Source: Eubacterium ventriosum (lineage in GTDB: Bacteria > Bacillota > Clostridia > Lachnospirales > Lachnospiraceae). From it: DNA of 64,000 nucleotides. The notes under the pieces were generated by a model that was given only the letters and a program-made list of their open reading frames with translations, ran no database searches and was not told where the DNA came from. Where the stretch lies: the NCBI RefSeq assembly GCF_025150745.1, contig NZ_CP102282.1, forward strand, positions 2,491,501 through 2,555,500, read 5' to 3'. The position numbers and the translations under genes are program-made. How positions within the stretch are numbered: the first letter of the stretch is position 1; every line of letters starts with the position of its first letter. This document shows, in pieces, positions 1 through 64,000 of the stretch.

Positions 1-983
1 TGCGTAGGTATTTTGCTGGTAATCGTAGACAATGACCAGACTGCTTTTTTCTCCGACAGCTTCAACTACGTTTCCAACGTATCCAAGATGTCTGCCACCT
101 GCTTTATAGCGGAAAGTGGCTTCTGGATCAGAAGGATTAAGCAATACTTCTGAAGGATTTTCAACTTCCTCTTTTTTGTCGAAGCCGCCTTGAGCCACCA
201 TCATCAATGATTGTGCGTTCCTTTAATAGGCGAATAAGAAGCTGATATTCACTTGTATCATCAAAATCACCGGTTGAATCACAAATCTTTATCAAGATAT
301 CTGCATCTTTCATCACAACAACGTTTCTCTCAGTTGCATCCATATCCCGCTTGTGATAAATGCATTTATTATAATCATCTTTTTTAATATAATGATATTG
401 TTCATCCGGAATTTTTGTTCCACGCTCATCCATTATTTTGCAAAGATTAGCAACACAAGTATAAAACAATTCAAGCAATGAGAGGTTTCTGATATTTGCA
501 GCAACCATTAAACTGTCCATACGTTGTTTATCCGGAGTGATATCCATAAAATCAGATATTTCTTTTGCCATTTTTACAACACATTCATGAATAAGATCAA
601 CATCATGCTCTGTTTCCTCTTGCTCTAAACCTGCTGAGGGTTCTGTCACTAATTGGCTGCTCTTCAAAACTGGTTGTGTGCAGTGCATACTGATAGCGGA
701 TATCAAATGCCATAGCTTCAACGATCTCATCGTCAGTAACATTAAGAGCTTCTTTAAGAATCAGTGCCCCAACAATCACATTGACCGGAGTATTAGGTCT
801 GGATGCTTTTTTACTGTAAAGAACAGAAAAAATATTTTCATCAATAGCAGGAAAAACTTTGTCTGCAAAAGTATTTGCCCATGATTTTTCTAACATTCGT
901 TTTTCGCGTTCTGTAAGATTAAAAGTACTGTCTAAAACAGTAAGCTGTTGATTATCATTTTTAACAAAAGACATATAGATCAC
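1..983 (-). pseudogene. IS1182-family transposase, frameshifted and cut by window edge
   Basis: Three reading frames must be joined to make one transposase. The N-terminal part (603-983) carries the family's opening region, ending in SDRTLSRFRA. The middle part (about 180-640) continues from EETEHDVDLIHE in another frame to RRLRQK. The third (1 to about 180) runs through NPSDPEATFRYKAGG, the conserved DPDATYRxKAG segment of IS1182-type DDE transposases, and leaves the window. The second frame change lies at an A6 run near 170-176. At least two indels separate the frames, so the gene is not functional. The missing C-terminal domain lies beyond position 1; an unrelated C-terminal fragment of the same family sits at 30676. 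Family assignment rests on recognised motifs, not on a search. Confidence 0.85.
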
Positions 984-1125
984 CTCATAAAATGCTACCT
1001 ACATTTTACCAAAGAATCCAATGTTTTTACATATCGTGTTAAGTTTTCAAGGTACAAATTTATATCAAAGGCTATAAACCTTTTGACACCCTAATCTTTT
1101 ATTTTATCTTCTCCGGAGCAGTTTT

Positions 1126-1998
1126 TTACACTGGCTTACAGGTGCATCCGATTCCCAGTCCATCCGGACCGATATGACAGGACAAACCGAAGGAAAGTTT
1201 ATCACACATGACTTCCATTCCCGGGAAACTTTCTTTAATCTGGTTTACCCATTCTTCTGTCACTTCATCGGTACTGCTGGACGCCGCCATCAGGTACACT
1301 TTACCCGCAGCATATTCTTCTCGGAAATTCGTTTCCAGCTCATGCTTCATTGCATCGATCATAACTTTACGTGATTTCTTCATACCACGGCATTTCTGGT
1401 AGATATCAAGCTTTCCTGTGCTGAAATGCATAACAGGTTTGATATTCAGGACATCTGCTGCCAAAGCTGTCACAGAGCTGACTCTTCCTCCTTTTTTGAG
1501 ATATTTCAGTGTGCTGAGACCGATATAAATTGTCATTTTTTCTCTGGTTTCTTCAAGAATTTTCTTGATTTCGACTACACTGTATCCTTCTTCTGCCATT
1601 TCTACTGCATCAAGAACAGAACGATGCATCGGGGTTGCCACACGACCGTTATCTACGACAAACACCTTACCGGCAAATTCATCTTCATTTGCCATGGCTT
1701 CTGCTGTCATACAGGACCCACTTAAAGCACTACTAAGAGGAATATAAACAATCTCCTCATATTCTTTCAGCATCTCTTTCCACATATCCATAACTTCTGT
1801 TGGTGACGGCTGAGATGTAGATACATCTACGCCCTTTCGAAGCATATCATAAAATTCATCTCTGGAAAGATCTACTCCTTCACGATACACTTTCTCTCCG
1901 ATATAAAAGGGCATCGGTAGTACCTTAATTCCGAGTCTCTGCGCTTCTTCGCTCAAAATTCCACTGTGGCTGTCTGTCATGATTCCTATTTTCTTCAT
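1126..1998 (-). CDS. DegV family fatty-acid-binding protein
   Basis: A 290-residue DegV-family protein. These proteins bind a fatty acid between two domains; in Firmicutes they act as FakB-type subunits that present the fatty acid to the kinase FakA. The N-terminal strand IGIMTDSHSG corresponds to the family's xxxDSxxD/S opening, followed by the STSQPSP segment (about 60-66) that contributes to the ligand pocket, and a C-terminal SCHIGPDGLGIG segment typical of DegV. It is the last gene of the 10798-to-1126 run, 80 bp after the AI-2E-type permease. A second, more canonical DegV (VDSGSD) lies at 62022. Ligand specificity cannot be read. Start ATG follows a GAAGAAGATATT ribosome-site region, which is weak. 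Confidence 0.88.
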   Translation of the reverse strand: MKKIGIMTDSHSGILSEEAQRLGIKVLPMPFYIGEKVYREGVDLSRDEFYDMLRKGVDVSTSQPSPTEVMDMWKEMLKEYEEIVYIPLSSALSGSCMTAEAMANEDEFAGKVFVVDNGRVATPMHRSVLDAVEMAEEGYSVVEIKKILEETREKMTIYIGLSTLKYLKKGGRVSSVTALAADVLNIKPVMHFSTGKLDIYQKCRGMKKSRKVMIDAMKHELETNFREEYAAGKVYLMAASSSTDEVTEEWVNQIKESFPGMEVMCDKLSFGLSCHIGPDGLGIGCTCKPV

Positions 1999-2078
1999 AA
2001 TATCTTCTTCCTTTGTAATCTATTTTTATAACGTCTTAATAATCGGCATTACACTTCATTTATATTTGTATCATATCA

Positions 2079-3296
2079 TTATTTTTCATTCGGCATAATA
2101 AAGGATGACGCAATTTCCTCCTCCGCATACTCTTCCACATCCGTTCTCGTTACTCGTTTTATATGTTGTTTTTTTAGGCGCAGATATACGAACTCCCGGA
2201 ATATAGTATAAAATACCGATACAAGTGGAATGAAAATCAGCATACCTATAATTCCCATAAGATTTCCGCCGATTGTAACTGCCGCCAGTACCCAAATTGA
2301 TGGAAGTCCTACTGATCCGCCAACCACATGAGGATAGATCAGATTACCTTCTATCTGCTGCAAAAGCAGAAAAACTATAATAAATAAAACTGCCTGTTTT
2401 GGATTTACCATAAAGATCAGAAAACTTCCCACGGCACAGCCAATAAAGGCTCCAAAGATAGGCACCAATGCGGTAAACGCGATCAAAATTCCAATTAAAA
2501 GTGCATATGGCATTTTTAAAATACTTAGCGTGATAACAAACATCATTCCGAGAATTACTGCTTCCAGACACTGCCCTGCAAGAAAATTTGCAAATGTCCG
2601 ATATGTCAGCGAACATATGTTAAGAATTGCATCTGCTTTTTGTTTTGGAATAAAAGCGAAAATCACTTTTCTTACCTGTAAATGTAATTTTTCCTTCTGA
2701 AAAAGAATATAGCATGCAAAGGAAAACGAAATAAAAAAGGTCGCTAATCCACTGGCAATGGAACCTACTGCTGACATCGTCGTATTCATCATATTTCCGA
2801 CTCCGTTTCCAAGAAGACTTATTCCCCATTTAATTGCCTGATCAGGCTGAAACTGCAGCTGATCTACCAATTTCATAATATCCTGATTATCATGTGAAAA
2901 TTCCCGAATCCAGTTTTGCATCTGTGGAATAAAATCTGAAATACTCGTCATCAGATTTCCCATGGTCTGTGTAAGCTGTGGAATCACACCAAACATTACC
3001 AATACCATTACACCTGCTGCCAATATAATTGTAAGAAGCAGGCTTATCGGTCTCGCAGCTTTTTTTCCTATTTTATTATTTTCTTTTATCTTTCCGAGCA
3101 TTTTCTTTTCCAGGAAACTCATTGGTACATTAATCACAAAGGCAATTGCACCACCAAGCGCAAAAGGAAACACAATTTTCCATATTGACTTCAGCACTTC
3201 AATCACCACATCGAATTTCCACAAAGCAACTACAAGAAATGCCGTAAACACAATCAGTTCTCGAATTTTTTTCATAGAACATCTACTTAAATTCAC
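2079..3296 (-). CDS. AI-2E family transporter (UPF0118) membrane protein
   Basis: An integral membrane protein of the AI-2E/UPF0118 permease family, 405 residues from the chosen start. An N-terminal pair of membrane segments is followed by a soluble stretch, then a C-terminal bundle with the family's PxxxGxxxG and PxxxG-type segments (ALVPIFGAFIGCAVGSF; QQIEGNLIYPHVVGGSVGLP). Members include the AI-2 exporter TqsA but also Na/H antiporters, so substrate is open. I chose the GTG at 3296: it has AGGGG 7-8 bases upstream and overlaps the stop of the preceding ATPase (TAGTG), indicating translational coupling. An ATG at 3275 (MKKIRELIVF) is a possible alternative with a weaker site. The tail is charged and cytoplasmic. 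Confidence 0.85.
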   Translation of the reverse strand: MNLSRCSMKKIRELIVFTAFLVVALWKFDVVIEVLKSIWKIVFPFALGGAIAFVINVPMSFLEKKMLGKIKENNKIGKKAARPISLLLTIILAAGVMVLVMFGVIPQLTQTMGNLMTSISDFIPQMQNWIREFSHDNQDIMKLVDQLQFQPDQAIKWGISLLGNGVGNMMNTTMSAVGSIASGLATFFISFSFACYILFQKEKLHLQVRKVIFAFIPKQKADAILNICSLTYRTFANFLAGQCLEAVILGMMFVITLSILKMPYALLIGILIAFTALVPIFGAFIGCAVGSFLIFMVNPKQAVLFIIVFLLLQQIEGNLIYPHVVGGSVGLPSIWVLAAVTIGGNLMGIIGMLIFIPLVSVFYTIFREFVYLRLKKQHIKRVTRTDVEEYAEEEIASSFIMPNEK

Positions 3297-5917
3297 TATC
3301 TTTCCCCTCTTTTTCTTAGTTTCATACGTATACACTTAAGTAATTGAATAATCAGAAGGCTTGCAAAAGCATATAAATATACACATCCAAGCTGCATCAG
3401 ATTCAACGTTTCCACTTTGAATAAGTTATGGAAACCAGGAACCGTCAGTACTGTTGTAATGAGTACTGCACCTAACACAAATGCTCCCTGAAGCCACTTG
3501 TTATGAAAGAGACCTTTTGTAAAAATGACCGGATGATCTGATTTGCAATTATATCCATGAAACAAACGTGCCAGACAAAGAGTTCCAAAAGCATACGTGC
3601 TTCCAAGCAATGTACCATTCTGGTTGTATCCTGTCAAAAAACTGATCATTGTCATTGCTCCAATTACCAAACCTTCCAGACCGATTTTGCTAAGAAAATC
3701 TTTTGTCAATATCGACTCATCTGCCAATCTCGGTTTTTCACTCATCACTTCACTTCTATCCGGCTCTAAGCCTAACGCAATTGCCGGAAGACTATCCGTC
3801 AAAAGATTAATAAAGAGTAAATGTACTGGTGCAAATGGCACCGGAAGTCCTGCAACCGATGAACAAAGAACGGTTAAAATTGCTCCGAAATTTCCTGACA
3901 AAAGAAACTGTATCGCATACTTGATATTCTGATATAAGTTTCGTCCATTTTCCACTGCTTTTACGATTGTTGCAAAGTTATCATCTGTAAGTACCATCGC
4001 TGCTGCATCTTTCGCAACTTCCGTTCCGGTCATTCCCATTGCAACACCAATATCTGCCTGCTTTAATGCCGGTGCATCATTGACACCGTCTCCTGTCATT
4101 GCCACAATCATTCCTCTTTCCTGCCATGCCCGAACAATGCGAATTTTATGTTCCGGTGACACTCTTGCATACACAGAAATATTTGAGACAAATTCTTTGA
4201 GTTCCTCGTCACTCATATTTTCTATATCTGCCCCTTCACAGGCTTCCGATAAATCATGTAATATTCCAACTCTCTTTGCAATTGCTGCTGCTGTAATTTT
4301 ATGATCTCCGGTGATCATAACCGGTCGAATTCCCGCTTTTATACATTCCGCTACCGCAGCTTTTGATTCTTCTCTCGGAGGATCCATCATCGCAATCAAG
4401 CCAAGAAATACTAAGTGATCCTCATCTTGTATCGTTAATGTGTGATTCTTAGGAATTTCACGATAGGTAAAAGCCAATACTCTTAAACCTTCCATCGAAA
4501 ATTCCTGATTTTGACGTTGTATTTTTTCTTTATCTTCCTCAGTAATTTTTCGAATTCCCTCTTTCGTCCAGATTTGCTCTGTACGTTCCAGGAGCTTGTC
4601 GACTGCACCTTTTACAATCATTTGATTTTTACCATCTATCAGGTGAAGTGTTGACATCATCTTTCGATCACTGTCAAATGGCAGTTCTCCATTTCTTGGA
4701 TAAAGCTTTCTTACGCTTGCCGCCTCTATCCCATATCGACTTCCAAGATTAATCAATGCTGTTTCTGTTGGATCTCCAATTTCTACTCCATTTTCATTTG
4801 TCGAATCATTACATAGAATACTGTAATTTAAAAGACATTTTTGTGCCTGATCTGATATATCAATTGCCTCTGCTGAAATTCTTTTTCCATCTATATAATA
4901 ATCTTCAACCGTCATTTTATTCTGTGTGAGCGTTCCTGTCTTATCCGAACAAATAATAGAAACACTTCCAAGTCCTTCTACCGCCTGTAGTTTACGAATG
5001 ATTGCATGCTCTTTTGCCATCTTCTGTGTTCCGAAAGAAAGTACAATTGTCACGATAGAACTTAGCGCTTCAGGAATTGCTGCTACTGCAAGTGCTACTG
5101 CAAACATAAATGCACTGCTGATCTTTTCACCGCGGAACACATTTATTGCAAATAAGAGTCCGCAAAATACCAGAATCATAATAGAAAGCTTCTTTCCAAA
5201 GACTTCCAAGCTCACCTGAAGTGGTGTCTGTTTTTCCGAAGTTGACTTCAAAAGTCCTGCAATCTTTCCGACTTCTGTCTGCATTCCTATATCCGTTACA
5301 ACAGCTTTCCCACGCCCATACGTTACAAAACTACCGGAAAATAACATATTTGTCCGATCACCAAGTGGCGCTTCCGTCAATATTGTATCCATGTTTTTCT
5401 CAACTGCAAGACTTTCTCCTGTAAGAGCACTCTCATCAATCTTAAGACTTGCATTTTCAATCAGTCTTCCATCAGCCGGAATCATATCTCCTGCTTCAAG
5501 CAGTATCACATCTCCAACAACCAGTTCTCTTGCCGGAATTTGAACGACTGTACCATCACGCAATACTTTTGCCTCCGGGCCAGAAAGATTCTTTAAACTC
5601 TGCAGAGATTGTTCTGCTTTTACCGTCTGTATTGTTCCCAAGATTGCATTGATCGTAATAACCGTCACGATAACTGCCGCACTTTCCACATCTCCAAGCA
5701 TACCAGATATGATTGCTGATGCAATTAGAATCAGTACAAGAAAATCCTTATACTGTTCAAAGAAAATCTGCAGGATACCTTTCTTCTTTCCTTCTGTAAG
5801 TTCATTCCACCCACACTTTTCTCTGGATCTTTTCACCTGTTCACTCGTAAGCCCAGATTTCTTGCCATTCACCCTTTCAAGAACCTCTTCTACCGTCTGC
5901 TGATAAATTTCCTTCAT
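3296..5917 (-). CDS. P-type calcium-transporting ATPase (SERCA/PMCA-like)
   Basis: An 873-residue P2-type cation ATPase. Visible in order: N-terminal cation-ATPase domain; actuator motif TGES (about 166-169); membrane segment 4 with IPEALSS in place of the usual PEGLP; phosphorylation site SDKTGT (Asp about 325); nucleotide domain; hinge TGDGVNDAPA; and six C-terminal membrane segments with a cation-ATPase C domain. The family pumps Ca2+ out of the cytosol using ATP. PEALSS is common in clostridial Ca-ATPases, so I do not read it as a defect. ATG 5917 is 8 bases from AGGAGG; an in-frame GTG directly before it (5920) is less well spaced. It overlaps the downstream permease gene by one base. 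Confidence 0.92.
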   Translation of the reverse strand: MKEIYQQTVEEVLERVNGKKSGLTSEQVKRSREKCGWNELTEGKKKGILQIFFEQYKDFLVLILIASAIISGMLGDVESAAVIVTVITINAILGTIQTVKAEQSLQSLKNLSGPEAKVLRDGTVVQIPARELVVGDVILLEAGDMIPADGRLIENASLKIDESALTGESLAVEKNMDTILTEAPLGDRTNMLFSGSFVTYGRGKAVVTDIGMQTEVGKIAGLLKSTSEKQTPLQVSLEVFGKKLSIMILVFCGLLFAINVFRGEKISSAFMFAVALAVAAIPEALSSIVTIVLSFGTQKMAKEHAIIRKLQAVEGLGSVSIICSDKTGTLTQNKMTVEDYYIDGKRISAEAIDISDQAQKCLLNYSILCNDSTNENGVEIGDPTETALINLGSRYGIEAASVRKLYPRNGELPFDSDRKMMSTLHLIDGKNQMIVKGAVDKLLERTEQIWTKEGIRKITEEDKEKIQRQNQEFSMEGLRVLAFTYREIPKNHTLTIQDEDHLVFLGLIAMMDPPREESKAAVAECIKAGIRPVMITGDHKITAAAIAKRVGILHDLSEACEGADIENMSDEELKEFVSNISVYARVSPEHKIRIVRAWQERGMIVAMTGDGVNDAPALKQADIGVAMGMTGTEVAKDAAAMVLTDDNFATIVKAVENGRNLYQNIKYAIQFLLSGNFGAILTVLCSSVAGLPVPFAPVHLLFINLLTDSLPAIALGLEPDRSEVMSEKPRLADESILTKDFLSKIGLEGLVIGAMTMISFLTGYNQNGTLLGSTYAFGTLCLARLFHGYNCKSDHPVIFTKGLFHNKWLQGAFVLGAVLITTVLTVPGFHNLFKVETLNLMQLGCVYLYAFASLLIIQLLKCIRMKLRKRGER

Positions 5918-5974
5918 CACTTCCGCCTCCTCGTTCTCCTAAATATTTTTCTAGTCATTGCAATATAAAATTGC

Positions 5975-6547
5975 TTATACAGTCTCTCCCTTAAGAGTCC
6001 TGGTATTCTGGATAATATACAGAGCGGCCGATATGACCATCATTATAGCGCACAAACCAATCAACAGATCTGATACCATTGGTGTAATGTGGAACCATAT
6101 AATATGCACCGCTGCAGTTCCATATAATAAAAAGGTTACTATCTTTCCATGCCAGTCTGCACCATGTACTTTTCCTGTCTTTCGTATCACAAGACATCCA
6201 CTGACTGCCATATACAGCTCCTTACCTGCCATTATTACGATTAAAAGAAGCATATGCGGAAACCGAGTAAACAGACAGATTAACATCGCTGCCTGTGTCA
6301 GCTTATCGGCCACCGGATCAAGTATTTTTCCCAAATTACTAATCATATGGAATCTTCTTGCGATATATCCATCAGCAAGATCCGTAAGACCAGACAGCAA
6401 TAAGATTTCTCCAGCTAACAGAGGATTTTTCTTTACACAATAGCTCCATATAATTACCGGAATCAGGCAAAGCCGAAAAAAAGAAAGAAGATTAGGAACC
6501 GTAATAATTCTATTCAAATTTTCTTCCTGATTCACTTCACTCTGCAT
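5975..6547 (-). CDS. pgsA: CDP-alcohol phosphatidyltransferase (PgsA-like)
   Basis: A small polytopic membrane enzyme of 190 residues with the complete CDP-alcohol phosphotransferase signature D-x2-D-G-x2-A-R-x8-G-x3-D-x3-D, seen as DLADGYIARR then GKILDPVADK. It would transfer a phosphatidyl group from CDP-diacylglycerol to an alcohol; length and motif context fit phosphatidylglycerophosphate synthase, the first step to phosphatidylglycerol and cardiolipin. The cardiolipin synthase at 13014 and PLD-type protein at 9365 support a phospholipid role. Start ATG 6547 follows GTGAGG with about 8 bases; the longer frame (6601) lies inside the upstream FUSC-type gene. The two genes overlap by 11 bp. 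It may be a paralogue rather than the only PgsA, so the acceptor alcohol is inferred. Confidence 0.82.
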   Translation of the reverse strand: MQSEVNQEENLNRIITVPNLLSFFRLCLIPVIIWSYCVKKNPLLAGEILLLSGLTDLADGYIARRFHMISNLGKILDPVADKLTQAAMLICLFTRFPHMLLLIVIMAGKELYMAVSGCLVIRKTGKVHGADWHGKIVTFLLYGTAAVHIIWFHITPMVSDLLIGLCAIMMVISAALYIIQNTRTLKGETV

Positions 6548-7601
6548 GTACGGTCGCCTCACTTTCCTTTTTTTTTGACATAAACCAATAAAATATAACA
6601 CAAAATGCTAAAGCAAACACAACACCAAAAACATTTTGAATCACTCTAAGACTAACCGCTCCTTGTAGTCCATAAGTCTCTGCAGCAATGGCTAAAGCAC
6701 CAAATGTGTTAAATACTGCCTGCCAGCCATATTGTGCTGAAAGTCCTACACCGATTCCACCAAGAATTCCTATATATGCATAGATTGACGAAGGAAGCAA
6801 AAAATATAATACTGTAAAACATATAACACCTGCAATATTTCCGACAATCCTTTTACGGACTCTGTAGTGCATATCTTCCATAAATGGCAAAATCGCGGAC
6901 ATGGCCGCAATACCAGCCCACATTGCACGTGGCATATTACAAAGTTCTGCAATGCAAAGGACAATCGGTACGCATAAAATCTGACATATCTGCCATTTTG
7001 TTCTGGAAGAAGTGATATCAAATTCTTGTATCAGATCTTTCAGATTTCTTTTATAAGTTCTGTTTTTATGATTTCGATAAAATACGAAGCAGGTAAGTGC
7101 TGCACCTAAAGCCATTCCGACTAATCGCATCTGATAGCTTTTTCCCGTAACATCATAACCATATAGCAGCAGATACCCAAGAACCAATGTAGATTGATTA
7201 AACATGAATGGATTATGGCATCCGAACAGAATCAACACAGCCAGTGCCGCAATATTTAACAGCATTCCCAATACCGGTGAAAACTGATTTGCTAAATGCG
7301 GACATACAGTCATAATTACAAAGAACAAAGCCAAAAGCATCGTAGATTGTCCGGTGTGGATCCCCAGATCCGCATTCCGAAATACCATAAGGCATAATAA
7401 AACTACTACACCCACAATACTATTCTCATTTCCAAATAAGATACTGAAAATAGTAACAAATAAAAAACAAAATGCCATTGTAACAGCTATCTTTACCAAA
7501 TATACCAGTATATGATATGATTTTTCTTTCACTGTTTCACTCTTTTTCAACAGATTTTTAGAACCTGCCTGATTTAACTGCAATTCCTGATAAAATGTCA
7601 T
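6537..7601 (-). CDS. FUSC-type aromatic-acid-exporter-like membrane protein
   Basis: A 354-residue membrane protein with two bundles of hydrophobic segments (about 30-165 and 205-345) separated by a basic cytoplasmic linker (FYRNHKNRTYKRNLKDL). This repeated layout is that of FUSC/aromatic acid exporter family proteins, some of which export fusaric or p-hydroxybenzoic acid. It is shorter than full-length FUSC exporters and lacks a large cytoplasmic domain. Gene order (31 bp after the histidine kinase, 11-bp overlap with pgsA) places it in the envelope operon. The substrate is unknown, and the family call is by topology and recognisable segments only. Confidence 0.7.
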   Translation of the reverse strand: MTFYQELQLNQAGSKNLLKKSETVKEKSYHILVYLVKIAVTMAFCFLFVTIFSILFGNENSIVGVVVLLCLMVFRNADLGIHTGQSTMLLALFFVIMTVCPHLANQFSPVLGMLLNIAALAVLILFGCHNPFMFNQSTLVLGYLLLYGYDVTGKSYQMRLVGMALGAALTCFVFYRNHKNRTYKRNLKDLIQEFDITSSRTKWQICQILCVPIVLCIAELCNMPRAMWAGIAAMSAILPFMEDMHYRVRKRIVGNIAGVICFTVLYFLLPSSIYAYIGILGGIGVGLSAQYGWQAVFNTFGALAIAAETYGLQGAVSLRVIQNVFGVVFALAFCVIFYWFMSKKKESEATVHAE

Positions 7602-7632
7602 GTAATTCCTCCTCTATCTGTTTTTCTTAAAC

Positions 7633-8676
7633 TTATATGGCCTCATCTTTCTGTATTGGAAGCTCTACAACAAATCTGCATCCACCATATTCACGGTTTT
7701 CTGCTTTGATTGTTCCTCCGGCACTATCTACAATCCGTTTTACAAGTGCAAGACCTAGGCCATTTCCTTCTGCTTTATGAGAACCGTCTGCCTGATAAAA
7801 TTTATCAAATATTCTGGATTTTACATCATCCTCTATTCCTGGTCCTTCATCTTCCAGAATGAACTTAACAGAATCCTGTTCTTGTTTCAGAAACATCGTA
7901 ATTGTCCCCTTTGAAGGGCTGAACTTAATCGCATTATCCAAAAGATTAATCCAGATATGCATAAAAAGTCCTTCATTCCCAGTATATTTAACTTCCTCCA
8001 ATTCTACCTGAAAACCAAGTTCTTTTTCTGTCCATTTTGTTTCCAATGAAAGAAATGCCTGGCGGATCTGTTCATCCAGACGATATTCTGTTTTTTTCAT
8101 TGGTATATTCTGATTCTCTAACTTGGATAACAGCAAAATATTACCAACCAATCCGGAAAGTCTTTGGGTGTTAAATAAGATTTTTTCTACATATTCCTCT
8201 TGATCCGGAGACAGTTCTTCTCCCTGAAGCAGCATTGTATATCCTTCAATGGCATTAATCGGGGTCTTAAACTCATGAGAAACATTAGATACAAAATCCA
8301 TCTGCAGCACCTCTGTTGCACGAAGTTCTTTTGTCATAACGTTAAAACTTTGATAAGATTCTCCAACTTCTGCTATACGGCCGTTCGTTTCCAAATGCTG
8401 TTCAAAATCTCCCCGAGAAACTTCCTTCATTGCTTTACTAAGTCTGGTAATTGGTTCCAGTAACTTTGCATTGATAAAAGAAGTGATCAGCCCTGCAATC
8501 AATGTATTGAAAATCAAAAGCCAGCCAAGCACAGATATGCTGCCCGGCAGATGAAAAAAATGATTCAAAAAAGCAAATAATAAAGCAGATATGACTGTTG
8601 AAAATACAAGTGCCAGCCAGATTGCACCAGTCAGACAGGATCGGATCCGCAATCCTTTTTTTTTCTTTTGTTCCAT
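7633..8676 (-). CDS. Sensor histidine kinase (HAMP, HisKA, HATPase)
   Basis: Membrane-bound histidine kinase, 347 residues. Two transmembrane helices (about 17-37 and 48-68) leave only around ten residues outside, so it has no extracellular sensor domain and resembles intramembrane-sensing kinases. A HAMP linker (68-120) leads to the dimerisation helix with the phospho-accepting His about 134 (VSHEFKTP). The catalytic domain shows the N box (INLLDNAIKFS), G1 (EDEGPGIED), F box and G2 (GNGLGLALVKRIV). The start codon overlaps the stop of the response-regulator gene by one base (TAATG), so the two are a translationally coupled pair. The signal is probably a membrane state or a partner protein; that is inference. 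Confidence 0.93.
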   Translation of the reverse strand: MEQKKKKGLRIRSCLTGAIWLALVFSTVISALLFAFLNHFFHLPGSISVLGWLLIFNTLIAGLITSFINAKLLEPITRLSKAMKEVSRGDFEQHLETNGRIAEVGESYQSFNVMTKELRATEVLQMDFVSNVSHEFKTPINAIEGYTMLLQGEELSPDQEEYVEKILFNTQRLSGLVGNILLLSKLENQNIPMKKTEYRLDEQIRQAFLSLETKWTEKELGFQVELEEVKYTGNEGLFMHIWINLLDNAIKFSPSKGTITMFLKQEQDSVKFILEDEGPGIEDDVKSRIFDKFYQADGSHKAEGNGLGLALVKRIVDSAGGTIKAENREYGGCRFVVELPIQKDEAI

Positions 8677-9347
8677 TATTTTTTCACCACCTTGTATCCA
8701 ATTCCACGCATTGTTACGATTTCAAAATCCGGGTTATCTTTAAAACGCTCTCTGATTCTTCCTATATGTACCTCTATTGTATGTGGGTCTGCCTCCGTCT
8801 CGTATCCCCATACTTCATCCATCAACTGTTGTTTTGTAAATGTTCTGCCTGGCGAAGCTGCAAGCTTATATAAAAGCAGGAATTCTTTTTTAGGCAAAAC
8901 AAGCCTTTCCTTATCAGTTGTAACCGTCATTGCATCATAATCAAACTCTGTTGAACCGATCACAATTTTGTGTTCATTCAGTATCTGTGCACGGCGAAGC
9001 AGTGCTCCGACTCTTAAAACCATTTCATTCACATTTACCGGTTTTACCATATAATCGTCACTTCCCGAAAGAAATCCCTGGCGCATATCATCAAAGGAAC
9101 CTTTCGCAGTGATCATAAGCACTGGTATCTGATATCCTGCTGAACGAAGTTCTGACACCAGTTCATAGCCATCCATAACCGGCATCATAATATCAGAAAT
9201 GATCAGATCAATATATTCCTTATCCAATACTTCTAATGCCTGTGCTCCATCCGATGCACTTTTGACTTGATATCCATTCTTCTCAAGCACTTTTTGGAAT
9301 AGCTGGCTTAATTCTTTATCATCTTCTACAATCAATATTTGAAACAC
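8676..9347 (-). CDS. OmpR-family response regulator
   Basis: A 223-residue regulator: receiver domain (1-115) with the acidic pocket EDD, phospho-acceptor Asp about 52 (IISDIMMP), conserved Thr (MITAKG) and Lys (VKPVN); then an OmpR/PhoB winged helix (about 130-222) with the family's LLLYKLAASPGRTFTKQQL and VHIGRIRERF. GTG 9347 is preceded by AGGAGG with 9-base spacing, whereas the longer frame begins inside the upstream PLD gene. It is cotranscribed with its kinase. OmpR-type regulators bind direct repeats with about 11-bp period; such a repeat (TTGAG-N6-TTGAG) lies in the promoter of this very operon and in that of citrate synthase, so autoregulation is a reasonable inference. Confidence 0.93.
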   Translation of the reverse strand: MFQILIVEDDKELSQLFQKVLEKNGYQVKSASDGAQALEVLDKEYIDLIISDIMMPVMDGYELVSELRSAGYQIPVLMITAKGSFDDMRQGFLSGSDDYMVKPVNVNEMVLRVGALLRRAQILNEHKIVIGSTEFDYDAMTVTTDKERLVLPKKEFLLLYKLAASPGRTFTKQQLMDEVWGYETEADPHTIEVHIGRIRERFKDNPDFEIVTMRGIGYKVVKK

Positions 9348-9364
9348 GTTTTCTTTCCTCCTTA

Positions 9365-10798
9365 TTAAAACAGATACCTTGCCCATCCAAGCAGATGCTG
9401 TACCAAAAATATTTTTCTCTGACGTTTCTTTGTTAATTCGATTGGCTCTACATGATATGGATCATTATAAGTTCCGCCTTCTAATATCTGGCGGGACACT
9501 TTTTCATATTCCACCATGCTCTCTTCCAACTGTTTATTAATATCTTTACTGCGAATTACAAGCATCAGTTCCGTATCCAGATATGCACTTCTCATGTCCA
9601 TATTAAAGGAACCGATTACAGACAGATCATCGTCAATCAGAATACTTTTTCCGTGGTATGAATAACCGCCTTCATATTCCCAGATATTAATTCCTGTACT
9701 TAAGATTCTATTTCTGTTTTTCGCATAATCGGCAGCCCCAAATGGATTCCCATTATTCGCAACTGAATTTGTCATGATAGAAAAATCTGAAACGTTCTCT
9801 GCAATCTCCTCCCATGTATTATACATCATATCATTGCAGATAATATATGGCGTGTGGATCTTCACACGATTTTTTGCATTTTTCATCAATTCTCCCAACT
9901 GATACCACACTACCGGTTCTTTGGAACCTGTGTGAATAGGATTTGACACTAATGCAATCTTTTCTGTCTCAAAAGTTTCGTCCGTGTAATCGGTATCGCA
10001 GATTCTTTCCTTATTCTCTTCAAAATATTTCTGATAGCCGTTCTGCAGCTCTAAAACTGCGTTCTTTACAGATTTTCTATTTGCCAGTTTTTTATTGTCA
10101 TGAAAATAACCACTGTCTTCTTGTTCCCATATCGTTTCAAAATACTCTAACAACTGGTTAACTGAATTTTCTTTCTCAGGTTCATCGCAAACCACTAACA
10201 CGTCTCTGTCATAGTTCTTATGTCCCGGAAAATCACCCAGGAAATAATTGTATGTATTTCTTCCCCCAAGAATATATCTCTTTCCATCTGCAATCAAATA
10301 TTTATCATGCATTCTACCCATCATCTTCCATGGTTTCAACGGATTGGCCTTATTATACAGTTTAATTTCAACATTCTCATGGGAAGATAATCCATAGAAA
10401 TACGGATTTCCTTCCATATCAATCCAGCTCTCCATTCCATCTACTAACAGACGAATATGTACACCTCTGTCTGCCGCATCATGCAATGCTCCTAAAATCA
10501 ATTTTCCACTTTCATCGGATTGAAATGCAAAAGTAGAAAGAATAATTTCCTTTTTTGCATTCTTGATCAAACGCACTCTTTGTAAAAGCGCTTCTGGATT
10601 CTTTTCTATGATTACTGCCCGTTCTGTATTTTCACTGCATTCGTTCCATGACCCATTTTTTGTTTCTTTTTTGGTTGTATTGGACACTTCCGGCTGCTTT
10701 TTATATGCAACGCAGATTCCGAGCAATTCATAAAAAGCCACACATAAAAAAATTGCCAGTATAACAAGAAGGATTTTACATATTTTATACTTTTTCAT
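9365..10798 (-). CDS. Phospholipase D-like domain protein (two HKD motifs), membrane anchored
   Basis: A 477-residue protein with an N-terminal membrane anchor or uncleaved signal (about 7-30) and two PLD catalytic motifs: HDKYLIAD (about 163) and HGKSILIDD (about 393), each H-x-K-x4-D. The asparagine/glycine residues following both motifs (GGRN; GSFNMDMRS) are also present, so both half-sites look intact. Members include cardiolipin synthases and related phosphatidyltransferases; the single N-terminal anchor and divergent core differ from the Cls at 13014, so I leave the precise reaction open. It is the first gene of the envelope operon that encodes the two-component system, directly downstream of the shared promoter element (10831-10870). 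Confidence 0.85.
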   Translation of the reverse strand: MKKYKICKILLVILAIFLCVAFYELLGICVAYKKQPEVSNTTKKETKNGSWNECSENTERAVIIEKNPEALLQRVRLIKNAKKEIILSTFAFQSDESGKLILGALHDAADRGVHIRLLVDGMESWIDMEGNPYFYGLSSHENVEIKLYNKANPLKPWKMMGRMHDKYLIADGKRYILGGRNTYNYFLGDFPGHKNYDRDVLVVCDEPEKENSVNQLLEYFETIWEQEDSGYFHDNKKLANRKSVKNAVLELQNGYQKYFEENKERICDTDYTDETFETEKIALVSNPIHTGSKEPVVWYQLGELMKNAKNRVKIHTPYIICNDMMYNTWEEIAENVSDFSIMTNSVANNGNPFGAADYAKNRNRILSTGINIWEYEGGYSYHGKSILIDDDLSVIGSFNMDMRSAYLDTELMLVIRSKDINKQLEESMVEYEKVSRQILEGGTYNDPYHVEPIELTKKRQRKIFLVQHLLGWARYLF

Positions 10799-10830
10799 TG
10801 TACATCACCTGATTCCTTTTTATTTCATAC

Positions 10831-10870
10831 TTATACAATACAAAGTCAATCTCAATTTAACCTCAACAAA
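10831..10870 (-). promoter_or_regulatory. Promoter/operator of the PLD operon, shared with citrate synthase
   Basis: Read on the minus strand, this site contains TTGTTGAGGTTAAATTGAG, seven variable bases, then TTGTATTGTAT. The same 19-mer and 11-mer with the same spacing occur at 12851-12890 before citrate synthase. TTGAG is repeated with an 11-bp period, the usual pattern for OmpR-family regulators, and the TATTGT segment sits where a -10 box would. It lies about 33 bp upstream of the PLD start codon. Identity and geometry are observed; binding by the response regulator encoded in this operon is inferred. Confidence 0.6.
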
Positions 10871-10886
10871 ATTTATTTTTCATAAA

Positions 10887-10927
10887 AAAATATGACAGGC
10901 TTCTTTTTAAAGAAACAGTCATATTTT
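10887..10927 (-). terminator. Terminator of the citrate synthase-marR operon
   Basis: Inverted repeat AAAATATGAC / GTCATATTTT with an inner CTTCTTT / AAAGAA stem, followed on the minus strand by a T run. It is about 47 bp past the marR stop codon. Confidence 0.8.
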
Positions 10928-10973
10928 TATTCTAATATATGAAGGAGCTTTTCTTACTCCGTTGTATTAATCA

Positions 10974-11399
10974 CTATTTTATTTCTTCCATAAGCTGTCG
11001 GATTTTTCTCAATGTACACCGTGTAACTTCCAGGTCATCTTCTTGTATATTCGATATGATTTTTTCATAAGCTTCTATCATTTTTTCTTTCTGACAATTG
11101 CTTAATTCAATTGCCTTGTTCGTCAAAACAAGGTACGTTCTTTCTTTTTTTTCATCTAATTTCCAGATAATATATCCTTTATTTTCAAGACTTTTTACCA
11201 TCTTAGATGTTTCTGGAATCGATAATTTCATGTATTCTGCCACTTCTGAAAGATATACTCCTTCATGACAGTCTGATTTTTCAACACATTCCTTTATACT
11301 ATAAAGGAACAAATAATCTGTTCTTTCGACAAATTCAAATATGCTTTCAACATTAATGCTCTTTAAAAAAAACTCCTCTGCACTGGTTCCTGCTCCCAT
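10974..11399 (-). CDS. MarR-family transcriptional regulator
   Basis: A 141-residue MarR-type winged-helix protein. The HTH spans about 50-95 (VYLSEVAEYMKLSIPETSKMVKSLENKGYI), followed by the beta wing with KKERTYLVLT and a C-terminal dimerisation helix. It begins one base after the citrate synthase stop (TAA-T-ATG), so the two genes form one operon; GAGAGGAA supplies the ribosome site inside the end of the upstream gene. Cotranscription suggests it controls this operon or a linked metabolic response. The ligand and targets are not visible. A strong terminator follows. Confidence 0.88.
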   Translation of the reverse strand: MGAGTSAEEFFLKSINVESIFEFVERTDYLFLYSIKECVEKSDCHEGVYLSEVAEYMKLSIPETSKMVKSLENKGYIIWKLDEKKERTYLVLTNKAIELSNCQKEKMIEAYEKIISNIQEDDLEVTRCTLRKIRQLMEEIK

Positions 11400-11400
11400 A

Positions 11401-12747
11401 TTATCGTTCCTCTCTTTCTATATATTCTTTTTTGCTGACTAGACTCTTATATGCCGGGCGAATGATCTTATCTGTAGTTATCAATTCTTCCAGGCGATGT
11501 GCACTCCAACCAGCAATTCTTGCTATCGCAAATAATGGTGTGTACAATTCTCTTGGAATATTCAACATGTCATACACAAAACCACTATAGAAATCTATAT
11601 TAGGACTTACTCCTTTGAATATCTGACGCTGCTTTGCAATCAACTTAGGTGCAATCTTCTCAATATTGTTATAAAGGGTCATATCTTTCTCACGTCCTTT
11701 ATCCCTTGCGAGTTGTTCTACAAAGCCTTTGAACACCCTTTCTCTCGGATCGGAAATAGAATATACAGCATGTCCCATTCCATAAATAAGTCCTTTCTGA
11801 TCAAACGCCTCTTTCTTCAAAATTTTACTCAGATATGATGCAATTTCCTCTTCGTCTTCATAATCTTTCACATGACTTTTAATATCATCCATCATATTCA
11901 TTACCATCAGATTTGCACCGCCATGTTTTTTTCCTTTTAAGGATGACATTGCTGCTGAAATAACAGAATAAGTATCTGAACCTGAAGATGTTACTACCCG
12001 TGTAGTGAATGTAGAATTGTTACCACCACCATGTTCCATATGTAACAATAATGCTATATCCAGTACTCTTGCTTCCAGTTCTGTGAATTTTGTATCTGGT
12101 CTTAATAGGCGCAGGAAATTTTCAGCAATAGATAAATCTTTTTCAGGTCTATGAATATACATACTTTCGTTTTTTTCATAATGACAATAAGCATGGTATG
12201 CATATACTGCTAACATAGGAAATACTGCGATCAACTGCATACTCTGCCTTAGCACATTCGGAATTTCAAGACTTTCTTTCTCCTTATCGTAAGAGCCCAA
12301 TGTAAGAATACTTCGAGTCATAGAACCCATAATATCTGATGTAGGTGCTTTCATAATGACATCTCTGGTAAAGTTAGTCGGTAGTTCCATACAATCAGAT
12401 AGTCTTCCCTGAAATTCCATTAACTGTGTATCAGTTGGCAATTCTCCGAATAAAAGAAGATATGCTCCTTCTTCAAAGACAAACCTTTTTCCTTTACTTC
12501 CTGTTACTAAATCTTTTATATTATAACCACGATAAGATAACTCGCCATCACATGGACTCTTTACTCCATCACGATATTCAAAAGCTTTTATATCAGAAAT
12601 ATTTGTAAGCCCCGTCAACACACCTTGCCCTTTTTCATCTCGTAAGCCTCTTTTTACACCATACTCTGAATACAGATTCTTACTAATGCTATCATTTTGT
12701 TCACAAAAAATTGCTTGCTGTTTCATATAATTTTCCAAATTGCTCAT
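11401..12747 (-). CDS. gltA: Citrate synthase
   Basis: A 448-residue citrate (or 2-methylcitrate) synthase, condensing acetyl-CoA (or propionyl-CoA) with oxaloacetate. Family blocks seen: GELSYRGYNIKDL, LLLHMEHGGGNNSTFTTRVV with the catalytic His region, GMGHAVYSISDPRE (second catalytic His), and NIDFYSGFVYDMLNIP (catalytic Asp region), then RIAGWSAHRLEEL. In fermentative gut clostridia the enzyme usually feeds 2-oxoglutarate/glutamate synthesis rather than a full cycle. ATG 12747 (MSNLENY) has GGAG at 8 bases; an upstream in-frame ATG at 12765 would place that site inside the gene. The promoter shares a 40-bp element with the PLD operon, and marR follows in the same operon. Citrate versus methylcitrate specificity is undecided. 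Confidence 0.92.
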   Translation of the reverse strand: MSNLENYMKQQAIFCEQNDSISKNLYSEYGVKRGLRDEKGQGVLTGLTNISDIKAFEYRDGVKSPCDGELSYRGYNIKDLVTGSKGKRFVFEEGAYLLLFGELPTDTQLMEFQGRLSDCMELPTNFTRDVIMKAPTSDIMGSMTRSILTLGSYDKEKESLEIPNVLRQSMQLIAVFPMLAVYAYHAYCHYEKNESMYIHRPEKDLSIAENFLRLLRPDTKFTELEARVLDIALLLHMEHGGGNNSTFTTRVVTSSGSDTYSVISAAMSSLKGKKHGGANLMVMNMMDDIKSHVKDYEDEEEIASYLSKILKKEAFDQKGLIYGMGHAVYSISDPRERVFKGFVEQLARDKGREKDMTLYNNIEKIAPKLIAKQRQIFKGVSPNIDFYSGFVYDMLNIPRELYTPLFAIARIAGWSAHRLEELITTDKIIRPAYKSLVSKKEYIEREER

Positions 12748-12850
12748 TTGAATCGCTCCTTTCATTCTGTTACGAACTTACATACTATACTCAGATATTC
12801 TTGTTTCCAGAGCATTCAGCATTGTCTGTTCTTTTTCTTATTCATTAGCA

Positions 12851-12890
12851 ATACAATACAATGGAAAACTCAATTTAACCTCAACAAGGT
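12851..12890 (-). promoter_or_regulatory. Promoter/operator of citrate synthase, second copy of the shared element
   Basis: Minus-strand TTGTTGAGGTTAAATTGAG followed after seven bases by TTGTATTGTAT, in the same register as 10831-10870. It is about 103 bp upstream of the citrate synthase start. Only the seven-base spacer and the flanks differ between copies, which argues for a functional regulator site rather than chance. Confidence 0.6.
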
Positions 12891-12944
12891 TTGTTTTTTC
12901 ATCCATGCAAAATCTTCTTTGTACAACAGACTGTTAGATATAGC

Positions 12945-13003
12945 AAAAACGGCCTTTCAAAAACAGTTAACTTCTAAATCAACTGTTTTTTGAAAGGTCG
13001 TTT
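12945..13003 (-). terminator. Terminator of cardiolipin synthase gene
   Basis: Long inverted repeat with arms AAACGGCCTTTCAAAAACAGTT and AACTGTTTTTTGAAAGGTCGTTT around a 12-base loop, 10 bp past the cls stop codon. Confidence 0.8.
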
Positions 13004-13013
13004 CATCAGATTC

Positions 13014-14573
13014 TTATAGCAATCCAGCAAATAATCTCATAAATAATTGTCCCAGTCGCAAATATGCACTTCGTCCGGTTTGATATTGGTCTGTCACATC
13101 ACGACATTCTCCCATCGTTCTTATCAGATCATTTTTTATTTCCACAACTGCCTGACAATCTGCCATAAAACAGCCGTTTTCAAAATGGTGATATAAACTT
13201 CGATAATCCAGATTAATTGTTCCACAAGTTGCCATACAGTCATCTGCCACACTCATTTTTGCATGACAGAAACCAGGAGTCCACTCATAAACACGAACAC
13301 CATGTTTAACTAATCCATGATAAAAAGAACGAGTTATATTATAAATGAATTTTTTATCAGGGATACCAGGTGTGATAATTCTTACGTCTACCCCTCGCTT
13401 AGCAGCCAGACATAACGCATGCGTCATTTCATCTGTTATGATTAGATATGGAGTCATAAACCAACAATAATTTTCAGCTTTATTTATCATACTGATATAA
13501 ACTTCTTCTCCTACCTGCTCATTATCCATAGGGCTGTCTGCATAAGGTTGAACAAACCCAGTTTGCTGTGCCGCATAATCATAGTGGAAAAGGTATTTAC
13601 TAAAATCAGGATCATTAGCATCCTTAGCACTTACTGCATTCCACATTTCCAAAAATGTCACCGTAAGCGACTGAACAGCATCTCCTTCTAAACGAATACC
13701 TGTATCTTTCCACTGTCCATACGGGTGTGTGTAATTAAAATATTCGTTTGCTAGATTATATCCACCTGTAAATCCGACTTTTCCATCAATAACTGTTATT
13801 TTTCTATGATCACGATTGTTCAAAAACAGATTTAAACCTGGCATAAACGGATTGAATACACGGCAATGAATTCCTATTGCCTCCATCTTTTTCACAAAAT
13901 CTGTGTTAATAAAGCCTATAGAACCCATATCATCGTAGAATACTCTAACTTCCACACCTGCTTTTACTCGCTCTTCCAGAACATCTTGAATCTTATGCCA
14001 TGCTTCAGCGTCTTCTATCGCATGATATTCCATAAAGATAAACTTCTGTGCTTTCTCCAAATCCTTAAGCTGTGCCTCTAATCCTTTCACTGCTTCATCA
14101 AAATACACAACATCCGTATTCTGATAGATTGGATACTGCGAATTTCTTTGTATGTAACTTGCTATATTTCCTGCTTTCGGAATTGTTTCTTTTATTCTGC
14201 TCAAACACTCCTGACTGTCCGGAAGCATTGGTAACAATTTGCTATCAATTTCTGCATATCGCTCACGCATTTTATGTGTGCCACCATTCAAACCAATCAG
14301 CAAATACAGGCCTACACCCATAATTGGAAAAATTAGAATTAAGATGACCCAAGGCATTTTCATAGAGGATGTCTTATTTGATGCGTACAATCCCAAAACC
14401 AAGATCCCACTCAAAATCCTTGTAAATAAATTTATGATTTCTGCATATTCATTCAAGCGTGTTACGATAGTAATAATAAAAATCACTTCCAGAAGAATGC
14501 AGATTATGGAAAAACACAGCCGTTTTACCCCATTTTTTGTTTTTGCTTTGCCCTCTAAAGTATCTTGTTTCAT
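13014..14573 (-). CDS. cls: Cardiolipin synthase
   Basis: A 519-residue PLD-superfamily cardiolipin synthase that condenses two phosphatidylglycerol molecules to cardiolipin and glycerol at the membrane. Two N-terminal transmembrane helices (about 20-45 and 50-95) precede two catalytic motifs, HRKITVIDG (about 245) and HAKMSVADD (about 425), each followed by the conserved GG-N and GTINLDYRS segments. This is the standard bacterial ClsA/B layout and length. The alarmone synthetase gene lies 35 bp upstream and probably shares its transcript; a strong terminator follows. Substrate supply would come from PgsA (5975). Confidence 0.93.
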   Translation of the reverse strand: MKQDTLEGKAKTKNGVKRLCFSIICILLEVIFIITIVTRLNEYAEIINLFTRILSGILVLGLYASNKTSSMKMPWVILILIFPIMGVGLYLLIGLNGGTHKMRERYAEIDSKLLPMLPDSQECLSRIKETIPKAGNIASYIQRNSQYPIYQNTDVVYFDEAVKGLEAQLKDLEKAQKFIFMEYHAIEDAEAWHKIQDVLEERVKAGVEVRVFYDDMGSIGFINTDFVKKMEAIGIHCRVFNPFMPGLNLFLNNRDHRKITVIDGKVGFTGGYNLANEYFNYTHPYGQWKDTGIRLEGDAVQSLTVTFLEMWNAVSAKDANDPDFSKYLFHYDYAAQQTGFVQPYADSPMDNEQVGEEVYISMINKAENYCWFMTPYLIITDEMTHALCLAAKRGVDVRIITPGIPDKKFIYNITRSFYHGLVKHGVRVYEWTPGFCHAKMSVADDCMATCGTINLDYRSLYHHFENGCFMADCQAVVEIKNDLIRTMGECRDVTDQYQTGRSAYLRLGQLFMRLFAGLL

Positions 14574-14608
14574 ATATCTTCCACCTTCCTACTTGCTCAG
14601 TTTTCTCC

Positions 14609-15289
14609 CTAAATTTCGTGGAACATACCAATTTTGTCTTTTATTCTCTGCATTTCATTATCTGCTTCAATGATAGCTCTTGCAGAATGAAGTAATTCTT
14701 CACTTATCTCATCATAGCCAGGCATTTCTTCAATTCCTTTTTTATAGCGAAGTTGATGTTCCAATGTTGCCCAGAAATCCATACCATTGGTTCGAATCTG
14801 TAATTCTACACGCATAGGTGTTTTACCCTTAGCAAAAAAAACTGGTATTTCAACAATCATATGATAGCTTCTATAACCATTCGATTTTGGATTTTTTATA
14901 TAATCTTTTATTTCAATAACTTTAATATCATCCTGTTGGGTAATCAAATCTGATATCATATAAATATCGTCAATAAACGCACAAACTATTCTAACGCCTG
15001 CTACATCATTGAGATATGTCTGTATATTTTCTGTTGTAAATTCATATCCCATCTTCTGCAGTTTATCGTAAATACTATTGGGCTGCTTAATTCTTGTTTT
15101 TATAAAAGAAATAGGATTTCGATTGTTCTCAACTGAAAATTCATCATCCAAAACCTCAAGTTTAGTTTGTATCTCCCGAATAGCACAACGATACATCATC
15201 ATTAAATTATAAAATTTTGTAGCATTATTTAAAAACTGTAGTGATTCCGGACTGTTCATCCTGAGTTTTTTTACTTCATCTTTTGTCAT
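14609..15289 (-). CDS. relQ: Small alarmone synthetase, GTP pyrophosphokinase family
   Basis: A 226-residue single-domain (p)ppGpp synthetase with no hydrolase or TGS/ACT domains, the layout of RelQ/YjbM. Seen: the ATP/GTP site region RIKQPNSIYDKLQ, DVAGVRIVCAFIDDIY (metal-binding Asp), SNGYRSYHMIVEIP and VELQIRTNGMDFWATLEHQLRYKKG, all synthetase signatures. It would make ppGpp from GTP or GDP and ATP under envelope or starvation stress, acting in the cytosol as a tetramer. ATG 15289 has AAGGAAAG upstream. It lies upstream of cls with only 35 bp between, linking stringent signalling to membrane lipid synthesis by position; that link is inference. Confidence 0.9.
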   Translation of the reverse strand: MTKDEVKKLRMNSPESLQFLNNATKFYNLMMMYRCAIREIQTKLEVLDDEFSVENNRNPISFIKTRIKQPNSIYDKLQKMGYEFTTENIQTYLNDVAGVRIVCAFIDDIYMISDLITQQDDIKVIEIKDYIKNPKSNGYRSYHMIVEIPVFFAKGKTPMRVELQIRTNGMDFWATLEHQLRYKKGIEEMPGYDEISEELLHSARAIIEADNEMQRIKDKIGMFHEI

Positions 15290-15425
15290 GGAACTTTCCT
15301 TTCTACCTCATCACTGATTTCAAAACATTATTTATTTTGATAGTTGATTCGTTCTCCTTGAATTACTGGATAACAAATCATTTTATCACTATCCAGATTT
15401 TCTATATGCATATCTACTGCACTGA

Positions 15426-16203
15426 TCTGATGGTTTTCATAAGTATTGTAATAATACCATCCTTATGGCAGACAGTGGTTACGAAAGTTTTAATACCTTT
15501 GCACCCCTGGTCCGGAAGAGAATGTATTTCGTTATCCGCATGAAGGATATCAACAGTAATGGTATCCTTTCCGCTTATGATTTGCCTGACAGCAAATTCG
15601 ATACTCATATAAGAACAACACTTACCAGACGCCATACGAAAGAAACACTGGGGAATCATAACACCTATACCATACTTCAGCCTTCTACCGATTTTGATTT
15701 TCTTGATGAAAACTGCATGTATTACGATATTGAATTCCGTATTGTACGTATTCGCCTTGATAATGGAACCTATATCTGTATTGCCACCAATCTTTCAGAA
15801 GAAGAATTTCCTCTGGAAGAAATCAATAAACTTTACCGGATGCGCTGGAGCGAGGAAACAAGCTTCCGTGAACTCAAATACACCATCGGTCTGATTAACT
15901 GACACAGCAGCAAGTATGATGGAATCCTTCAGGAAATCAATGCCCGTATGATTCTGTATAATTTCTGTGAATTAGTGACTTCTCACGCTGTGGTAAAAAC
16001 ATCTAAAAATAACCAAACACGTCTATAAAATTAATTTCGCCATCGCAGTAAACATATGCAGGGCATATCTCAAACACGGTGGTAACGAAACAGAGACCAT
16101 GCTTCTCATACAAAAGTATCTGACACCTGTCAGGTACAATCGAAAATATCCTATCTACCTCCGTCCAAAGAGAAATAGGGATTTCATGCATCGGGTTGCA
16201 TAA
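15426..16203 (+). pseudogene. IS4-family transposase remnant, N-terminus missing
   Basis: The frame is open from 15426 and reads MADSGYESFN (the first catalytic Asp region) and LYRMRWSEETSFRELKYTIG, the Y-(2)-R-(3)-E-(6)-K signature of IS4-type DDE transposases. A TGA at 15900-15902 interrupts it (GLIN, stop, HSSKYDGILQEINARM), and a frame change near 16020 is needed to reach KINFAIAVNICRAYLKHGG and the end HRVA at 16203. A stop precedes 15426 in the same frame, and the N-terminal half is absent. It therefore has a truncation, a nonsense codon and a frameshift. Terminal inverted repeats were not identified. Confidence 0.85.
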
Positions 16204-16256
16204 AACTCGTTACCATTATACTCCATTATGAGGCAGATATGCAATCTGTCTTTTCG

Positions 16257-16424
16257 TCATACACAAAAATATCCTACGGCAAATACTCTATCAGCTTTTA
16301 TCCTAAAATCATAAATATCAAATTCAGTTAATTTTTTGCTAAACGAATCAATATAATAATATTTTCCAGGAATGAATTTCACGCCTGATAAATCTATCTC
16401 TTTTACCTTATAATCTTTACCCAT
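16257..16424 (-). CDS. Small hypothetical protein of the partition cassette
   Basis: A 55-residue protein (MGKDYKVKEIDLSG to VFAVGYFCV) not recognised as any family. ATG 16424 has GAGG 8 bases upstream. A TGTTATAAT extended -10 sequence lies at 16462-16470 on the same strand, so it may have its own promoter after the terminator of the coiled-coil gene. The sequence is mixed polar and aromatic with no membrane segment. It sits between the IS4 remnant and the ParM cassette. It could be part of the decayed element or a spurious frame. Confidence 0.45.
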   Translation of the reverse strand: MGKDYKVKEIDLSGVKFIPGKYYYIDSFSKKLTEFDIYDFRIKADRVFAVGYFCV

Positions 16425-16492
16425 CTTTTCTACCTCACAAAATCCGACCATATCAACAATTATTATAACATGTCTACCACTGGCCATGCACT

Positions 16493-16528
16493 TGAAAAAA
16501 AAGGACGCAGAATCTCTCCCACGCCCTT
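16493..16528 (-). terminator. Terminator after the coiled-coil gene
   Basis: Minus strand AAGGGCG / GCGTCCTT stem (one G-U pair) followed by a run of eight T, directly after the stop codon at 16533. Confidence 0.75.
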
Positions 16529-16532
16529 ACAT

Positions 16533-17453
16533 CTATCTGGATTTATCTTCTCTTACCTTCGCTGTTTCCTTATGTGCTGCCTCCTGCTTCACCTCATCCA
16601 CACTTCTAGCCTCAAATGCATCTGCATTATACTGATACTCCTGCGGCTCAGCGACCATCGGTGAATATACAATCTCTGCATCTACTCGCTCAGCTTCTGC
16701 CCTCTCTGGCTCTGTCTGTTCCTGCTTCTTCTCATTCTCCATATGCCTTTCCTTATCAAGCTGCACATTCATAGCCAGATTATCCAGCTTGTCAATAGAT
16801 GCATCCAAATGAAGTTCCATTGATACAAGCATCTTTTTCACTGCTTTCATCGGAGCAAGTACTGCCTTTGTAATGGGATGTTTCTGCTTTTTCTGAGAAT
16901 AATCCACCTCCGACTTGTCAGCAAAAGTACGGAATGCATTGGCTGCTGTCTGCCCGGCTTCACGAAATCCTTTTGCAAGAAGTGCTGTCTTTTCTATATC
17001 CTTATCCGTGGTCTTGATTGCACCTCTTACATTCTCTCGGATATCAAGAAGCCTTTTCTTAATTCCTAAGAACTCCGACAGCCTGTATAATACAGCTCTT
17101 CCCTTTGCCTTTGCTTCATCAACTATGCTCTTTGCTGTAGATTTGACCTGTGCTTTCACTTCCAATACCTGCGACTTTATCTGCTCACATCTGGCATTAA
17201 GTTGCTCCTGTGCTTCCGACAATGCCTTTATAGCATTATTGACAAGTGTATCTTCCTGCATTTCTTTGATCTGATTCTGCATATTGGTGAGTTCTTCCGT
17301 CATGGAATCAATCTTTTTCTCCAGTCCATCCACATAGCTGCATATCTCAAATACATCGTTTGCCTGCTCTTTCATGGCATTTTTCTTTAGTAATTCGAGA
17401 AGTTCCCTTATAACATCCTCATTGGTAAGTGTTTTTCCTGCTTCCATATCCAT
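16533..17453 (-). CDS. Coiled-coil protein of the partition cassette (DUF6674-like)
   Basis: A 306-residue, highly helical, charged protein. Long heptad-like stretches run from about 45 to 180 (DGLEKKIDSMTEELTNMQNQ; then QLNARCEQIKSQVLEVKAQV), and a disordered Glu-rich tail follows (about 235-306). There are no membrane segments. I recall similar proteins next to ParM-type genes on clostridial integrative elements, annotated DUF6674, but cannot confirm this here. ATG 17453 follows TGGAGGAAACAGA. It is 60 bp after the ParM-SpoVG gene, probably cotranscribed, and ends at a terminator. A role as filament- or DNA-associated partner of the actin-like protein is only inference. Confidence 0.6.
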   Translation of the reverse strand: MDMEAGKTLTNEDVIRELLELLKKNAMKEQANDVFEICSYVDGLEKKIDSMTEELTNMQNQIKEMQEDTLVNNAIKALSEAQEQLNARCEQIKSQVLEVKAQVKSTAKSIVDEAKAKGRAVLYRLSEFLGIKKRLLDIRENVRGAIKTTDKDIEKTALLAKGFREAGQTAANAFRTFADKSEVDYSQKKQKHPITKAVLAPMKAVKKMLVSMELHLDASIDKLDNLAMNVQLDKERHMENEKKQEQTEPERAEAERVDAEIVYSPMVAEPQEYQYNADAFEARSVDEVKQEAAHKETAKVREDKSR

Positions 17454-17513
17454 TCTGTTTCCTCCATTCTGTAAGTGGGGCAGCCATGGCCGCCCCTGTA
17501 CCCTGATTACTAA

Positions 17514-18959
17514 TTATCGAAAGGGTGTAGCCTCTTTGTCCTTCTCTTTATCGGGATTGCCATGATTTTTCTCGGCACTCTCCCTCGCCTTTTCGTTGCT
17601 CTTATCCTTTGCTTTCTCATATTCCGAGATAATCTCATTATAGAGTTTTTCCCTGAAATCCTTTGTAACCGGATAGCAAACATCCTGATAGATTGGCTTG
17701 CCCTGCTCATCTACCTGCTTTGTCTTATAAGATGGCATTGATACAAAGATTTTCTCTTTGCCCTGTACGATATTGATGTTATTTACAATGAAACTGTTTT
17801 CAAAATAAATGCGGGCAAGTCCCTTGATGTTACTGCCTTCCCTCTCATAAGGTGTCACAGTTACGGAAAACTCCGGCATTTCAAAGGAACCTTTGGTTCC
17901 TTGTGTTCTGTCCTGCATCTGTGTCTCCTCTTTCTCCGGTTCTTTGATTCTTGCATAGGCATCAAGAATATTGGTATAGAGTTCCTCACGAAACTCTGCT
18001 GTGATAGGATTGCACACATCCTTATAGATCACGCCATTGCTTTCATCACGCTCATTGGAGCGGTATCTTGGCATTGATACGAAAAGTTCTCCCTTAGCAT
18101 TTGCCTTTACATCAAGGTTATAGGAAATGTTCTTGGCATCGTGACTACCAAAATTTTTCATCACAACTGCCCCGCCTCCGACAAATACAATCGGTGTAGT
18201 CTTTAAGTTATACCCAAACTCACGGATTGAGTTATATACCTTATCAACAAAATCCTCTATCTCTGCCTTAATAATGGCAAAGTATTCATCATCAATATCT
18301 GACCTGCCATATCGCATGATGTTCTGTATCTCTGACTCGTCTACCTCTCCGTTAAGCTGTCTTACACACTGCTCATTGATAGAACGCATACAGGTAATAA
18401 GACCTTTTGGAATCGTCACACACTTTGATTCATCCGGTGACTTGTTGATAACCGGCATAATGTCGATTGTCCAGCTTCCAATATCTACTATCAGCGTTTT
18501 CTTTACCATTGTAGGAATCTTGTCCACTACTGCTGCATAACACTGAGGGAATACTGCCACATCATCAATTTCAATATGATATGGCTCATTCTCATATTTG
18601 AAGCTTACACGCTTATTCTTTGTCAGATACTTGATAAAATCATTCTTCTCTGCACCAAACCTCGTAAGCGGAAGTCCTACAGCAAGGAATACCTTTGCCT
18701 CTGCAAGACCTCTTCTTTTAAGTTCCTTAGCAACTGCTGCAAGTGTGAGAAGATAAAAGCTGTCATCTTCGACCTTGGTATCCTTTACTTCCTGCCTCAC
18801 AGTTCCAACCTTATAGAACTTTCCTTCATACTCAAGTACATCGCCAAACAATGCTGGAGTTGTTGTAATCTCCTTAACACCTGTGACAAATACCTGAGAG
18901 ATTGTTTTCATCATTGACCAGCCATGATCAATGCCGATTACTTCTAACTTGTTATTCAT
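17514..18959 (-). CDS. ParM/StbA actin-like ATPase fused to SpoVG modules
   Basis: A 481-residue chimera. Residues 1 to about 288 are a ParM/StbA-type actin-like ATPase: phosphate 1 GIDHGWSMMK, phosphate 2 LIVDIGSWTIDI, adenosine motif IVFVGGGAVVM. Such proteins form filaments that segregate plasmids. At about 285-290 (DVKANAKGELFVSMP) it passes into a SpoVG half-module (about 290-340), then a complete SpoVG module (about 360-450: VTVTPYEREGSNIKG, FVSMPSYKT, DVCYPVTKDFREKLY), ending in a charged tail. SpoVG is a nucleic-acid-binding regulator. ATG 18959 has AAAGGAG about 11 bases upstream. The first module lacks its N-terminal strands, which suggests a deletion fused two neighbouring genes. 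Whether the product is functional is unknown. Confidence 0.78.
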   Translation of the reverse strand: MNNKLEVIGIDHGWSMMKTISQVFVTGVKEITTTPALFGDVLEYEGKFYKVGTVRQEVKDTKVEDDSFYLLTLAAVAKELKRRGLAEAKVFLAVGLPLTRFGAEKNDFIKYLTKNKRVSFKYENEPYHIEIDDVAVFPQCYAAVVDKIPTMVKKTLIVDIGSWTIDIMPVINKSPDESKCVTIPKGLITCMRSINEQCVRQLNGEVDESEIQNIMRYGRSDIDDEYFAIIKAEIEDFVDKVYNSIREFGYNLKTTPIVFVGGGAVVMKNFGSHDAKNISYNLDVKANAKGELFVSMPRYRSNERDESNGVIYKDVCNPITAEFREELYTNILDAYARIKEPEKEETQMQDRTQGTKGSFEMPEFSVTVTPYEREGSNIKGLARIYFENSFIVNNINIVQGKEKIFVSMPSYKTKQVDEQGKPIYQDVCYPVTKDFREKLYNEIISEYEKAKDKSNEKARESAEKNHGNPDKEKDKEATPFR

Positions 18960-19017
18960 GTTCCTTTCACTCCTTTTCTGTATTGTCTGCATTATTGTTT
19001 TGCAAAATTTCATATAA

Positions 19018-19197
19018 TTACCCACACCCTTTCAAGTGCTCAGTTTTGTCAGATGCAGGAATATCATCAGACCTGCCATAAAAATGCTTTCTCATTAATT
19101 CCTCATACAGTTCATCACTCTCTGCCTTAACTTTCATAAGACAGTAGAGAACCACTGTACTAATAATGATTACGAACCAAATTAACACTTTGCCCAT
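19018..19197 (-). CDS. Small membrane peptide, first gene of the ParM operon
   Basis: A 59-residue ORF: a hydrophobic N-terminal helix (about 4-21, VLIWFVIIISTVVLYCL) followed by a charged cytoplasmic tail rich in Glu/Lys. The start ATG 19197 is preceded by GAGAGGAG with 7-base spacing, a strong site that supports translation. It lies 58 bp before the ParM-SpoVG start and directly after the second hairpin of the structured leader. No family is recognised. It could anchor a cassette component at the membrane or act as a leader peptide. Confidence 0.6.
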   Translation of the reverse strand: MGKVLIWFVIIISTVVLYCLMKVKAESDELYEELMRKHFYGRSDDIPASDKTEHLKGCG

Positions 19198-19222
19198 TCA
19201 TCCACTCCTCTCAAATAAAAAG

Positions 19223-19478
19223 AGGACCAAACCAGCTGATGGAGTATTCCATCTCAAGTGCTAATTTAGTCCTCACTAAATGTTTTTGATATAAAATTGT
19301 ACCTAATCTAAGCACACAGATTCACTCTCAGACTGATTGTGGACATCTGTGATACTGACTTGGATTTTCGGTTTAATATTGCAGCGCTGCCCTATCTTTA
19401 CCGCTAAAATGGTATAAAAATAAGGACTAAATTAGGCATAACCCCTTGATTTTACTGGGTTTCATCTAACTTGGTCCT
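19223..19478 (-). ncRNA. Structured leader with two related terminator-like hairpins
   Basis: Minus-strand hairpin A (19478-19423) pairs AGGACCAAGTTAG with CTAATTTAGTCCT, has an inner AACCC/GGGTT stem and is followed by TTATTTTTA. Hairpin B (19273-19223) pairs AGGACTAAATTAGC with GCTGGTTTGGTCCT through three G-U pairs, holds an inner GATGGA/TCCATC hairpin and is followed by CTTTTTATTT. The two are inverted copies of each other, so arms can also pair across (13 bp CTAATTTAGTCCT/AGGACTAAATTAG). Between them lie the palindrome GCAGCGCTGC and CACAGAT/ATCTGTG. A TATAAT (19484-19479) would start RNA at hairpin A. It precedes the 59-aa gene. An attenuator is likely; a miniature inverted-repeat element is the alternative. 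Confidence 0.55.
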
Positions 19479-19486
19479 ATTATAAC

Positions 19487-19609
19487 TCAAACACCGTTTT
19501 CCCATCTACTTACAGCCTGTGGTGTTACACCAATATGTAATGCCAATTCTTCCTGTGTCAAACCAATCTGCTTTCTAATTATTTTTATATTGTTTCCTAT
19601 TAAATTCAT
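19487..19609 (-). pseudogene. Truncated XRE-type helix-turn-helix regulator
   Basis: A 40-codon frame carrying only the Cro/CI HTH: IRKQIGLTQEELALHIGVTP then AVSRWENGV and a stop. Complete regulators of this family continue for at least 20-60 more residues, so this is a 3'-truncated gene; the break falls next to the structured leader. Probably the former regulator of the partition cassette or of a lost neighbour. Confidence 0.65.
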
Positions 19610-19756
19610 ATTTTATCACTACTGTCTGACAGCTTTCTCCTCTTAATTTTTCGGTACCGTGACTAAAATATAACACTGAAAATTTATAATATCAAACAAT
19701 ACGATATTTATGAAAAACAATTAAGCATTGATTTTAACATATGAAATGATTTGCTG

Positions 19757-20251
19757 TTATAAATTTTCCAAATAAAGATTTGCTTCTTCTCTTGATTTAA
19801 AAATCACAACTTCTTTATCTTTGTATTTTTCAAGAAGCTGATATATTTCAGGGAGACTTTCATCTGAAAATTCCTGAATCCATTGTTTGAATTCTCCCTC
19901 AAATGTTTCCTCAGTTTCCACCCAAGGCATATCTTCTCTTTTTGTACCTATTCTTGATTTTACGCTCTCTAAGCATACTTTTGTCGGCAAATCGAATAGT
20001 ATTATCAGGTCACATTCTTTCATTCTGACTTCCAAAGTTCTTTGATAGTTTCCATCGATTATCCATTGACTTTTAACAAGTATTTCCTTTAATTTTTTGT
20101 CAAATTCTTCTGATGAAATTGTAGTTCTGTCCGGTTTATGTTTTATCATATCTAAGTAAAACAATGGCAAATCTGTTTTGTCTCGTAATTTTCTTGCAAA
20201 GGTGCTTTTCCCTGAACCGGGACTGCCAATTATCATTATTTTGGTGTGCAT
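19757..20251 (-). CDS. P-loop nucleotide kinase-like protein (FlaR/topology modulation type)
   Basis: A 164-residue P-loop protein. Walker A is at about 9-16 (GSPGSGKST); LPLFYLDMIKHKP and WIIDGNYQRTL follow, the pattern of the adenylate-kinase-like family often labelled DNA topology modulation protein FlaR. LIILFDLPTKVCL supplies the beta-strand aspartate. The natural substrate of this family is not established. ATG 20251 follows GGGAGATTCAAA. It lies 23 bp after a GNAT gene, with which it forms part of a row of small minus-strand genes (19757-23126). Confidence 0.8.
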   Translation of the reverse strand: MHTKIMIIGSPGSGKSTFARKLRDKTDLPLFYLDMIKHKPDRTTISSEEFDKKLKEILVKSQWIIDGNYQRTLEVRMKECDLIILFDLPTKVCLESVKSRIGTKREDMPWVETEETFEGEFKQWIQEFSDESLPEIYQLLEKYKDKEVVIFKSREEANLYLENL

Positions 20252-20274
20252 TTTGAATCTCCCTAAAATCTAAT

Positions 20275-20703
20275 TTATTTTTTATATATTATTTTTCTCA
20301 GTGCCGGTCCACAATACTGATGCGGCACAAGTTTGAATCCCTGCTTTATGTAAAATTGTTCTTTACCTGCCTCTGCTAACAATTGTACGCTCACTCTACT
20401 TCCATCATACATATTTCTTTCAATATAATTTAAAATAGAGTTTATTATTGCCGTTCCTATTTTCTTGCCCTGATATTCAGGTCTTACCACAATATCTACA
20501 ATGGTGAAATATATGCCATCGCCCACAACTCTTCCCATACCAATTGCATTTTCATTTTCATTATCATAAATCACAATTGAGTAATAAGATTTTTTGAGTG
20601 CTTTCTGTGCCTGTACCTTGCTCCAGTTATTCCATCCAACTGATTCTCTAAGGTTGTAATATGTTTCATAATCCAATTGATTTTCTTTTATTGTATATTT
20701 CAT
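20275..20703 (-). CDS. GNAT family N-acetyltransferase
   Basis: A 142-residue acetyltransferase. The acetyl-CoA binding motif A is clear: IVDIVVRPEYQGKKIGTAII, with the Q/R-x-x-G-x-G/A loop, followed by motif B with LLAEAGKEQFYIKQGFKLVP. The N-terminus (MKYTIKENQLDYETYYNLRESVGW) matches the small GNAT subgroup containing YhhY/PaiA-like proteins. Substrate unknown; a small amine or antibiotic is possible but nothing here decides. ATG 20703 follows GGAG with proper spacing. Confidence 0.88.
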   Translation of the reverse strand: MKYTIKENQLDYETYYNLRESVGWNNWSKVQAQKALKKSYYSIVIYDNENENAIGMGRVVGDGIYFTIVDIVVRPEYQGKKIGTAIINSILNYIERNMYDGSRVSVQLLAEAGKEQFYIKQGFKLVPHQYCGPALRKIIYKK

Positions 20704-20719
20704 AAATGCTCCAATTTTT

Positions 20720-21298
20720 CTATTTACCAGCTAAAATATCTGCAAATTTATTTTCAAGGAAAAATCTATAATCCGGTGCCAACAAACTATTAGCAAACTC
20801 ATCTCGAATAGTTTTCTGTAACCATTCTTTTCTCTTTTTTATAAATTCATCATATCGGCAAATTGTTATTAAGCCTTCCTGTTCAGCCTTTATTATTTCA
20901 TAATATGCATCTGAAACATATTCGCAATGTTCCACTTTTGTTGGTCGATCTGAAATATATGCATTAGGAATTTGAATATTTAACTCTTTGTATGTTGATA
21001 TACTGTCGCATGAATATATATATCCTTTAACTCCACTATACGTTTCTTTCAATGCATTTGGATAATATTCTTCCAGGCACAACCTACCATCTTTATCAAA
21101 TCCATACGGTCCCCATTTATGCCAGAAGCCCTCAAACTTAAAATGCTTTTCCTTACAAAATTTTTCAATAGCATTGCTTAAATACACCAATACATTCTCT
21201 CTTTTGTCTGAAAAGTAAATTAAAGGAATATTGTGATTTGATATATTTGGTTTTAAAATTTTTATATTTTTCGTCTGTGATGCATGAAAAAAAGTCAT
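20720..21298 (-). CDS. Uncharacterised protein in the small-gene cluster
   Basis: A 192-residue soluble protein that I do not recognise. The N-terminal region reads MTFFHASQTKNIKILKPN and LIYFSDKRENVLVYLS, an FHxS...LKP...IYFSD pattern reminiscent of small ADP-ribosyltransferase-like folds in which a ligand is held by a histidine-loop, but catalytic residues cannot be assigned. The middle is rich in Tyr and Trp (FEGFWHKWGPYGFD; EEYYPNA), and the end is helical. ATG 21298 has GGAGGAAC upstream. It lies between Nudix and GNAT genes, all co-directional with short gaps. Confidence 0.6.
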   Translation of the reverse strand: MTFFHASQTKNIKILKPNISNHNIPLIYFSDKRENVLVYLSNAIEKFCKEKHFKFEGFWHKWGPYGFDKDGRLCLEEYYPNALKETYSGVKGYIYSCDSISTYKELNIQIPNAYISDRPTKVEHCEYVSDAYYEIIKAEQEGLITICRYDEFIKKRKEWLQKTIRDEFANSLLAPDYRFFLENKFADILAGK

Positions 21299-21328
21299 TG
21301 TTCCTCCGTTTTTATTATTTTCTCTTAC

Positions 21329-21820
21329 CTACAAATTATATTCCCTAATGGCTTCCAACGTTCTCCTTGCTGCCAGTTCATTCTCATCTATTTTTTCAAA
21401 AGTTTCCTTATCCACCCACTTGTAATCTATTGTTTCACCCTCCTGCAAAACAACCGAGTTTTTGTCGAAATCAGACACACATAAATATATAATGTAAAGG
21501 GAATGATGACCGTCATGTACAACTCGTGTAATTTCCTTCATTTTATCAGCGTTCAAGCCTGTTTCTTCTTTCAATTCCCTAATTGCTGCTTCTAATCCGT
21601 TTTCGCCTTGCAAAGCAGAGCCTCCAGCTGTAACTTCCCATTCACCACCATGATGTTTGCGTAAATCACGTTGCATTAACAAATATGAACCGTCTGTATG
21701 TTTTACTATTACTTCGCTAACCAAATGATAAATACCATCCGGGATTGTTTCTCCTCTAACTAAAGTCGTATTTTCTATTTTATTAAATTTTTTATCATAT
21801 GCATCCCATAATTCGGCCAT
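21329..21820 (-). CDS. NUDIX hydrolase
   Basis: A 163-residue Nudix protein with the complete box G-x5-E-x7-R-E-U-x-E-E-x-G-U, visible as GSALQGE then AAIRELKEETGL. Upstream, VIVKHTDGSYLLMQRDLRKHHGGEWEVTAGG resembles isopentenyl-diphosphate isomerase-like Nudix hydrolases, and the N-terminal MAELWDAYDKKF fits this subgroup. It would hydrolyse a nucleoside or other diphosphate with Mg2+; the substrate is not determined. ATG 21820 has AAGGAG at 7 bases; the upstream in-frame start at 21838 would bury it. Confidence 0.9.
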   Translation of the reverse strand: MAELWDAYDKKFNKIENTTLVRGETIPDGIYHLVSEVIVKHTDGSYLLMQRDLRKHHGGEWEVTAGGSALQGENGLEAAIRELKEETGLNADKMKEITRVVHDGHHSLYIIYLCVSDFDKNSVVLQEGETIDYKWVDKETFEKIDENELAARRTLEAIREYNL

Positions 21821-21893
21821 AATAATCTCCTTACACAATACATCTTATCTCTGCACATGTTTCCATATATTTGATGTACTAACAAAATATAAT

Positions 21894-23126
21894 CTATATA
21901 TATTCAATTGGCAAAGCTATCAGGTTTTCTCTTAAATATGTTTTTTTATCTATCAGACAAAGAATAATTCCCATACCTCTTTTTTTATCAGGTATCTTGT
22001 CAAGGACCTGATTTGTGGCTCCCATAATAGCCTTTGGATTACCTGACATTTTTATTTCAACAGGATATAATACTCCATTCTCTTCGATAATTAAATCTAT
22101 TTCATTTTCTCCTGTTTTTCTTTTGTCCTTACCTCTATAGTAATAAATATTGAAACGATAATCTTTACCTTCATTAGAATACGTTTTTAAGATTTCAGAA
22201 ATAACAAATGTTTCAAACATATTTCCGGCTACTGCCGAATTCTTTAGTGCATCAGCTGTCAACCATCTTGTCAGATAACAGGCAAGTCCTGTGTCCCTAA
22301 AATATATTTTTGGTGTTTTTATAGCTCTGTTTAATGCGCTTGCACTATATGGCTGTAACAAATAAACTATCCCTGTTCTTTCTAAAATTGATATCCATTT
22401 TTTTACAGTCATTTCACTTATACCTATGTCACTTGCAATATTTGCATAATTAAGTAGCTCACCTGTTCGGGCTGCAACAGCCGTTAAAAATTTTGTAAAT
22501 GTAATACTGTCAGTAGCAATCAACTCATTTATGTCTCTTTCTAAATATGTTGATACATAAGATGAATAAAACTCCTGCCAATCTCGATCTATATCGTATA
22601 ATTCAGGATATGAACCCTTATGAATAATTTCCCATACGTTATCATATTTCTTTAATTCTGTTTCACGCTCTTTCAAATAATCCTCTGTAGGCACAAAATG
22701 TTTATTAAATTTTATCTTTTTAATTTCACGCATGGACAAACCTGAAAGTTCAAAAATTGATACTCTGCCAGCCAGTGATTCGCTAATTCCCTTCATAAGT
22801 TCTAATTTTTGAGAACCCGACAATATGAACTGTCCTCTTTCATCAGATTCATCTACTATTTGTTTAATCTCTTCCAGAATTGCGCCCTCTTTCTGTACTT
22901 CATCAATAAAGAGAGGACATGGGTTATTCAAAAAGAATAATTTAGGTTCTTCTTTAGCTTGTATTCTAGTTAATCTATCGTCAAAATTAGTTCTATTGTA
23001 TTCTGAAAATTCATGTTTAATTAATGTTGATTTTCCAACCTGTCTTGCACCAACGACTAAAGTACATTTACTTTTTTGTACTCTATCTTTAAGAATTGGT
23101 GAAATGTTTCTTTCAATATATGACAT
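21894..23126 (-). CDS. AAA ATPase with DUF4143 domain
   Basis: A 410-residue ATPase of the AAA/DUF4143 type common in bacteria and archaea. Walker A is GARQVGKSTL (about 26-35), Walker B LFIDEVQKEG (about 72), followed by sensor FILSGSQ. The C-terminal DUF4143 region (about 190-340) contains LTAVAARTGELLNYANIASDIGIS, a winged-helix-like segment, and GNMFETFVISEILK with EIDLIIEE, a PD-(D/E)xK-like nuclease core of this family. The biological role is not established. GGAGG sits 6 bases from ATG 23126. A truncated relative of the Walker A part lies upstream at 23271. Confidence 0.88.
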   Translation of the reverse strand: MSYIERNISPILKDRVQKSKCTLVVGARQVGKSTLIKHEFSEYNRTNFDDRLTRIQAKEEPKLFFLNNPCPLFIDEVQKEGAILEEIKQIVDESDERGQFILSGSQKLELMKGISESLAGRVSIFELSGLSMREIKKIKFNKHFVPTEDYLKERETELKKYDNVWEIIHKGSYPELYDIDRDWQEFYSSYVSTYLERDINELIATDSITFTKFLTAVAARTGELLNYANIASDIGISEMTVKKWISILERTGIVYLLQPYSASALNRAIKTPKIYFRDTGLACYLTRWLTADALKNSAVAGNMFETFVISEILKTYSNEGKDYRFNIYYYRGKDKRKTGENEIDLIIEENGVLYPVEIKMSGNPKAIMGATNQVLDKIPDKKRGMGIILCLIDKKTYLRENLIALPIEYI

Positions 23127-23270
23127 TTTGATCCTCCATATAAACAATATTTAAGATTATTATAAACATTCTTCAAATAATATTCAAGCGACTAATCCAT
23201 AATAAGAATATGGATTAGTCGCTTTTGTAATAATAATGTATGTTTTCGATTAATATAAATTAATTTTCTT

Positions 23271-23375
23271 TTACACATTCCTTATATTCATCTTATCTTT
23301 CAATTTATTTATAAGAACTGTCTTTCCTACACCTCTTAATCCACTAAATATAACTGATTGAATAGGTATATTCAT
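23271..23375 (-). pseudogene. Truncated AAA ATPase N-terminus
   Basis: A 34-codon frame, MNIPIQSVIFSGLRGVGKTV then LINKLKDKMNIRNV and stop. The IFSGLRGVGKTVLI segment is the Walker A of a different ATPase subfamily from the one at 21894. Nothing of Walker B or later domains follows, so this is a gene remnant. Confidence 0.65.
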
Positions 23376-23854
23376 ATTTACATTATATCAAATTTTTATG
23401 TTCTATACACTAAATACATGTGTATTATCGTAGAAATATTCCTATACGATACTATAACTTTTTATTTTCACTTTATTAGTATGTATTTTTTCACAATTAT
23501 AACAATTTTTTATTATTCTTTTTTCTTTTTTTCCGTTGTTGTGGTCAAGCTTTTCTGTCATATTTAATGATTTCCGGTGTTCCCCCAATTTTTAAATGGG
23601 GGAATAATTTTGAGCATTTGTTGCTTGATTTCAATTTCATTTTTTCCTATTTGGAGAATTCTTTTTATAAAGTTGGGGAGTATTTTTGTTCCCCAACTTT
23701 ATAATCAGCAATGACTCATAGCTGAAATTCTCACTTTTCGAATTTCTTCATTATAATATTCTTCCAGTGTCTGTGTCTTCGCCACTCCAAATTTCTTAAT
23801 GTCATTACCGGAGAGAACTGGCTTGTGCTGCCTCCCTCCCAGATTTCTTCCTTT
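23376..23854. other. AT-rich intergenic stretch with two strong hairpins
   Basis: Very T-rich on the plus strand. Two perfect hairpins are present: TTCCCCCA/TGGGGGAA (23580-23604) and ATAAAGTTGGGGA/TCCCCAACTTTAT (23667-23702), the latter a 13-bp stem suitable as a terminator for the AraC gene downstream on the minus strand. Between 23705 and 23854 the minus strand has a short open stretch (KKFGVAKTQTLEEYYNEEIR) without a start codon, perhaps a gene remnant. No further gene seen. Confidence 0.6.
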
Positions 23855-24655
23855 TCATGACAACATCTCTTTCACACAAGTACTTCGATAATCACTTGGT
23901 GATATTTTATATTTTTCTTTAAATACTCGGTTAAACGTTCTCTGACTTTCAAATCCACTATCCAGACAAATATTTGTAATAGAATCACTCGTATTTTCCA
24001 AACGATGGCATGCATAGTTCAGCCTTGCATCGTTAAGATATTGATTAAAGTTTCTATGGAATGTCTTGGAAAAGAGTCTGGATAAAACATATTTGCCCAC
24101 GCCCAGGTCTTTTGCCATCTCTTCTAACGAAAACTTCTTCTTGAAATTTGCTGATATATAGGAAACTGTCTGGTAAATAAGATCATTGCTCCCAACACTG
24201 CTCTTTTCTACCAAATTTAATTTTCCTATGCAGCGTGCCAACACAATTTGAAGATATGCCTGTGCAACAGTAATATCCGACTGTTCTGTCTCTAAAATTG
24301 CATTTATAACCCTATATACCTCCGGTTCAACCTTTTCCGCTTTGATGATTGGGTATTCAGGAGCCATGGATTGCATGATATCTGCAAATTTGTCTATCGA
24401 AAATGGCGATGCAATCAGATAAGTCGCTTTATTTACACCGGGTGTCAGTACCTGATAGTGATGAATAACATCTGGAAATACAAAGCCTATATCTCCTTTT
24501 TCCATATGGTATAGTTCCTGTCCGACACCAAGTTCTAATGATCCACTTGTTACACAAACGATCTCCAGTGCATTATGAAGATGTGGTTCAATATGTTTTG
24601 ACTTCCTATTTATTGCTATAATCTCCTCTTTTGTGTCAACATATTTTAACTGCAT
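23855..24655 (-). CDS. AraC-family regulator with cupin sensor domain
   Basis: A 266-residue regulator. The N-terminal cupin (about 1-110) has HIEPHLHNALEIVCVTSGSLELGVG and FVFPDVIHHYQ, the usual ligand-binding fold; the C-terminal pair of AraC HTHs (about 165-262) shows FSLEEMAKDLGVGKYVLSRLF and ITNICLDSGFESQRTFNRVFKEKYKISPSDYR. ATG 24655 follows GGGGAG; longer frames have no site. It is transcribed away from a tiny plus-strand ORF at 24765 and lies downstream of the lactose permease. Control of the lacZ-permease cluster or of a neighbouring sugar gene is plausible but not shown. Confidence 0.88.
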   Translation of the reverse strand: MQLKYVDTKEEIIAINRKSKHIEPHLHNALEIVCVTSGSLELGVGQELYHMEKGDIGFVFPDVIHHYQVLTPGVNKATYLIASPFSIDKFADIMQSMAPEYPIIKAEKVEPEVYRVINAILETEQSDITVAQAYLQIVLARCIGKLNLVEKSSVGSNDLIYQTVSYISANFKKKFSLEEMAKDLGVGKYVLSRLFSKTFHRNFNQYLNDARLNYACHRLENTSDSITNICLDSGFESQRTFNRVFKEKYKISPSDYRSTCVKEMLS

Positions 24656-24764
24656 GAAATACTCCCCTTTGCAACATTTGTCTATATCTTCTTTCGATTT
24701 GGCAAGCAATCCTTTTACACCTATCTTATAATCAACTTGTAAATAAGGAAAGGAGGAATTGCAA

Positions 24765-24842
24765 ATGAGCAACCTAAAAAAATATATGAATGACCTTTTA
24801 GTATTCTACACTGAATATTTTGAGCATCCTTACCATGTATAA
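24765..24842 (+). CDS. 25-residue small ORF, divergent from AraC gene
   Basis: A 25-codon frame (MSNLKKYMNDLLVFYTEYFEHPYHV) with AAGGAGG perfectly placed 8 bases from ATG. A TATAAT box lies at 24727-24732, but its -35 is poor. Six bases past the stop begins a terminator-type hairpin with a T6 tail, so the whole would be a transcript of roughly 180 nt that encodes nothing else. A segment in the ORF (CCTTTTAGTATT, 24794-24805) can pair with AATACTAAAAGG just past the stop, competing with the terminator. No family recognised; it could be a real micropeptide, a dual-function RNA, or the relic of a leader peptide. Confidence 0.5.
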   Translation: MSNLKKYMNDLLVFYTEYFEHPYHV

Positions 24843-24847
24843 ATACT

Positions 24848-24918
24848 AAAAGGACTATTTTGTGAAAACTGAATATTTTCTTAAGGCCATTTCACAAAAA
24901 TGAAGTGGTCCTTTTTTA
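24848..24918 (+). terminator. Terminator of the 25-residue ORF transcript
   Basis: AAAAGGAC / GTCCTTTT outer stem with TTTGTGAAA / TTTCACAAA inner stem and a plus-strand run of six T. In the minus direction it could also end the permease transcript. Confidence 0.65.
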
Positions 24919-25006
24919 TTTTCAAAATACAGTTCTATCACTTTATATATAGAAAAAAGCACTGTCTCATCGAGCAACGACCAGACAACGCTTTCTCCTG
25001 TCAATT

Positions 25007-26404
25007 CTAATTTATGTCTGATGCATCCGTTACTTCATCTGCAGTAATTTTTTTTTCTGCTTTCAGTTTTTTATTTGCATCTTCTACATTCATTCTTGAA
25101 AGTGCAAACATAATCAATACATCAAAGATTAACGGAAGCCAAAGATACATAAACTGCATCATGTCAAGTGCAGACTGCGGCTGAGTTGCATTTGTTCCGA
25201 CATATCCACTGAACTCAAGCATCCATCCAACAACAGCGGTTCCAATACCTCCACCGATTTTTACGCCAAGAGAAGTACAAGAATACATCGTTCCGTCAAT
25301 TCTCTTTCCCTGTGTAAGATAAGTGTATTCAGAGCAGGATGCGATAACTGCATTCATATCTCCCTGCCATGGTCCCTGACCTAAGGCTGCAAGAGCTGTA
25401 AACGCCATCATCAGCGGAACACTGCCCATATATCCGGCAACAACAACAAGTGCTCTACCAATGACTGCTAAAACATAACCTCTTAAGTTCAGTTTATACA
25501 TACCTTTCCATTTACCAACTAATGTCGGTGTGAAAATCAGGGCAATGATCAGTGGAATATTTACTGCCCATGCAAATTGTCCAAACAAGTTCTTATTTTT
25601 CAGTACCCATGTCATGTAATAAATGCCAGCTCCAATCATGGCACCATATAACTGCTGTAAAATATATGTTCCACAAATCATCATGTAATATTTGTTTTTA
25701 ACAAGAAGTTTGAATGCCTGTACCATTCCGTACTTTTCATTATCATCCTTTACTTCTCCTTCGTTAAGTTCTTCCTCAGGAAGTTCCTTAACAGAAAGTG
25801 CTGAAATCGTATTTATAACAAGACCAATGATTGCATAGATAATAGCAACCATTCTCCATGCTGCAGCATCTCCACCACATTTATCTACAAATCCAACTGT
25901 AATTGCCTGAATCAGAAGACTTGTTGAAAACGCAAAAATAAAACGATAAGATCCCATCTGCACACGCTCTTTGCTGTTCTTTGTAATCAGTGACGTAAGT
26001 GCTGAATAAGCAATATTGTTTGCTGTATAAAACACACCATTTAACAGTGTGTAAGAGATAAAGAACCATGCATATTTAGCCGTTGTTCCCAAGCTGACCG
26101 GTACTGCAAAACAGCAGACCAGCGTAATGGCACAACCAATATATCCGTATAGCATCCAGGGTTTCGCTTTTCCCATTTTACTGTGTGTTTTGTCAATCAT
26201 TGCTCCAAAAAATATATCCGTAAAACCATCAAATAGTTTTGATACGGCAATCAGGGTACCTACGACACCTGCAGCAAGTCCTACCGAGTCCGTCAGATAG
26301 ACCATCATAAAAGATGTCAGGAACGCATAGACTACATTACCTGCAATATCACCTGATCCGTATCCAATTTTGTTATACCATTTCAAATACTTTTTTTCTT
26401 CCAT
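25007..26404 (-). CDS. GPH-family glycoside:cation symporter
   Basis: A 465-residue sugar transporter of the glycoside-pentoside-hexuronide family in the major facilitator superfamily, with 12 membrane segments. Signatures seen: NKIGYGSGDIAGNVVYAF at the N-terminus, DGFTDIFFGAMIDKTHSKMGKAKPW (family loop 2-3 motif) and GTMYSCTSLGVKIGGGIGTAVVGW near the end. It would import a galactoside or other glycoside with a cation. It lies 167 bp after lacZ in the same orientation, so lactose or a galactoside is the probable substrate. The loop after segment 6 is acidic (PEEELNEGEVKDDNEK). Confidence 0.88.
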   Translation of the reverse strand: MEEKKYLKWYNKIGYGSGDIAGNVVYAFLTSFMMVYLTDSVGLAAGVVGTLIAVSKLFDGFTDIFFGAMIDKTHSKMGKAKPWMLYGYIGCAITLVCCFAVPVSLGTTAKYAWFFISYTLLNGVFYTANNIAYSALTSLITKNSKERVQMGSYRFIFAFSTSLLIQAITVGFVDKCGGDAAAWRMVAIIYAIIGLVINTISALSVKELPEEELNEGEVKDDNEKYGMVQAFKLLVKNKYYMMICGTYILQQLYGAMIGAGIYYMTWVLKNKNLFGQFAWAVNIPLIIALIFTPTLVGKWKGMYKLNLRGYVLAVIGRALVVVAGYMGSVPLMMAFTALAALGQGPWQGDMNAVIASCSEYTYLTQGKRIDGTMYSCTSLGVKIGGGIGTAVVGWMLEFSGYVGTNATQPQSALDMMQFMYLWLPLIFDVLIMFALSRMNVEDANKKLKAEKKITADEVTDASDIN

Positions 26405-26571
26405 AGAATTTCTCTGCTCCTCATCTTCATCGCACTTAGAATCTCAATATGGCTAACCATATGATATCTAATTCTGTTTTTTTCTCTGATTTTGTCTGAT
26501 TGCTCTGTATATCCGGATTTTACATTACAATCAGACTCTCTTTCCTTGTTTACGGGTTACATGAAACTTTA

Positions 26572-29811
<3,240 letters not shown>

Positions 29812-30675
29812 ATGTATTTGAACACCGGTTATTTGAACCACTCACATATGGATTTCAAAGACAAAAGTCGTCCGCTGATTGTCGGTAGCTGTGGTACTTA
29901 CCGTCTTTCCAGACATCCCAAACTTCCGACCTACCGTCCAAGGGGGCGTCTGGATTATCAGATTATATATATCACTGCTGGTTGTGGGCATTTTCATTTT
30001 GATAATGTAAATAATGAAACGATTGTTCCAGCCGGCAACATTGTACTGTACAGACCGAAAGAACTCCAAAAATATGAATATTACGGAGAAGATAAGACAG
30101 AAGTATACTGGATTCACTTCACAGGAAGCAATGTGAAAAATATCTTACGTCAATATGGGTTTCCGGATAAAGAACGTGTCTTTCAAGTGGGTACATCTAA
30201 TGAATATGAACAAATTTTCAAACGTATCATTATCGAGCTCCAACGCTGTCAAGATAATTATGAGGAAATGCTTGTCCTTTTGCTACGTCATCTTCTGATT
30301 AGTTTCCACCGGGAACTGACTAGAGAGCACATATTAAAAAATGAATATCTTGATCATGAGATGGATAATGCTGTTACCTTTTTCAGTGAAAACTACAGTC
30401 AAAATATCAATATTGATGATTATGCTGCCTCACGAGGCATGAGTGTCAGCTGGTTTATCCGAAATTTCAAAAAATATACCGGTTCTACACCAATGCAATT
30501 CATTGTGGGAATCCGCATCAACAATGCTCAGATGTTACTTGAAACAACAACTTATTCCATCAATGAGATTTCTAAGATTGTCGGATATGATAACCAGCTT
30601 TATTTCAGCCGGCTTTTTCACAAGCTGAAAGGATATTCGCCGAGAGAATACCGAAAGCTGAGAAACAAATTCTGA
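29812..30675 (+). CDS. AraC-family regulator of the lactose cluster
   Basis: A 287-residue AraC/XylS-type regulator. An N-terminal AraC-like cupin (about 20-150) includes YRPRGRLDYQIIYITAGCG and VPAGNIVLYRPKELQKYEY with YWIHFTGS, the arrangement seen in sugar-responsive members. Two C-terminal HTHs follow (about 195-285): INIDDYAASRGMSVSWFIRNF and INEISKIVGYDNQLYFSRLFHKLKGYSPREYR. Transcribed divergently from lacZ, it is probably the activator of lacZ and the permease in response to a galactoside; ligand not known. GAGGTG precedes the ATG. The IS1182 fragment begins right after the stop. Confidence 0.9.
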   Translation: MYLNTGYLNHSHMDFKDKSRPLIVGSCGTYRLSRHPKLPTYRPRGRLDYQIIYITAGCGHFHFDNVNNETIVPAGNIVLYRPKELQKYEYYGEDKTEVYWIHFTGSNVKNILRQYGFPDKERVFQVGTSNEYEQIFKRIIIELQRCQDNYEEMLVLLLRHLLISFHRELTREHILKNEYLDHEMDNAVTFFSENYSQNINIDDYAASRGMSVSWFIRNFKKYTGSTPMQFIVGIRINNAQMLLETTTYSINEISKIVGYDNQLYFSRLFHKLKGYSPREYRKLRNKF

Positions 30676-30843
30676 AATGAGTCGAGGGTGCGGACATTTG
30701 GTGTTATTAAATGGGACAGATATTATAAAAGACTATTCAGAAGAGGCATGGAAAACGTAAATTTGGAATTAACGCTGACTGCCTGTGCTTTTAATCTTTA
30801 TAAATATCATAATATACGTAATAGATTGAAGCTTATTGCCTGA
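30676..30843 (+). pseudogene. C-terminal fragment of IS1182-family transposase
   Basis: Open from the araC stop: RVRTFGVIKWDRYYKRLFRR, then a region with NLELTLTACAFNLYKYHNIRN, and a TGA at 30841. The TFGxIKxDxxYxRxxxRG and AFNLxKYHN blocks are the end of IS1182-type transposases. No upstream part and no start codon. It is in the opposite orientation to the copy at 1-983 and does not simply complete it. Confidence 0.75.
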
Positions 30844-30940
30844 CTATCGGTAACTGAATATATCGAAAAAAGCTCTTATTAACATAGGGCTTATTAAAGT
30901 ACCCTAAAAATCGACGATAATTATAAATTAACATAAGAAA

Positions 30941-30974
30941 CAGAGATGCATTGGCAACAGCCAATGCATCTCTG
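30941..30974 (-). terminator. Terminator after the acidic-peptide operon
   Basis: Perfect 15-bp stem CAGAGATGCATTGGC / GCCAATGCATCTCTG with a 4-base loop; minus-strand tail TTTCTTATGTT. It lies 50 bp past the stop at 31024. Confidence 0.75.
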
Positions 30975-31023
30975 CTAATTAAGGACTTTTTTTACAGCCC
31001 CCTAACCATACGTTAGTTTTCTT

Positions 31024-31197
31024 TTACCAATCATCTTCATCGTCATCATCCCAGCCTGACACCATATGTATTTCTCCTGTGTCCAGATCAAAAGCCATAT
31101 TATCAGACATTCTGTTCATCATATGACCATCTGAATCAAATCCAGTATCTCCGCTTCCAAAAATAAAATCGCCATCTTCTAAATCAAAAATACTCAT
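31024..31197 (-). CDS. Small acidic hypothetical protein
   Basis: A 57-residue, strongly acidic protein that ends in WDDDDEDDW and has internal repeats of the kind DGDFIFGSGDTGFDSDGH. No membrane segment, no cysteine and only two basic residues apart from histidine. ATG 31197 follows AGGAGG at 9 bases. Its 5' part overlaps the end of the upstream XRE/ankyrin-like gene, so the two are coupled. Composition suggests a DNA mimic or a cation-binding or adaptor peptide, but this is speculation. No family recognised. Confidence 0.6.
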   Translation of the reverse strand: MSIFDLEDGDFIFGSGDTGFDSDGHMMNRMSDNMAFDLDTGEIHMVSGWDDDDEDDW

Positions 31198-31225
31198 GCC
31201 GTTCCACCTCCTGCGCTCGTTTTTC

Positions 31226-32509
31226 CTATTCATGTTTACCTAACTCAATAATATTTTTTACCAATCCATTTAATTCGTTTATCTTTTCAGCAATTTCAGT
31301 GTCCTTTGGTTTACAACCCACCGAGATAATATTAGTTAGCATTCCTTCAATTTTTCCTTTATCCGTACTGTAATGATAAGAAAGCATTCCATCATCTTCT
31401 TTATAATATAATCCCTGCTTAGCCCAATACTCAGCCTCACGATGACATTGTTCTTTATATTCTTTGATTAACTCGTCGTCATCCTTATCGTTAAACATAA
31501 TCGTTCTTTCTCGATAAAGAATATCTGTATATTCGTCTAATTGCTGTTTCAATTGCTCCAAAGCATCCCTGTTATGCTTAATAGCTTTATCTAATACACT
31601 TCCAACCATTGGATTTTTATTTTTAATCATAATTGCAACAACTCTATTCAAATACGGAAACATAAAAGTGTGTTCTCTTTTATGAATGTCCTCAATTACG
31701 AATTCTTCTGTATAATATTCAATTATTTTTTCATCCGCATTTGCTATCGTTTCAATCAACTCATCATCCCTTTGTTCTTCTAACCTCTCCCCACGGTTAT
31801 CGAATATAGTCAAGTTATATATTGCCGGATTGACTCTTGCATTTAATTCTTCCAAACATTCATAATCATGATTTTCGATAGCTAACGTTATAGCTTTTGT
31901 TCTTAATCGTTCTTCATATACTAAGCTTTCAGGTACTCCTAATCTGTGAGCTATCGGCCAAATATCGTTATATCCAATCTCTCGTCTTTTAATATCAGTC
32001 GACAGACCAAAATTAAACCCTCTCTCCCACTTACTATTATCCACAAAATTAAGATGCCCTGTTTTCATCAGATACTTAATGAAATCATAGTTATGAAATT
32101 CGAGAGCATAATCAACCACAGATTTACCATATTCATCATAATTTAAAAACAGTTTATCCTCTCGGTTCATATATGATTCCCAGACTTTTTTATCCTTTGA
32201 GAATGCCACTTCATAATTTGTAATATGACTTTTTACCGGCTTATAACATTTACCGGCACTAAGAATCTGTTCACAGGACACGTCTAGAAGTTCACAGAAT
32301 ATTGGGAGATCATAAGTCTGAACTGTTCCCTCTCCTCTTGTTATTGCAGATATTTTAGTGGTGAATTTTTCTAGTAATGCTTCATCTACTTTACCATCGC
32401 GCATCTCAAGAAACGCCTTGCAAAATTGTCTCTGAGATTTATACTTATCTAATATTAATTTTTTCAGATATTTTCCTGTCTTTTTCTTATTATCTTCAAC
32501 CTTAAACAT
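31226..32509 (-). CDS. XRE-like N-terminus with ankyrin-like repeats, hypothetical
   Basis: A 427-residue protein. The first 85 residues (GKYLKKLILDKYKSQRQFCK, LPIFCELLDVSCEQILSAGK) look like a helix-turn-helix of the Cro/CI type that ends in the usual LLxVSxxxLL. From about 125 on, helical repeats appear such as DEYGKSVVDYALEFHNYDFIKYLMKTG and AITLAIENHDYECLEELN, an ankyrin-like pattern, followed by a charged helical tail. Function unknown; a sensor/regulator is likely. AGGAG precedes ATG 32509. Imperfect palindromes at 32587-32642 upstream may be its own operator. Confidence 0.65.
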   Translation of the reverse strand: MFKVEDNKKKTGKYLKKLILDKYKSQRQFCKAFLEMRDGKVDEALLEKFTTKISAITRGEGTVQTYDLPIFCELLDVSCEQILSAGKCYKPVKSHITNYEVAFSKDKKVWESYMNREDKLFLNYDEYGKSVVDYALEFHNYDFIKYLMKTGHLNFVDNSKWERGFNFGLSTDIKRREIGYNDIWPIAHRLGVPESLVYEERLRTKAITLAIENHDYECLEELNARVNPAIYNLTIFDNRGERLEEQRDDELIETIANADEKIIEYYTEEFVIEDIHKREHTFMFPYLNRVVAIMIKNKNPMVGSVLDKAIKHNRDALEQLKQQLDEYTDILYRERTIMFNDKDDDELIKEYKEQCHREAEYWAKQGLYYKEDDGMLSYHYSTDKGKIEGMLTNIISVGCKPKDTEIAEKINELNGLVKNIIELGKHE

Positions 32510-32586
32510 CGCTTTCTCCTGTTTATTTATTATCGGCTTATCTTCATACTACATCTTTTTTTCAAGAAGCGATACCCCCAAATTTC

Positions 32587-32642
32587 CATACATAAAATAT
32601 GGTGAAATCATATATCTTAAATCATGTATGGTTTTACCATAT
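32587..32642. promoter_or_regulatory. Pair of palindromes upstream of the XRE/ankyrin-like gene
   Basis: CCATA-N7-TATGG (32587-32603) and TATGGT-TTT-ACCATA (32628-32642; middle TTT) share CCATA/TATGG half-sites and lie 78-133 bp before the start codon at 32509. The arms also match crosswise (CCATACAT with ATGTATGG). This pattern fits an operator pair for an HTH dimer. Confidence 0.4.
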
Positions 32643-32693
32643 ATAATTTATTATAACAAACGTTATTATGGGCTTTTATTCACATACTAAAAG

Positions 32694-32732
32694 TAGCTTT
32701 TTTGCTGTCATGATGACAACAAAAAGGAGCCA
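32694..32732 (-). terminator. Hairpin downstream of the tRNA-like gene
   Basis: Arms GGCTCCTTTTTGTTGTCAT and ATGACAGCAAAAAAGCTAC on the minus strand with a very short loop; a short T4 follows. Possibly terminates the XRE gene and tRNA-like transcript. Confidence 0.5.
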
Positions 32733-32786
32733 AACAATCCGTCTGACTCTGCAAAATCTAAATATATTTTTCTTTTTTAGTAGCAA

Positions 32787-32859
32787 CGGAAAGAGAGGGA
32801 CTCGAACCGAGCATCTCAGCCTTGAAAGGGCTGCGCCCTAACCTTTAGACTAGGGGACC
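32787..32859 (-). tRNA. Defective chimeric tRNA: Glu(UUC) 5' part joined to a Ser-like 3' end
   Basis: From the 5' end it is a good tRNA-Glu: GGTCCCC, D arm GTCTAAAGGTTAGGGC, anticodon stem CAGCC-CTTTCAA-GGCTG with anticodon TTC, and TTCGAGT in the T loop. But the 3' T-stem strand (CCCTC) pairs with only two of the five bases of CTCGG, and the 3' acceptor (TCTTTCC) does not pair with GGTCCCC beyond two bases. CCCTCTCTTTCCG is instead what a tRNA-Ser with a GGAAAGA acceptor would have. No CCA. I conclude a recombinant or relic tRNA, not a working one. Confidence 0.6.
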
Positions 32860-32893
32860 TTGCACAGACTCATTTATCTGAATCTACATTTTT

Positions 32894-33148
32894 TCATGCA
32901 CCTATTTGCATGTTCGTTTTATTATCAATAACTATAATGTCGTCAATAGGTACGTTAAATATTGTTGCCAACACGATAAAATTATCCAGTGTTGGCATTG
33001 CAGCACCATTCTGCCATTTGTATATTGCATTTGGAGTTGCAAATCCAAGCATCATCTGTAAATCTTTGACAGATAATCCTGCTTTCTTTCTTAAATCCAT
33101 GATTCTTATTCCTGTACCAACTGTATCTATTGTGGGTAATGTAAACAT
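32894..33148 (-). CDS. XRE-family helix-turn-helix regulator
   Basis: An 84-residue single-domain Cro/CI repressor: IMDLRKKAGLSVKDLQMMLG, then the recognition helix region FATPNAIYKWQNGAAMPTLDNFIVLATIFNVPIDDIIV. The whole HTH is present, with a short C-terminal tail. ATG 33148 has GGAGG with 8-base spacing. It is isolated between the chimeric tRNA and a non-coding stretch. Typical of element-borne regulators; target not known. Confidence 0.85.
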   Translation of the reverse strand: MFTLPTIDTVGTGIRIMDLRKKAGLSVKDLQMMLGFATPNAIYKWQNGAAMPTLDNFIVLATIFNVPIDDIIVIDNKTNMQIGA

Positions 33149-33224
33149 CTTTATTTCCTCCATTCAAACTTGCTAATCAATTCTCCGGTGGCATAAAATG
33201 CTTACTTTTTTTGCATAAAAAATA

Positions 33225-33251
33225 CCACCTATCTTCCAAAAAGATAAGCGG
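33225..33251 (-). terminator. Rho-independent terminator
   Basis: CCGCTTATCTT / AAGATAGGTGG (minus strand, one G-U pair) then a T-rich tail. It is about 290 bp past the 33543 gene end; the stretch 33252-33542 holds no gene I can support. Confidence 0.6.
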
Positions 33252-33542
33252 TTAATGAAAATCGAATTTTTGTTTTTGCCACAATGACATCTATAGCAAT
33301 CATGTTCGTTTTCGCATTTTGCTTACCGTTTTGGAGTGCACACAAACTAAACTCTGTTCATATTCCTGAACGAGCTGCTGTTCGTACTGATAGCTATAGT
33401 AGTTTGCAAAATTGAATCTAAACATAATCTTTTTTCTTTCCCGATGGATTTGTCCACCGCATTTAATCTTTCTTATAGTCCTAATGTGACATAATTTTTT
33501 CTATTTGTCATTCTTCTCGTGGGAGAAAGTTTAAATCATAAT

Positions 33543-34031
33543 TTACGGAAGCACAAATTGAATCACAAGTCCTGCCATTGCGCAAACAACAAGAGCCAAT
33601 GCATCACCAATAAAAAATCCCTTTATGTGAAACCAATAATCTCTATACTCTTTGACCATATCCTCTGTCCCCTTGAAAACAAAGTAAGGATCATGGCAAA
33701 ACCATATTATATCAAGTACTATTGCATCGTATGCATTAACTATGGTCCATAATAGGAATCCATATCCAAAACCTTCAGCAAATGTAGTGTATCCGTTTAC
33801 AAAGCAAAGGATCAAACTAAGAATGATTACAAACAACACAGATGCTATGCACTTTGCGACAATCTTATTTTCCTGTGTTGGTATTTAATCCTTGTATTCA
33901 TCCAGTTCTCTTACCCTCTCCTGTATCTTTGGTGGGTAGTTATATGGAGTCTTAATCGGTTTTCTCGACATGATGTAAACCATCAATGTAAAAATCAAAC
34001 ATAATACAATACTCTCAATTACTAATAGCAT
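33543..34031 (-). pseudogene. Membrane protein gene interrupted by one nonsense codon
   Basis: One frame runs from ATG 34031 (GAGGGGA upstream) to 33543, 162 codons, broken only by TAA at 33885-33887. The first part is MLLVIESIVLCLIFTLMVYI then MSRKPIKTPYNYPPKIQERV and LDEYKD; after the stop the same frame continues IPTQENKIVAKCIASVLFVI with further membrane segments and FCHDPYFVFKGTEDM. AAA to TAA is the simplest explanation. The family is an uncharacterised four-helix membrane protein. Restart at the GTG 33839 could make a 98-residue C-terminal part, but there is no clear ribosome site. Confidence 0.7.
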
Positions 34032-34095
34032 ATTTTCCCCTCACAATCGATGTTTTTTAGCGTTCATTACGACAAACTGGAATTTGGAGTGTACT

Positions 34096-34620
34096 TTATA
34101 AATTTTTTCCGATTTTCTCAAGTTCGTTCATGGAATTCTTATTTTTTTCAAGTTCATCTCTGGCTGTTGCATAATATGATTTATTGAAAAGCATGTCCCA
34201 TGAAAGATATTTTGCCATACAGTCAAACTGCTTATCAATCAGCTCATACTGGATACTGTCTACGGGAGAACCACCTACAACAATCGTGCCCACTTTTTTA
34301 TTTTTTAACTGCAATCCACGGCAGTAGCACTTATCAATGACTAATTTCAATTGTGCTGACATTCCCCACCAATAAACTGGCGTAGCAAAAAGAATCATAT
34401 CTGCGGCAGCAATTTTATCAATTGTGGGATTTGTATCATCCTTATCGACGCATCCCTTAGAGCATTGACAGACACCACATCCCTTGCATGGTGCAATGTT
34501 GAGTTTGTCGGGTTCAATGATTTCAATTTCATTCTTTTCTGACGCTCCTTTTATAAATGCATTGATTGCTGTCAGCGTGTTTCCTTTTCTGGCACTTCCA
34601 TTAATGATTACAATTTTCAT
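34096..34620 (-). CDS. Flavodoxin/NADPH-dependent FMN reductase family protein
   Basis: A 174-residue flavin reductase of the flavodoxin fold. IVIINGSARKGNTLTAINAF is the phosphate-binding loop, and PCKGCGVCQCSKGCVDKDD with four cysteines is the segment found in the iron-sulfur-flavoprotein/NAD(P)H-dependent oxidoreductase subgroup; TPVYWWGMSAQLKLVIDK completes the FMN site. It would reduce FMN or a small organic acceptor. GGAGG precedes ATG 34620 by 8 bases. The DUF6440 gene is next upstream with a 24-bp gap, so they are cotranscribed. Confidence 0.88.
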   Translation of the reverse strand: MKIVIINGSARKGNTLTAINAFIKGASEKNEIEIIEPDKLNIAPCKGCGVCQCSKGCVDKDDTNPTIDKIAAADMILFATPVYWWGMSAQLKLVIDKCYCRGLQLKNKKVGTIVVGGSPVDSIQYELIDKQFDCMAKYLSWDMLFNKSYYATARDELEKNKNSMNELEKIGKNL

Positions 34621-34644
34621 GCGTGTATCCTCCAACTTTCGATT

Positions 34645-34830
34645 TTACTTTGTAACTATGACTTTTCCTTCTGAATCCAGAAGAGGTGTAATAGCCGCTC
34701 CATATCCAGATTTCCAACAAAGATAGTTAACCCCAGTCTCCTTATCTACAAGGATTTGGCGAACTCCTTCATCCTTAAGTTGACTTCCGTCTCTAAATGT
34801 AACTTCAAATCTTTCTTCTTTCTTTGCCAT
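34645..34830 (-). CDS. DUF6440 family small protein
   Basis: A 61-residue protein: MAKKEERFEVTFRD, then QILVDKETGVNYLCWKSGYGAAITPLLDSEGK. The VDKETGVNYL...GAAITPLLDxxGK block is the signature of DUF6440, a small beta-rich family of unknown function often found near phage or mobile genes. AAAGGAG lies 8 bases before the start. No predicted membrane segment or metal site. Confidence 0.75.
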   Translation of the reverse strand: MAKKEERFEVTFRDGSQLKDEGVRQILVDKETGVNYLCWKSGYGAAITPLLDSEGKVIVTK

Positions 34831-34941
34831 GTTTATTTCTCCTTTTTTCAAGCGTTAAATTCCGATTTATTTAGCTCTAAAAACTAAAATTTTCAAACTT
34901 TTTATTTTTTAATTCTACCACACCCACCTCCCCTTATTCAA

Positions 34942-35373
34942 TTACTGTTTTTCTTTCTCCAGCCTTTCCATCTTCTCATACATATTTGTATTATAAAGTC
35001 TGTAAAGTTCACTGTCTTTTGTTATCACATTGTCAAACGGTACCATTCTGCTTCCGCATTTTATCAATCCGCATCCTGACGGTGAATCTATCACATAGTT
35101 AAGCTGCTCTTCTGATATTTCCAGTGACTCCACTATCTTTTCTATGTCCTTGCTTGACTGATTTAAAAGTAGTATGAATGCAGAGTTTGAAAGCATTGTT
35201 GTACTCGTTTCACTAATAAGAAGGTCCACTATGTTCTGTGTTATTCCTGTGCAAATTCCTCCCTGCTTTCTTACCTTTTTCCACATCTGGCGTAGATATT
35301 CTGCACTGAACGGTGAATTTAAAAGAACATACACTTCATCAATGCAAAACCATATTGCTCTTCCCCTTTCTTG
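34942..35373 (-). pseudogene. C-terminal fragment of VirB4-like conjugation ATPase
   Basis: Open from 35373 (after a TAG) to 34942: [18 protein letters not shown] is the Walker B region of VirB4/TraE-type ATPases, then WKKVRKQGGICTGITQNIVD, TMLSNSAFILLLNQ and GLIKCGSRMVPF, the end of the family. Walker A and the entire N-terminal part are missing. The 5' end is fused to a ParA start in a different frame. It is a remnant of a conjugative element. Confidence 0.8.
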
Positions 35374-35455
35374 CTAATCCAATACCTAAATTAACTGTTG
35401 TGGTTGTTTTTCCTACTCCACCATTCTGGTTTGCTATTGCAATTACCTTACACAT
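35339..35455 (-). pseudogene. N-terminal fragment of ParA partition ATPase
   Basis: AAGGAGGAAGAAAG precedes ATG 35455. The 38 codons begin [20 protein letters not shown] then [12 protein letters not shown], the deviant Walker A of ParA/Soj with [10 protein letters not shown], and stop after eight foreign residues. The frame changes at about 35355-35365 into the VirB4 remnant. All later ParA domains are lost. Confidence 0.8.
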
Positions 35456-35560
35456 TTCTTTCTTCCTCCTTATACATTTTTTAGAATGAAAACTCATATC
35501 GGCTCTGATTATTCTGTTACATTTTCGTCTTACTAAAGAAACAGGAAGACTTCGTATCTA

Positions 35561-35609
35561 ATTTGGTTGAACCAAAATTTTCCCAAATCAAACCAAAATA
35601 AACCAAAAT
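35561..35609. repeat. Short iterated AACCAAAAT repeats upstream of the ParA relic
   Basis: ATTTGGTT (35561-35568) is followed by AACCAAAAT at 35570-35578, 35591-35599 and 35601-35609. Such repeats next to a parA start resemble a centromere or an iteron array. The surrounding 35456-35682 holds no gene. Confidence 0.45.
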
Positions 35610-35682
35610 TCTACGATAAGACGTGATAATTTATGATATTTTATGAATTTAAGATATTTTTAATTTTCAGGATTCAGAAAGC

Positions 35683-35730
35683 AAAAAAAATCCCTCAAAC
35701 ATACTAAAAATAGTACATTTAAGGGATTTT
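35683..35730 (-). terminator. Terminator of the rpsB-tsf operon
   Basis: AAATCCCT / AGGGATTT outer stem plus inner TACTA pairing; the minus strand ends in a run of eight T. About 78 bp past the tsf stop. Confidence 0.8.
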
Positions 35731-35807
35731 CTCCTCTATAATGTGGGTTTTCACCCATTATAAAATAGAATTCTTTTTTATAAAATCAAGTTATGATAAC
35801 TTATGAT

Positions 35808-36902
35808 TTACTGCATCTGTTTTGCAACTTCTGCAGCGAAGTCTTCTTCTTTCTTTTCAATACCTTCGCCTGTTTCAAATCTTACAAAGCTCTTAAGTGC
35901 AACTGTAGCACCAACTTCTTTTGAAACTTCAGCTAAGTATGCTTTTACTGTCTGCTTTCCGTCTGCAGCCATAACGTATGTCTGATCAAGAAGACATACT
36001 TCTTTTAACTGCTTTGAAATACGACCTTCAACTAAGCCGTTGAAAATCTTGTTATCCATAATTGCTTCCTTCTTGCTCATTGCAATTGCAGCTAATGCAG
36101 CGATTGCTTCTTTTGAAAGGAAGTTGAATAAATACTTGTCATTCTGCTTTTCTTCTAATACAGCCTTGTCTTCAGCATTTAATGCATCTGAAGCAAATGC
36201 TTCAGCGAAGATATCCTTCTGGATTGGCTTTGGAAGTGATGATACATCATTTAAAGCACTGTCAATTGTGATTTCTCTCATCTTAGCAAGTTCTTCATCT
36301 GAGATGTCTTCTCTGCTAACGTACTGAGGGCTCATAGCTGCAATCTGCATAGCTACTGTCTTAATTGCTGCTACAACTGTATCGTTTGCTGGAGCATCAG
36401 CGTCAACTAATACACCAATCTTTCCACCAGCGTGGATGTATGAAGCAAGAACTCCGTCTGATTCAATCTTCTTGAATCTTCTGATATTCATGTTTTCACC
36501 GATTACTGCGATCTGTGAAACTAATTCGTCTTTAACTGTCTTTGTTGTATCAAGTGCCCATGGTTCAGCCATGAATGCGTCCATGTCTGCTGCATCAGAA
36601 TCAAGAATCTGATTTGCAACGTTTGATACGAATGTCTGGAATTTTTCGTTCTTAGCAACGAAGTCTGTTTCTGAGTTAACTTCAACGATTGCTGCCTTGC
36701 CGTCTTTTACTGCTGTAAATACAACACCTTCTGCTGCAATTCTTCCTGATTTCTTAACTGCTGTAGCTTCGCCTTTTTTTCTTAAGATTTCGATAGCTGC
36801 TTCCTGATCTCCATCTGTTTCTACTAAAGCTTTCTTACAAGCCATAACACCAGCGCCTGTTAATTCTCTTAATTCTTTTACCATTGCTGCTGTGATTGTC
36901 AT
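35808..36902 (-). CDS. tsf: Translation elongation factor Ts
   Basis: Elongation factor Ts, which recycles EF-Tu by GDP release. The N-terminal UBA domain with MVKELRELTGAGVMACKKAL, the core EVNSETDFVAKNEKF (TDFV contact with EF-Tu) and the C-terminal VRFETGEGIEKKEEDFAAEV are all present. It has 364 residues against about 290-310 usual: an extra stretch of about 60 residues (NDVSSLPKPIQKDIFAEAF through KEAIAALAAIAMSKKE, about 215-285) lies in the C-terminal core between two conserved blocks. Cotranscribed with rpsB (26 bp gap). AGGAGG precedes ATG 36902. Confidence 0.95.
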   Translation of the reverse strand: MTITAAMVKELRELTGAGVMACKKALVETDGDQEAAIEILRKKGEATAVKKSGRIAAEGVVFTAVKDGKAAIVEVNSETDFVAKNEKFQTFVSNVANQILDSDAADMDAFMAEPWALDTTKTVKDELVSQIAVIGENMNIRRFKKIESDGVLASYIHAGGKIGVLVDADAPANDTVVAAIKTVAMQIAAMSPQYVSREDISDEELAKMREITIDSALNDVSSLPKPIQKDIFAEAFASDALNAEDKAVLEEKQNDKYLFNFLSKEAIAALAAIAMSKKEAIMDNKIFNGLVEGRISKQLKEVCLLDQTYVMAADGKQTVKAYLAEVSKEVGATVALKSFVRFETGEGIEKKEEDFAAEVAKQMQ

Positions 36903-36928
36903 AATTATATCCTCCTAAAAACTATATC

Positions 36929-37657
36929 TTATTCTTCTGTTGCTTCTTCAGCTGCATCTTCAGCTACCATTTCTTCACCCTGGTTTGCTTCGATAACAGC
37001 ATCAGCCATCTTAGAAACGATAAGTTTTACTGCTCTGATAGCATCATCGTTACCTGGGATAACATAGTCTAATTCTTCTGGGTCACAGTTTGTATCTGCA
37101 ATACCGATTAATGTAATTCCAAGTGAATGTGCTTCCTGAACACAGATTTTTTCCTTCTTAGGATCTACTACAAAGATAGCATCTGGGATTCTCTTCATAT
37201 CCTTGATACCGCCAAGGTTCTTTTCAAGCTTGTCCCATTCCTTCTTGATGTTAACAACTTCTTTCTTAGGAAGAACATCAAATGTTCCATCTTCTGCCAT
37301 CTTTTCGATGTCTTTTAATCTCTTAATTCTTGACTGGATAGTCTTGAAGTTTGTAAGCATACCTCCAAGCCATCTTTCGTTAACGTAGTACATTCCACAT
37401 CTTTCAGCTTCTGTCTGAACAGCTTCCTGAGCCTGTTTCTTTGTACCAACGAAAAGAATTGTACCGCCTTCTGCTGCGATATCTGAAACTGCCTTGTAAG
37501 CTTCATCTACTTTACCTACTGACTTCTGTAAGTCGATGATGTAGATACCATTTCTTTCTGTGTAGATGTATTCTGCCATTTTAGGGTTCCATCTTCTTGT
37601 CTGATGTCCGAAATGAACACCTGCTTCTAATAACTGTTTCATTGAAATAACGCTCAT
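36929..37657 (-). CDS. rpsB: 30S ribosomal protein S2
   Basis: Ribosomal protein S2, 242 residues from the start [19 protein letters not shown], ending in an acidic tail. Blocks seen: [41 protein letters not shown] and [23 protein letters not shown], followed by [27 protein letters not shown] is 8 bases before ATG 37657. A longer frame to 37810 exists but would read through the structured leader. It leads the rpsB-tsf operon. Confidence 0.97.
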
Positions 37658-37812
37658 TCTTATACCTCCTGGTTTTTTTAAATTAATTATTGATACTGTT
37701 CCGGTTGTTAACCCGGCATATATCATGCCTTCCATCTGCTTCACCAAATCAGACAACCCCGAGCGTGGGCACCGGTCTGACTCTCCACAGATGTGCTTAA
37801 TGCAACTCAAAT
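37658..37812 (-). promoter_or_regulatory. Structured 5' leader of rpsB
   Basis: The transcribed 150-nt leader contains several stems on the minus strand: CAGAC/GTCTG around CCGGTGCCCACGCTCGGGG, GGCATGATATATGCC, and CCGGGTT/AACCGG. S2 leaders in other bacteria are autoregulatory sites bound by S2. Position and fold fit such a site, but no family consensus could be checked. Confidence 0.45.
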
Positions 37813-37848
37813 ATCATAACACAAAAAAAAGCAGTATGCAACTGCTTT
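37813..37848 (-). promoter_or_regulatory. rpsB promoter embedded in the upstream terminator
   Basis: Minus strand TTGCAT (37841-37836), 17-bp spacer, TATGAT (37818-37813). The -35 box lies in the loop of a terminator hairpin AAAGCAGT/ACTGCTTT (37828-37848) followed by a T8 run (37830-37823), which ends the topA transcript. Compact termination-initiation arrangement. Confidence 0.65.
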
Positions 37849-37941
37849 CTTTCGTATAAATTATGTTTTTTATAAAATTCTCATTCAGACTTTCACACAA
37901 TTTTTCCACAACATTCTTTTGCTATGTTGTCATATTGTTTT

Positions 37942-40020
37942 TTAGTTAGCCTGCTTTTCTTTCTTAAGTTCTGTAACATAACCACACTGTGGATCTGCAC
38001 ATGCAAGCTTGTTACCTTTTTCAACCATATAGCCTCCACACTGTGGACACTTTTCTGCAGAAGGTTTCTGCCATGACATAAAATCACATTCAGGGTTATC
38101 TATACAACCATAATATCTTCTGCCCTTCTTGGTTTTCTTAAGTAATACATCCTTTCCACACTTTGGACAAGGAACACCAATCTTTTCTAAGTATGGTTTT
38201 GTATTTCTACATTCAGGAAATCCCGGACAGGCAAGAAACTTACCATGTGGGCCGTATTTAATTACCATACGTCTTCCACATTCTTCACAGATTTCATCAG
38301 ATTCTTCATCTGCAATGTCAATCTTTTCTAAGTTCTTTTCAGCATTTTCTACCTGTTCTTTTAAGTCAGGATAGAAGTTTCTGATAACTGTCTTCCATTC
38401 TATTGTACCTTCTTCAACTGCATCAAGAAGTGATTCCATGTTAGCTGTAAACTGTGTGTCTACAATAACACTAAACTCTGTTTTCATTACATTGTTTACT
38501 GCTTCACCTAACTCTGTAACATAAAGATTTTTCTTTTCTCTTGTTACATAACGTCTTGCAATAATTGTTGTAATAGTCGGAGCATAAGTGCTTGGTCGTC
38601 CAATACCCTGTTCTTCCATTGCCTTTACAAGTGCTGCTTCCGTAAAATGTGCAGGTGGCTGTGTAAAGTGCTGATTTTCTTCAAACTTTTCAAATTCAAG
38701 TTTTGAATCTTTTTCAAGCTTTGCAATGGTGTTGTTTGTAACAACTTTCTCATTATCACTGTCTGTATAGACTTTCATAAAACCGTCAAAATCAAGTTTT
38801 GATGTTGATGCATTAAAAATATACTTTCCTGCATTAACTTTTACGTTAGTTGTTTCGTAAACTGAATTTTCCATACGGCTTGCAACAAATCTTCTCCAGA
38901 TAAGCTGATATAATCTAAATAAATCTCTTGGAAGCTGGTCTTTTACTTCTTCAGGCATTAAGTTTACATCTGTAGGTCTGATTGCTTCGTGAGCATCCTG
39001 AATCTTCTTGTTTGACTTCTTTGAGTTAATCTCTTTAGCCATATATGAATCGCCATATTTGCTTTCGATAAATTCCTTTACCTGAACTTCTGCTGTTTCT
39101 GATACTCTTGTGGAATCAGTTCTCAAATATGTTATAAGACCTATTGTTCCTCTGCCCTTAATGTCAACACCCTCATACAACTGCTGAGCTATTCTCATTG
39201 TCTTCTGTGTTGAGAAGTTAAGCGCCTTTGAAGCTTCCTGCTGCAATGTACTTGTTGTAAAAGGTATAGGTGCTTTTCTTGTTCTGCTTCCCTTTTTAAT
39301 GTCCTTAACAGTAAACTCACTGTCTTTTAATTCCTTAACAATTCCGTCTAACTGTTCTTTTCCGGTAATTTCTAATTTACCCTTGTTGTCACCATAAAAG
39401 CTTACTGTAAATTCTTTATTTTTGTGCTTTAATACTGCATCCATATCCCAATATTCTTTTGGAATAAATGCGTTTATTTCATCTTCTCTGTCACAGAGCA
39501 TTTTTAATGCTACAGACTGAACTCGTCCTGCACTTAAACCTCTTTTAATCTTCATCCATAATAGCGGACTAATGCTATATCCCACCATTCTGTCTAATAC
39601 TCTTCTTGCCTGCTGGGCATCAACTAATCCCATTTCTATATCTCTTGGATGTTTTAATGACTCTTTTACTGCCTGCTTTGTAATTTCATTAAAAGTAATT
39701 CTGTAAGTCTTCTTTGGATCTAATTTCAAGGCTATTGATAAGTGCCATGAAATTGCTTCTCCCTCACGGTCCGGGTCAGTTGCCAAATATACTTTGTCTG
39801 CTTTTTTTGCATAGCGACGAAGTTCTGCCAACTTGTCTCCCTTTCCCCTAATTGTAATGTACTTTGGTTCGTAGTCATTTTCCATGTCTATTCCCATTGT
39901 ACTTTTAGGAAGATCTCTAACGTGTCCATTTGAAGCAACTACTTCATAGTTAGAGCCCAAAAACTTTTTAATAGTCTTAACTTTAGCCGGTGATTCCACA
40001 ATCACAAGATATTTTGCCAT
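37942..40020 (-). CDS. topA: DNA topoisomerase I
   Basis: Type IA topoisomerase I, relaxing negative supercoils through a transient 5'-phosphotyrosine bond. TOPRIM with YLVIVESPAKVKTIKKFLG and DPDREGEAISWH; catalytic Tyr in GLITYLRTDSTRVS near residue 300; three C-terminal four-cysteine zinc fingers beginning CEECGRRMVIKYG, CPKCGKDVLLKKTK and CPQCGGYMVEKGN (residues about 575-690). 692 residues, normal for Firmicutes. ATG 40020 follows AAGGAG at the right spacing; an ATG two codons earlier abuts the ribosome site. DprA precedes it in the same direction, so dprA-topA is a typical pair. Confidence 0.97.
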   Translation of the reverse strand: MAKYLVIVESPAKVKTIKKFLGSNYEVVASNGHVRDLPKSTMGIDMENDYEPKYITIRGKGDKLAELRRYAKKADKVYLATDPDREGEAISWHLSIALKLDPKKTYRITFNEITKQAVKESLKHPRDIEMGLVDAQQARRVLDRMVGYSISPLLWMKIKRGLSAGRVQSVALKMLCDREDEINAFIPKEYWDMDAVLKHKNKEFTVSFYGDNKGKLEITGKEQLDGIVKELKDSEFTVKDIKKGSRTRKAPIPFTTSTLQQEASKALNFSTQKTMRIAQQLYEGVDIKGRGTIGLITYLRTDSTRVSETAEVQVKEFIESKYGDSYMAKEINSKKSNKKIQDAHEAIRPTDVNLMPEEVKDQLPRDLFRLYQLIWRRFVASRMENSVYETTNVKVNAGKYIFNASTSKLDFDGFMKVYTDSDNEKVVTNNTIAKLEKDSKLEFEKFEENQHFTQPPAHFTEAALVKAMEEQGIGRPSTYAPTITTIIARRYVTREKKNLYVTELGEAVNNVMKTEFSVIVDTQFTANMESLLDAVEEGTIEWKTVIRNFYPDLKEQVENAEKNLEKIDIADEESDEICEECGRRMVIKYGPHGKFLACPGFPECRNTKPYLEKIGVPCPKCGKDVLLKKTKKGRRYYGCIDNPECDFMSWQKPSAEKCPQCGGYMVEKGNKLACADPQCGYVTELKKEKQAN

Positions 40021-40053
40021 AAACATCTCCTTAAAATATTTTCGCTGTTGTCG

Positions 40054-41055
40054 TTAAGCCTTTGAATAATAATTTTCTGATGGCTGCTCTACCAGTCCCA
40101 TTAACTGAAGTTTTAGCAGCATACCTGTAAGTTCTTCATACTTAAAACCTGTTTCATTCATCAGTTCATAAATATTTTTCGGCTGTAAACGTAACCCACT
40201 ATACAACAAGGCTAAATCTTTTTCAAGACTTTTTTCTTTTTGTTTTTTCTCATTTTCGTTTTTTGAACCACTATATTGTATGTCATTTAGCACGTCGTTA
40301 GCACCTGTAATTATGCCTGCTCCTGCCCTTATGAGACAGTTGCATCCATCGCTTAATTTCTCGCCCACTCTACCCGGTACTGCCATTACGTCTTTCCCCT
40401 GTTCCAATGCCCATTCTACGGTAATCAGGGAACCACTTTTCTCTCTTGCCTCAACTACTATAACCTTGTCCGAAAGTCCGCTTATAATTCTATTTCTAAG
40501 AAGAAAATGCCAGGCTATTGGTCCTGCCCCCGGAGGATACTCAGAAATTATTCCACCATTTTTTAAAATATCATTATAAAGTTCTATATTTTCTGTTGGA
40601 TAGCAAACATCCACACCACTTCCAAGTACTGCAAATGTTGGCGTTCCACCTTCCAAAGCTCCTATCTGACTATAAGTGTCTATGCCTCTTGCCATTCCGC
40701 TTATAATCTGAACTCCGTTTTCCGACAGCTCTCTTGCCAATGCTCTTGCCATTTTTCTTCCATAATTAGAGCACGCTCTTGCCCCTACCATTGCCACTAC
40801 AGGCTTGTCCCTGTCAGGCAGTCTTCCTTTATAAAATAAATATTCCGGTCTATGATCATAAGGCAACAACTTAGCCGGGTAATCCCTGTCATTTACTGAT
40901 ACAACTTTTATGCCCTGTTTTTCTAATTCCTTTATGTAGTTTTTGTCCTTTAATTTTTCCAGCTGTTCTTTGTATTCACTGCCTCTTTTATTGTTTATTT
41001 TTTTATTTTCATTTGTATTTGAATTTTTATTTATGTTTTTATTTGTATTATCCAT
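40054..41055 (-). CDS. dprA: DNA processing protein DprA
   Basis: DprA/Smf, which loads RecA on incoming single-stranded DNA during transformation. Rossmann core: VVAMVGARACSNYGRKMARA, GVQIISGMARGIDTYSQIGAL, VLGSGVDVCYPTENIELY, ISEYPPGAGPIAWHFLLRNRIISGLSD and the ALEQGKDVMAVPGRVGE end; a C-terminal winged helix (about 275-330). 333 residues. The start overlaps closely the stop of yifB with no clear ribosome site, so it is probably translated by coupling. The first 25 residues are an Asn/Lys-rich low-complexity stretch unusual for DprA; a start further in cannot be excluded. Confidence 0.93.
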   Translation of the reverse strand: MDNTNKNINKNSNTNENKKINNKRGSEYKEQLEKLKDKNYIKELEKQGIKVVSVNDRDYPAKLLPYDHRPEYLFYKGRLPDRDKPVVAMVGARACSNYGRKMARALARELSENGVQIISGMARGIDTYSQIGALEGGTPTFAVLGSGVDVCYPTENIELYNDILKNGGIISEYPPGAGPIAWHFLLRNRIISGLSDKVIVVEAREKSGSLITVEWALEQGKDVMAVPGRVGEKLSDGCNCLIRAGAGIITGANDVLNDIQYSGSKNENEKKQKEKSLEKDLALLYSGLRLQPKNIYELMNETGFKYEELTGMLLKLQLMGLVEQPSENYYSKA

Positions 41056-41057
41056 AT

Positions 41058-42557
41058 TTATTTGAAAAGCACCGGTCTGTAACTTACAGCCTCAGCTATA
41101 TCCCCCTGTTGTATTTTTTCGTGTTGTTTTAAATCTGCTATTGTTCTAGCCACTTTTATGATTTTGTCATAAGCTCTTATACTTAAATCCATTGTAGTAT
41201 ATATTTTTTCCATTAAATGCTGTTCTTCTTTGTTAAGCTTGCAGTATTTCTTTATGTTTTCGCCTGAAAGCTGACTGTTAAACTTAAACTTCTCATTGGC
41301 ATACCTTTCACGCTGAATCTGAACAGCCCTATTTACTCTTTCTTTGATGGTTAAAGAATCTTCCGGCTGTTCTTCTTTTTCCAATTGAAAATATGTAACC
41401 TGATTCATATGCACGCACAAGTCTATTCGGTCTATTAGCGGACCGCTTATTTTTTCCATGTATTTCTTTACTTCCTGCTCTGTGCAAGTACATTTGTTCA
41501 TGTCAGGGTAGTAACCACATTTGCAGGGATTCATTGCCCCTATCAAAATAAATTTAGCCGGAAATTCATATGTTCCTCCGCTTCGGGACACAATAATCTT
41601 CTCATCCTCCAATGGTTGTCTTAATGTTTCAATTACCTGCCTTGAAAATTCAGGCAATTCGTCAAGAAACAGTATTCCCCCGTGCGCCTGTGTAATCTCC
41701 CCGGGTTTAGGATTAAATCCACCTCCAATCATTGCCGAAACTGTTGCCGTGTGATGTGGACTTCTCACAGGTCTGGTCTTCACAAGGCTTCCTGAAAGAT
41801 TTCCTGCCACACTTTGTATTTTTGATATTTCTATTTGTTCTTCCAATGTCATGTCAGGAAGTATGGATGGCATTGTTTTTGCTATAATGGATTTTCCTAC
41901 TCCCGGACTTCCCATCATTAACATATTATGCATTCCTGCCGCCGCTATTTCCGATGCTTTCCTTGCCTGAATCTGTCCTTTTATATTTTTAAAATCGTAT
42001 TTGTAATCTTCTGTTTCCTGTGGAATGATTTTTATTTCAGGCGGTTTCATATTAGTTGCCAAAATCATTACCAGTTGATTAAGATTCTCTACCCCGATTA
42101 TTTCCAAGTCTTTTATAAAATCACATTCGCCTACGTTTTCAATTGGAACATAGCACTTCTTAATTCCCTGTTCCATCGCTGACAGCGCCAGTGGCAACAC
42201 TCCGTTAATCTTTACAATGTCCCCGTTAAGGCTTAATTCTCCTATGAACATTTTGTCATCTACTGTGCAGTTAATCAGTCCCATTGACATAAGTATGGAT
42301 ACTGCCACAGGCAGGTCAAAATAGGTTCCCGTCTTTCTAATATTAGCCGGCGAAAAATTTATTGTAATTCGCTTAGGCGGTATCATAAAACCTGAATTCT
42401 TAATTGCTGTTCTAACACGTTCTCTGGATTCTTTAATATTGGATGCTAAAAGGCCTACCATATCAAAAGATGGCAGGCCATTACATACGTCTGTTTCCAC
42501 AATAACAGGTTGGGTGTCAATTCCGGTTATTGCGGCACATTTTATCTTACATACCAT
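41058..42557 (-). CDS. YifB-type Mg-chelatase-like AAA ATPase (ComM)
   Basis: A 499-residue AAA+ ATPase of the YifB/ComM family, implicated in branch migration in natural transformation of some bacteria. An N-terminal ChlI-like domain (SFDMVGLLASNIKESRERV; NFSPANIRKTGTYFDLPVA), then Walker A NMLMMGSPGVGKSIIAKT, Walker B GGILFLDELPEF and a C-terminal helical lid with VARTIADLKQHEKI and AEAVSYRP. It is upstream of dprA with 2 bp between genes; both serve DNA uptake and recombination. CGGGGGA is upstream of ATG 42557. Confidence 0.92.
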   Translation of the reverse strand: MVCKIKCAAITGIDTQPVIVETDVCNGLPSFDMVGLLASNIKESRERVRTAIKNSGFMIPPKRITINFSPANIRKTGTYFDLPVAVSILMSMGLINCTVDDKMFIGELSLNGDIVKINGVLPLALSAMEQGIKKCYVPIENVGECDFIKDLEIIGVENLNQLVMILATNMKPPEIKIIPQETEDYKYDFKNIKGQIQARKASEIAAAGMHNMLMMGSPGVGKSIIAKTMPSILPDMTLEEQIEISKIQSVAGNLSGSLVKTRPVRSPHHTATVSAMIGGGFNPKPGEITQAHGGILFLDELPEFSRQVIETLRQPLEDEKIIVSRSGGTYEFPAKFILIGAMNPCKCGYYPDMNKCTCTEQEVKKYMEKISGPLIDRIDLCVHMNQVTYFQLEKEEQPEDSLTIKERVNRAVQIQRERYANEKFKFNSQLSGENIKKYCKLNKEEQHLMEKIYTTMDLSIRAYDKIIKVARTIADLKQHEKIQQGDIAEAVSYRPVLFK

Positions 42558-42708
42558 ATAAGTCCCCCGCTTTCCTTTAGTATTTTGATTATATATTTAG
42601 TTTTGTTTTTTAACAAAATCTAACATATTTTCTGACTATTTTTCTTTATTTCTGAAGCCAGTTTATGTTGCATTTTGTTTTAAGTGTTTCATTTGTAATG
42701 TAGTTTTA

Positions 42709-43344
42709 TCACATTCTATATGAATTATCAAGAGCTTTTTTTAATTTTTCTAAAGCTCTTTTTTCTATTCTGCTTACATAGCTTCTTGATATGCCAAGTT
42801 TTTCCCCAACCTTTTTCTGAGTCATTGGCTTCTTGCCATCCAATCCGTATCTCCAGACAATTATTTCTTTTTCTCTTTCATTTAAAATCTGTGCCACATA
42901 TTTCTGAACAAGGCTGATATTCTCGGCTTTTTCTATTTGTTCAAGCGTATCCATTTCATCATTTTCAACCACGTCTATAAGGCTTATGGTATTTCCCTCT
43001 TTGTCCGTTCCAATAGGCTCGTTTAATGACACATCCTTGCTTCTCTTTTTTTCCGCTCTAAGCATCATTAGAAGTTCGTTTTCTATACACTTTGCAGCGT
43101 AAGTTACAAGGCGATTCCCCTTGTCAGGATTATATGTGTTAACAGCTTTTATAAGTCCAACTATTCCAATGGAAATAAGATCCTGGTTTTCCCTGTTCTC
43201 ATCATAATATTTTTTTACAACATGGGCAACAAGTCTTAAATTCCTCTCAATCAGTATGTCCTTAGCTTTTTTATCCCCAAGCCTCATTTTTTCGATATAA
43301 ATCTTTTCTTCATCAGGGGTAAGAGGTTCCAAAAAAGTTTTCAA
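42709..43344 (-). CDS. sigK: RNA polymerase sigma factor of the SigK/SigE type
   Basis: Sigma-70 family factor, 211 residues. Region 2: NLRLVAHVVKKYYDENRENQDLIS, then GIVGLIKAVNTYNPDKGNRLVTYAAKCIENELLM; region 4: EREKEIIVWRYGLDGKKPMTQKKVGEKLGISRSYVSRIEKRALEKL. The opening MKTFLEPLTPDEEKIYI is that of SigK-like sporulation factors, without the pro-peptide of Bacillus SigK. The start codon is TTG at 43344 with AAAGG upstream. SigK-like genes also exist in clostridia that do not sporulate, so spore formation is not proven. Freestanding gene. Confidence 0.88.
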   Translation of the reverse strand: MKTFLEPLTPDEEKIYIEKMRLGDKKAKDILIERNLRLVAHVVKKYYDENRENQDLISIGIVGLIKAVNTYNPDKGNRLVTYAAKCIENELLMMLRAEKKRSKDVSLNEPIGTDKEGNTISLIDVVENDEMDTLEQIEKAENISLVQKYVAQILNEREKEIIVWRYGLDGKKPMTQKKVGEKLGISRSYVSRIEKRALEKLKKALDNSYRM

Positions 43345-43414
43345 GCCGGATACCTTTCGACATACTTAATCTAGTTTATGCTTTACCTGACTTCTTTGTG
43401 CCTGTACTCTAAAA

Positions 43415-43458
43415 AGAAAAAAACTTGAAAAGTTACTTATCTAAGTTCTCTCCAAGTC
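43415..43458 (-). terminator. Terminator downstream of trhP
   Basis: ACTTG / CAAGT outer stem and ACTT / AAGT inner stem on the minus strand, then a run of seven T. It begins 16 bp after the stop at 43474. Confidence 0.65.
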
Positions 43459-43473
43459 TTTTTATATTAACAT

Positions 43474-44700
43474 TTATTCTGCTTTCATTCTAAGTATGTC
43501 TCCGGCCTCCGGTACCTGGTCAAGCTTTATTGTAATAATCTGCTTTGGATGCGGACAACTTTCCATTGCCACTCCATCCTGATCTGTAATCGATATTACA
43601 TTAGCTTCAATATCTCTTCCGTCAGCTTTCATTATTTCGATTTTATCACCTACGCAGAATTTGTTTTTCTGCTCAATTACAAAACTTCCATCTTCCAAAG
43701 GTTCCCCTGATATTCCAAGATATACATAATCTCGTTCATAAACGTTACAATCATATATCTGTGTTGTTTCATCAGGTTTTCCAAAGAAAAATCCTGTTGT
43801 ATACTGTCTGTAAGTACACTGTGAAATTAGTGTTTTGTATTTTGGAATGTTTTCTTCGTACTTCTTTGGATTTTCAAAATAATCATCAATTGCCATTCTG
43901 TATGTTCTGGCAACTGTTGCCACATAAAGAGCTGTCTTCATTCTTCCTTCTATTTTGAAGCTGTCAATTCCTGCGTCCACAAGTTCAGGAATATGGTCAA
44001 TCATGCATAAATCCTTTGAGTTGAAAATGTATGTTCCACGCTCATTTTCTTCTACAGGCATATATTGGCCCGGTCTTGATTCTTCCACTACTGCATATTT
44101 CCATCTGCAAGGATGAGTGCAGGCACCTTTATTTGCATCTCTTCCCGCCATAAAACTACTTAAAAGGCATCTTCCTGAATATGAAATACACATTGCACCA
44201 TGTACAAAAGTTTCAATTTCCAAATCATCCGGAATATGATTTCTAATATCTTTTATTTCGCTAATTGAAAGTTCTCTTGCTGACACAACTCTCTTTGCAC
44301 CTAGTGAATGCCAGAAATTGTATGTTCCATAGTTAGTATTGTTAGCCTGCGTGCTTATATGAAGTTCCATGTCAGGCAACATTTCCTTTGCAATTGTAAA
44401 AATAGCAGGATCAGCAATAATAAGCGCATCCGGCTTTACTTTTTTCAAGTCATTGAAATATGCCTTAACCGGTTCAATATCACTGTTATGAGCCAAAATA
44501 TTGGCTGTAACATACACTTTTACGTTATATCTGTGGGCAAATTCCACCCCTTCTTTCATCTCTTCCAATGAAAAATTTTTAGCTTTTGCTCTTAAGCCAA
44601 AAACTTCACCACCTATATATACAGCATCTGCTCCATATCTCACAGCAGTTTTTAAAACTTCCAAACTGCTTGCAGGAACTAATAATTCAGGTTTTTTCAT
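43474..44700 (-). CDS. trhP: Peptidase U32 family, tRNA 5-hydroxyuridine protein TrhP
   Basis: A 408-residue U32-family protein. N-terminal TIM-barrel-like part: PELLVPASSLEVLKTAVRYGADAVYIGG; then the U32 signature ETFVHGAMCISYSGRCLLSSFM, DANKGACTHPCRWKY and FNSKDLCMIDHIPELVDAGIDSFKIEGRMK; four conserved cysteines suggest an iron-sulfur site. In Bacillus and E. coli TrhP hydroxylates U34 of tRNA, the first step to mo5U/cmo5U. The gene for TrmR, the methylase of the next step, lies upstream (68 bp). The C-terminal U32 domain (about 325-405) is present. I follow the tRNA role by homology and context. Confidence 0.9.
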   Translation of the reverse strand: MKKPELLVPASSLEVLKTAVRYGADAVYIGGEVFGLRAKAKNFSLEEMKEGVEFAHRYNVKVYVTANILAHNSDIEPVKAYFNDLKKVKPDALIIADPAIFTIAKEMLPDMELHISTQANNTNYGTYNFWHSLGAKRVVSARELSISEIKDIRNHIPDDLEIETFVHGAMCISYSGRCLLSSFMAGRDANKGACTHPCRWKYAVVEESRPGQYMPVEENERGTYIFNSKDLCMIDHIPELVDAGIDSFKIEGRMKTALYVATVARTYRMAIDDYFENPKKYEENIPKYKTLISQCTYRQYTTGFFFGKPDETTQIYDCNVYERDYVYLGISGEPLEDGSFVIEQKNKFCVGDKIEIMKADGRDIEANVISITDQDGVAMESCPHPKQIITIKLDQVPEAGDILRMKAE

Positions 44701-44768
44701 CTTTAAATCCTTTCCTCATTATTCATCTATCAAAATAGTATCTTGTATATAATATCTTTTTTCAAATA

Positions 44769-45413
44769 TTATTTCTTCACTGATATTGTTATTCCATCAC
44801 CTATTGGAACAATAGTTGTTTCAAGTTCAGGATGATTCTTTACTACTTCCAAATATTCACGCATACGCTTGTGAATTGTTCTGTCACGTCTTCTCACAAC
44901 GTACTTAGACTGGATAATATCCCCTTCCTGCAAAACATTGTCTGTTATAAGAACAGCCCCCTTCTTCATTAAGCGCATAACTTCAGGTAGAAAATGAATA
45001 TACTGTGCCTTTGCCGCATCCATAAAAACAAAGTCAAAGCTGTCTCCTTCAAGGCCGGGCATAATTTCCATGGCATCTCCTTCAAGCATTGTAATAACAT
45101 CTTCCTTATCTGCTTTTTTGAAATTATCCCTTGCCTGAACAATTCTCTTTTCGTAGTTTTCAATTGTTATAATACTTGCGTCCTTTTCAATTGCTTCACT
45201 CATTAAAATGGCTGAGTACCCAACTGCAGTACCCAGCTCTAAAATTCTTTTTGGTTTTGTTATTGTAAGCATTACTCTCAAGAAGCTTTCCATTTCCTTT
45301 CGGATAATCGGAACTCCGTCAATATGAGCCTGCTGTTCAATTTCTTCCAACACATTATTATTTGGTTTTTCAAGTGAATGCATGTAAGTGACTATTCTCT
45401 CATCTACTATCAC
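44769..45413 (-). CDS. trmR: O-methyltransferase TrmR (tRNA 5-hydroxyuridine methylase)
   Basis: A class-I SAM methyltransferase of the catechol-O-methyltransferase-like type, 214 residues. Motifs: ILELGTAVGYSAILMSEAI (SAM glycine loop), IITIENYEKRIVQARDNF, and FVFMDAAKAQYIHFLPEVMRLM with the metal-binding Asp, then LITDNVLQEGDI. Gene order mltG-trmR-trhP equals yrrL-yrrM-yrrO of Bacillus, where TrmR methylates hydroxyuridine in tRNA. Start GTG 45413 has GGGAG 6 bases upstream and overlaps the mltG stop region; the longer frame starts inside mltG. Confidence 0.9.
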   Translation of the reverse strand: MIVDERIVTYMHSLEKPNNNVLEEIEQQAHIDGVPIIRKEMESFLRVMLTITKPKRILELGTAVGYSAILMSEAIEKDASIITIENYEKRIVQARDNFKKADKEDVITMLEGDAMEIMPGLEGDSFDFVFMDAAKAQYIHFLPEVMRLMKKGAVLITDNVLQEGDIIQSKYVVRRRDRTIHKRMREYLEVVKNHPELETTIVPIGDGITISVKK

Positions 45414-45414
45414 A

Positions 45415-45825
45415 CTATTCTCCCTTTGATTTCGTAGTTGTTTCCGTTTCTTTCTTGTCCTCTTCCGGACCGGCATTTATAATCTTAAAAATCTCCTCAT
45501 TGCTCTGAGATGTATTAAAAGAATATGTTCCTGCCTTTATTTTTCTTACTTCATAAAGATATGACTGAACCGTAAAAACTCTTGAACTTTTTATAACATT
45601 AAACTCCTCTAATGTTTTTCCAAAACTTTCTATTGAAGTTCCCTCATCAACAGTAAATGTCATATCTGTTCCCGGCTTTGGATCCACACCTTCATTGCTA
45701 AAAATCTGTGAGCCAAAACTATATGCCGTTGTGGCACAGACAATGGCAACAACTATCATTACAACATAAACCAATGTTTTTATTGAAAATTTTGCAAATC
45801 CCTGTGAGGTCTTTCTATTATCCAT
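45415..45825 (-). CDS. Short MltG/YceG-like membrane protein
   Basis: A 136-residue protein. One membrane helix (about 20-42, LVYVVMIVVAIVCATTAYSF) is followed outside by the first part of a YceG-like domain (GTSIESFGKTLEEFNVIKS, YLYEVRKIKAGTYSFN, SNEEIFKII), the LysM-like entry module of endolytic transglycosylase MltG. The catalytic region with its glutamate is absent. Normal MltG has 330-380 residues, but short forms are common in Lachnospiraceae. Synteny yrrL-yrrM-yrrO supports the ancestry. The short form may bind but not cut glycan. ATG 45825 has GGAG at 6 bases. Confidence 0.75.
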   Translation of the reverse strand: MDNRKTSQGFAKFSIKTLVYVVMIVVAIVCATTAYSFGSQIFSNEGVDPKPGTDMTFTVDEGTSIESFGKTLEEFNVIKSSRVFTVQSYLYEVRKIKAGTYSFNTSQSNEEIFKIINAGPEEDKKETETTTKSKGE

Positions 45826-45866
45826 GTAAATCTCCATTTCACTCACTTACAAAGCGATGTTCTTTA

Positions 45867-47528
45867 TTACTCAACTTCCATGATAATTGGTAAAATCATA
45901 GGATTTCTCTTCATTGTTTTCCAAATATATTCACCAAGGCTGTCTTTTACTACCATCTTAATCTTGCCCCAGTCAGCATTTCTTCTGCTTAAACATTCTT
46001 CCAATGCCTCAGTTACCACAACTTTTGCATTTTCGATTAAGTTCTCTGATTCCCTAACATAAACAAATCCTCTTGTTACAATGTCAGGTCCTGCCAATAT
46101 CTGATTTGTGTATTTTTCAAGTGTTAATACTACTATTATAATTCCGTTTTCAGCAAGGTTCTGTCTGTCACGTAAAACAATATTTCCTACGTCACCTACT
46201 CCAAGTCCGTCCACAAGAACTGAACCTGCAGGAACCTTTCCTACTACCTTGGCATCTTCTTTTCCAATACTTAACACATCACCTGATTCCATAAGAAAAA
46301 CATTCTTCTTAGGAATACCCATTGACTGTGCTAACTTTCCATGTTCCATTAAATGTCTGTATTCACCATGAACAGGTATAGAATACTTAGGTTTAATTAA
46401 TGAATACATTAACTTAATTTCTTCCTGACACGCATGTCCTGAAACGTGAGTTTCATTAAAAATAACATTTGCGCCCTTCATATAAAGTTCATTAATAACC
46501 TTTGATACAGCTTTCTCATTTCCCGGAATTGGTGTTGAACTAAATACAATTGTATCTCCCGGTTTAATCTGTACCTTTCTGTGAATTGATGCAGCCATTC
46601 TTGAAAGGGCTGCCATTGATTCACCCTGACTTCCTGTTGTAATAAGTACAAGCTGATCATCTGTATAATTCTTCATTTCTTCAATGCTAATTAATGTATT
46701 GTCAGGAATCTTAAGATAATCCATCTCTCTTGCAACAGAAATAATATTTACCATACTACGGCCTTCAACTATAACCTTTCTGTTATATTTGCAGGCTGTG
46801 TTAATAATCTGCTGTACTCTGTCCACATTAGATGCAAATGTGGCAATAATAATTCTGCTTTTAGTATTTTCTGAAAAAATATGGTCGAAAGTCTTTCCTA
46901 CCTTTCTTTCAGATGGTGTAAATCCCGGTCTTAATACGTTAGTACTGTCACACATTAAGGCCAAAACACCTTTCTTTCCTAATTCGCTAAATCTGCATAA
47001 GTTAATTGCATCACCAAAAACCGGTGTGTAGTCTACCTTAAAGTCACCTGTATGAACAATTACACCTACAGGTGTGTGGATTGCAAGTGCTGCTGCATCT
47101 GCAATACTATGGTTAGTTCTAATAAATTCAATTCTGAAGTCACCTAAATGTATGCTTTGTCCAAACTTAACAACCTTACGCTTTACAACACTTAAAAGGT
47201 CATGCTCTGAAAGCTTTCCTTCAATAATGCCCATTGTTAACTTTGTTGCATAAATAGGTACGTTAATCTCTTTTAAAACATATGGCAGAGCACCAATGTG
47301 GTCCTCGTGACCATGTGTTATAACGAACCCTTTAACCTTATCTTTATTTTCAAGTAAAAATGTAATATCAGGTATTACACAGTCAATTCCTAACATTTCA
47401 TCATCAGGAAATGACAAACCGCAGTCAACTACAATAATTCCGTTATTATACTCAAATGCAGTCATGTTCATTCCGATCTGTTCCAGTCCTCCCAATGGAA
47501 TAACCTTTATTCTTGAACTATCACTCAT
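45867..47528 (-). CDS. rnj: Ribonuclease J
   Basis: RNase J, 5'-3' exonuclease/endonuclease of the metallo-beta-lactamase/beta-CASP group, 553 residues. Metal ligands HGHEDHIGALPYV, HSIADAAAL and VHTGDFKVD; beta-CASP motifs (CDSTNV; TGSQGESMAAL; the HVSGHACQEEIKLM motif); C-terminal RNase J domain with VVLTLEKYTNQILAGPDIVTRGF. A single RNase J is expected to work in mRNA decay and rRNA maturation with RNase Y. ATG 47528 (MSDSSRIKV) has AGGAGG unusually far, 13 bases upstream; the longer frame begins inside that site. It may be the only RNase J gene in the genome. Confidence 0.95.
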   Translation of the reverse strand: MSDSSRIKVIPLGGLEQIGMNMTAFEYNNGIIVVDCGLSFPDDEMLGIDCVIPDITFLLENKDKVKGFVITHGHEDHIGALPYVLKEINVPIYATKLTMGIIEGKLSEHDLLSVVKRKVVKFGQSIHLGDFRIEFIRTNHSIADAAALAIHTPVGVIVHTGDFKVDYTPVFGDAINLCRFSELGKKGVLALMCDSTNVLRPGFTPSERKVGKTFDHIFSENTKSRIIIATFASNVDRVQQIINTACKYNRKVIVEGRSMVNIISVAREMDYLKIPDNTLISIEEMKNYTDDQLVLITTGSQGESMAALSRMAASIHRKVQIKPGDTIVFSSTPIPGNEKAVSKVINELYMKGANVIFNETHVSGHACQEEIKLMYSLIKPKYSIPVHGEYRHLMEHGKLAQSMGIPKKNVFLMESGDVLSIGKEDAKVVGKVPAGSVLVDGLGVGDVGNIVLRDRQNLAENGIIIVVLTLEKYTNQILAGPDIVTRGFVYVRESENLIENAKVVVTEALEECLSRRNADWGKIKMVVKDSLGEYIWKTMKRNPMILPIIMEVE

Positions 47529-47697
47529 ATTTTTTATTTTTCCTCCTAAATCTCTATTCACGTTCTTCTTTTCTTATACTCATAATACCTTGCTAACTAT
47601 AAAATCATCACAATTCTCTAAACACATAGTCATCCCCATATTTACAAACTATCACATTTTCTATGATTGAAACGATTTTACTTAATATTTTTCTATT

Positions 47698-47961
47698 TTA
47701 TCGCTCTATATCAATATCTTCAAGCAGTTCTGAAAAAATTCTTCCGATATAATCTAATTCAGAATCATCTTCTACCATCTCATATATTGCTTCTTCATCA
47801 TTTTCATCTGATACATCTTTTAAAATATGTGCAATTTCTTCCTCTTCATCCCCTTCCTCTGTTACAAGGATATAGTTAACGTTGTTAATTCTTGTTTCTT
47901 CAACAACGTACATTTCAACTTCATTACCTTCATCATCTGTTAAAACAATCTTTTCTTCCAT
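47698..47961 (-). CDS. DUF1292 family protein
   Basis: An 87-residue acidic protein of the DUF1292/UPF0473 (YrzB) family: MEEKIVLTDDEGNEVEMYVV, then YILVTEEGDEEEEIAHILKDV, ending with ELLEDIDIER. Function unknown. The neighbours ruvX and ireB make the standard yrzL-yrrK-yrzB set of Firmicutes, supporting this call. Gap to ruvX is 80 bp. Confidence 0.92.
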   Translation of the reverse strand: MEEKIVLTDDEGNEVEMYVVEETRINNVNYILVTEEGDEEEEIAHILKDVSDENDEEAIYEMVEDDSELDYIGRIFSELLEDIDIER

Positions 47962-48041
47962 TAAATAAATCTCTCCATATTCTTTAATCCTATTTACTAC
48001 ACAGTTCCTATCGTTATAATAATAGCTATATCTTTTTAATC

Positions 48042-48494
48042 TTATGTGTTCTTTTCAATCCTATTAATATAATCTTCCAAAATAATTGTGGCCGCAATCT
48101 GATCCACATACTTATACCTGTCCTGTTTCTTTATGCCTGCTTCATCCATAATCTCGTAGGCTTCCACAGTTGTAAGTCTTTCATCCTGAAAGACTATTTC
48201 AAGACCTGTTCTTCTCTCAAGCATTGCGCCAAACTCTTTGGTCTTTTTAACTCTTTCACCTTCCGTACCACTAAGCATGACAGGATAACCAAGTACAATC
48301 TTCTCTATATTGTATTGTTCTACTAACTGCTCTATTCTTGCTAATGTCTTTCGTAACTTGTTTGGAGAATCCCTTCTTATAATCTCAACTCCCTGAGCTG
48401 TATATCCTAAAGGATCCGTAACTGCAACTCCAACCGTCTTAGAGCCAAAATCAAGTCCTAAAATTCTCATTCCATTTTCCATTTTATTTTCCAT
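48042..48494 (-). CDS. ruvX: Holliday junction resolvase-like RuvX/YqgF
   Basis: A 150-residue RNase H-fold nuclease. RILGLDFGSKTVGVAVTDPLG (catalytic Asp), IEKIVLGYPVMLSGTEGER (second motif), FQDERLTTVEAYEIM and KYVDQIAATIILEDYI (third acidic site). YqgF takes part in rRNA 5'-end maturation and resolves junctions in some species. The beginning MENKMENGMRILG offers three possible starts, with no strong site, so residue 1 is uncertain. Located between ireB and DUF1292. Confidence 0.93.
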   Translation of the reverse strand: MENKMENGMRILGLDFGSKTVGVAVTDPLGYTAQGVEIIRRDSPNKLRKTLARIEQLVEQYNIEKIVLGYPVMLSGTEGERVKKTKEFGAMLERRTGLEIVFQDERLTTVEAYEIMDEAGIKKQDRYKYVDQIAATIILEDYINRIEKNT

Positions 48495-48686
48495 TTTGAT
48501 TTTTATACTGTGGTATATAAAAGCATCAAAAACTTATCAGCCGGGATATTCGTGATTTCAATAGGATTATTGCTTACAATGTTAGCTATAATACCATTCC
48601 AAAACCACATCTTAATTAATCGCTTTCCCATATTTCCGCCTGATAAGTTTAATTTTATGTTATTCTTATGCTGTTTTATACCACCT

Positions 48687-48947
48687 TTATTTCAACTTAT
48701 GGTTAATGTAATACTTTACTGTTTCTTCAATAAGTTCATCACGTTCCACTTTCATAATCAGGCTTCTTGCATTCTTATAGCTTGTTATGTAAGTTGGATC
48801 CCCTGACATAATATAACCAACAATCTGATTTACAGGATTATATCCTTTTTCAGCTAAGGCTTCATAAACCTTTTCGAGAATCTCCTCTACTCCTAATTTC
48901 TGTTCCTGTGGAACTCTGAAAAATTGTGTATTTCCTAAATCGCTCAT
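48687..48947 (-). CDS. ireB: IreB family regulatory phosphoprotein
   Basis: An 86-residue member of the IreB/UPF0297 (YrzL) family: TQFFRVPQEQKLGVEEILEK, YEALAEKGYNPVNQIVGYIM, SGDPTYITSYKNARSLIMKV. In Enterococcus IreB is phosphorylated by the kinase IreK and dampens its cephalosporin-resistance output. The threonines near the N-terminus of that protein correspond to Thr around 7 here. AAAGGACG precedes ATG 48947. First of the ireB-ruvX-DUF1292 set. Confidence 0.93.
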   Translation of the reverse strand: MSDLGNTQFFRVPQEQKLGVEEILEKVYEALAEKGYNPVNQIVGYIMSGDPTYITSYKNARSLIMKVERDELIEETVKYYINHKLK

Positions 48948-49010
48948 CTTATCACGTCCTTTTTCTACCTATCAAGTAGGCTTTCTTTATCACTAATTTT
49001 AATATAAAAC

Positions 49011-50324
49011 TTACATAGTGGCAAGCATTATTTCATTAGTTAAAAAATCTTTAACATTTACTTTTCGTATTTGTCCTTCAAGATTTTCCTTTTCGGGCAC
49101 TGCAATTTTAATATAATCAACTGTATGTCCAACCCAATATTCCTTGTTATCCAGTAGGATTTTTTCTTCAAACAATACTGTGGTATCTTGACCTATTTTA
49201 GCCTGTCTAAATTCTTTTGTAAGTTCTTCTCCTGTTTTGATTAAGTCTTCACTTCTTAATGTTTTTATTTTTTCATCTATCTGATTTGGCATTTTTGCTG
49301 CCACAGTGCCATCTCTCTTTGAATATTTAAAAACATGTAATTCTGCAAACTTAACCTTCTTTACAAACTCTCTTGAACTAATGTAGTCTTCCTCGGTTTC
49401 TCCCGGAAATCCCACAATAACATCTGTTGTAAAAGCAGGATTATCAATATACTTTCTAATTAACTGACACTTTTCATAGTATTCATCTGAAGTATAATGT
49501 CGATTCATGGCTTTTAATGTTTTGTCGCATCCGCTTTGAAGTGAAAAATGAAAATGCGGACAAATCTTTTTAACCTTGCCCAGTCTTTCCACAAAATCCT
49601 CTGTTACAACTTCCGGATCAAGGGAACCTAAACGGATTCTTTCAATTCCATTAACATTGTCTGCCATTTCTATAACATCTATTAACTTTTTGCCATTGTC
49701 ATCATAGCAGCTTAAGTTAATTCCTGTTAAAACTATTTCCTTAAAGCCTGAAGCTGAAAGTCTTTCAAGTTCAGCTTTTATGCTTTCCATTGTTCTGCTT
49801 CTTATTCTTCCCCTTGCATAAGGAATTATACAATATGAGCAGAAATTATTACATCCATCCTGAATTTTCAAGTGGGCTCTTGTATGCTCAGTTACTGTTG
49901 AAATTTCCAAATCTTCGTATTCATCTGTGTGGTTAATGTCAATTACATATTCTTCTTTAACCTGTTCTCCGGCTTCTTTTTCTGCATAATATTCATTAAG
50001 AATTTCCACAATGTCTTTTTTTCTGTTATTTCCTACAACTAAATCTATTGAAAGATCCTGCGCCACTTTTTCAGTTGCAGTCTGCACATAACAGCCTGTG
50101 GCCACTACTACTGCATTAGGATTTTGCTTCTTAGCCTTATGAAGCATCTGTCTTGATTTTCTGTCTGCCATATTTGTAACAGAGCATGTATTTATAATAT
50201 AAACGTCTGCCTGATCCTGGAATGATACAATTTCATAACCTGCTTTTTTAAGCAATTGAGTCATTGCTTCTGTCTCGTATGAATTTACTTTACATCCAAG
50301 ATTGTGAAGTGCAGCTTTTCTCAT
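49011..50324 (-). CDS. mtaB: tRNA t6A37 methylthiotransferase MtaB
   Basis: A 437-residue radical-SAM methylthiotransferase. N-terminal UPF0004 domain with three cluster cysteines (HNLGCKVNSYET; TCSVTNMADRKSRQ; VVVATGCYVQ), radical SAM CxxxCxxC in DGCNNFCSYCIIPYARGR, and a C-terminal TRAM domain (about 375-437). It converts t6A37 into ms2t6A37 in tRNA reading ANN codons. The HNLGCKVNSYE opening and length distinguish MtaB from MiaB. The gene stands alone upstream of ireB; AAGGAG precedes ATG 50324. Confidence 0.93.
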   Translation of the reverse strand: MRKAALHNLGCKVNSYETEAMTQLLKKAGYEIVSFQDQADVYIINTCSVTNMADRKSRQMLHKAKKQNPNAVVVATGCYVQTATEKVAQDLSIDLVVGNNRKKDIVEILNEYYAEKEAGEQVKEEYVIDINHTDEYEDLEISTVTEHTRAHLKIQDGCNNFCSYCIIPYARGRIRSRTMESIKAELERLSASGFKEIVLTGINLSCYDDNGKKLIDVIEMADNVNGIERIRLGSLDPEVVTEDFVERLGKVKKICPHFHFSLQSGCDKTLKAMNRHYTSDEYYEKCQLIRKYIDNPAFTTDVIVGFPGETEEDYISSREFVKKVKFAELHVFKYSKRDGTVAAKMPNQIDEKIKTLRSEDLIKTGEELTKEFRQAKIGQDTTVLFEEKILLDNKEYWVGHTVDYIKIAVPEKENLEGQIRKVNVKDFLTNEIMLATM

Positions 50325-50385
50325 ATTTTTTCTCCTTTATAAAAATTAACTGATTTTTGCAAATATTTTTGGGCATTTATACACA

Positions 50386-50413
50386 TTGACAAAGATTCAA
50401 TCCGTGTTATCAT
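50386..50413 (+). promoter_or_regulatory. Promoter of the HPr-like gene
   Basis: TTGACA (50386-50391), 16-bp spacer, TATCAT (50408-50413); start codon 34 bp downstream. Strong match to the housekeeping promoter. Confidence 0.8.
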
Positions 50414-50446
50414 TTTACATATAAAGATTAAGAGAGGTATTGATAT

Positions 50447-50677
50447 ATGAAAACAGTTACAATCAACTTAGGATCAATTGATAAGGTTAAATCTTTTGTC
50501 AATGACATTACAAAATTTGATAGCGATTTCGACTTAGTATCAGGTCGTTATGTTATTGATGCAAAATCAATTATGGGAATCTTCAGTCTTGATCTTTCAA
50601 AGCCTATTAATTTAAATATTCATGGTGATGAAGATAATGCTGAAATTATGGAAGTTATTAAGAAATACGAAGTATAA
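50447..50677 (+). CDS. HPr-like phosphocarrier domain protein lacking His15
   Basis: A 76-residue HPr-fold protein. The second half is plain HPr: SGRYVIDAKSIMGIFSLDLS keeps the regulatory-serine region. The first part reads INLGSIDKVKSFVNDI, with no GLHARPA and no histidine where His15 should be, so phosphotransfer from enzyme I is not expected. Such Clostridia HPr-like proteins are known and of unknown role; they may act through the Ser46-type site or bind another partner. It is monocistronic with its own promoter and terminator. GAGAGG precedes the start. Confidence 0.85.
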   Translation: MKTVTINLGSIDKVKSFVNDITKFDSDFDLVSGRYVIDAKSIMGIFSLDLSKPINLNIHGDEDNAEIMEVIKKYEV

Positions 50678-50723
50678 TTTCTTCTATTCCTAAATAAGTA
50701 TTTTTATTTATTTTGATTTTATT

Positions 50724-50757
50724 AGCAGGTTTACATTTAAGTAAACCTGCTTTTTTA
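50724..50757 (+). terminator. Terminator of the HPr-like gene
   Basis: AGCAGGTTTAC / GTAAACCTGCT, 11-bp stem, 6-base loop, then T6. Also could end the thiI operon in the other direction. Confidence 0.85.
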
Positions 50758-50808
50758 TTACAATATCAAATTTTTTAATATCATCTATGCTTACACAGTA
50801 ATGGATTT

Positions 50809-51987
50809 CTAACCAATCTCTATAACTTCTGCTGTATTTACAGCATCCTCAAACATTCTGTCGATTTCTTCTGCCAAATGTTTTTCTGAGTTTTTAATTA
50901 CATTAATGTTAGGTTTTGTTACAGGGTGCTTTGCAACAAATGTTGTACAACAGTCTTCGTATGGAAGAATTGATGTTTCATATGTTCCGATTTTTAATGA
51001 AATATCAACAATCTCCTGCTTATCAAAAGCAATAACCGGTCTGAATACAGGCATTGTACATACTTCGTTAGTTGCTGCAAGACTCTGCATTGTCTGGCTT
51101 GCAACCTGACCAATCGATTCGCCTGTAACAAGTCCCTGTGCCTTTTCCTTGTTTGCAAAATATTCTGCAATCTTCATCATATATCTTCTCATAATAATTG
51201 TTAATTCATCATGAGGGCACTTGTCATATATATACATCTGAATTTCTGTAAAGTTTACAACATAAAGTCTCATTGGACCTGAATATTTTGATACTAACTT
51301 AGCTAAATCCACAACTTTCTGTTTTGCTCTTTCTGATGTGTATGGTGGTGCGTGGAAGTAAACTGCATCAACCACAACGCCTCTCTTAGCTGTCATCCAG
51401 CCTGCTACAGGGCTGTCAATACCACCTGATAAAAGCAACATCGCCTTTCCTGCTGTTCCTACCGGCATACCACCTGGTCCCGGAATAATCTTTGAATAAA
51501 TATTAATGTGATTTCTGATTTCAACATTAATTTCAACATCAGGATTATGAACATCAACCTTTACACCTTCAAAAGCATCTAAGATTCTTCCACCTAATTC
51601 TGCGTTAATCTTCATTGAATCCATTGGATAATTCTTTCTTGCTCTTCTTGCCATAACCTTAAATGTAAAGTTTTTGTCAGGGTATGTTTCATCAATGTAT
51701 TTAATAACCTGTTCTGCCAAATCATCAAAACCATTGTCTTCAATCTGAACCATTGGACAGATTCCAACAATACCGAAAACGTGCTGTAATGCATCTACAG
51801 CTTCATCAAAATCATAATCACCTTCTGCTATTGCATAAATTCTTCCGTTTTCTTTTGTTACCTTAAAGTTTCCGTCAATCTTATCTAATGCTCTTTTGGC
51901 ATTATCTACCAAAGCATTTTCGAAAAGATATCTGTTTTTTCCTTTTACGCCAATTTCAGCGTATTTAATCAAAAATGATTTAAACAT
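50809..51987 (-). CDS. thiI: tRNA uracil 4-sulfurtransferase ThiI
   Basis: ThiI, making 4-thiouridine at position 8 of tRNA and delivering sulfur for thiamine. THUMP/ferredoxin-like domain (1-165: GNFKVTKENGRIYAIAEGD; RRARKNYPMDSMKINAELGGRIL) and PP-loop ATPase domain (AMLLLSGGIDSPVAGWMT). 392 residues, without a C-terminal rhodanese domain, as in Bacillus; the catalytic cysteines are within the PP-loop domain (EDCCTTFVAKHPVT). Located directly downstream of the cysteine desulfurase that would give it sulfur. GGAGGAGG lies just before ATG 51987. Confidence 0.95.
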   Translation of the reverse strand: MFKSFLIKYAEIGVKGKNRYLFENALVDNAKRALDKIDGNFKVTKENGRIYAIAEGDYDFDEAVDALQHVFGIVGICPMVQIEDNGFDDLAEQVIKYIDETYPDKNFTFKVMARRARKNYPMDSMKINAELGGRILDAFEGVKVDVHNPDVEINVEIRNHINIYSKIIPGPGGMPVGTAGKAMLLLSGGIDSPVAGWMTAKRGVVVDAVYFHAPPYTSERAKQKVVDLAKLVSKYSGPMRLYVVNFTEIQMYIYDKCPHDELTIIMRRYMMKIAEYFANKEKAQGLVTGESIGQVASQTMQSLAATNEVCTMPVFRPVIAFDKQEIVDISLKIGTYETSILPYEDCCTTFVAKHPVTKPNINVIKNSEKHLAEEIDRMFEDAVNTAEVIEIG

Positions 51988-52027
51988 CTTCCTCCTCCAA
52001 AATAAATTGTACTAATTTTTATGTTAT

Positions 52028-53182
52028 TTATCTACGCACATATTTTCTCAAAATAGGCAATAATTGCTTTATTTCTCCAACTGCATAGTCAACTTCTTCC
52101 TCTGTGTTAAATTCACAAAAACTAAATCTTACTGTTGATTCCAAAAGGTCTTTGTCAATTCCCATAGCCTTAAGTGTTGAGCTTACGGCAGGTCTGTTAG
52201 ATGAACATGCACTTCCTGCTGAAATATATATGCCCTTGTCCTCTAATGCATGAAGAAGTACTTCACTTCTGACCCCCTTAAAACTTGCACTTACAATATG
52301 AGGGGCTCCAAGATTACCTTTTCTGCTGTTTACAGTTACACCTTCTATTGCTTCAAGGCTGTCAATTAACTTGTCCTTTAAATTAGTCATAATTTCAACG
52401 TTATGCTCTAAGTTGTCATAACAATCCTTTGATGCCTGACCGATTCCTGCTATACCCGGCACGTTTTCTGTTCCGGATCTAAAGCCCATCTGCTGACCGC
52501 CACCAAAAATAATGGGGTTAATCTTTGTATTCTTTTTAATATAAATAAATCCGCTTCCCTTTGGTCCGTGAATCTTATGTCCACTAACTGTAAGAAGGTC
52601 TATATTGTCTCTTCTTGGTTTAATTTCCAACTTACCAAATGCCTGAATTGCATCTACATGATAAACCACAGAAGGATTTACTTTCTTAATATACTGACCG
52701 ATTTTTCCTACCGGCTCAATTGCTCCAACTTCATTATTTACATACATTGTTGAAACTAAGATAGTATCTTCTGTCATTTCTTTTTCCAATGCTTCCATCT
52801 GTACAACGCCATATCTGTCAACAGGCAAATAAATAACTTCAAAGCCCTGTTCTTCCAAATATTTCATTGTTGCAAGAACAGATGAATGTTCAACTGATGT
52901 TGTTATTATTCTGTTGCCTTTACGCTTATTGGCCATTGCTGTTCCAATAATAGCCATGTTATTTGACTCTGTTCCGCCTGATGTAAAGAAAATCTCTTTT
53001 GGATCAACTTTTAATATTTTTGCTATATTTTCCTGTGCTTCTTTAATATATTTTTCAGCCTTAACTCCAACCATATGCATAGCTGATGGATTTCCAAAAT
53101 CTTCTGTCATTGTTTTTACAACAATGTCTTTTACTGAATCTGTAACTATGGTTGTAGCTGAATTATCAAAATATGCTTCCAT
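52028..53182 (-). CDS. nifS: Cysteine desulfurase (NifS/IscS type)
   Basis: A 384-residue PLP enzyme taking sulfur from cysteine. YFDNSATT start, PLP-Lys in TVSGHKIHGPKGSGF, active-site cysteine in SAGSACSSNRPA near residue 325, and ending in QLLPILRKYV. The sequence SAGSACSS with a short C-terminal loop is that of dedicated desulfurases such as NifZ of Bacillus, which works with ThiI; the gene pair nifZ-thiI is retained here with 40 bp between. Iron-sulfur cluster work is not excluded. GAGG sits 5-7 bases from ATG 53182. Confidence 0.93.
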   Translation of the reverse strand: MEAYFDNSATTIVTDSVKDIVVKTMTEDFGNPSAMHMVGVKAEKYIKEAQENIAKILKVDPKEIFFTSGGTESNNMAIIGTAMANKRKGNRIITTSVEHSSVLATMKYLEEQGFEVIYLPVDRYGVVQMEALEKEMTEDTILVSTMYVNNEVGAIEPVGKIGQYIKKVNPSVVYHVDAIQAFGKLEIKPRRDNIDLLTVSGHKIHGPKGSGFIYIKKNTKINPIIFGGGQQMGFRSGTENVPGIAGIGQASKDCYDNLEHNVEIMTNLKDKLIDSLEAIEGVTVNSRKGNLGAPHIVSASFKGVRSEVLLHALEDKGIYISAGSACSSNRPAVSSTLKAMGIDKDLLESTVRFSFCEFNTEEEVDYAVGEIKQLLPILRKYVRR

Positions 53183-53236
53183 TTTAACCTCTATATTTAA
53201 CTATCAATTATTTACATAACTTTAATTATTTTTGTT

Positions 53237-53974
53237 TCACTCTTCTGTTTCAAACATTAAAACTGACATTAATGCCATTCCGGCTGTCTCTGTTCTTAAA
53301 ATTCTTTTGCCAAGAGTAATGTCATAAGCTCCGGTATTTATTGCCTGTTCTACTTCTTCCTCTGCAAAACCACCTTCAGGTCCAATAAATATTCCAACGG
53401 TCATGCCCGTCTTAATCTGACTTACAACCTGTCTTGTATGAGCCATATTTTCTGCATTTTCATATGGAATAAGTACCATATCCATAGCTTCTGCCATTTT
53501 AAGTGCCTCTTTGTATGTTACAGGCATTGAAACTTTTGGAATAATTCCTCTCTTAGACTGCTTAGCCGCACTTTCAGCAATTGAATTCCAACGTTTTGTT
53601 TTAGAAACAGCTTTCTTATTATCAAGCTTAACTATGCATCTCTTAGTGAATACAGGAACTATTTCGTATGCTCCAAGTTCAATCATCTTCTGGATAACCG
53701 TTTCCATTTTGTCCCCTTTAGGCAATGCCTGAAAAAGAGTAACCTTAATTGGAAGTTCCTTTGCCACTCCATTTACGTCTTCTATTTTTGCTCGCACCTG
53801 TTCATTTTCAAGTTCATCTATTGTACAAACATATTCCCTGTCTTCTCCGTCGCTTATAAGAATGGTTTCGCCCTTCTTCATTCTGAGAACGTTTTTTATA
53901 TGATTAACATCTGAACCTATAATTATAACTGCGTCTTCCTGTATCTGGTCTTTTTTAACAAAAAATCTATACAT
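53237..53974 (-). CDS. rsmE: 16S rRNA m3U1498 methyltransferase RsmE
   Basis: A 245-residue SPOUT methyltransferase. The N-terminal PUA-like domain (MYRFFVKKDQIQEDAVIIIG; VNHIKNVLRMKKGETILISD) is followed by the trefoil-knot part FIGPEGGFAEEEVEQAINTGAYDITLGKRILRTETAGM, the RsmE signature. It methylates N3 of U1498 in 16S rRNA. Same operon as prmA (16 bp gap), the two together acting on the ribosome. Confidence 0.95.
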   Translation of the reverse strand: MYRFFVKKDQIQEDAVIIIGSDVNHIKNVLRMKKGETILISDGEDREYVCTIDELENEQVRAKIEDVNGVAKELPIKVTLFQALPKGDKMETVIQKMIELGAYEIVPVFTKRCIVKLDNKKAVSKTKRWNSIAESAAKQSKRGIIPKVSMPVTYKEALKMAEAMDMVLIPYENAENMAHTRQVVSQIKTGMTVGIFIGPEGGFAEEEVEQAINTGAYDITLGKRILRTETAGMALMSVLMFETEE

Positions 53975-53990
53975 CTTATTTCACTCTTAC

Positions 53991-54947
53991 CTATTTCTTA
54001 ATTGCCATAATGGCACGCCAGTCACCCTGATTTACTACTTTTGAAAGCTGAAGATTACTATTATTATTAATTGCATCTTTAACCTCTTCCTCTTTCATAT
54101 AAATAATACCTGATGAAATAAATACTCCGCCTGGCTTTAAAAATCTATCCACAATACCTGCAATTGGAATAATTACATCTGCAAGAATATTTGCAACAAC
54201 AATATCGTACTGCTCTGCCTCAAACTCAGCCTGCATTTTTTCATCTTCCAAGACATTGCCTGCTTCAACTTTCACATTATCCATAGAAAGCTTATTTACC
54301 TTAAAATTATCATAAACAGCCTCAATTGCCGCAGGATCAATGTCGGTCATATCAACCTTTGAAGCATTTAACTTCTTTGCCACAATTGACAAAATACCAC
54401 TTCCGCAACCTAAATCAAGAACCTTGTCACCATCCTTGACATATTCCACAAGCTGCTTAATACAAAGCTGTGTTGTGTCATGCTTACCTGTTCCAAAAGC
54501 AGTGCCCGGATCAATTTCAATCATCTTCATACCCTTATGCTCTTCATCTACTTCTTCCCAAGTAGGCTTAATAAAAAACTCTCCAACAGTAAAAGACTTA
54601 AAATACTTCTTCCAATTGTTAACCCAGTCAACATCTTCAGTTGTACTTTTTTCAATACTGCCTTCGCCCACATTAATAAAGCTCTTAGCTTCCTTTAACT
54701 TCTCTCTTAACTGATCAAGAAGCTGCTCTGCATTATCATCTTCCTCTGTATAAAAACTAATATATGCAGTTCCGTCATCTTCAGGAAGATCGGCCAAATA
54801 ATCAATAAACTGCTTCTCCTTATCTTCCTGACTAATCTGCACATTATCTTCAACCTGAATACCACTAATTCCAAGTTCCATCAAAACACCACTGACAAAA
54901 TCCTCTGCCTGAGTAGTTGTCTTTAATTTATACTTATTCCACTTCAT
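53991..54947 (-). CDS. prmA: Ribosomal protein L11 methyltransferase PrmA
   Basis: A 318-residue SAM methyltransferase which methylates ribosomal protein L11. N-terminal substrate-recognition domain (1-60) and catalytic domain with DPGTAFGTGKHDTTQLCIKQL, VLDLGCGSGILSIVAKKLNA and VANILADVIIPIAGIVDRFLKPGG (NILA catalytic motif). First gene of prmA-rsmE-nifS-thiI. GGAG precedes ATG 54947. Promoter at 54986-55014. Confidence 0.95.
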   Translation of the reverse strand: MKWNKYKLKTTTQAEDFVSGVLMELGISGIQVEDNVQISQEDKEKQFIDYLADLPEDDGTAYISFYTEEDDNAEQLLDQLREKLKEAKSFINVGEGSIEKSTTEDVDWVNNWKKYFKSFTVGEFFIKPTWEEVDEEHKGMKMIEIDPGTAFGTGKHDTTQLCIKQLVEYVKDGDKVLDLGCGSGILSIVAKKLNASKVDMTDIDPAAIEAVYDNFKVNKLSMDNVKVEAGNVLEDEKMQAEFEAEQYDIVVANILADVIIPIAGIVDRFLKPGGVFISSGIIYMKEEEVKDAINNNSNLQLSKVVNQGDWRAIMAIKK

Positions 54948-54985
54948 ATAAACGCTCCATTTCCTGAACCCTTTTTAACTGATTT

Positions 54986-55014
54986 ATCATAACACATAAA
55001 CATCTAATACGCAA
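54986..55014 (-). promoter_or_regulatory. Promoter of prmA-rsmE-nifS-thiI
   Basis: Minus strand TTGCGT (55014-55009), 17-bp spacer, TATGAT (54991-54986), 39 bp before the prmA ATG. Confidence 0.65.
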
Positions 55015-55094
55015 ATTTTCTTTTTCCCACATTTTGTAATTTCAAATTTTCGATATATAATAAAAACAACTCATATACAATTTTGATATATTTC

Positions 55095-55156
55095 GGAATA
55101 TTTTATATAATTCAATAATAGGCAGAATTTTCCAATTTTGTGCTATAAAATATTCC
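55095..55156 (+). promoter_or_regulatory. Inverted repeat upstream of the MATE gene
   Basis: Perfect 13-bp arms GGAATATTTTATA (55095-55107) and TATAAAATATTCC (55144-55156) separated by 36 bp; 57 bp before the TTG start codon. An operator or RNA stem; no T run follows, so not a terminator. Confidence 0.4.
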
Positions 55157-55212
55157 AAAATACACCCAAAAATTATATCTAGTTGTTACTTTATACAAAG
55201 GAGATTAAATGA

Positions 55213-56577
55213 TTGAAAAGAATTGATTTTGATAATGGCAATGTTGCCGGCAATATTCTTAATGCTGCCATTCCTATGTTGGTGGCTCAGATTTTAAGTC
55301 TTTTATATAATATTGTTGATAGAATTTATATTGCCCGTATTCCTGATGTTGGTACCGCAGCTCTTGGTGCGGTGGGACTTTGTTTTCCTATTATAACTAT
55401 TGTAACTGCCTGCAGTAATTTGTTTGGAAGTGGCGGTGCTCCTCTTTTTTCCATTAGTCGTGGTATGGGTGACTCTAAGAAGGCTAACCGTATTATGAAT
55501 ACTTCTTTTTCTATGGTTTGCGCGGGAGCTGTTGTTTTGACTATTTTGGGAATTGTTTTTGCAAAGCCTATTCTTGTTTTGTTTGGGGCATCTGACAATG
55601 CATTGAGTTATGCTTATCCATATATGACTATTTTTATGCTGGGCACTCTTCCTTCCATGATTTCTACAGGAATGAATCCTTTTATTAATGCACAGGGCTA
55701 TGCCACAACAGGCATGCTTTCTGTTGCAATTGGTGCCATTGCCAATTTTATTTTAGACCCTATTTTTATTTTTGTTTTGGGACTTGGTATTAGGGGAGCT
55801 GCTATTGCTACCGTTATTTCGCAAATTTTGTCTGCTTCTTTTGTTATTTTCTTTCTAAGATGTAAATCTGAGTTAAAAATAAGACTTTTGCACTTAAATG
55901 AAATAACAGATTGTGTTGAGTATGCTAAGAATATTGTTAGTCTTGGAACTGCCGGTTTTATTATGCAGGTTACTAATAGTCTTGTTTCTATCTGTTGCAA
56001 TAATGTCCTTTCTGTTACAGGTGGGGATGTTTATATTTCGGTTATGACTATTGTTTCAAGTGTTAGACAGATGGTTGAAACTCCTATTTATGCAATTAAC
56101 GAAGGGTCATCTCCTATCTTAAGTTATAATTATGGAGCTAATCGCCCCGGTCGTGTAAGAAAGGCGGGAGTTGTAATGGGCTGTCTGATTCTTGGATATA
56201 CTGCGATTATGTGGACTTTGATTATTGTTGCACCACATTTTCTAATTCAGATTTTCAGTTCTGACAGCGCTCTTATAGCTGATGCTGTTCCTGCGCTGAA
56301 ACTTTATTTTGCAGCTTTTATTTTTATGGATTTGCAGTATATTGGTCAGACATTTTTCAAATCACTTAACAAGAAGAAACATGCTATTTTCTTCTCTTTG
56401 CTTAGAAAAGTTGTTATTGTTGTTCCTTTAACTTACATATTCCCATATTTGTTTAATATGGGCTCTAATGGAGTTTTTCTTGCAGAACCTATTTCTAATG
56501 TAATCGGTGGAAGTATGTGCTTTATTACAATGCTATGCACAATATTACCGGAATTAAAAAGAATGGAAAATAAATAA
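55213..56577 (+). CDS. MATE family multidrug efflux transporter
   Basis: A 454-residue MATE exporter with twelve membrane segments in two matching halves (IPMLVAQILSLLYNIVDRIYIAR in segment 1; GTAGFIMQVTNSLVSICCNNVL in segment 7). It extrudes cationic drugs or other organic solutes by Na+ or H+ antiport; the DinF/NorM branch not clear. The start is TTG 55213, 9 bases after AAAGGAG. An ATG at 55209, better spaced, opens a five-codon frame (MIEKN) overlapping the start, perhaps relevant for translation rate. Bidirectional terminator follows. Confidence 0.92.
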   Translation: MKRIDFDNGNVAGNILNAAIPMLVAQILSLLYNIVDRIYIARIPDVGTAALGAVGLCFPIITIVTACSNLFGSGGAPLFSISRGMGDSKKANRIMNTSFSMVCAGAVVLTILGIVFAKPILVLFGASDNALSYAYPYMTIFMLGTLPSMISTGMNPFINAQGYATTGMLSVAIGAIANFILDPIFIFVLGLGIRGAAIATVISQILSASFVIFFLRCKSELKIRLLHLNEITDCVEYAKNIVSLGTAGFIMQVTNSLVSICCNNVLSVTGGDVYISVMTIVSSVRQMVETPIYAINEGSSPILSYNYGANRPGRVRKAGVVMGCLILGYTAIMWTLIIVAPHFLIQIFSSDSALIADAVPALKLYFAAFIFMDLQYIGQTFFKSLNKKKHAIFFSLLRKVVIVVPLTYIFPYLFNMGSNGVFLAEPISNVIGGSMCFITMLCTILPELKRMENK

Positions 56578-56648
56578 AAATACCCCTTATACCGGCTAAG
56601 GTTTTGATTTGTATAATCTCTGCCTTTCCGTTATATGGGGTATTTTTT
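56576..56648. terminator. Bidirectional terminator between MATE gene and dnaJ
   Basis: AAAAATACCCC / GGGGTATTTTTT stem with inner ATA-CGG pairing and T runs on both strands. Confidence 0.8.
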
Positions 56649-56651
56649 CTA

Positions 56652-57818
56652 TTATTTTTTAAAGAATTTCTTTATTTTATCTTCTGCTGTTTCATGTTTG
56701 TCTTCACCAAATTCATTTAAAGTGTTACCTGAAACTGCATCAAATTTTTTGATTAATTCCTTCTGTTCTGATGTAAGTTTTGTAGGTACTTTTACAACAA
56801 GTGTTGAGTACTGGTCTCCTCTCATTGAGTTGTTACGTACGTGGCATACACCTTTGCCTTTTAATCTGATTCTTGTTCCTGTCTGTGTTCCCGGTTTTAT
56901 GTTAAATTTAACATCTCCATCAATTGTTTTTACTCTGATGTCGCCACCTAAAGCAGCCTGAGCAAATGAAATTGATGTAGTTGTATATATATCCATTCCG
57001 TGACGTTCAAATTCATTACTTGGTCTTACTCTAATATCAACTAATAAGTCACCTCTTGGACCTCCATTACGTCCCGGCTCACCCTGTCCTGTAATTCTAA
57101 TACTCTGTCTGTCATCAATGCCTGCAGGAATATCAACAGAAACTTTCTTCTTCTTTGAAATATATCCTACGCCATAGCAGTCAGGACATTTCTCTTTAAT
57201 TACTTTACCTGTACCATTACAATCAGGACAAGTTGTTACTGACTGCATTGTTCCGAAAAGTGTCTGCTGCTGGCTAACATACTGTCCACGTCCACCACAT
57301 TTTGAACATTTTTCAGGAGATGTTCCAGGTTTTGCACCTGTACCATTACATTTACTACATGTTTCCTTAAAGTTGATTGTAACTTCTTTCTTGCAGCCGA
57401 AAACTGCTTCATTAAAGTTGATTGTTATACCAACTCTAACATCTGCACCACGCATTGGACCATTGTTGGCTCTTGAGCTTCTTCTGCTTCCGCCACCAAA
57501 TATGTCTCCAAATATATCTCCAAATCCACCAAATATATCGCTAAAATCTGCTCCGTTAAAGTCAAATCCACCTGCGCCGCCTGAGCCGTCAAAAGCTGCG
57601 TGACCGAACTGGTCATACTGCTTTCTCTTACTGTCATCACTTAAAACTGCGTATGCCTCTGATGCTTCCTTAAACTTTGAAGCTGCTTCTTCATCTCCCG
57701 GGTTTGCATCCGGATGATATTTTTTGGCTAATTTTCTATATGCTTTTTTAATTGTGGCACTGTCTGCGTTTTTGTCTACACCCAGTACCTCATAGTAATC
57801 TCTTTTATCTGCCATAGC
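56652..57818 (-). CDS. dnaJ: Chaperone protein DnaJ
   Basis: Hsp40 co-chaperone, 388 residues. J domain (1-70) with [11 protein letters not shown] including the HPD loop, a Gly/Phe-rich linker ([17 protein letters not shown]), four CxxCxGxG zinc motifs starting [30 protein letters not shown] and [10 protein letters not shown], and the C-terminal substrate-binding region. It stimulates DnaK ATPase. ATG 57818 follows AGGAGG. Last gene of the hrcA operon. Confidence 0.97.
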
Positions 57819-57849
57819 CTGCCTCCTAAACAACTAAGACTTACTTGCG

Positions 57850-57890
57850 TGTGAAAACCCGTCCGGGATAACTCGGGCGGGATTTTCACA
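57850..57890 (-). other. Strong RNA hairpin between dnaK and dnaJ
   Basis: TGTGAAAATCCCGCCCGAG pairs with the strand CCCGGACGGGTTTTCACA over 41 nt with a four-base loop. There is no T run, so it is more likely a processing or stability element separating the dnaK and dnaJ mRNAs than a terminator. Confidence 0.55.
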
Positions 57891-57908
57891 TGCATGTTGC
57901 ATCATTTA

Positions 57909-59765
57909 TTATACTTCTGTAAATTCACCATCTACAACATCATCATTTGCATTTCCGGCACCCTGAGCACCCATGTCTGGACCTGCACCCTGAGCTCCTG
58001 CTCCCTGTGTCTGTTCATACATCTTAGCAAATAATTTCTGTGCACTGTTCATTAATTTTTCTTTTCCAGCCTTAAGTTCTTCAATCTGAGCATCTGTAAC
58101 TTCTTCGCCAATTCCTGCGATTGTAGCCTTTAATGCATCAAGGTCTGCCTGAACTTCCTGCTTGTCGTTAGGATCAAGCTTGTCGCCTGCTTCATTCATA
58201 GCCTGTTCTGTCTGTGATACCATAGCATCAGCTTCGTTCTTAGCATCGATTCCTTCTTTACGTTTCTTATCCTGTGCTTCGTATTCAGCTGCTTCTTTTA
58301 CTGCCTTATCGATATCTTCATCTGACATATTTGAACCTGCTGTAATTGTAATGTGCTGTTCTTTTCCTGTTCCTAAATCCTTAGCTGAAACATTAACGAT
58401 ACCGTTTGCATCAATATCAAATGTTACTTCAATCTGTGGAACACCTCTTCTTGCTGGAGGGATACCATCTAATCTAAACTGTCCAAGGCTCTTGTTGTCT
58501 CTAGCAAACTGTCTTTCACCCTGTACTACGTTAATATCTACTGCTGTCTGGTTATCTGCAGCTGTTGAGAAGATCTGACTCTTCTTTGTAGGAATAGTTG
58601 TATTTCTTTCAATAAGTCTTGTAGCAATACCACCCATTGTTTCAATTGATAATGAAAGTGGAGTTACATCAAGAAGAAGGATTTCGCCGGCACCTGCATC
58701 ACCTGCTAATTTACCACCCTGGATAGAAGCACCAAGTGCTACACATTCATCAGGATTCATCTTCTTTGATGGTTCATGACCTGTTAACTGTTTTACTTTA
58801 TCCTGTACAGCAGGGATACGTGTTGAACCACCTACTAATAATACCTTGCTCAATTCTGCTGCTGTAATTCCTGCATCCTTTAATGCATTCTGTACAGGAA
58901 CTGCTGTTCTTTCAACAAGGTCTCTTGTTAATTCATCGAATTTAGCCTTTGTAAGTGTCATATTAAGATGCTGTGGTCCCTGTTCATTTGCTGTAATGAA
59001 AGGAATGCTGATTTCGACCTGAGTTGCTGATGAAAGTTTCTTCTTAGCATCTTCTGCTTCAGCTTTAACTCTTTCCATAGCCATCTTATCGTTTGAAAGG
59101 TCGATACCTGTCTTGCCCTTAAAGTCTGCTACCATATAGTCCATAATCTTCTTATCAAAGTCATCACCACCAAGTCTGTTATCACCTGATGTTGCAAGTA
59201 CTTCGATAACGCCATCACCGATTTCGATAACAGATACATCAAATGTACCACCACCTAAATCGTATACCATAATCTTCTGTTCGTTTTCATTATCAAGACC
59301 ATAAGCTAAAGCTGCTGCTGTTGGCTCGTTGATAATTCTCTTTACATCAAGACCTGCAATCTTACCTGCATCTTTTGTTGCCTGTCTCTGTGCATCGTTA
59401 AAGTAAGCAGGTACAGTAATAACTGCTTCTGTTACTTTTTCACCAAGATAAGCTTCTGCATCAGCTTTTAATTTCTGAAGAATCATAGCTGAAATAGCCT
59501 GTGGTGTATAACTCTTACCATCAATTGTTACTTTATAATCTGTACCCATATGTCTTTTAATTGATGAAACTGTACCTTCAGCATTTGTTACAGCCTGACG
59601 TTTAGCGTTATCACCAACTAATCTCTGACCATCTTTCTTAAATGCTACTACTGATGGAGTTGTTCTGAATCCTTCAGCGTTTGCTATTACTGTAGGTTCT
59701 CCACCTTCCATTACTGCTACACATGAATTTGTTGTTCCTAAATCAATACCAATAATCTTTCCCAT
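57909..59765 (-). CDS. dnaK: Chaperone protein DnaK
   Basis: Hsp70, 618 residues. ATPase domain with [33 protein letters not shown] and [14 protein letters not shown]; the linker and beta-sandwich ([16 protein letters not shown]); helical lid from about 505, ending in a Gly/Ala-rich tail and acidic [10 protein letters not shown]. It lacks the insertion found in Gram-negative DnaK, as usual for Firmicutes. GGAGG precedes ATG 59765. Works with GrpE and DnaJ encoded beside it. Confidence 0.98.
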
Positions 59766-59830
59766 GATTGTTTCCTCCTATATAATCTAAAAACTTGTTA
59801 ATATCTTTATTTGAAATGGTATGTTGTTAA

Positions 59831-60478
59831 TTAGTTAGCAACCTTTACCATACTGTGACGGACAACTGAATCTCTGTATTTGTATCCTTTCTGTAATTCC
59901 TGGCATACCATATTTTCTCCAAGTTCCTCGTTGTCCTCATGCATTACTGCATTGTGAAGTTCAGGATCAAATTCCTTTCCTTCAGCTTCGATAACTGTAA
60001 CTCCCATATCTTCAAGAGCTGCTGTCATCTGTTTATAGATAAGATTCATTCCCTGACCTACAGGTGAATCCAAATCCTCTTCACTAAGAGCTGCAACGCC
60101 TCTTTCAAAGTTATCAACAACCGGTAAAATTTTTTCTATGATTGCCTTAGCTCCTACTTCATACATTGCTGTTTTTTCCTTTTCGCTTCTGTTTCTGTAA
60201 TTCTGAAACTCTGCAAAAAGTCTTTGATATTTATCATTTAATTCTTCAATCTGCTGATCCTTTTTGTCTTTCTTATCTTTCTTTTTGAAAAACTTCTTTT
60301 TAGTATCTTCAGATTCTTCAGAAGTTTCTGTATCTTCAGCTTCCTGTTCATTAGCTTCTTCTACAGTTTCTTCTGTCTTAATATTTTCAGCCTTTGTGTT
60401 TTCAGCTTCATTATCTTTAACTTCATTACTAGTTTCTTCGGTAATGTTTTCATCCAAAGTTTCTTTTTCTTTTTCCAT
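59831..60478 (-). CDS. grpE: Nucleotide exchange factor GrpE
   Basis: A 215-residue GrpE. The first 80 residues are an unusually long, acidic/lysine-rich, disordered extension (EETSNEVKDNEAENTKAEN and KKKFFKKKDKKDKKDQ). After it comes the coiled coil (IEELNDKYQRLFAEFQNYRN) and C-terminal beta wing with FDPELHNAVMHEDNEEL and RDSVVRHSMVKVAN. It exchanges ADP from DnaK. Cotranscribed between hrcA and dnaK. Confidence 0.95.
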   Translation of the reverse strand: MEKEKETLDENITEETSNEVKDNEAENTKAENIKTEETVEEANEQEAEDTETSEESEDTKKKFFKKKDKKDKKDQQIEELNDKYQRLFAEFQNYRNRSEKEKTAMYEVGAKAIIEKILPVVDNFERGVAALSEEDLDSPVGQGMNLIYKQMTAALEDMGVTVIEAEGKEFDPELHNAVMHEDNEELGENMVCQELQKGYKYRDSVVRHSMVKVAN

Positions 60479-60522
60479 TGGACTTTCCTTTCTTTCTTAT
60501 TCTATTGTCTAACTAAGCTTTG

Positions 60523-61569
60523 CTATGAATGTTCATCCTTAAATGTATCACTTAGTTGTTCTTTCACATTTCTTAAAGCATCTACTACTTTCTCGTAGTC
60601 CATTCTCTTCGGTCCGATGATTCCTATTGTTCCCTTGAAACCATCTTCCAATTCGTATGTTGCAGTTACAACACTGCAATCTTTCATGGACTGTACAGGA
60701 CTTTCACTTCCAATGTAGACCTGAATACCTGTTTCCTCATCTCCTTCATTAATTAATTCGGTAAGCTGAGACTTTTCTTCTAATGTAGTAAGTAACTGGC
60801 TTGCTCTTTCTTTATCACTTAATTCAGGATATTTGAAAATGTTGGTTGCACCTGAAGTATAAATCTTCATCTGCTCCTCTGTTGCAATTGCTTCCGTTAT
60901 TGCTTTCAAAACCTCGCTTACAACTGATTCAAACTCTCCTGCCTGTGATGCCAGTGTAGTCATAACTCCTAAATTAATTTCTTCAATTGATAATCCTGCA
61001 AGGACTGTATTAAGAGCTACATTTAATCTGACTACTATTTCCTGGTTAACATCCTTGCTGACTTTGACAATTTTGTTAACCACATGGTTCTTATCTGAAA
61101 CTACCGTACAAAGAAGACTCTTTTCTTCCAAAACTGAAAGCTGTACGAACTTAATTCTGTTAGTCTGTGCTTTCGGTGTGGAAACCATTGTGGCGTAATT
61201 AGTATTAGTTGCTAACATCTTCGCCATATTCTGTAATAAGGTTTCAACCTTATCAACTTTCTGAATAAGTAAATCTTCCTTTTCAGTAACTTTCTTCTCT
61301 CTCTCATCAAGCTCTGCCATCCTGTCTTTAAGAATATTGTCTACATAAAATCTGTAACCTTTATCAGTTGGAATTCTTCCTGCCGATGTATGTGGCTGAA
61401 CTATGTAACCTAACTCTTCAAGGTCTGACATTTCATTTCTAATTGTTGCTGAGCTTAAATTTAAATCTGTATATTTGGAAATGGTTCTGGAACCCACTGG
61501 TTCGCCTGTCTCAAGATAGTTCCTAATAACAGCGTCTAATATTTTTTCTTTTCTCTCATTAAGTTCCAT
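60523..61569 (-). CDS. hrcA: Heat-inducible transcription repressor HrcA
   Basis: A 348-residue repressor. N-terminal winged helix (ILDAVIRNYLETGEPVGSRT; LNLSSATIRNEMSDLEELGY and HTSAGRIPTDKGYRFYVD) and GAF-like C-terminal domain ending FKGTIGIIGPKRMDYEKVVDAL. It binds CIRCE (61591-61617), just upstream of its own gene, and is released upon heat shock, with GroE as modulator in other species. AAAGGAG precedes ATG 61569. Operon hrcA-grpE-dnaK-dnaJ. Confidence 0.97.
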   Translation of the reverse strand: MELNERKEKILDAVIRNYLETGEPVGSRTISKYTDLNLSSATIRNEMSDLEELGYIVQPHTSAGRIPTDKGYRFYVDNILKDRMAELDEREKKVTEKEDLLIQKVDKVETLLQNMAKMLATNTNYATMVSTPKAQTNRIKFVQLSVLEEKSLLCTVVSDKNHVVNKIVKVSKDVNQEIVVRLNVALNTVLAGLSIEEINLGVMTTLASQAGEFESVVSEVLKAITEAIATEEQMKIYTSGATNIFKYPELSDKERASQLLTTLEEKSQLTELINEGDEETGIQVYIGSESPVQSMKDCSVVTATYELEDGFKGTIGIIGPKRMDYEKVVDALRNVKEQLSDTFKDEHS

Positions 61570-61590
61570 GGCATCTCCTTTCTTTTTCTG

Positions 61591-61617
61591 TTAGCACTCG
61601 TTTAATTTGAGTGCTAA
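61591..61617. promoter_or_regulatory. CIRCE operator
   Basis: TTAGCACTC-N9-GAGTGCTAA, an exact CIRCE, 22 bp upstream of the hrcA start codon and just downstream of the -10 box. Confidence 0.97.
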
Positions 61618-61633
61618 TATTTTATCTGTGTTA

Positions 61634-61662
61634 AAGTTACCACTCCTCAACCGCTTTGTCAA
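61634..61662 (-). promoter_or_regulatory. Promoter of the hrcA operon
   Basis: Minus strand TTGACA (61662-61657), 17-bp spacer, TAACTT (61639-61634). Transcription would begin about 61627, immediately ahead of CIRCE. Confidence 0.8.
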
Positions 61663-61714
61663 CATTTTTCTAAAAAAAGTTTTGTAAATAATTTGTGAAC
61701 TTTCTTTGTACGCG

Positions 61715-61875
61715 ATTGCATTGTCCAAAGGTCTTTTCTCACCTTTGCTTGCACAATGATGGGAAAATGACCTTGGGACACGCCCGGATATGAACATAAA
61801 GGTGAAGCGTAAGCTTCGCGATATGCAAATATCAGGGAGGATTGCGGGAGTGCGTAACACGTAACAATCCGTGCA
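61715..61875. repeat. Structured intergenic element with several hairpins
   Basis: Four hairpins in 160 bp: CATTGT-cc-AAAGGT / ACCTTT-gcttgc-ACAATG (61719-61758), GAAGC-GTAA-GCTTC (61804-61817), GATAT-GCAA-ATATC (61820-61833) and GGATTG / CAATCC (61839-61870). It reads open in more than one frame on the minus strand (translation ALPQSSLIFAYREAYASPLC), which I remember from spurious proteins of Lachnospiraceae genomes; so it may be a dispersed repeat. No second copy in this window. Confidence 0.45.
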
Positions 61876-61908
61876 ATCAATTGGTGCGGATTTCTAATCT
61901 GTATAAGA

Positions 61909-61959
61909 AAAAGAACTGTTACTCCGGCACTTGAACTCTGCCAACTTAACAGTTCTTTT
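61909..61959 (-). terminator. Terminator of the degV gene
   Basis: AAAAGAACTGTTA / TAACAGTTCTTTT, 13-bp stem around a 25-base loop, with a T-rich tail on the minus strand; 63 bp past the stop at 62022. Confidence 0.75.
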
Positions 61960-62021
61960 CATTGTGGTTATTATATTTTTATTATAGCTTTCATCGTCAT
62001 TGCTATTCCAACATTTATTAA

Positions 62022-62864
62022 CTAATTCTTTGCTTTTTCTACTGCTATAAATCCAAATGTTTCAGGTCCAACATGAGTTCCTATTGTAGGTCCTATCTGA
62101 TAACATTCCTTAAACTTAATTCCTTTTTCTTCAACTTTCTTTACAAAGTTATCAAGATTCTCTGTTCCGTCTGAATAAATTCCATAAATTGGAAATCTTT
62201 CATCTAAGTCCATTCCTTCTATATAACTAACAAGTCCTGCAATGGCTTTCTTTCTGCCGATAAACTTACCTTTTACAATTAACGTTCCTTCCGGAATTGA
62301 AATAACCGGCTTAAGCTTTGCAAAATTACCAAAACCTGCCTGCATCTTTGTAAGTCGTCCACCTTTGTATAAATTTTCAAGATTGTCAATTGCAAGGTTA
62401 ATTGATATTCTTGATTTTAATTCTTCCAATGCCTCTACAATTTCATCTACAGTTTTTCCTTCATCTCTTAACTGCATTCCGTAATCTACCATTATCTTTA
62501 TAGCATATACTGCTGTTTTTGAATCTATAAGATGGATTCCGTCATATTCAGCCATATCTTTTGCAATATTGGCACTCTGATACGTTCCACTTATTCCACC
62601 TGAAAGCATAACACCTATTATCTGGTCTCCATTAGCCTTAGCCTCTTCGAAAACATCAAGAAATGCCTGTGGTGATGGCTGAGCTGTCTTGGGAAAAATA
62701 TCTTCCTCCCTCATTCTCTTATAGAATTCACTTCTGCTTATTTCAATTCCATCTTTATATGTATCATTATCAAAAGTAATCGACAAAGGAACAAATGCAA
62801 TTCCTTTTTCTTTTGCTTCATTTACATCATAGTCTGAACCTGAATCTACCATAAATTTAATCAT
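62022..62864 (-). CDS. DegV family fatty-acid-binding protein
   Basis: A 280-residue DegV (FakB-like) protein: KFMVDSGSDYD opening, PKTAQPSPQAFLDVF and GVMLSGGISGTYQSAN in the ligand pocket, IDNLENLYKGGRLTKMQAG and GTHVGPETFGFIAVEK at the end. Monocistronic with a good promoter (62897-62925) and terminator. Sequence is clearly different from the paralogue at 1126, consistent with another fatty-acid preference. Confidence 0.9.
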   Translation of the reverse strand: MIKFMVDSGSDYDVNEAKEKGIAFVPLSITFDNDTYKDGIEISRSEFYKRMREEDIFPKTAQPSPQAFLDVFEEAKANGDQIIGVMLSGGISGTYQSANIAKDMAEYDGIHLIDSKTAVYAIKIMVDYGMQLRDEGKTVDEIVEALEELKSRISINLAIDNLENLYKGGRLTKMQAGFGNFAKLKPVISIPEGTLIVKGKFIGRKKAIAGLVSYIEGMDLDERFPIYGIYSDGTENLDNFVKKVEEKGIKFKECYQIGPTIGTHVGPETFGFIAVEKAKN

Positions 62865-62896
62865 TATATTTTACCTCTTCACCTTTAAGTGTTTTT

Positions 62897-62961
62897 ATTG
62901 TACTTGCTTGTATCGTATACGTCAATAGGCTATTGAATTCTTTTCAAATCCGTAGCATAAT
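62897..62961. promoter_or_regulatory. Divergent promoters of degV and the MATE gene
   Basis: Minus: TTGACG (62925-62920), 17 bp, TACAAT (62902-62897) for degV. Plus: TTGAAT (62933-62938), 17 bp, CATAAT (62956-62961) for the MATE gene. The two -35 boxes are 7 bp apart. Confidence 0.7.
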
Positions 62962-63024
62962 AGTATTTCAGCACAAAATAAAAATCAATATATTTTGTAC
63001 TAATTATAAAGGAGAGTTAACAAT

Positions 63025-64000
63025 ATGAATGAATCTGTTTTATCATTTAAAGATAAATATTTTGGCGATAAAAATTTTTACAAAATGACCCTTACAATTG
63101 CCGTCCCCATTATTATCCAGAATCTTCTTACTAATCTGGTTAGTATGGCTGACAATATTATGGTAGGACAGCTTGGAACCAATCAGATGTCAGGTGTTGC
63201 AATTATAAATCAGTTGTTTTTTGTTTTTAATCTTTTAGTATTTGGAGGAATGTCCGGAGCAGGACTTTTTTCAGCCCAGTATTTTGGACAAAAGAATCAC
63301 AATGGTGTTCGTGATGTTTTTAGAATGAAGATTCTTATTGGCATTACAATTATTGCTATTTCTCTTTCTGTTATGATTTTTCTTCATGAACCGCTAATTA
63401 ATATGTTTCTTCATGAAGGAAGCAGTTCAGGAAATATTCAGGAAACATTCAATTATGCAAAAAACTATCTTTACATAATGGTTATTGGAATTGCACCTTT
63501 TGTTATTTCTAACTGCTACAGCACTACTCTTAAAGAATCCGGACAGACTGTTGTCCCTATGAAAGCCGGAGTTTTGGCTGTAGTATTTGATATAGTTCTC
63601 AATTACATATTTATTTTTGGAAAATTAGGATTTCCTGCCATGGGCGTTGTTGGTGCAGCCATCGCCACTGTTATTTCACGTTTTGTTGAATGTGGCTATC
63701 TTGTAATTTATACTCATAGACATTCAAATGATTATCCTTTTATTAAACATTGCTACAGAACTCTTAAGGTTCCGGGGTCTCTTGTTAAGAAAATAATTAT
63801 AACCGGTGCCCCTCTCATGCTTAACGAATTTTTATGGGCAGGTGGTCTTACATTGCAAACACAGGTTTTGTCCACTAAAGGTCTTGCCACTGTAGGAGGC
63901 CTAAATATTTGCAATACTATTGGAAATATTTCTAATTGTATTTTTGTTACAATGGGAACAACTATTGCTATTGTTGTAGGACAACTACTAGGTGCCGGAA
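63025..64000 (+). CDS. MATE family efflux transporter, 5' part, cut by window end
   Basis: Open from ATG 63025 (AAAGGAG upstream) to the window end, 325 codons without a stop. Membrane segment 1 region reads MTLTIAVPIIIQNLLTNLVS and MADNIMVGQLG, with QMSGVAIINQLFFVFNLLVF next, the MATE fold. Eight or nine of the twelve segments are in view, and LKESGQTVVPMKAGVLAVVF corresponds to the loop of segments 4-5. It differs from the MATE gene at 55213 and belongs to another subgroup, with an extended N-terminus before segment 1. Substrate open. Confidence 0.9.
   Translation, partial: MNESVLSFKDKYFGDKNFYKMTLTIAVPIIIQNLLTNLVSMADNIMVGQLGTNQMSGVAIINQLFFVFNLLVFGGMSGAGLFSAQYFGQKNHNGVRDVFRMKILIGITIIAISLSVMIFLHEPLINMFLHEGSSSGNIQETFNYAKNYLYIMVIGIAPFVISNCYSTTLKESGQTVVPMKAGVLAVVFDIVLNYIFIFGKLGFPAMGVVGAAIATVISRFVECGYLVIYTHRHSNDYPFIKHCYRTLKVPGSLVKKIIITGAPLMLNEFLWAGGLTLQTQVLSTKGLATVGGLNICNTIGNISNCIFVTMGTTIAIVVGQLLGAG

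Follow-up and report, generated by a model that had tools for sequence, protein, structure and literature searches.

How a single gene of Eubacterium ventriosum came to join a ParM-type actin to SpoVG, two protein families with separate genes in related elements, is the question raised by this locus. It was analysed in a window of 64,000 nucleotides (contig NZ_CP102282.1, positions 2,491,501 to 2,555,500), which is numbered here from its first letter. A reading of the sequence alone had offered two answers: a filament-forming ATPase covalently tied to a nucleic acid-binding module as a new design for partition or DNA tethering, or a neutral relic of an in-frame deletion.

The fused frame and its intact counterparts

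The gene occupies positions 17514-18959 of the minus strand as a single frame of 481 codons, open from an ATG at 18959 to a stop at 17514. The sequence AAGGAGTGAAAGGAAC lies directly ahead of this ATG, which is a more probable start than the one placed by the ORF finder at 19025 (503 codons). The unbroken course from a ParM-type actin through a partial into a full SpoVG module, as first described from the sequence, was confirmed by the ORF itself, by Pfam and by blastn. In Pfam, ALP_N matches residues 9-141 with 48.7 bits (cut-off 26.3), MreB-like_C matches residues 157-269 with 26.1 bits, slightly below its cut-off of 27.8, and SpoVG matches in two stretches, the better of which (364-449) covers profile positions 4-82 of 82, so that the second module is complete. 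The SpoVG-derived part begins at residue 43 of the 229 residues of the tandem SpoVG of relatives (KGELFVSMP), and the first module is therefore a half module without its initial 42 residues. SpoVG similarity is hence present after the ParM part, and proteins of this ParM family do not ordinarily contain such a segment. The features of the locus are as follows:

16495-19508, no strand assigned: whole remnant of an integrative conjugative element (ICE), about 3.0 kb, delimited by similarity to ICE relatives
17514-18959, minus strand: fusion gene of 481 codons, with ParM-type actin (1-288), SpoVG half module (about 289-345), linker, full SpoVG module (about 361-465) and charged tail
18097-18959, minus strand: parM-derived part, shortened at its end by 18 of 306 codons and thereby deprived of the C-terminal helix (helix 302-315 of P0015); 95.6-96.0% by blastn to parM of genomes G265, G148 and G169
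17514-18096, minus strand: part derived from tandem spoVG, without its first 42 codons; 95% identical to the tandem SpoVG of G265 across 193 residues
18095-18098, minus strand: deletion junction at codon 288; the parM side ends in AAATGC and the spoVG side starts with TAAGGGAG
16533-17453, minus strand: DUF6674 gene (Pfam PF20379), which follows spoVG in intact ICEs
16501-16528, minus strand: hairpin resembling a terminator, placed where the remnant operon ends, from a consensus scan only, which found 4 sites where 2.3 were expected
18976-19508, minus strand: leader of parM and end of the ICE, including an ORF of 59 aa (19018-19197); similar to Roseburia faecis M72 and to a stub in Lachnospira eligens ATCC 27750

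In blastn, window positions 18097-18976 correspond to parM of the ICEs in G265, G148 and G169 (95.6-96.0%), while positions 16521-18095 correspond to their spoVG and the next gene (91.7-93.5%). This places the break at 18096/18097, in frame and at codon 288, within the stretch of about 18090-18110 where it had been suspected. At the break the window reads AAATGC on the parM side and TAAGGGAG on the spoVG side, compared with AAATGCAAGAGG and GATAAGGGAG or GACAAGGGAG in relatives, which leaves essentially no microhomology at the junction. A deletion driven by homology was ruled out because almost no sequence is common to both sides of the break.

The ICEs of relatives carry parM and tandem spoVG as two distinct genes, encoded on the same strand of one element. 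The arrangement expected by the sequence-only reading was found in all 13 same-contig pairs that were compiled by choice of the author among the matches listed for 397 family genomes: parM comes first, on the same strand, and 29,347-44,874 bp separate it from spoVG. In the three closest elements the gap measures 34,696 (G169), 41,623 (G148) and 41,718 bp (G265); it is approximately 37.0 kb in R. faecis M72, as calculated by hand from the coordinates, and two additional separate pairs show gaps of about 35.0 kb (G110:C57) and about 35.8 kb (G405:C62, from a genome of the same genus). In G265, parM (3092099-3093070) and tandem spoVG (3049800-3050489) lie on one strand at opposite ends of the ICE core. 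The same two sides, 29-45 kb apart in relatives, adjoin in the window, which supports the proposed origin by in-frame deletion. Compared with its closest relatives, the window ICE thus lacks about 35-42 kb from its middle. The corresponding interval of G265 encodes a MobA/VirD2-like relaxase, a T4SS coupling protein, a VirB4-type P-loop ATPase, an NlpC/P60 protein and a large helicase/methylase. A gene of 149 aa directly after parM in G265 is likewise absent from the window; it has no Pfam match and, from its position, we take it to encode a ParR adaptor-like protein (parR-like). The genome of the window also carries a second, related ICE (G000:C1:375827-418929), one of the 13 compiled pairs, with separate parM (418042, 54% identical) and tandem spoVG (375827, 57%) about 41.7 kb apart, and a third ParM-like gene at 2854785, close to the contig end.

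Very probably, then, the locus is an ICE deprived of about 35-42 kb, in which ParM residues 1-288 became joined to SpoVG residues 43-229, the fused protein likely being a neutral by-product. A single illegitimate deletion would have joined the two genes, with a chance of one in three that such a join falls in frame. Gut ICEs are known to be reduced to remnants by large deletions (PMC6907783). The ICE of that study similarly lost its transfer module by one large deletion; it belongs to a different ICE family, and in the window the deletion also produces an in-frame gene fusion. Of the papers searched, none has ParM and SpoVG together as whole words.

The remnant and the occurrence of its junction

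The ICE-like sequence of the window is bounded by positions 16495-16521 and 19504-19508. Only the latter was recognised as an ICE end, and no second end was recognised where similarity ceases at 16495-16521. ICE remnants that keep both attachment sites are called cis-mobilizable (CIME). Window positions 18097-19504 are 97.4% identical to R. faecis M72, in which a large serine recombinase follows DUF6674. No such recombinase is detectable in the remnant, since blastn of window positions 14501-24500 against the R. faecis recombinase region matches only 16521-18095.

The left flank of the remnant (10403-16272) is shared with L. eligens ATCC 27750 at 98.8% over 5.9 kb, and 133 bp beyond this shared flank ATCC 27750 carries a stub of 402 bp that corresponds to window positions 19105-19508 (95%). 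Past the stub, its sequence has no match to the window beyond 19508, and this mismatch of the right flanks leaves unsupported the idea that remnant and stub are one insertion. The record FDAARGOS_1570 agrees with ATCC 27750 both in the 13% of the remnant that it matches and in the genes surrounding this piece. Judged by these matches, the genome of the window is probably that of L. eligens or of a close relative. By eye, the ICE end within window positions 19490-19520 reads CAAACACC, followed by NNTTTCCCA in the window, in ATCC 27750 and in R. faecis, a possible target core. The end seems to lie within an HTH-type gene in the window and ATCC 27750 and a metA-like gene in R. faecis. Farther left, a 145-aa ORF at 15465-15902, at whose matching place ATCC 27750 has an annotated 711-bp transposase, is probably a broken insertion sequence.

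With the fusion as query, an end-to-end alignment was obtained in its own genome only, both among the 397 family genomes (104 with some match) and among 392 genomes of the order (21 with a match at a stricter limit). The two parts never occurred together in the 49 loci taken from named genomes, a DNA search across 23 genomes of the genus revealed no second copy of the remnant, no junction DNA was found in viral contigs and a phage collection gave no match. Two plasmid records match just 13% of the remnant, namely the ICE end. Among the best 120 of 268 database proteins, however, the exact junction occurs in three entries comprising five sequences, all of them metagenome proteins: P0002 (one sequence), P0003 (three) and P0004 (one). 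The junction is therefore real and extends beyond one strain. When recurrent identical fusions are weighed against separate genes in relatives, as the sequence-only reading had suggested, the outcome falls mostly on the side of deletion (0 of 49 named loci; 1 of 397 genomes, its own), yet these three entries, found among the best 120 of 268, show that the junction does recur. Among the matches listed, its five sequences stand against 3,863, 3,826 and 2,627 members of intact clusters.

An assembly artefact might be considered in view of the many chimera-like joins among metagenome proteins of this ICE family. It is, however, hardly credible and was rejected: the genome of the window is one contig of 2,856,089 bases and 99.97% complete, and the junction is common to three entries from other sources.

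P0002, P0003 and P0004 are diverged alleles in which every frame is open. The motif ETQMQ in the linker is common to P0001, P0002 and P0003 and absent from 128 other linker copies among 274 proteins, so that a single event is the likely origin of all three. P0004 has the same junction and lacks both ETQMQ and 65 residues of the actin domain. The leader of P0002 and P0003 (MFKWLFKKKG) is unlike that of the window, and differing leaders ahead of the same junction require either recombination or repeated deletion. The same junction in diverged alleles and behind another leader points to a fusion that has either persisted or undergone recombination.

The two different leaders would also agree with a still mobile mini-element, about 5 kb in size, in which both ICE ends and a serine recombinase are retained in some strains, and one same-junction contig of 4,963 bp is near the summed length of leader, fusion, DUF6674 and recombinase. 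This explanation is improbable in view of the window, where positions 14501-24500 do not resemble the recombinase region of R. faecis and only one ICE end was recognised.

Fold, constraint and dispensability of the fused protein

In the model of an intact ParM (P0015), residues 302-315 form a C-terminal helix, of which G304, Y305, E306, L308 and A309 are kept in at least 90% of 41 intact ParMs. This helix of the ICE ParM subfamily is absent from the fusion, which continues with SpoVG residues after position 288. The fusion model has a mean pLDDT of 64.1: much of the actin part lies between 70 and 95 (first 40 residues, 42-60), residues 284-304 and 307-360 fall below 50, and the second SpoVG module reaches only moderate values, with 408-431 below 50. 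The half module is accordingly predicted to be disordered. Foldseek matched the fusion model to ParM, Alp12 and Alp7A, with no SpoVG entry among the best 50 matches by E-value; the solved structures nearest by fold are 7x3h, 4apw (Alp12) and 7x54. By sequence, the nearest PDB entry of the intact P0015 is Cbc-ParM 7x54, and Alp12 4apw is also near. Of the two halves whose integrity was to be seen in a structure prediction, the actin part and, with moderate confidence, the second SpoVG module appear intact, whereas the C-terminal helix and the half module do not.

Residues 1-283 of the fusion thus resemble the ParM/StbA family in both actin-like fold and family matches, whereas the C-terminal helix and the gene after parM, both found in intact ICEs, are missing at the fusion locus. 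In ParMRC (type II) partition, ParR adjoins parM; here the 149-aa gene, presumably parR-like by position, is absent. The second SpoVG module of the fusion matches Pfam SpoVG, and the protein of relatives matches solved SpoVG (2i9z, 2ia9, 2i9x), whereas the first module lacks 42 N-terminal residues and is predicted to be disordered. Partition genes as such are known on ICEs from SXT/R391 (PMC4489591).

The dN/dS ratios of the fused parts are close to those of the intact genes (parM, 0.036 compared with 0.040; spoVG, 0.036 compared with 0.038), but they are uninformative on the time after the fusion, as only two private codons in the parM part and four in the spoVG part are available and some relatives are duplicate copies of one place. 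Most of the divergence behind these ratios likely predates the deletion. For the DUF6674 copy of the window, a ratio of 0.24 compared with 0.16, with 12 nonsynonymous and 2 synonymous changes among 14 private codons, suggests relaxed constraint. We read the remnant as a young relic whose last gene, DUF6674, is already drifting, with counts too few for proof on the fusion itself.

A selected protein, in which an actin-like filament is tied directly to a nucleic acid-binding SpoVG module and needs no ParR, would account for the open frame, the intact second SpoVG module, the low dN/dS and the exact junction in three diverged entries among the best 120 of 268 proteins. It is nevertheless quite unlikely and was set aside as the main reading. 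The fusion is rare, its own genome standing alone among the 397 of the family; the conserved helix and the neighbouring parR-like gene are gone, and the half module is predicted to be disordered; P0004, one of the three same-junction entries, lacks 65 actin residues; and ParM is fused in the same manner to many unrelated ICE genes. In addition, the near relative L. eligens ATCC 27750 keeps only the 402-bp stub, which, from the comparison of the two loci, makes the fusion gene dispensable. The proposal of a new partition or tethering design is not supported in view of the loss of the parR-like partner and of the helix, the predicted disorder of the half module and the relative without the gene; the neutral relic is the likely reading, given the rarity, the lost helix and neighbour, and the stub.

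According to the deletion model, the actin part would still fold without its C-terminal helix, followed by a disordered half module and a folding second SpoVG module. The protein would have no partition job, because the parR-like partner and the transfer machinery are gone, and the locus would be decaying. A striking fusion of two families in a complete genome can hence be explained by comparison with an intact element, which is a warning against reading such fusions as new designs.

Further joins and the distribution of break points

At least eight further proteins (P0005-P0012) are ParM-SpoVG fusions, with seven junctions that differ from the present one. Among the matches listed, ParM is also joined in frame to the coupling protein, the VirB4-type ATPase, parR-like, pilin-like and other ICE genes, and SpoVG to various other ICE genes. 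Database protein lists reveal in-frame joins only.

Among the matches listed, codon 254 accounts for five of 33 parM junctions and codons 233/234 for another five; codons 288 and 291 have four each, and at each position the partners differ. In 100,000 trials of uniform draws over codons 233-299, at least five junctions fell at one codon in 0.8%, and a sum of 16 for the top four was reached in none. The junctions derive from the best 120 of 1,501 proteins by score (7,996 candidates scored), and the 33 break points were collapsed by hand; since a score-ranked list leaves break points before about codon 233 largely unseen, the clustering is a lead and not a result. Tentatively, the parM end may have preferred deletion end points, and a site-preferring process may repeatedly strip the ICE and yield in-frame chimeras, the codon 288 fusion among them, some of which spread. 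If true, one common gut ICE family yields many in-frame deletion fusions with seemingly recurring break points, making gut ICE decay directly testable. The core of a serine recombinase was dropped as a cause, as the shared dinucleotides, inspected by eye, differ between clusters.

In P0147 and P0149-P0232, the tail of spoVG continues the frame of an NlpC/P60-type, CD1107-like ICE gene, and the single context NDTS|EFREELYT is found in at least 83 proteins. One of them, P0207, stands for 64 contigs (among the best 120 of 195), and none of the 397 family genomes matches across this junction. An isolate-type genome, G127, contains a decayed second copy in which parM, judged by eye from the ORFs, is cut at about codon 200.
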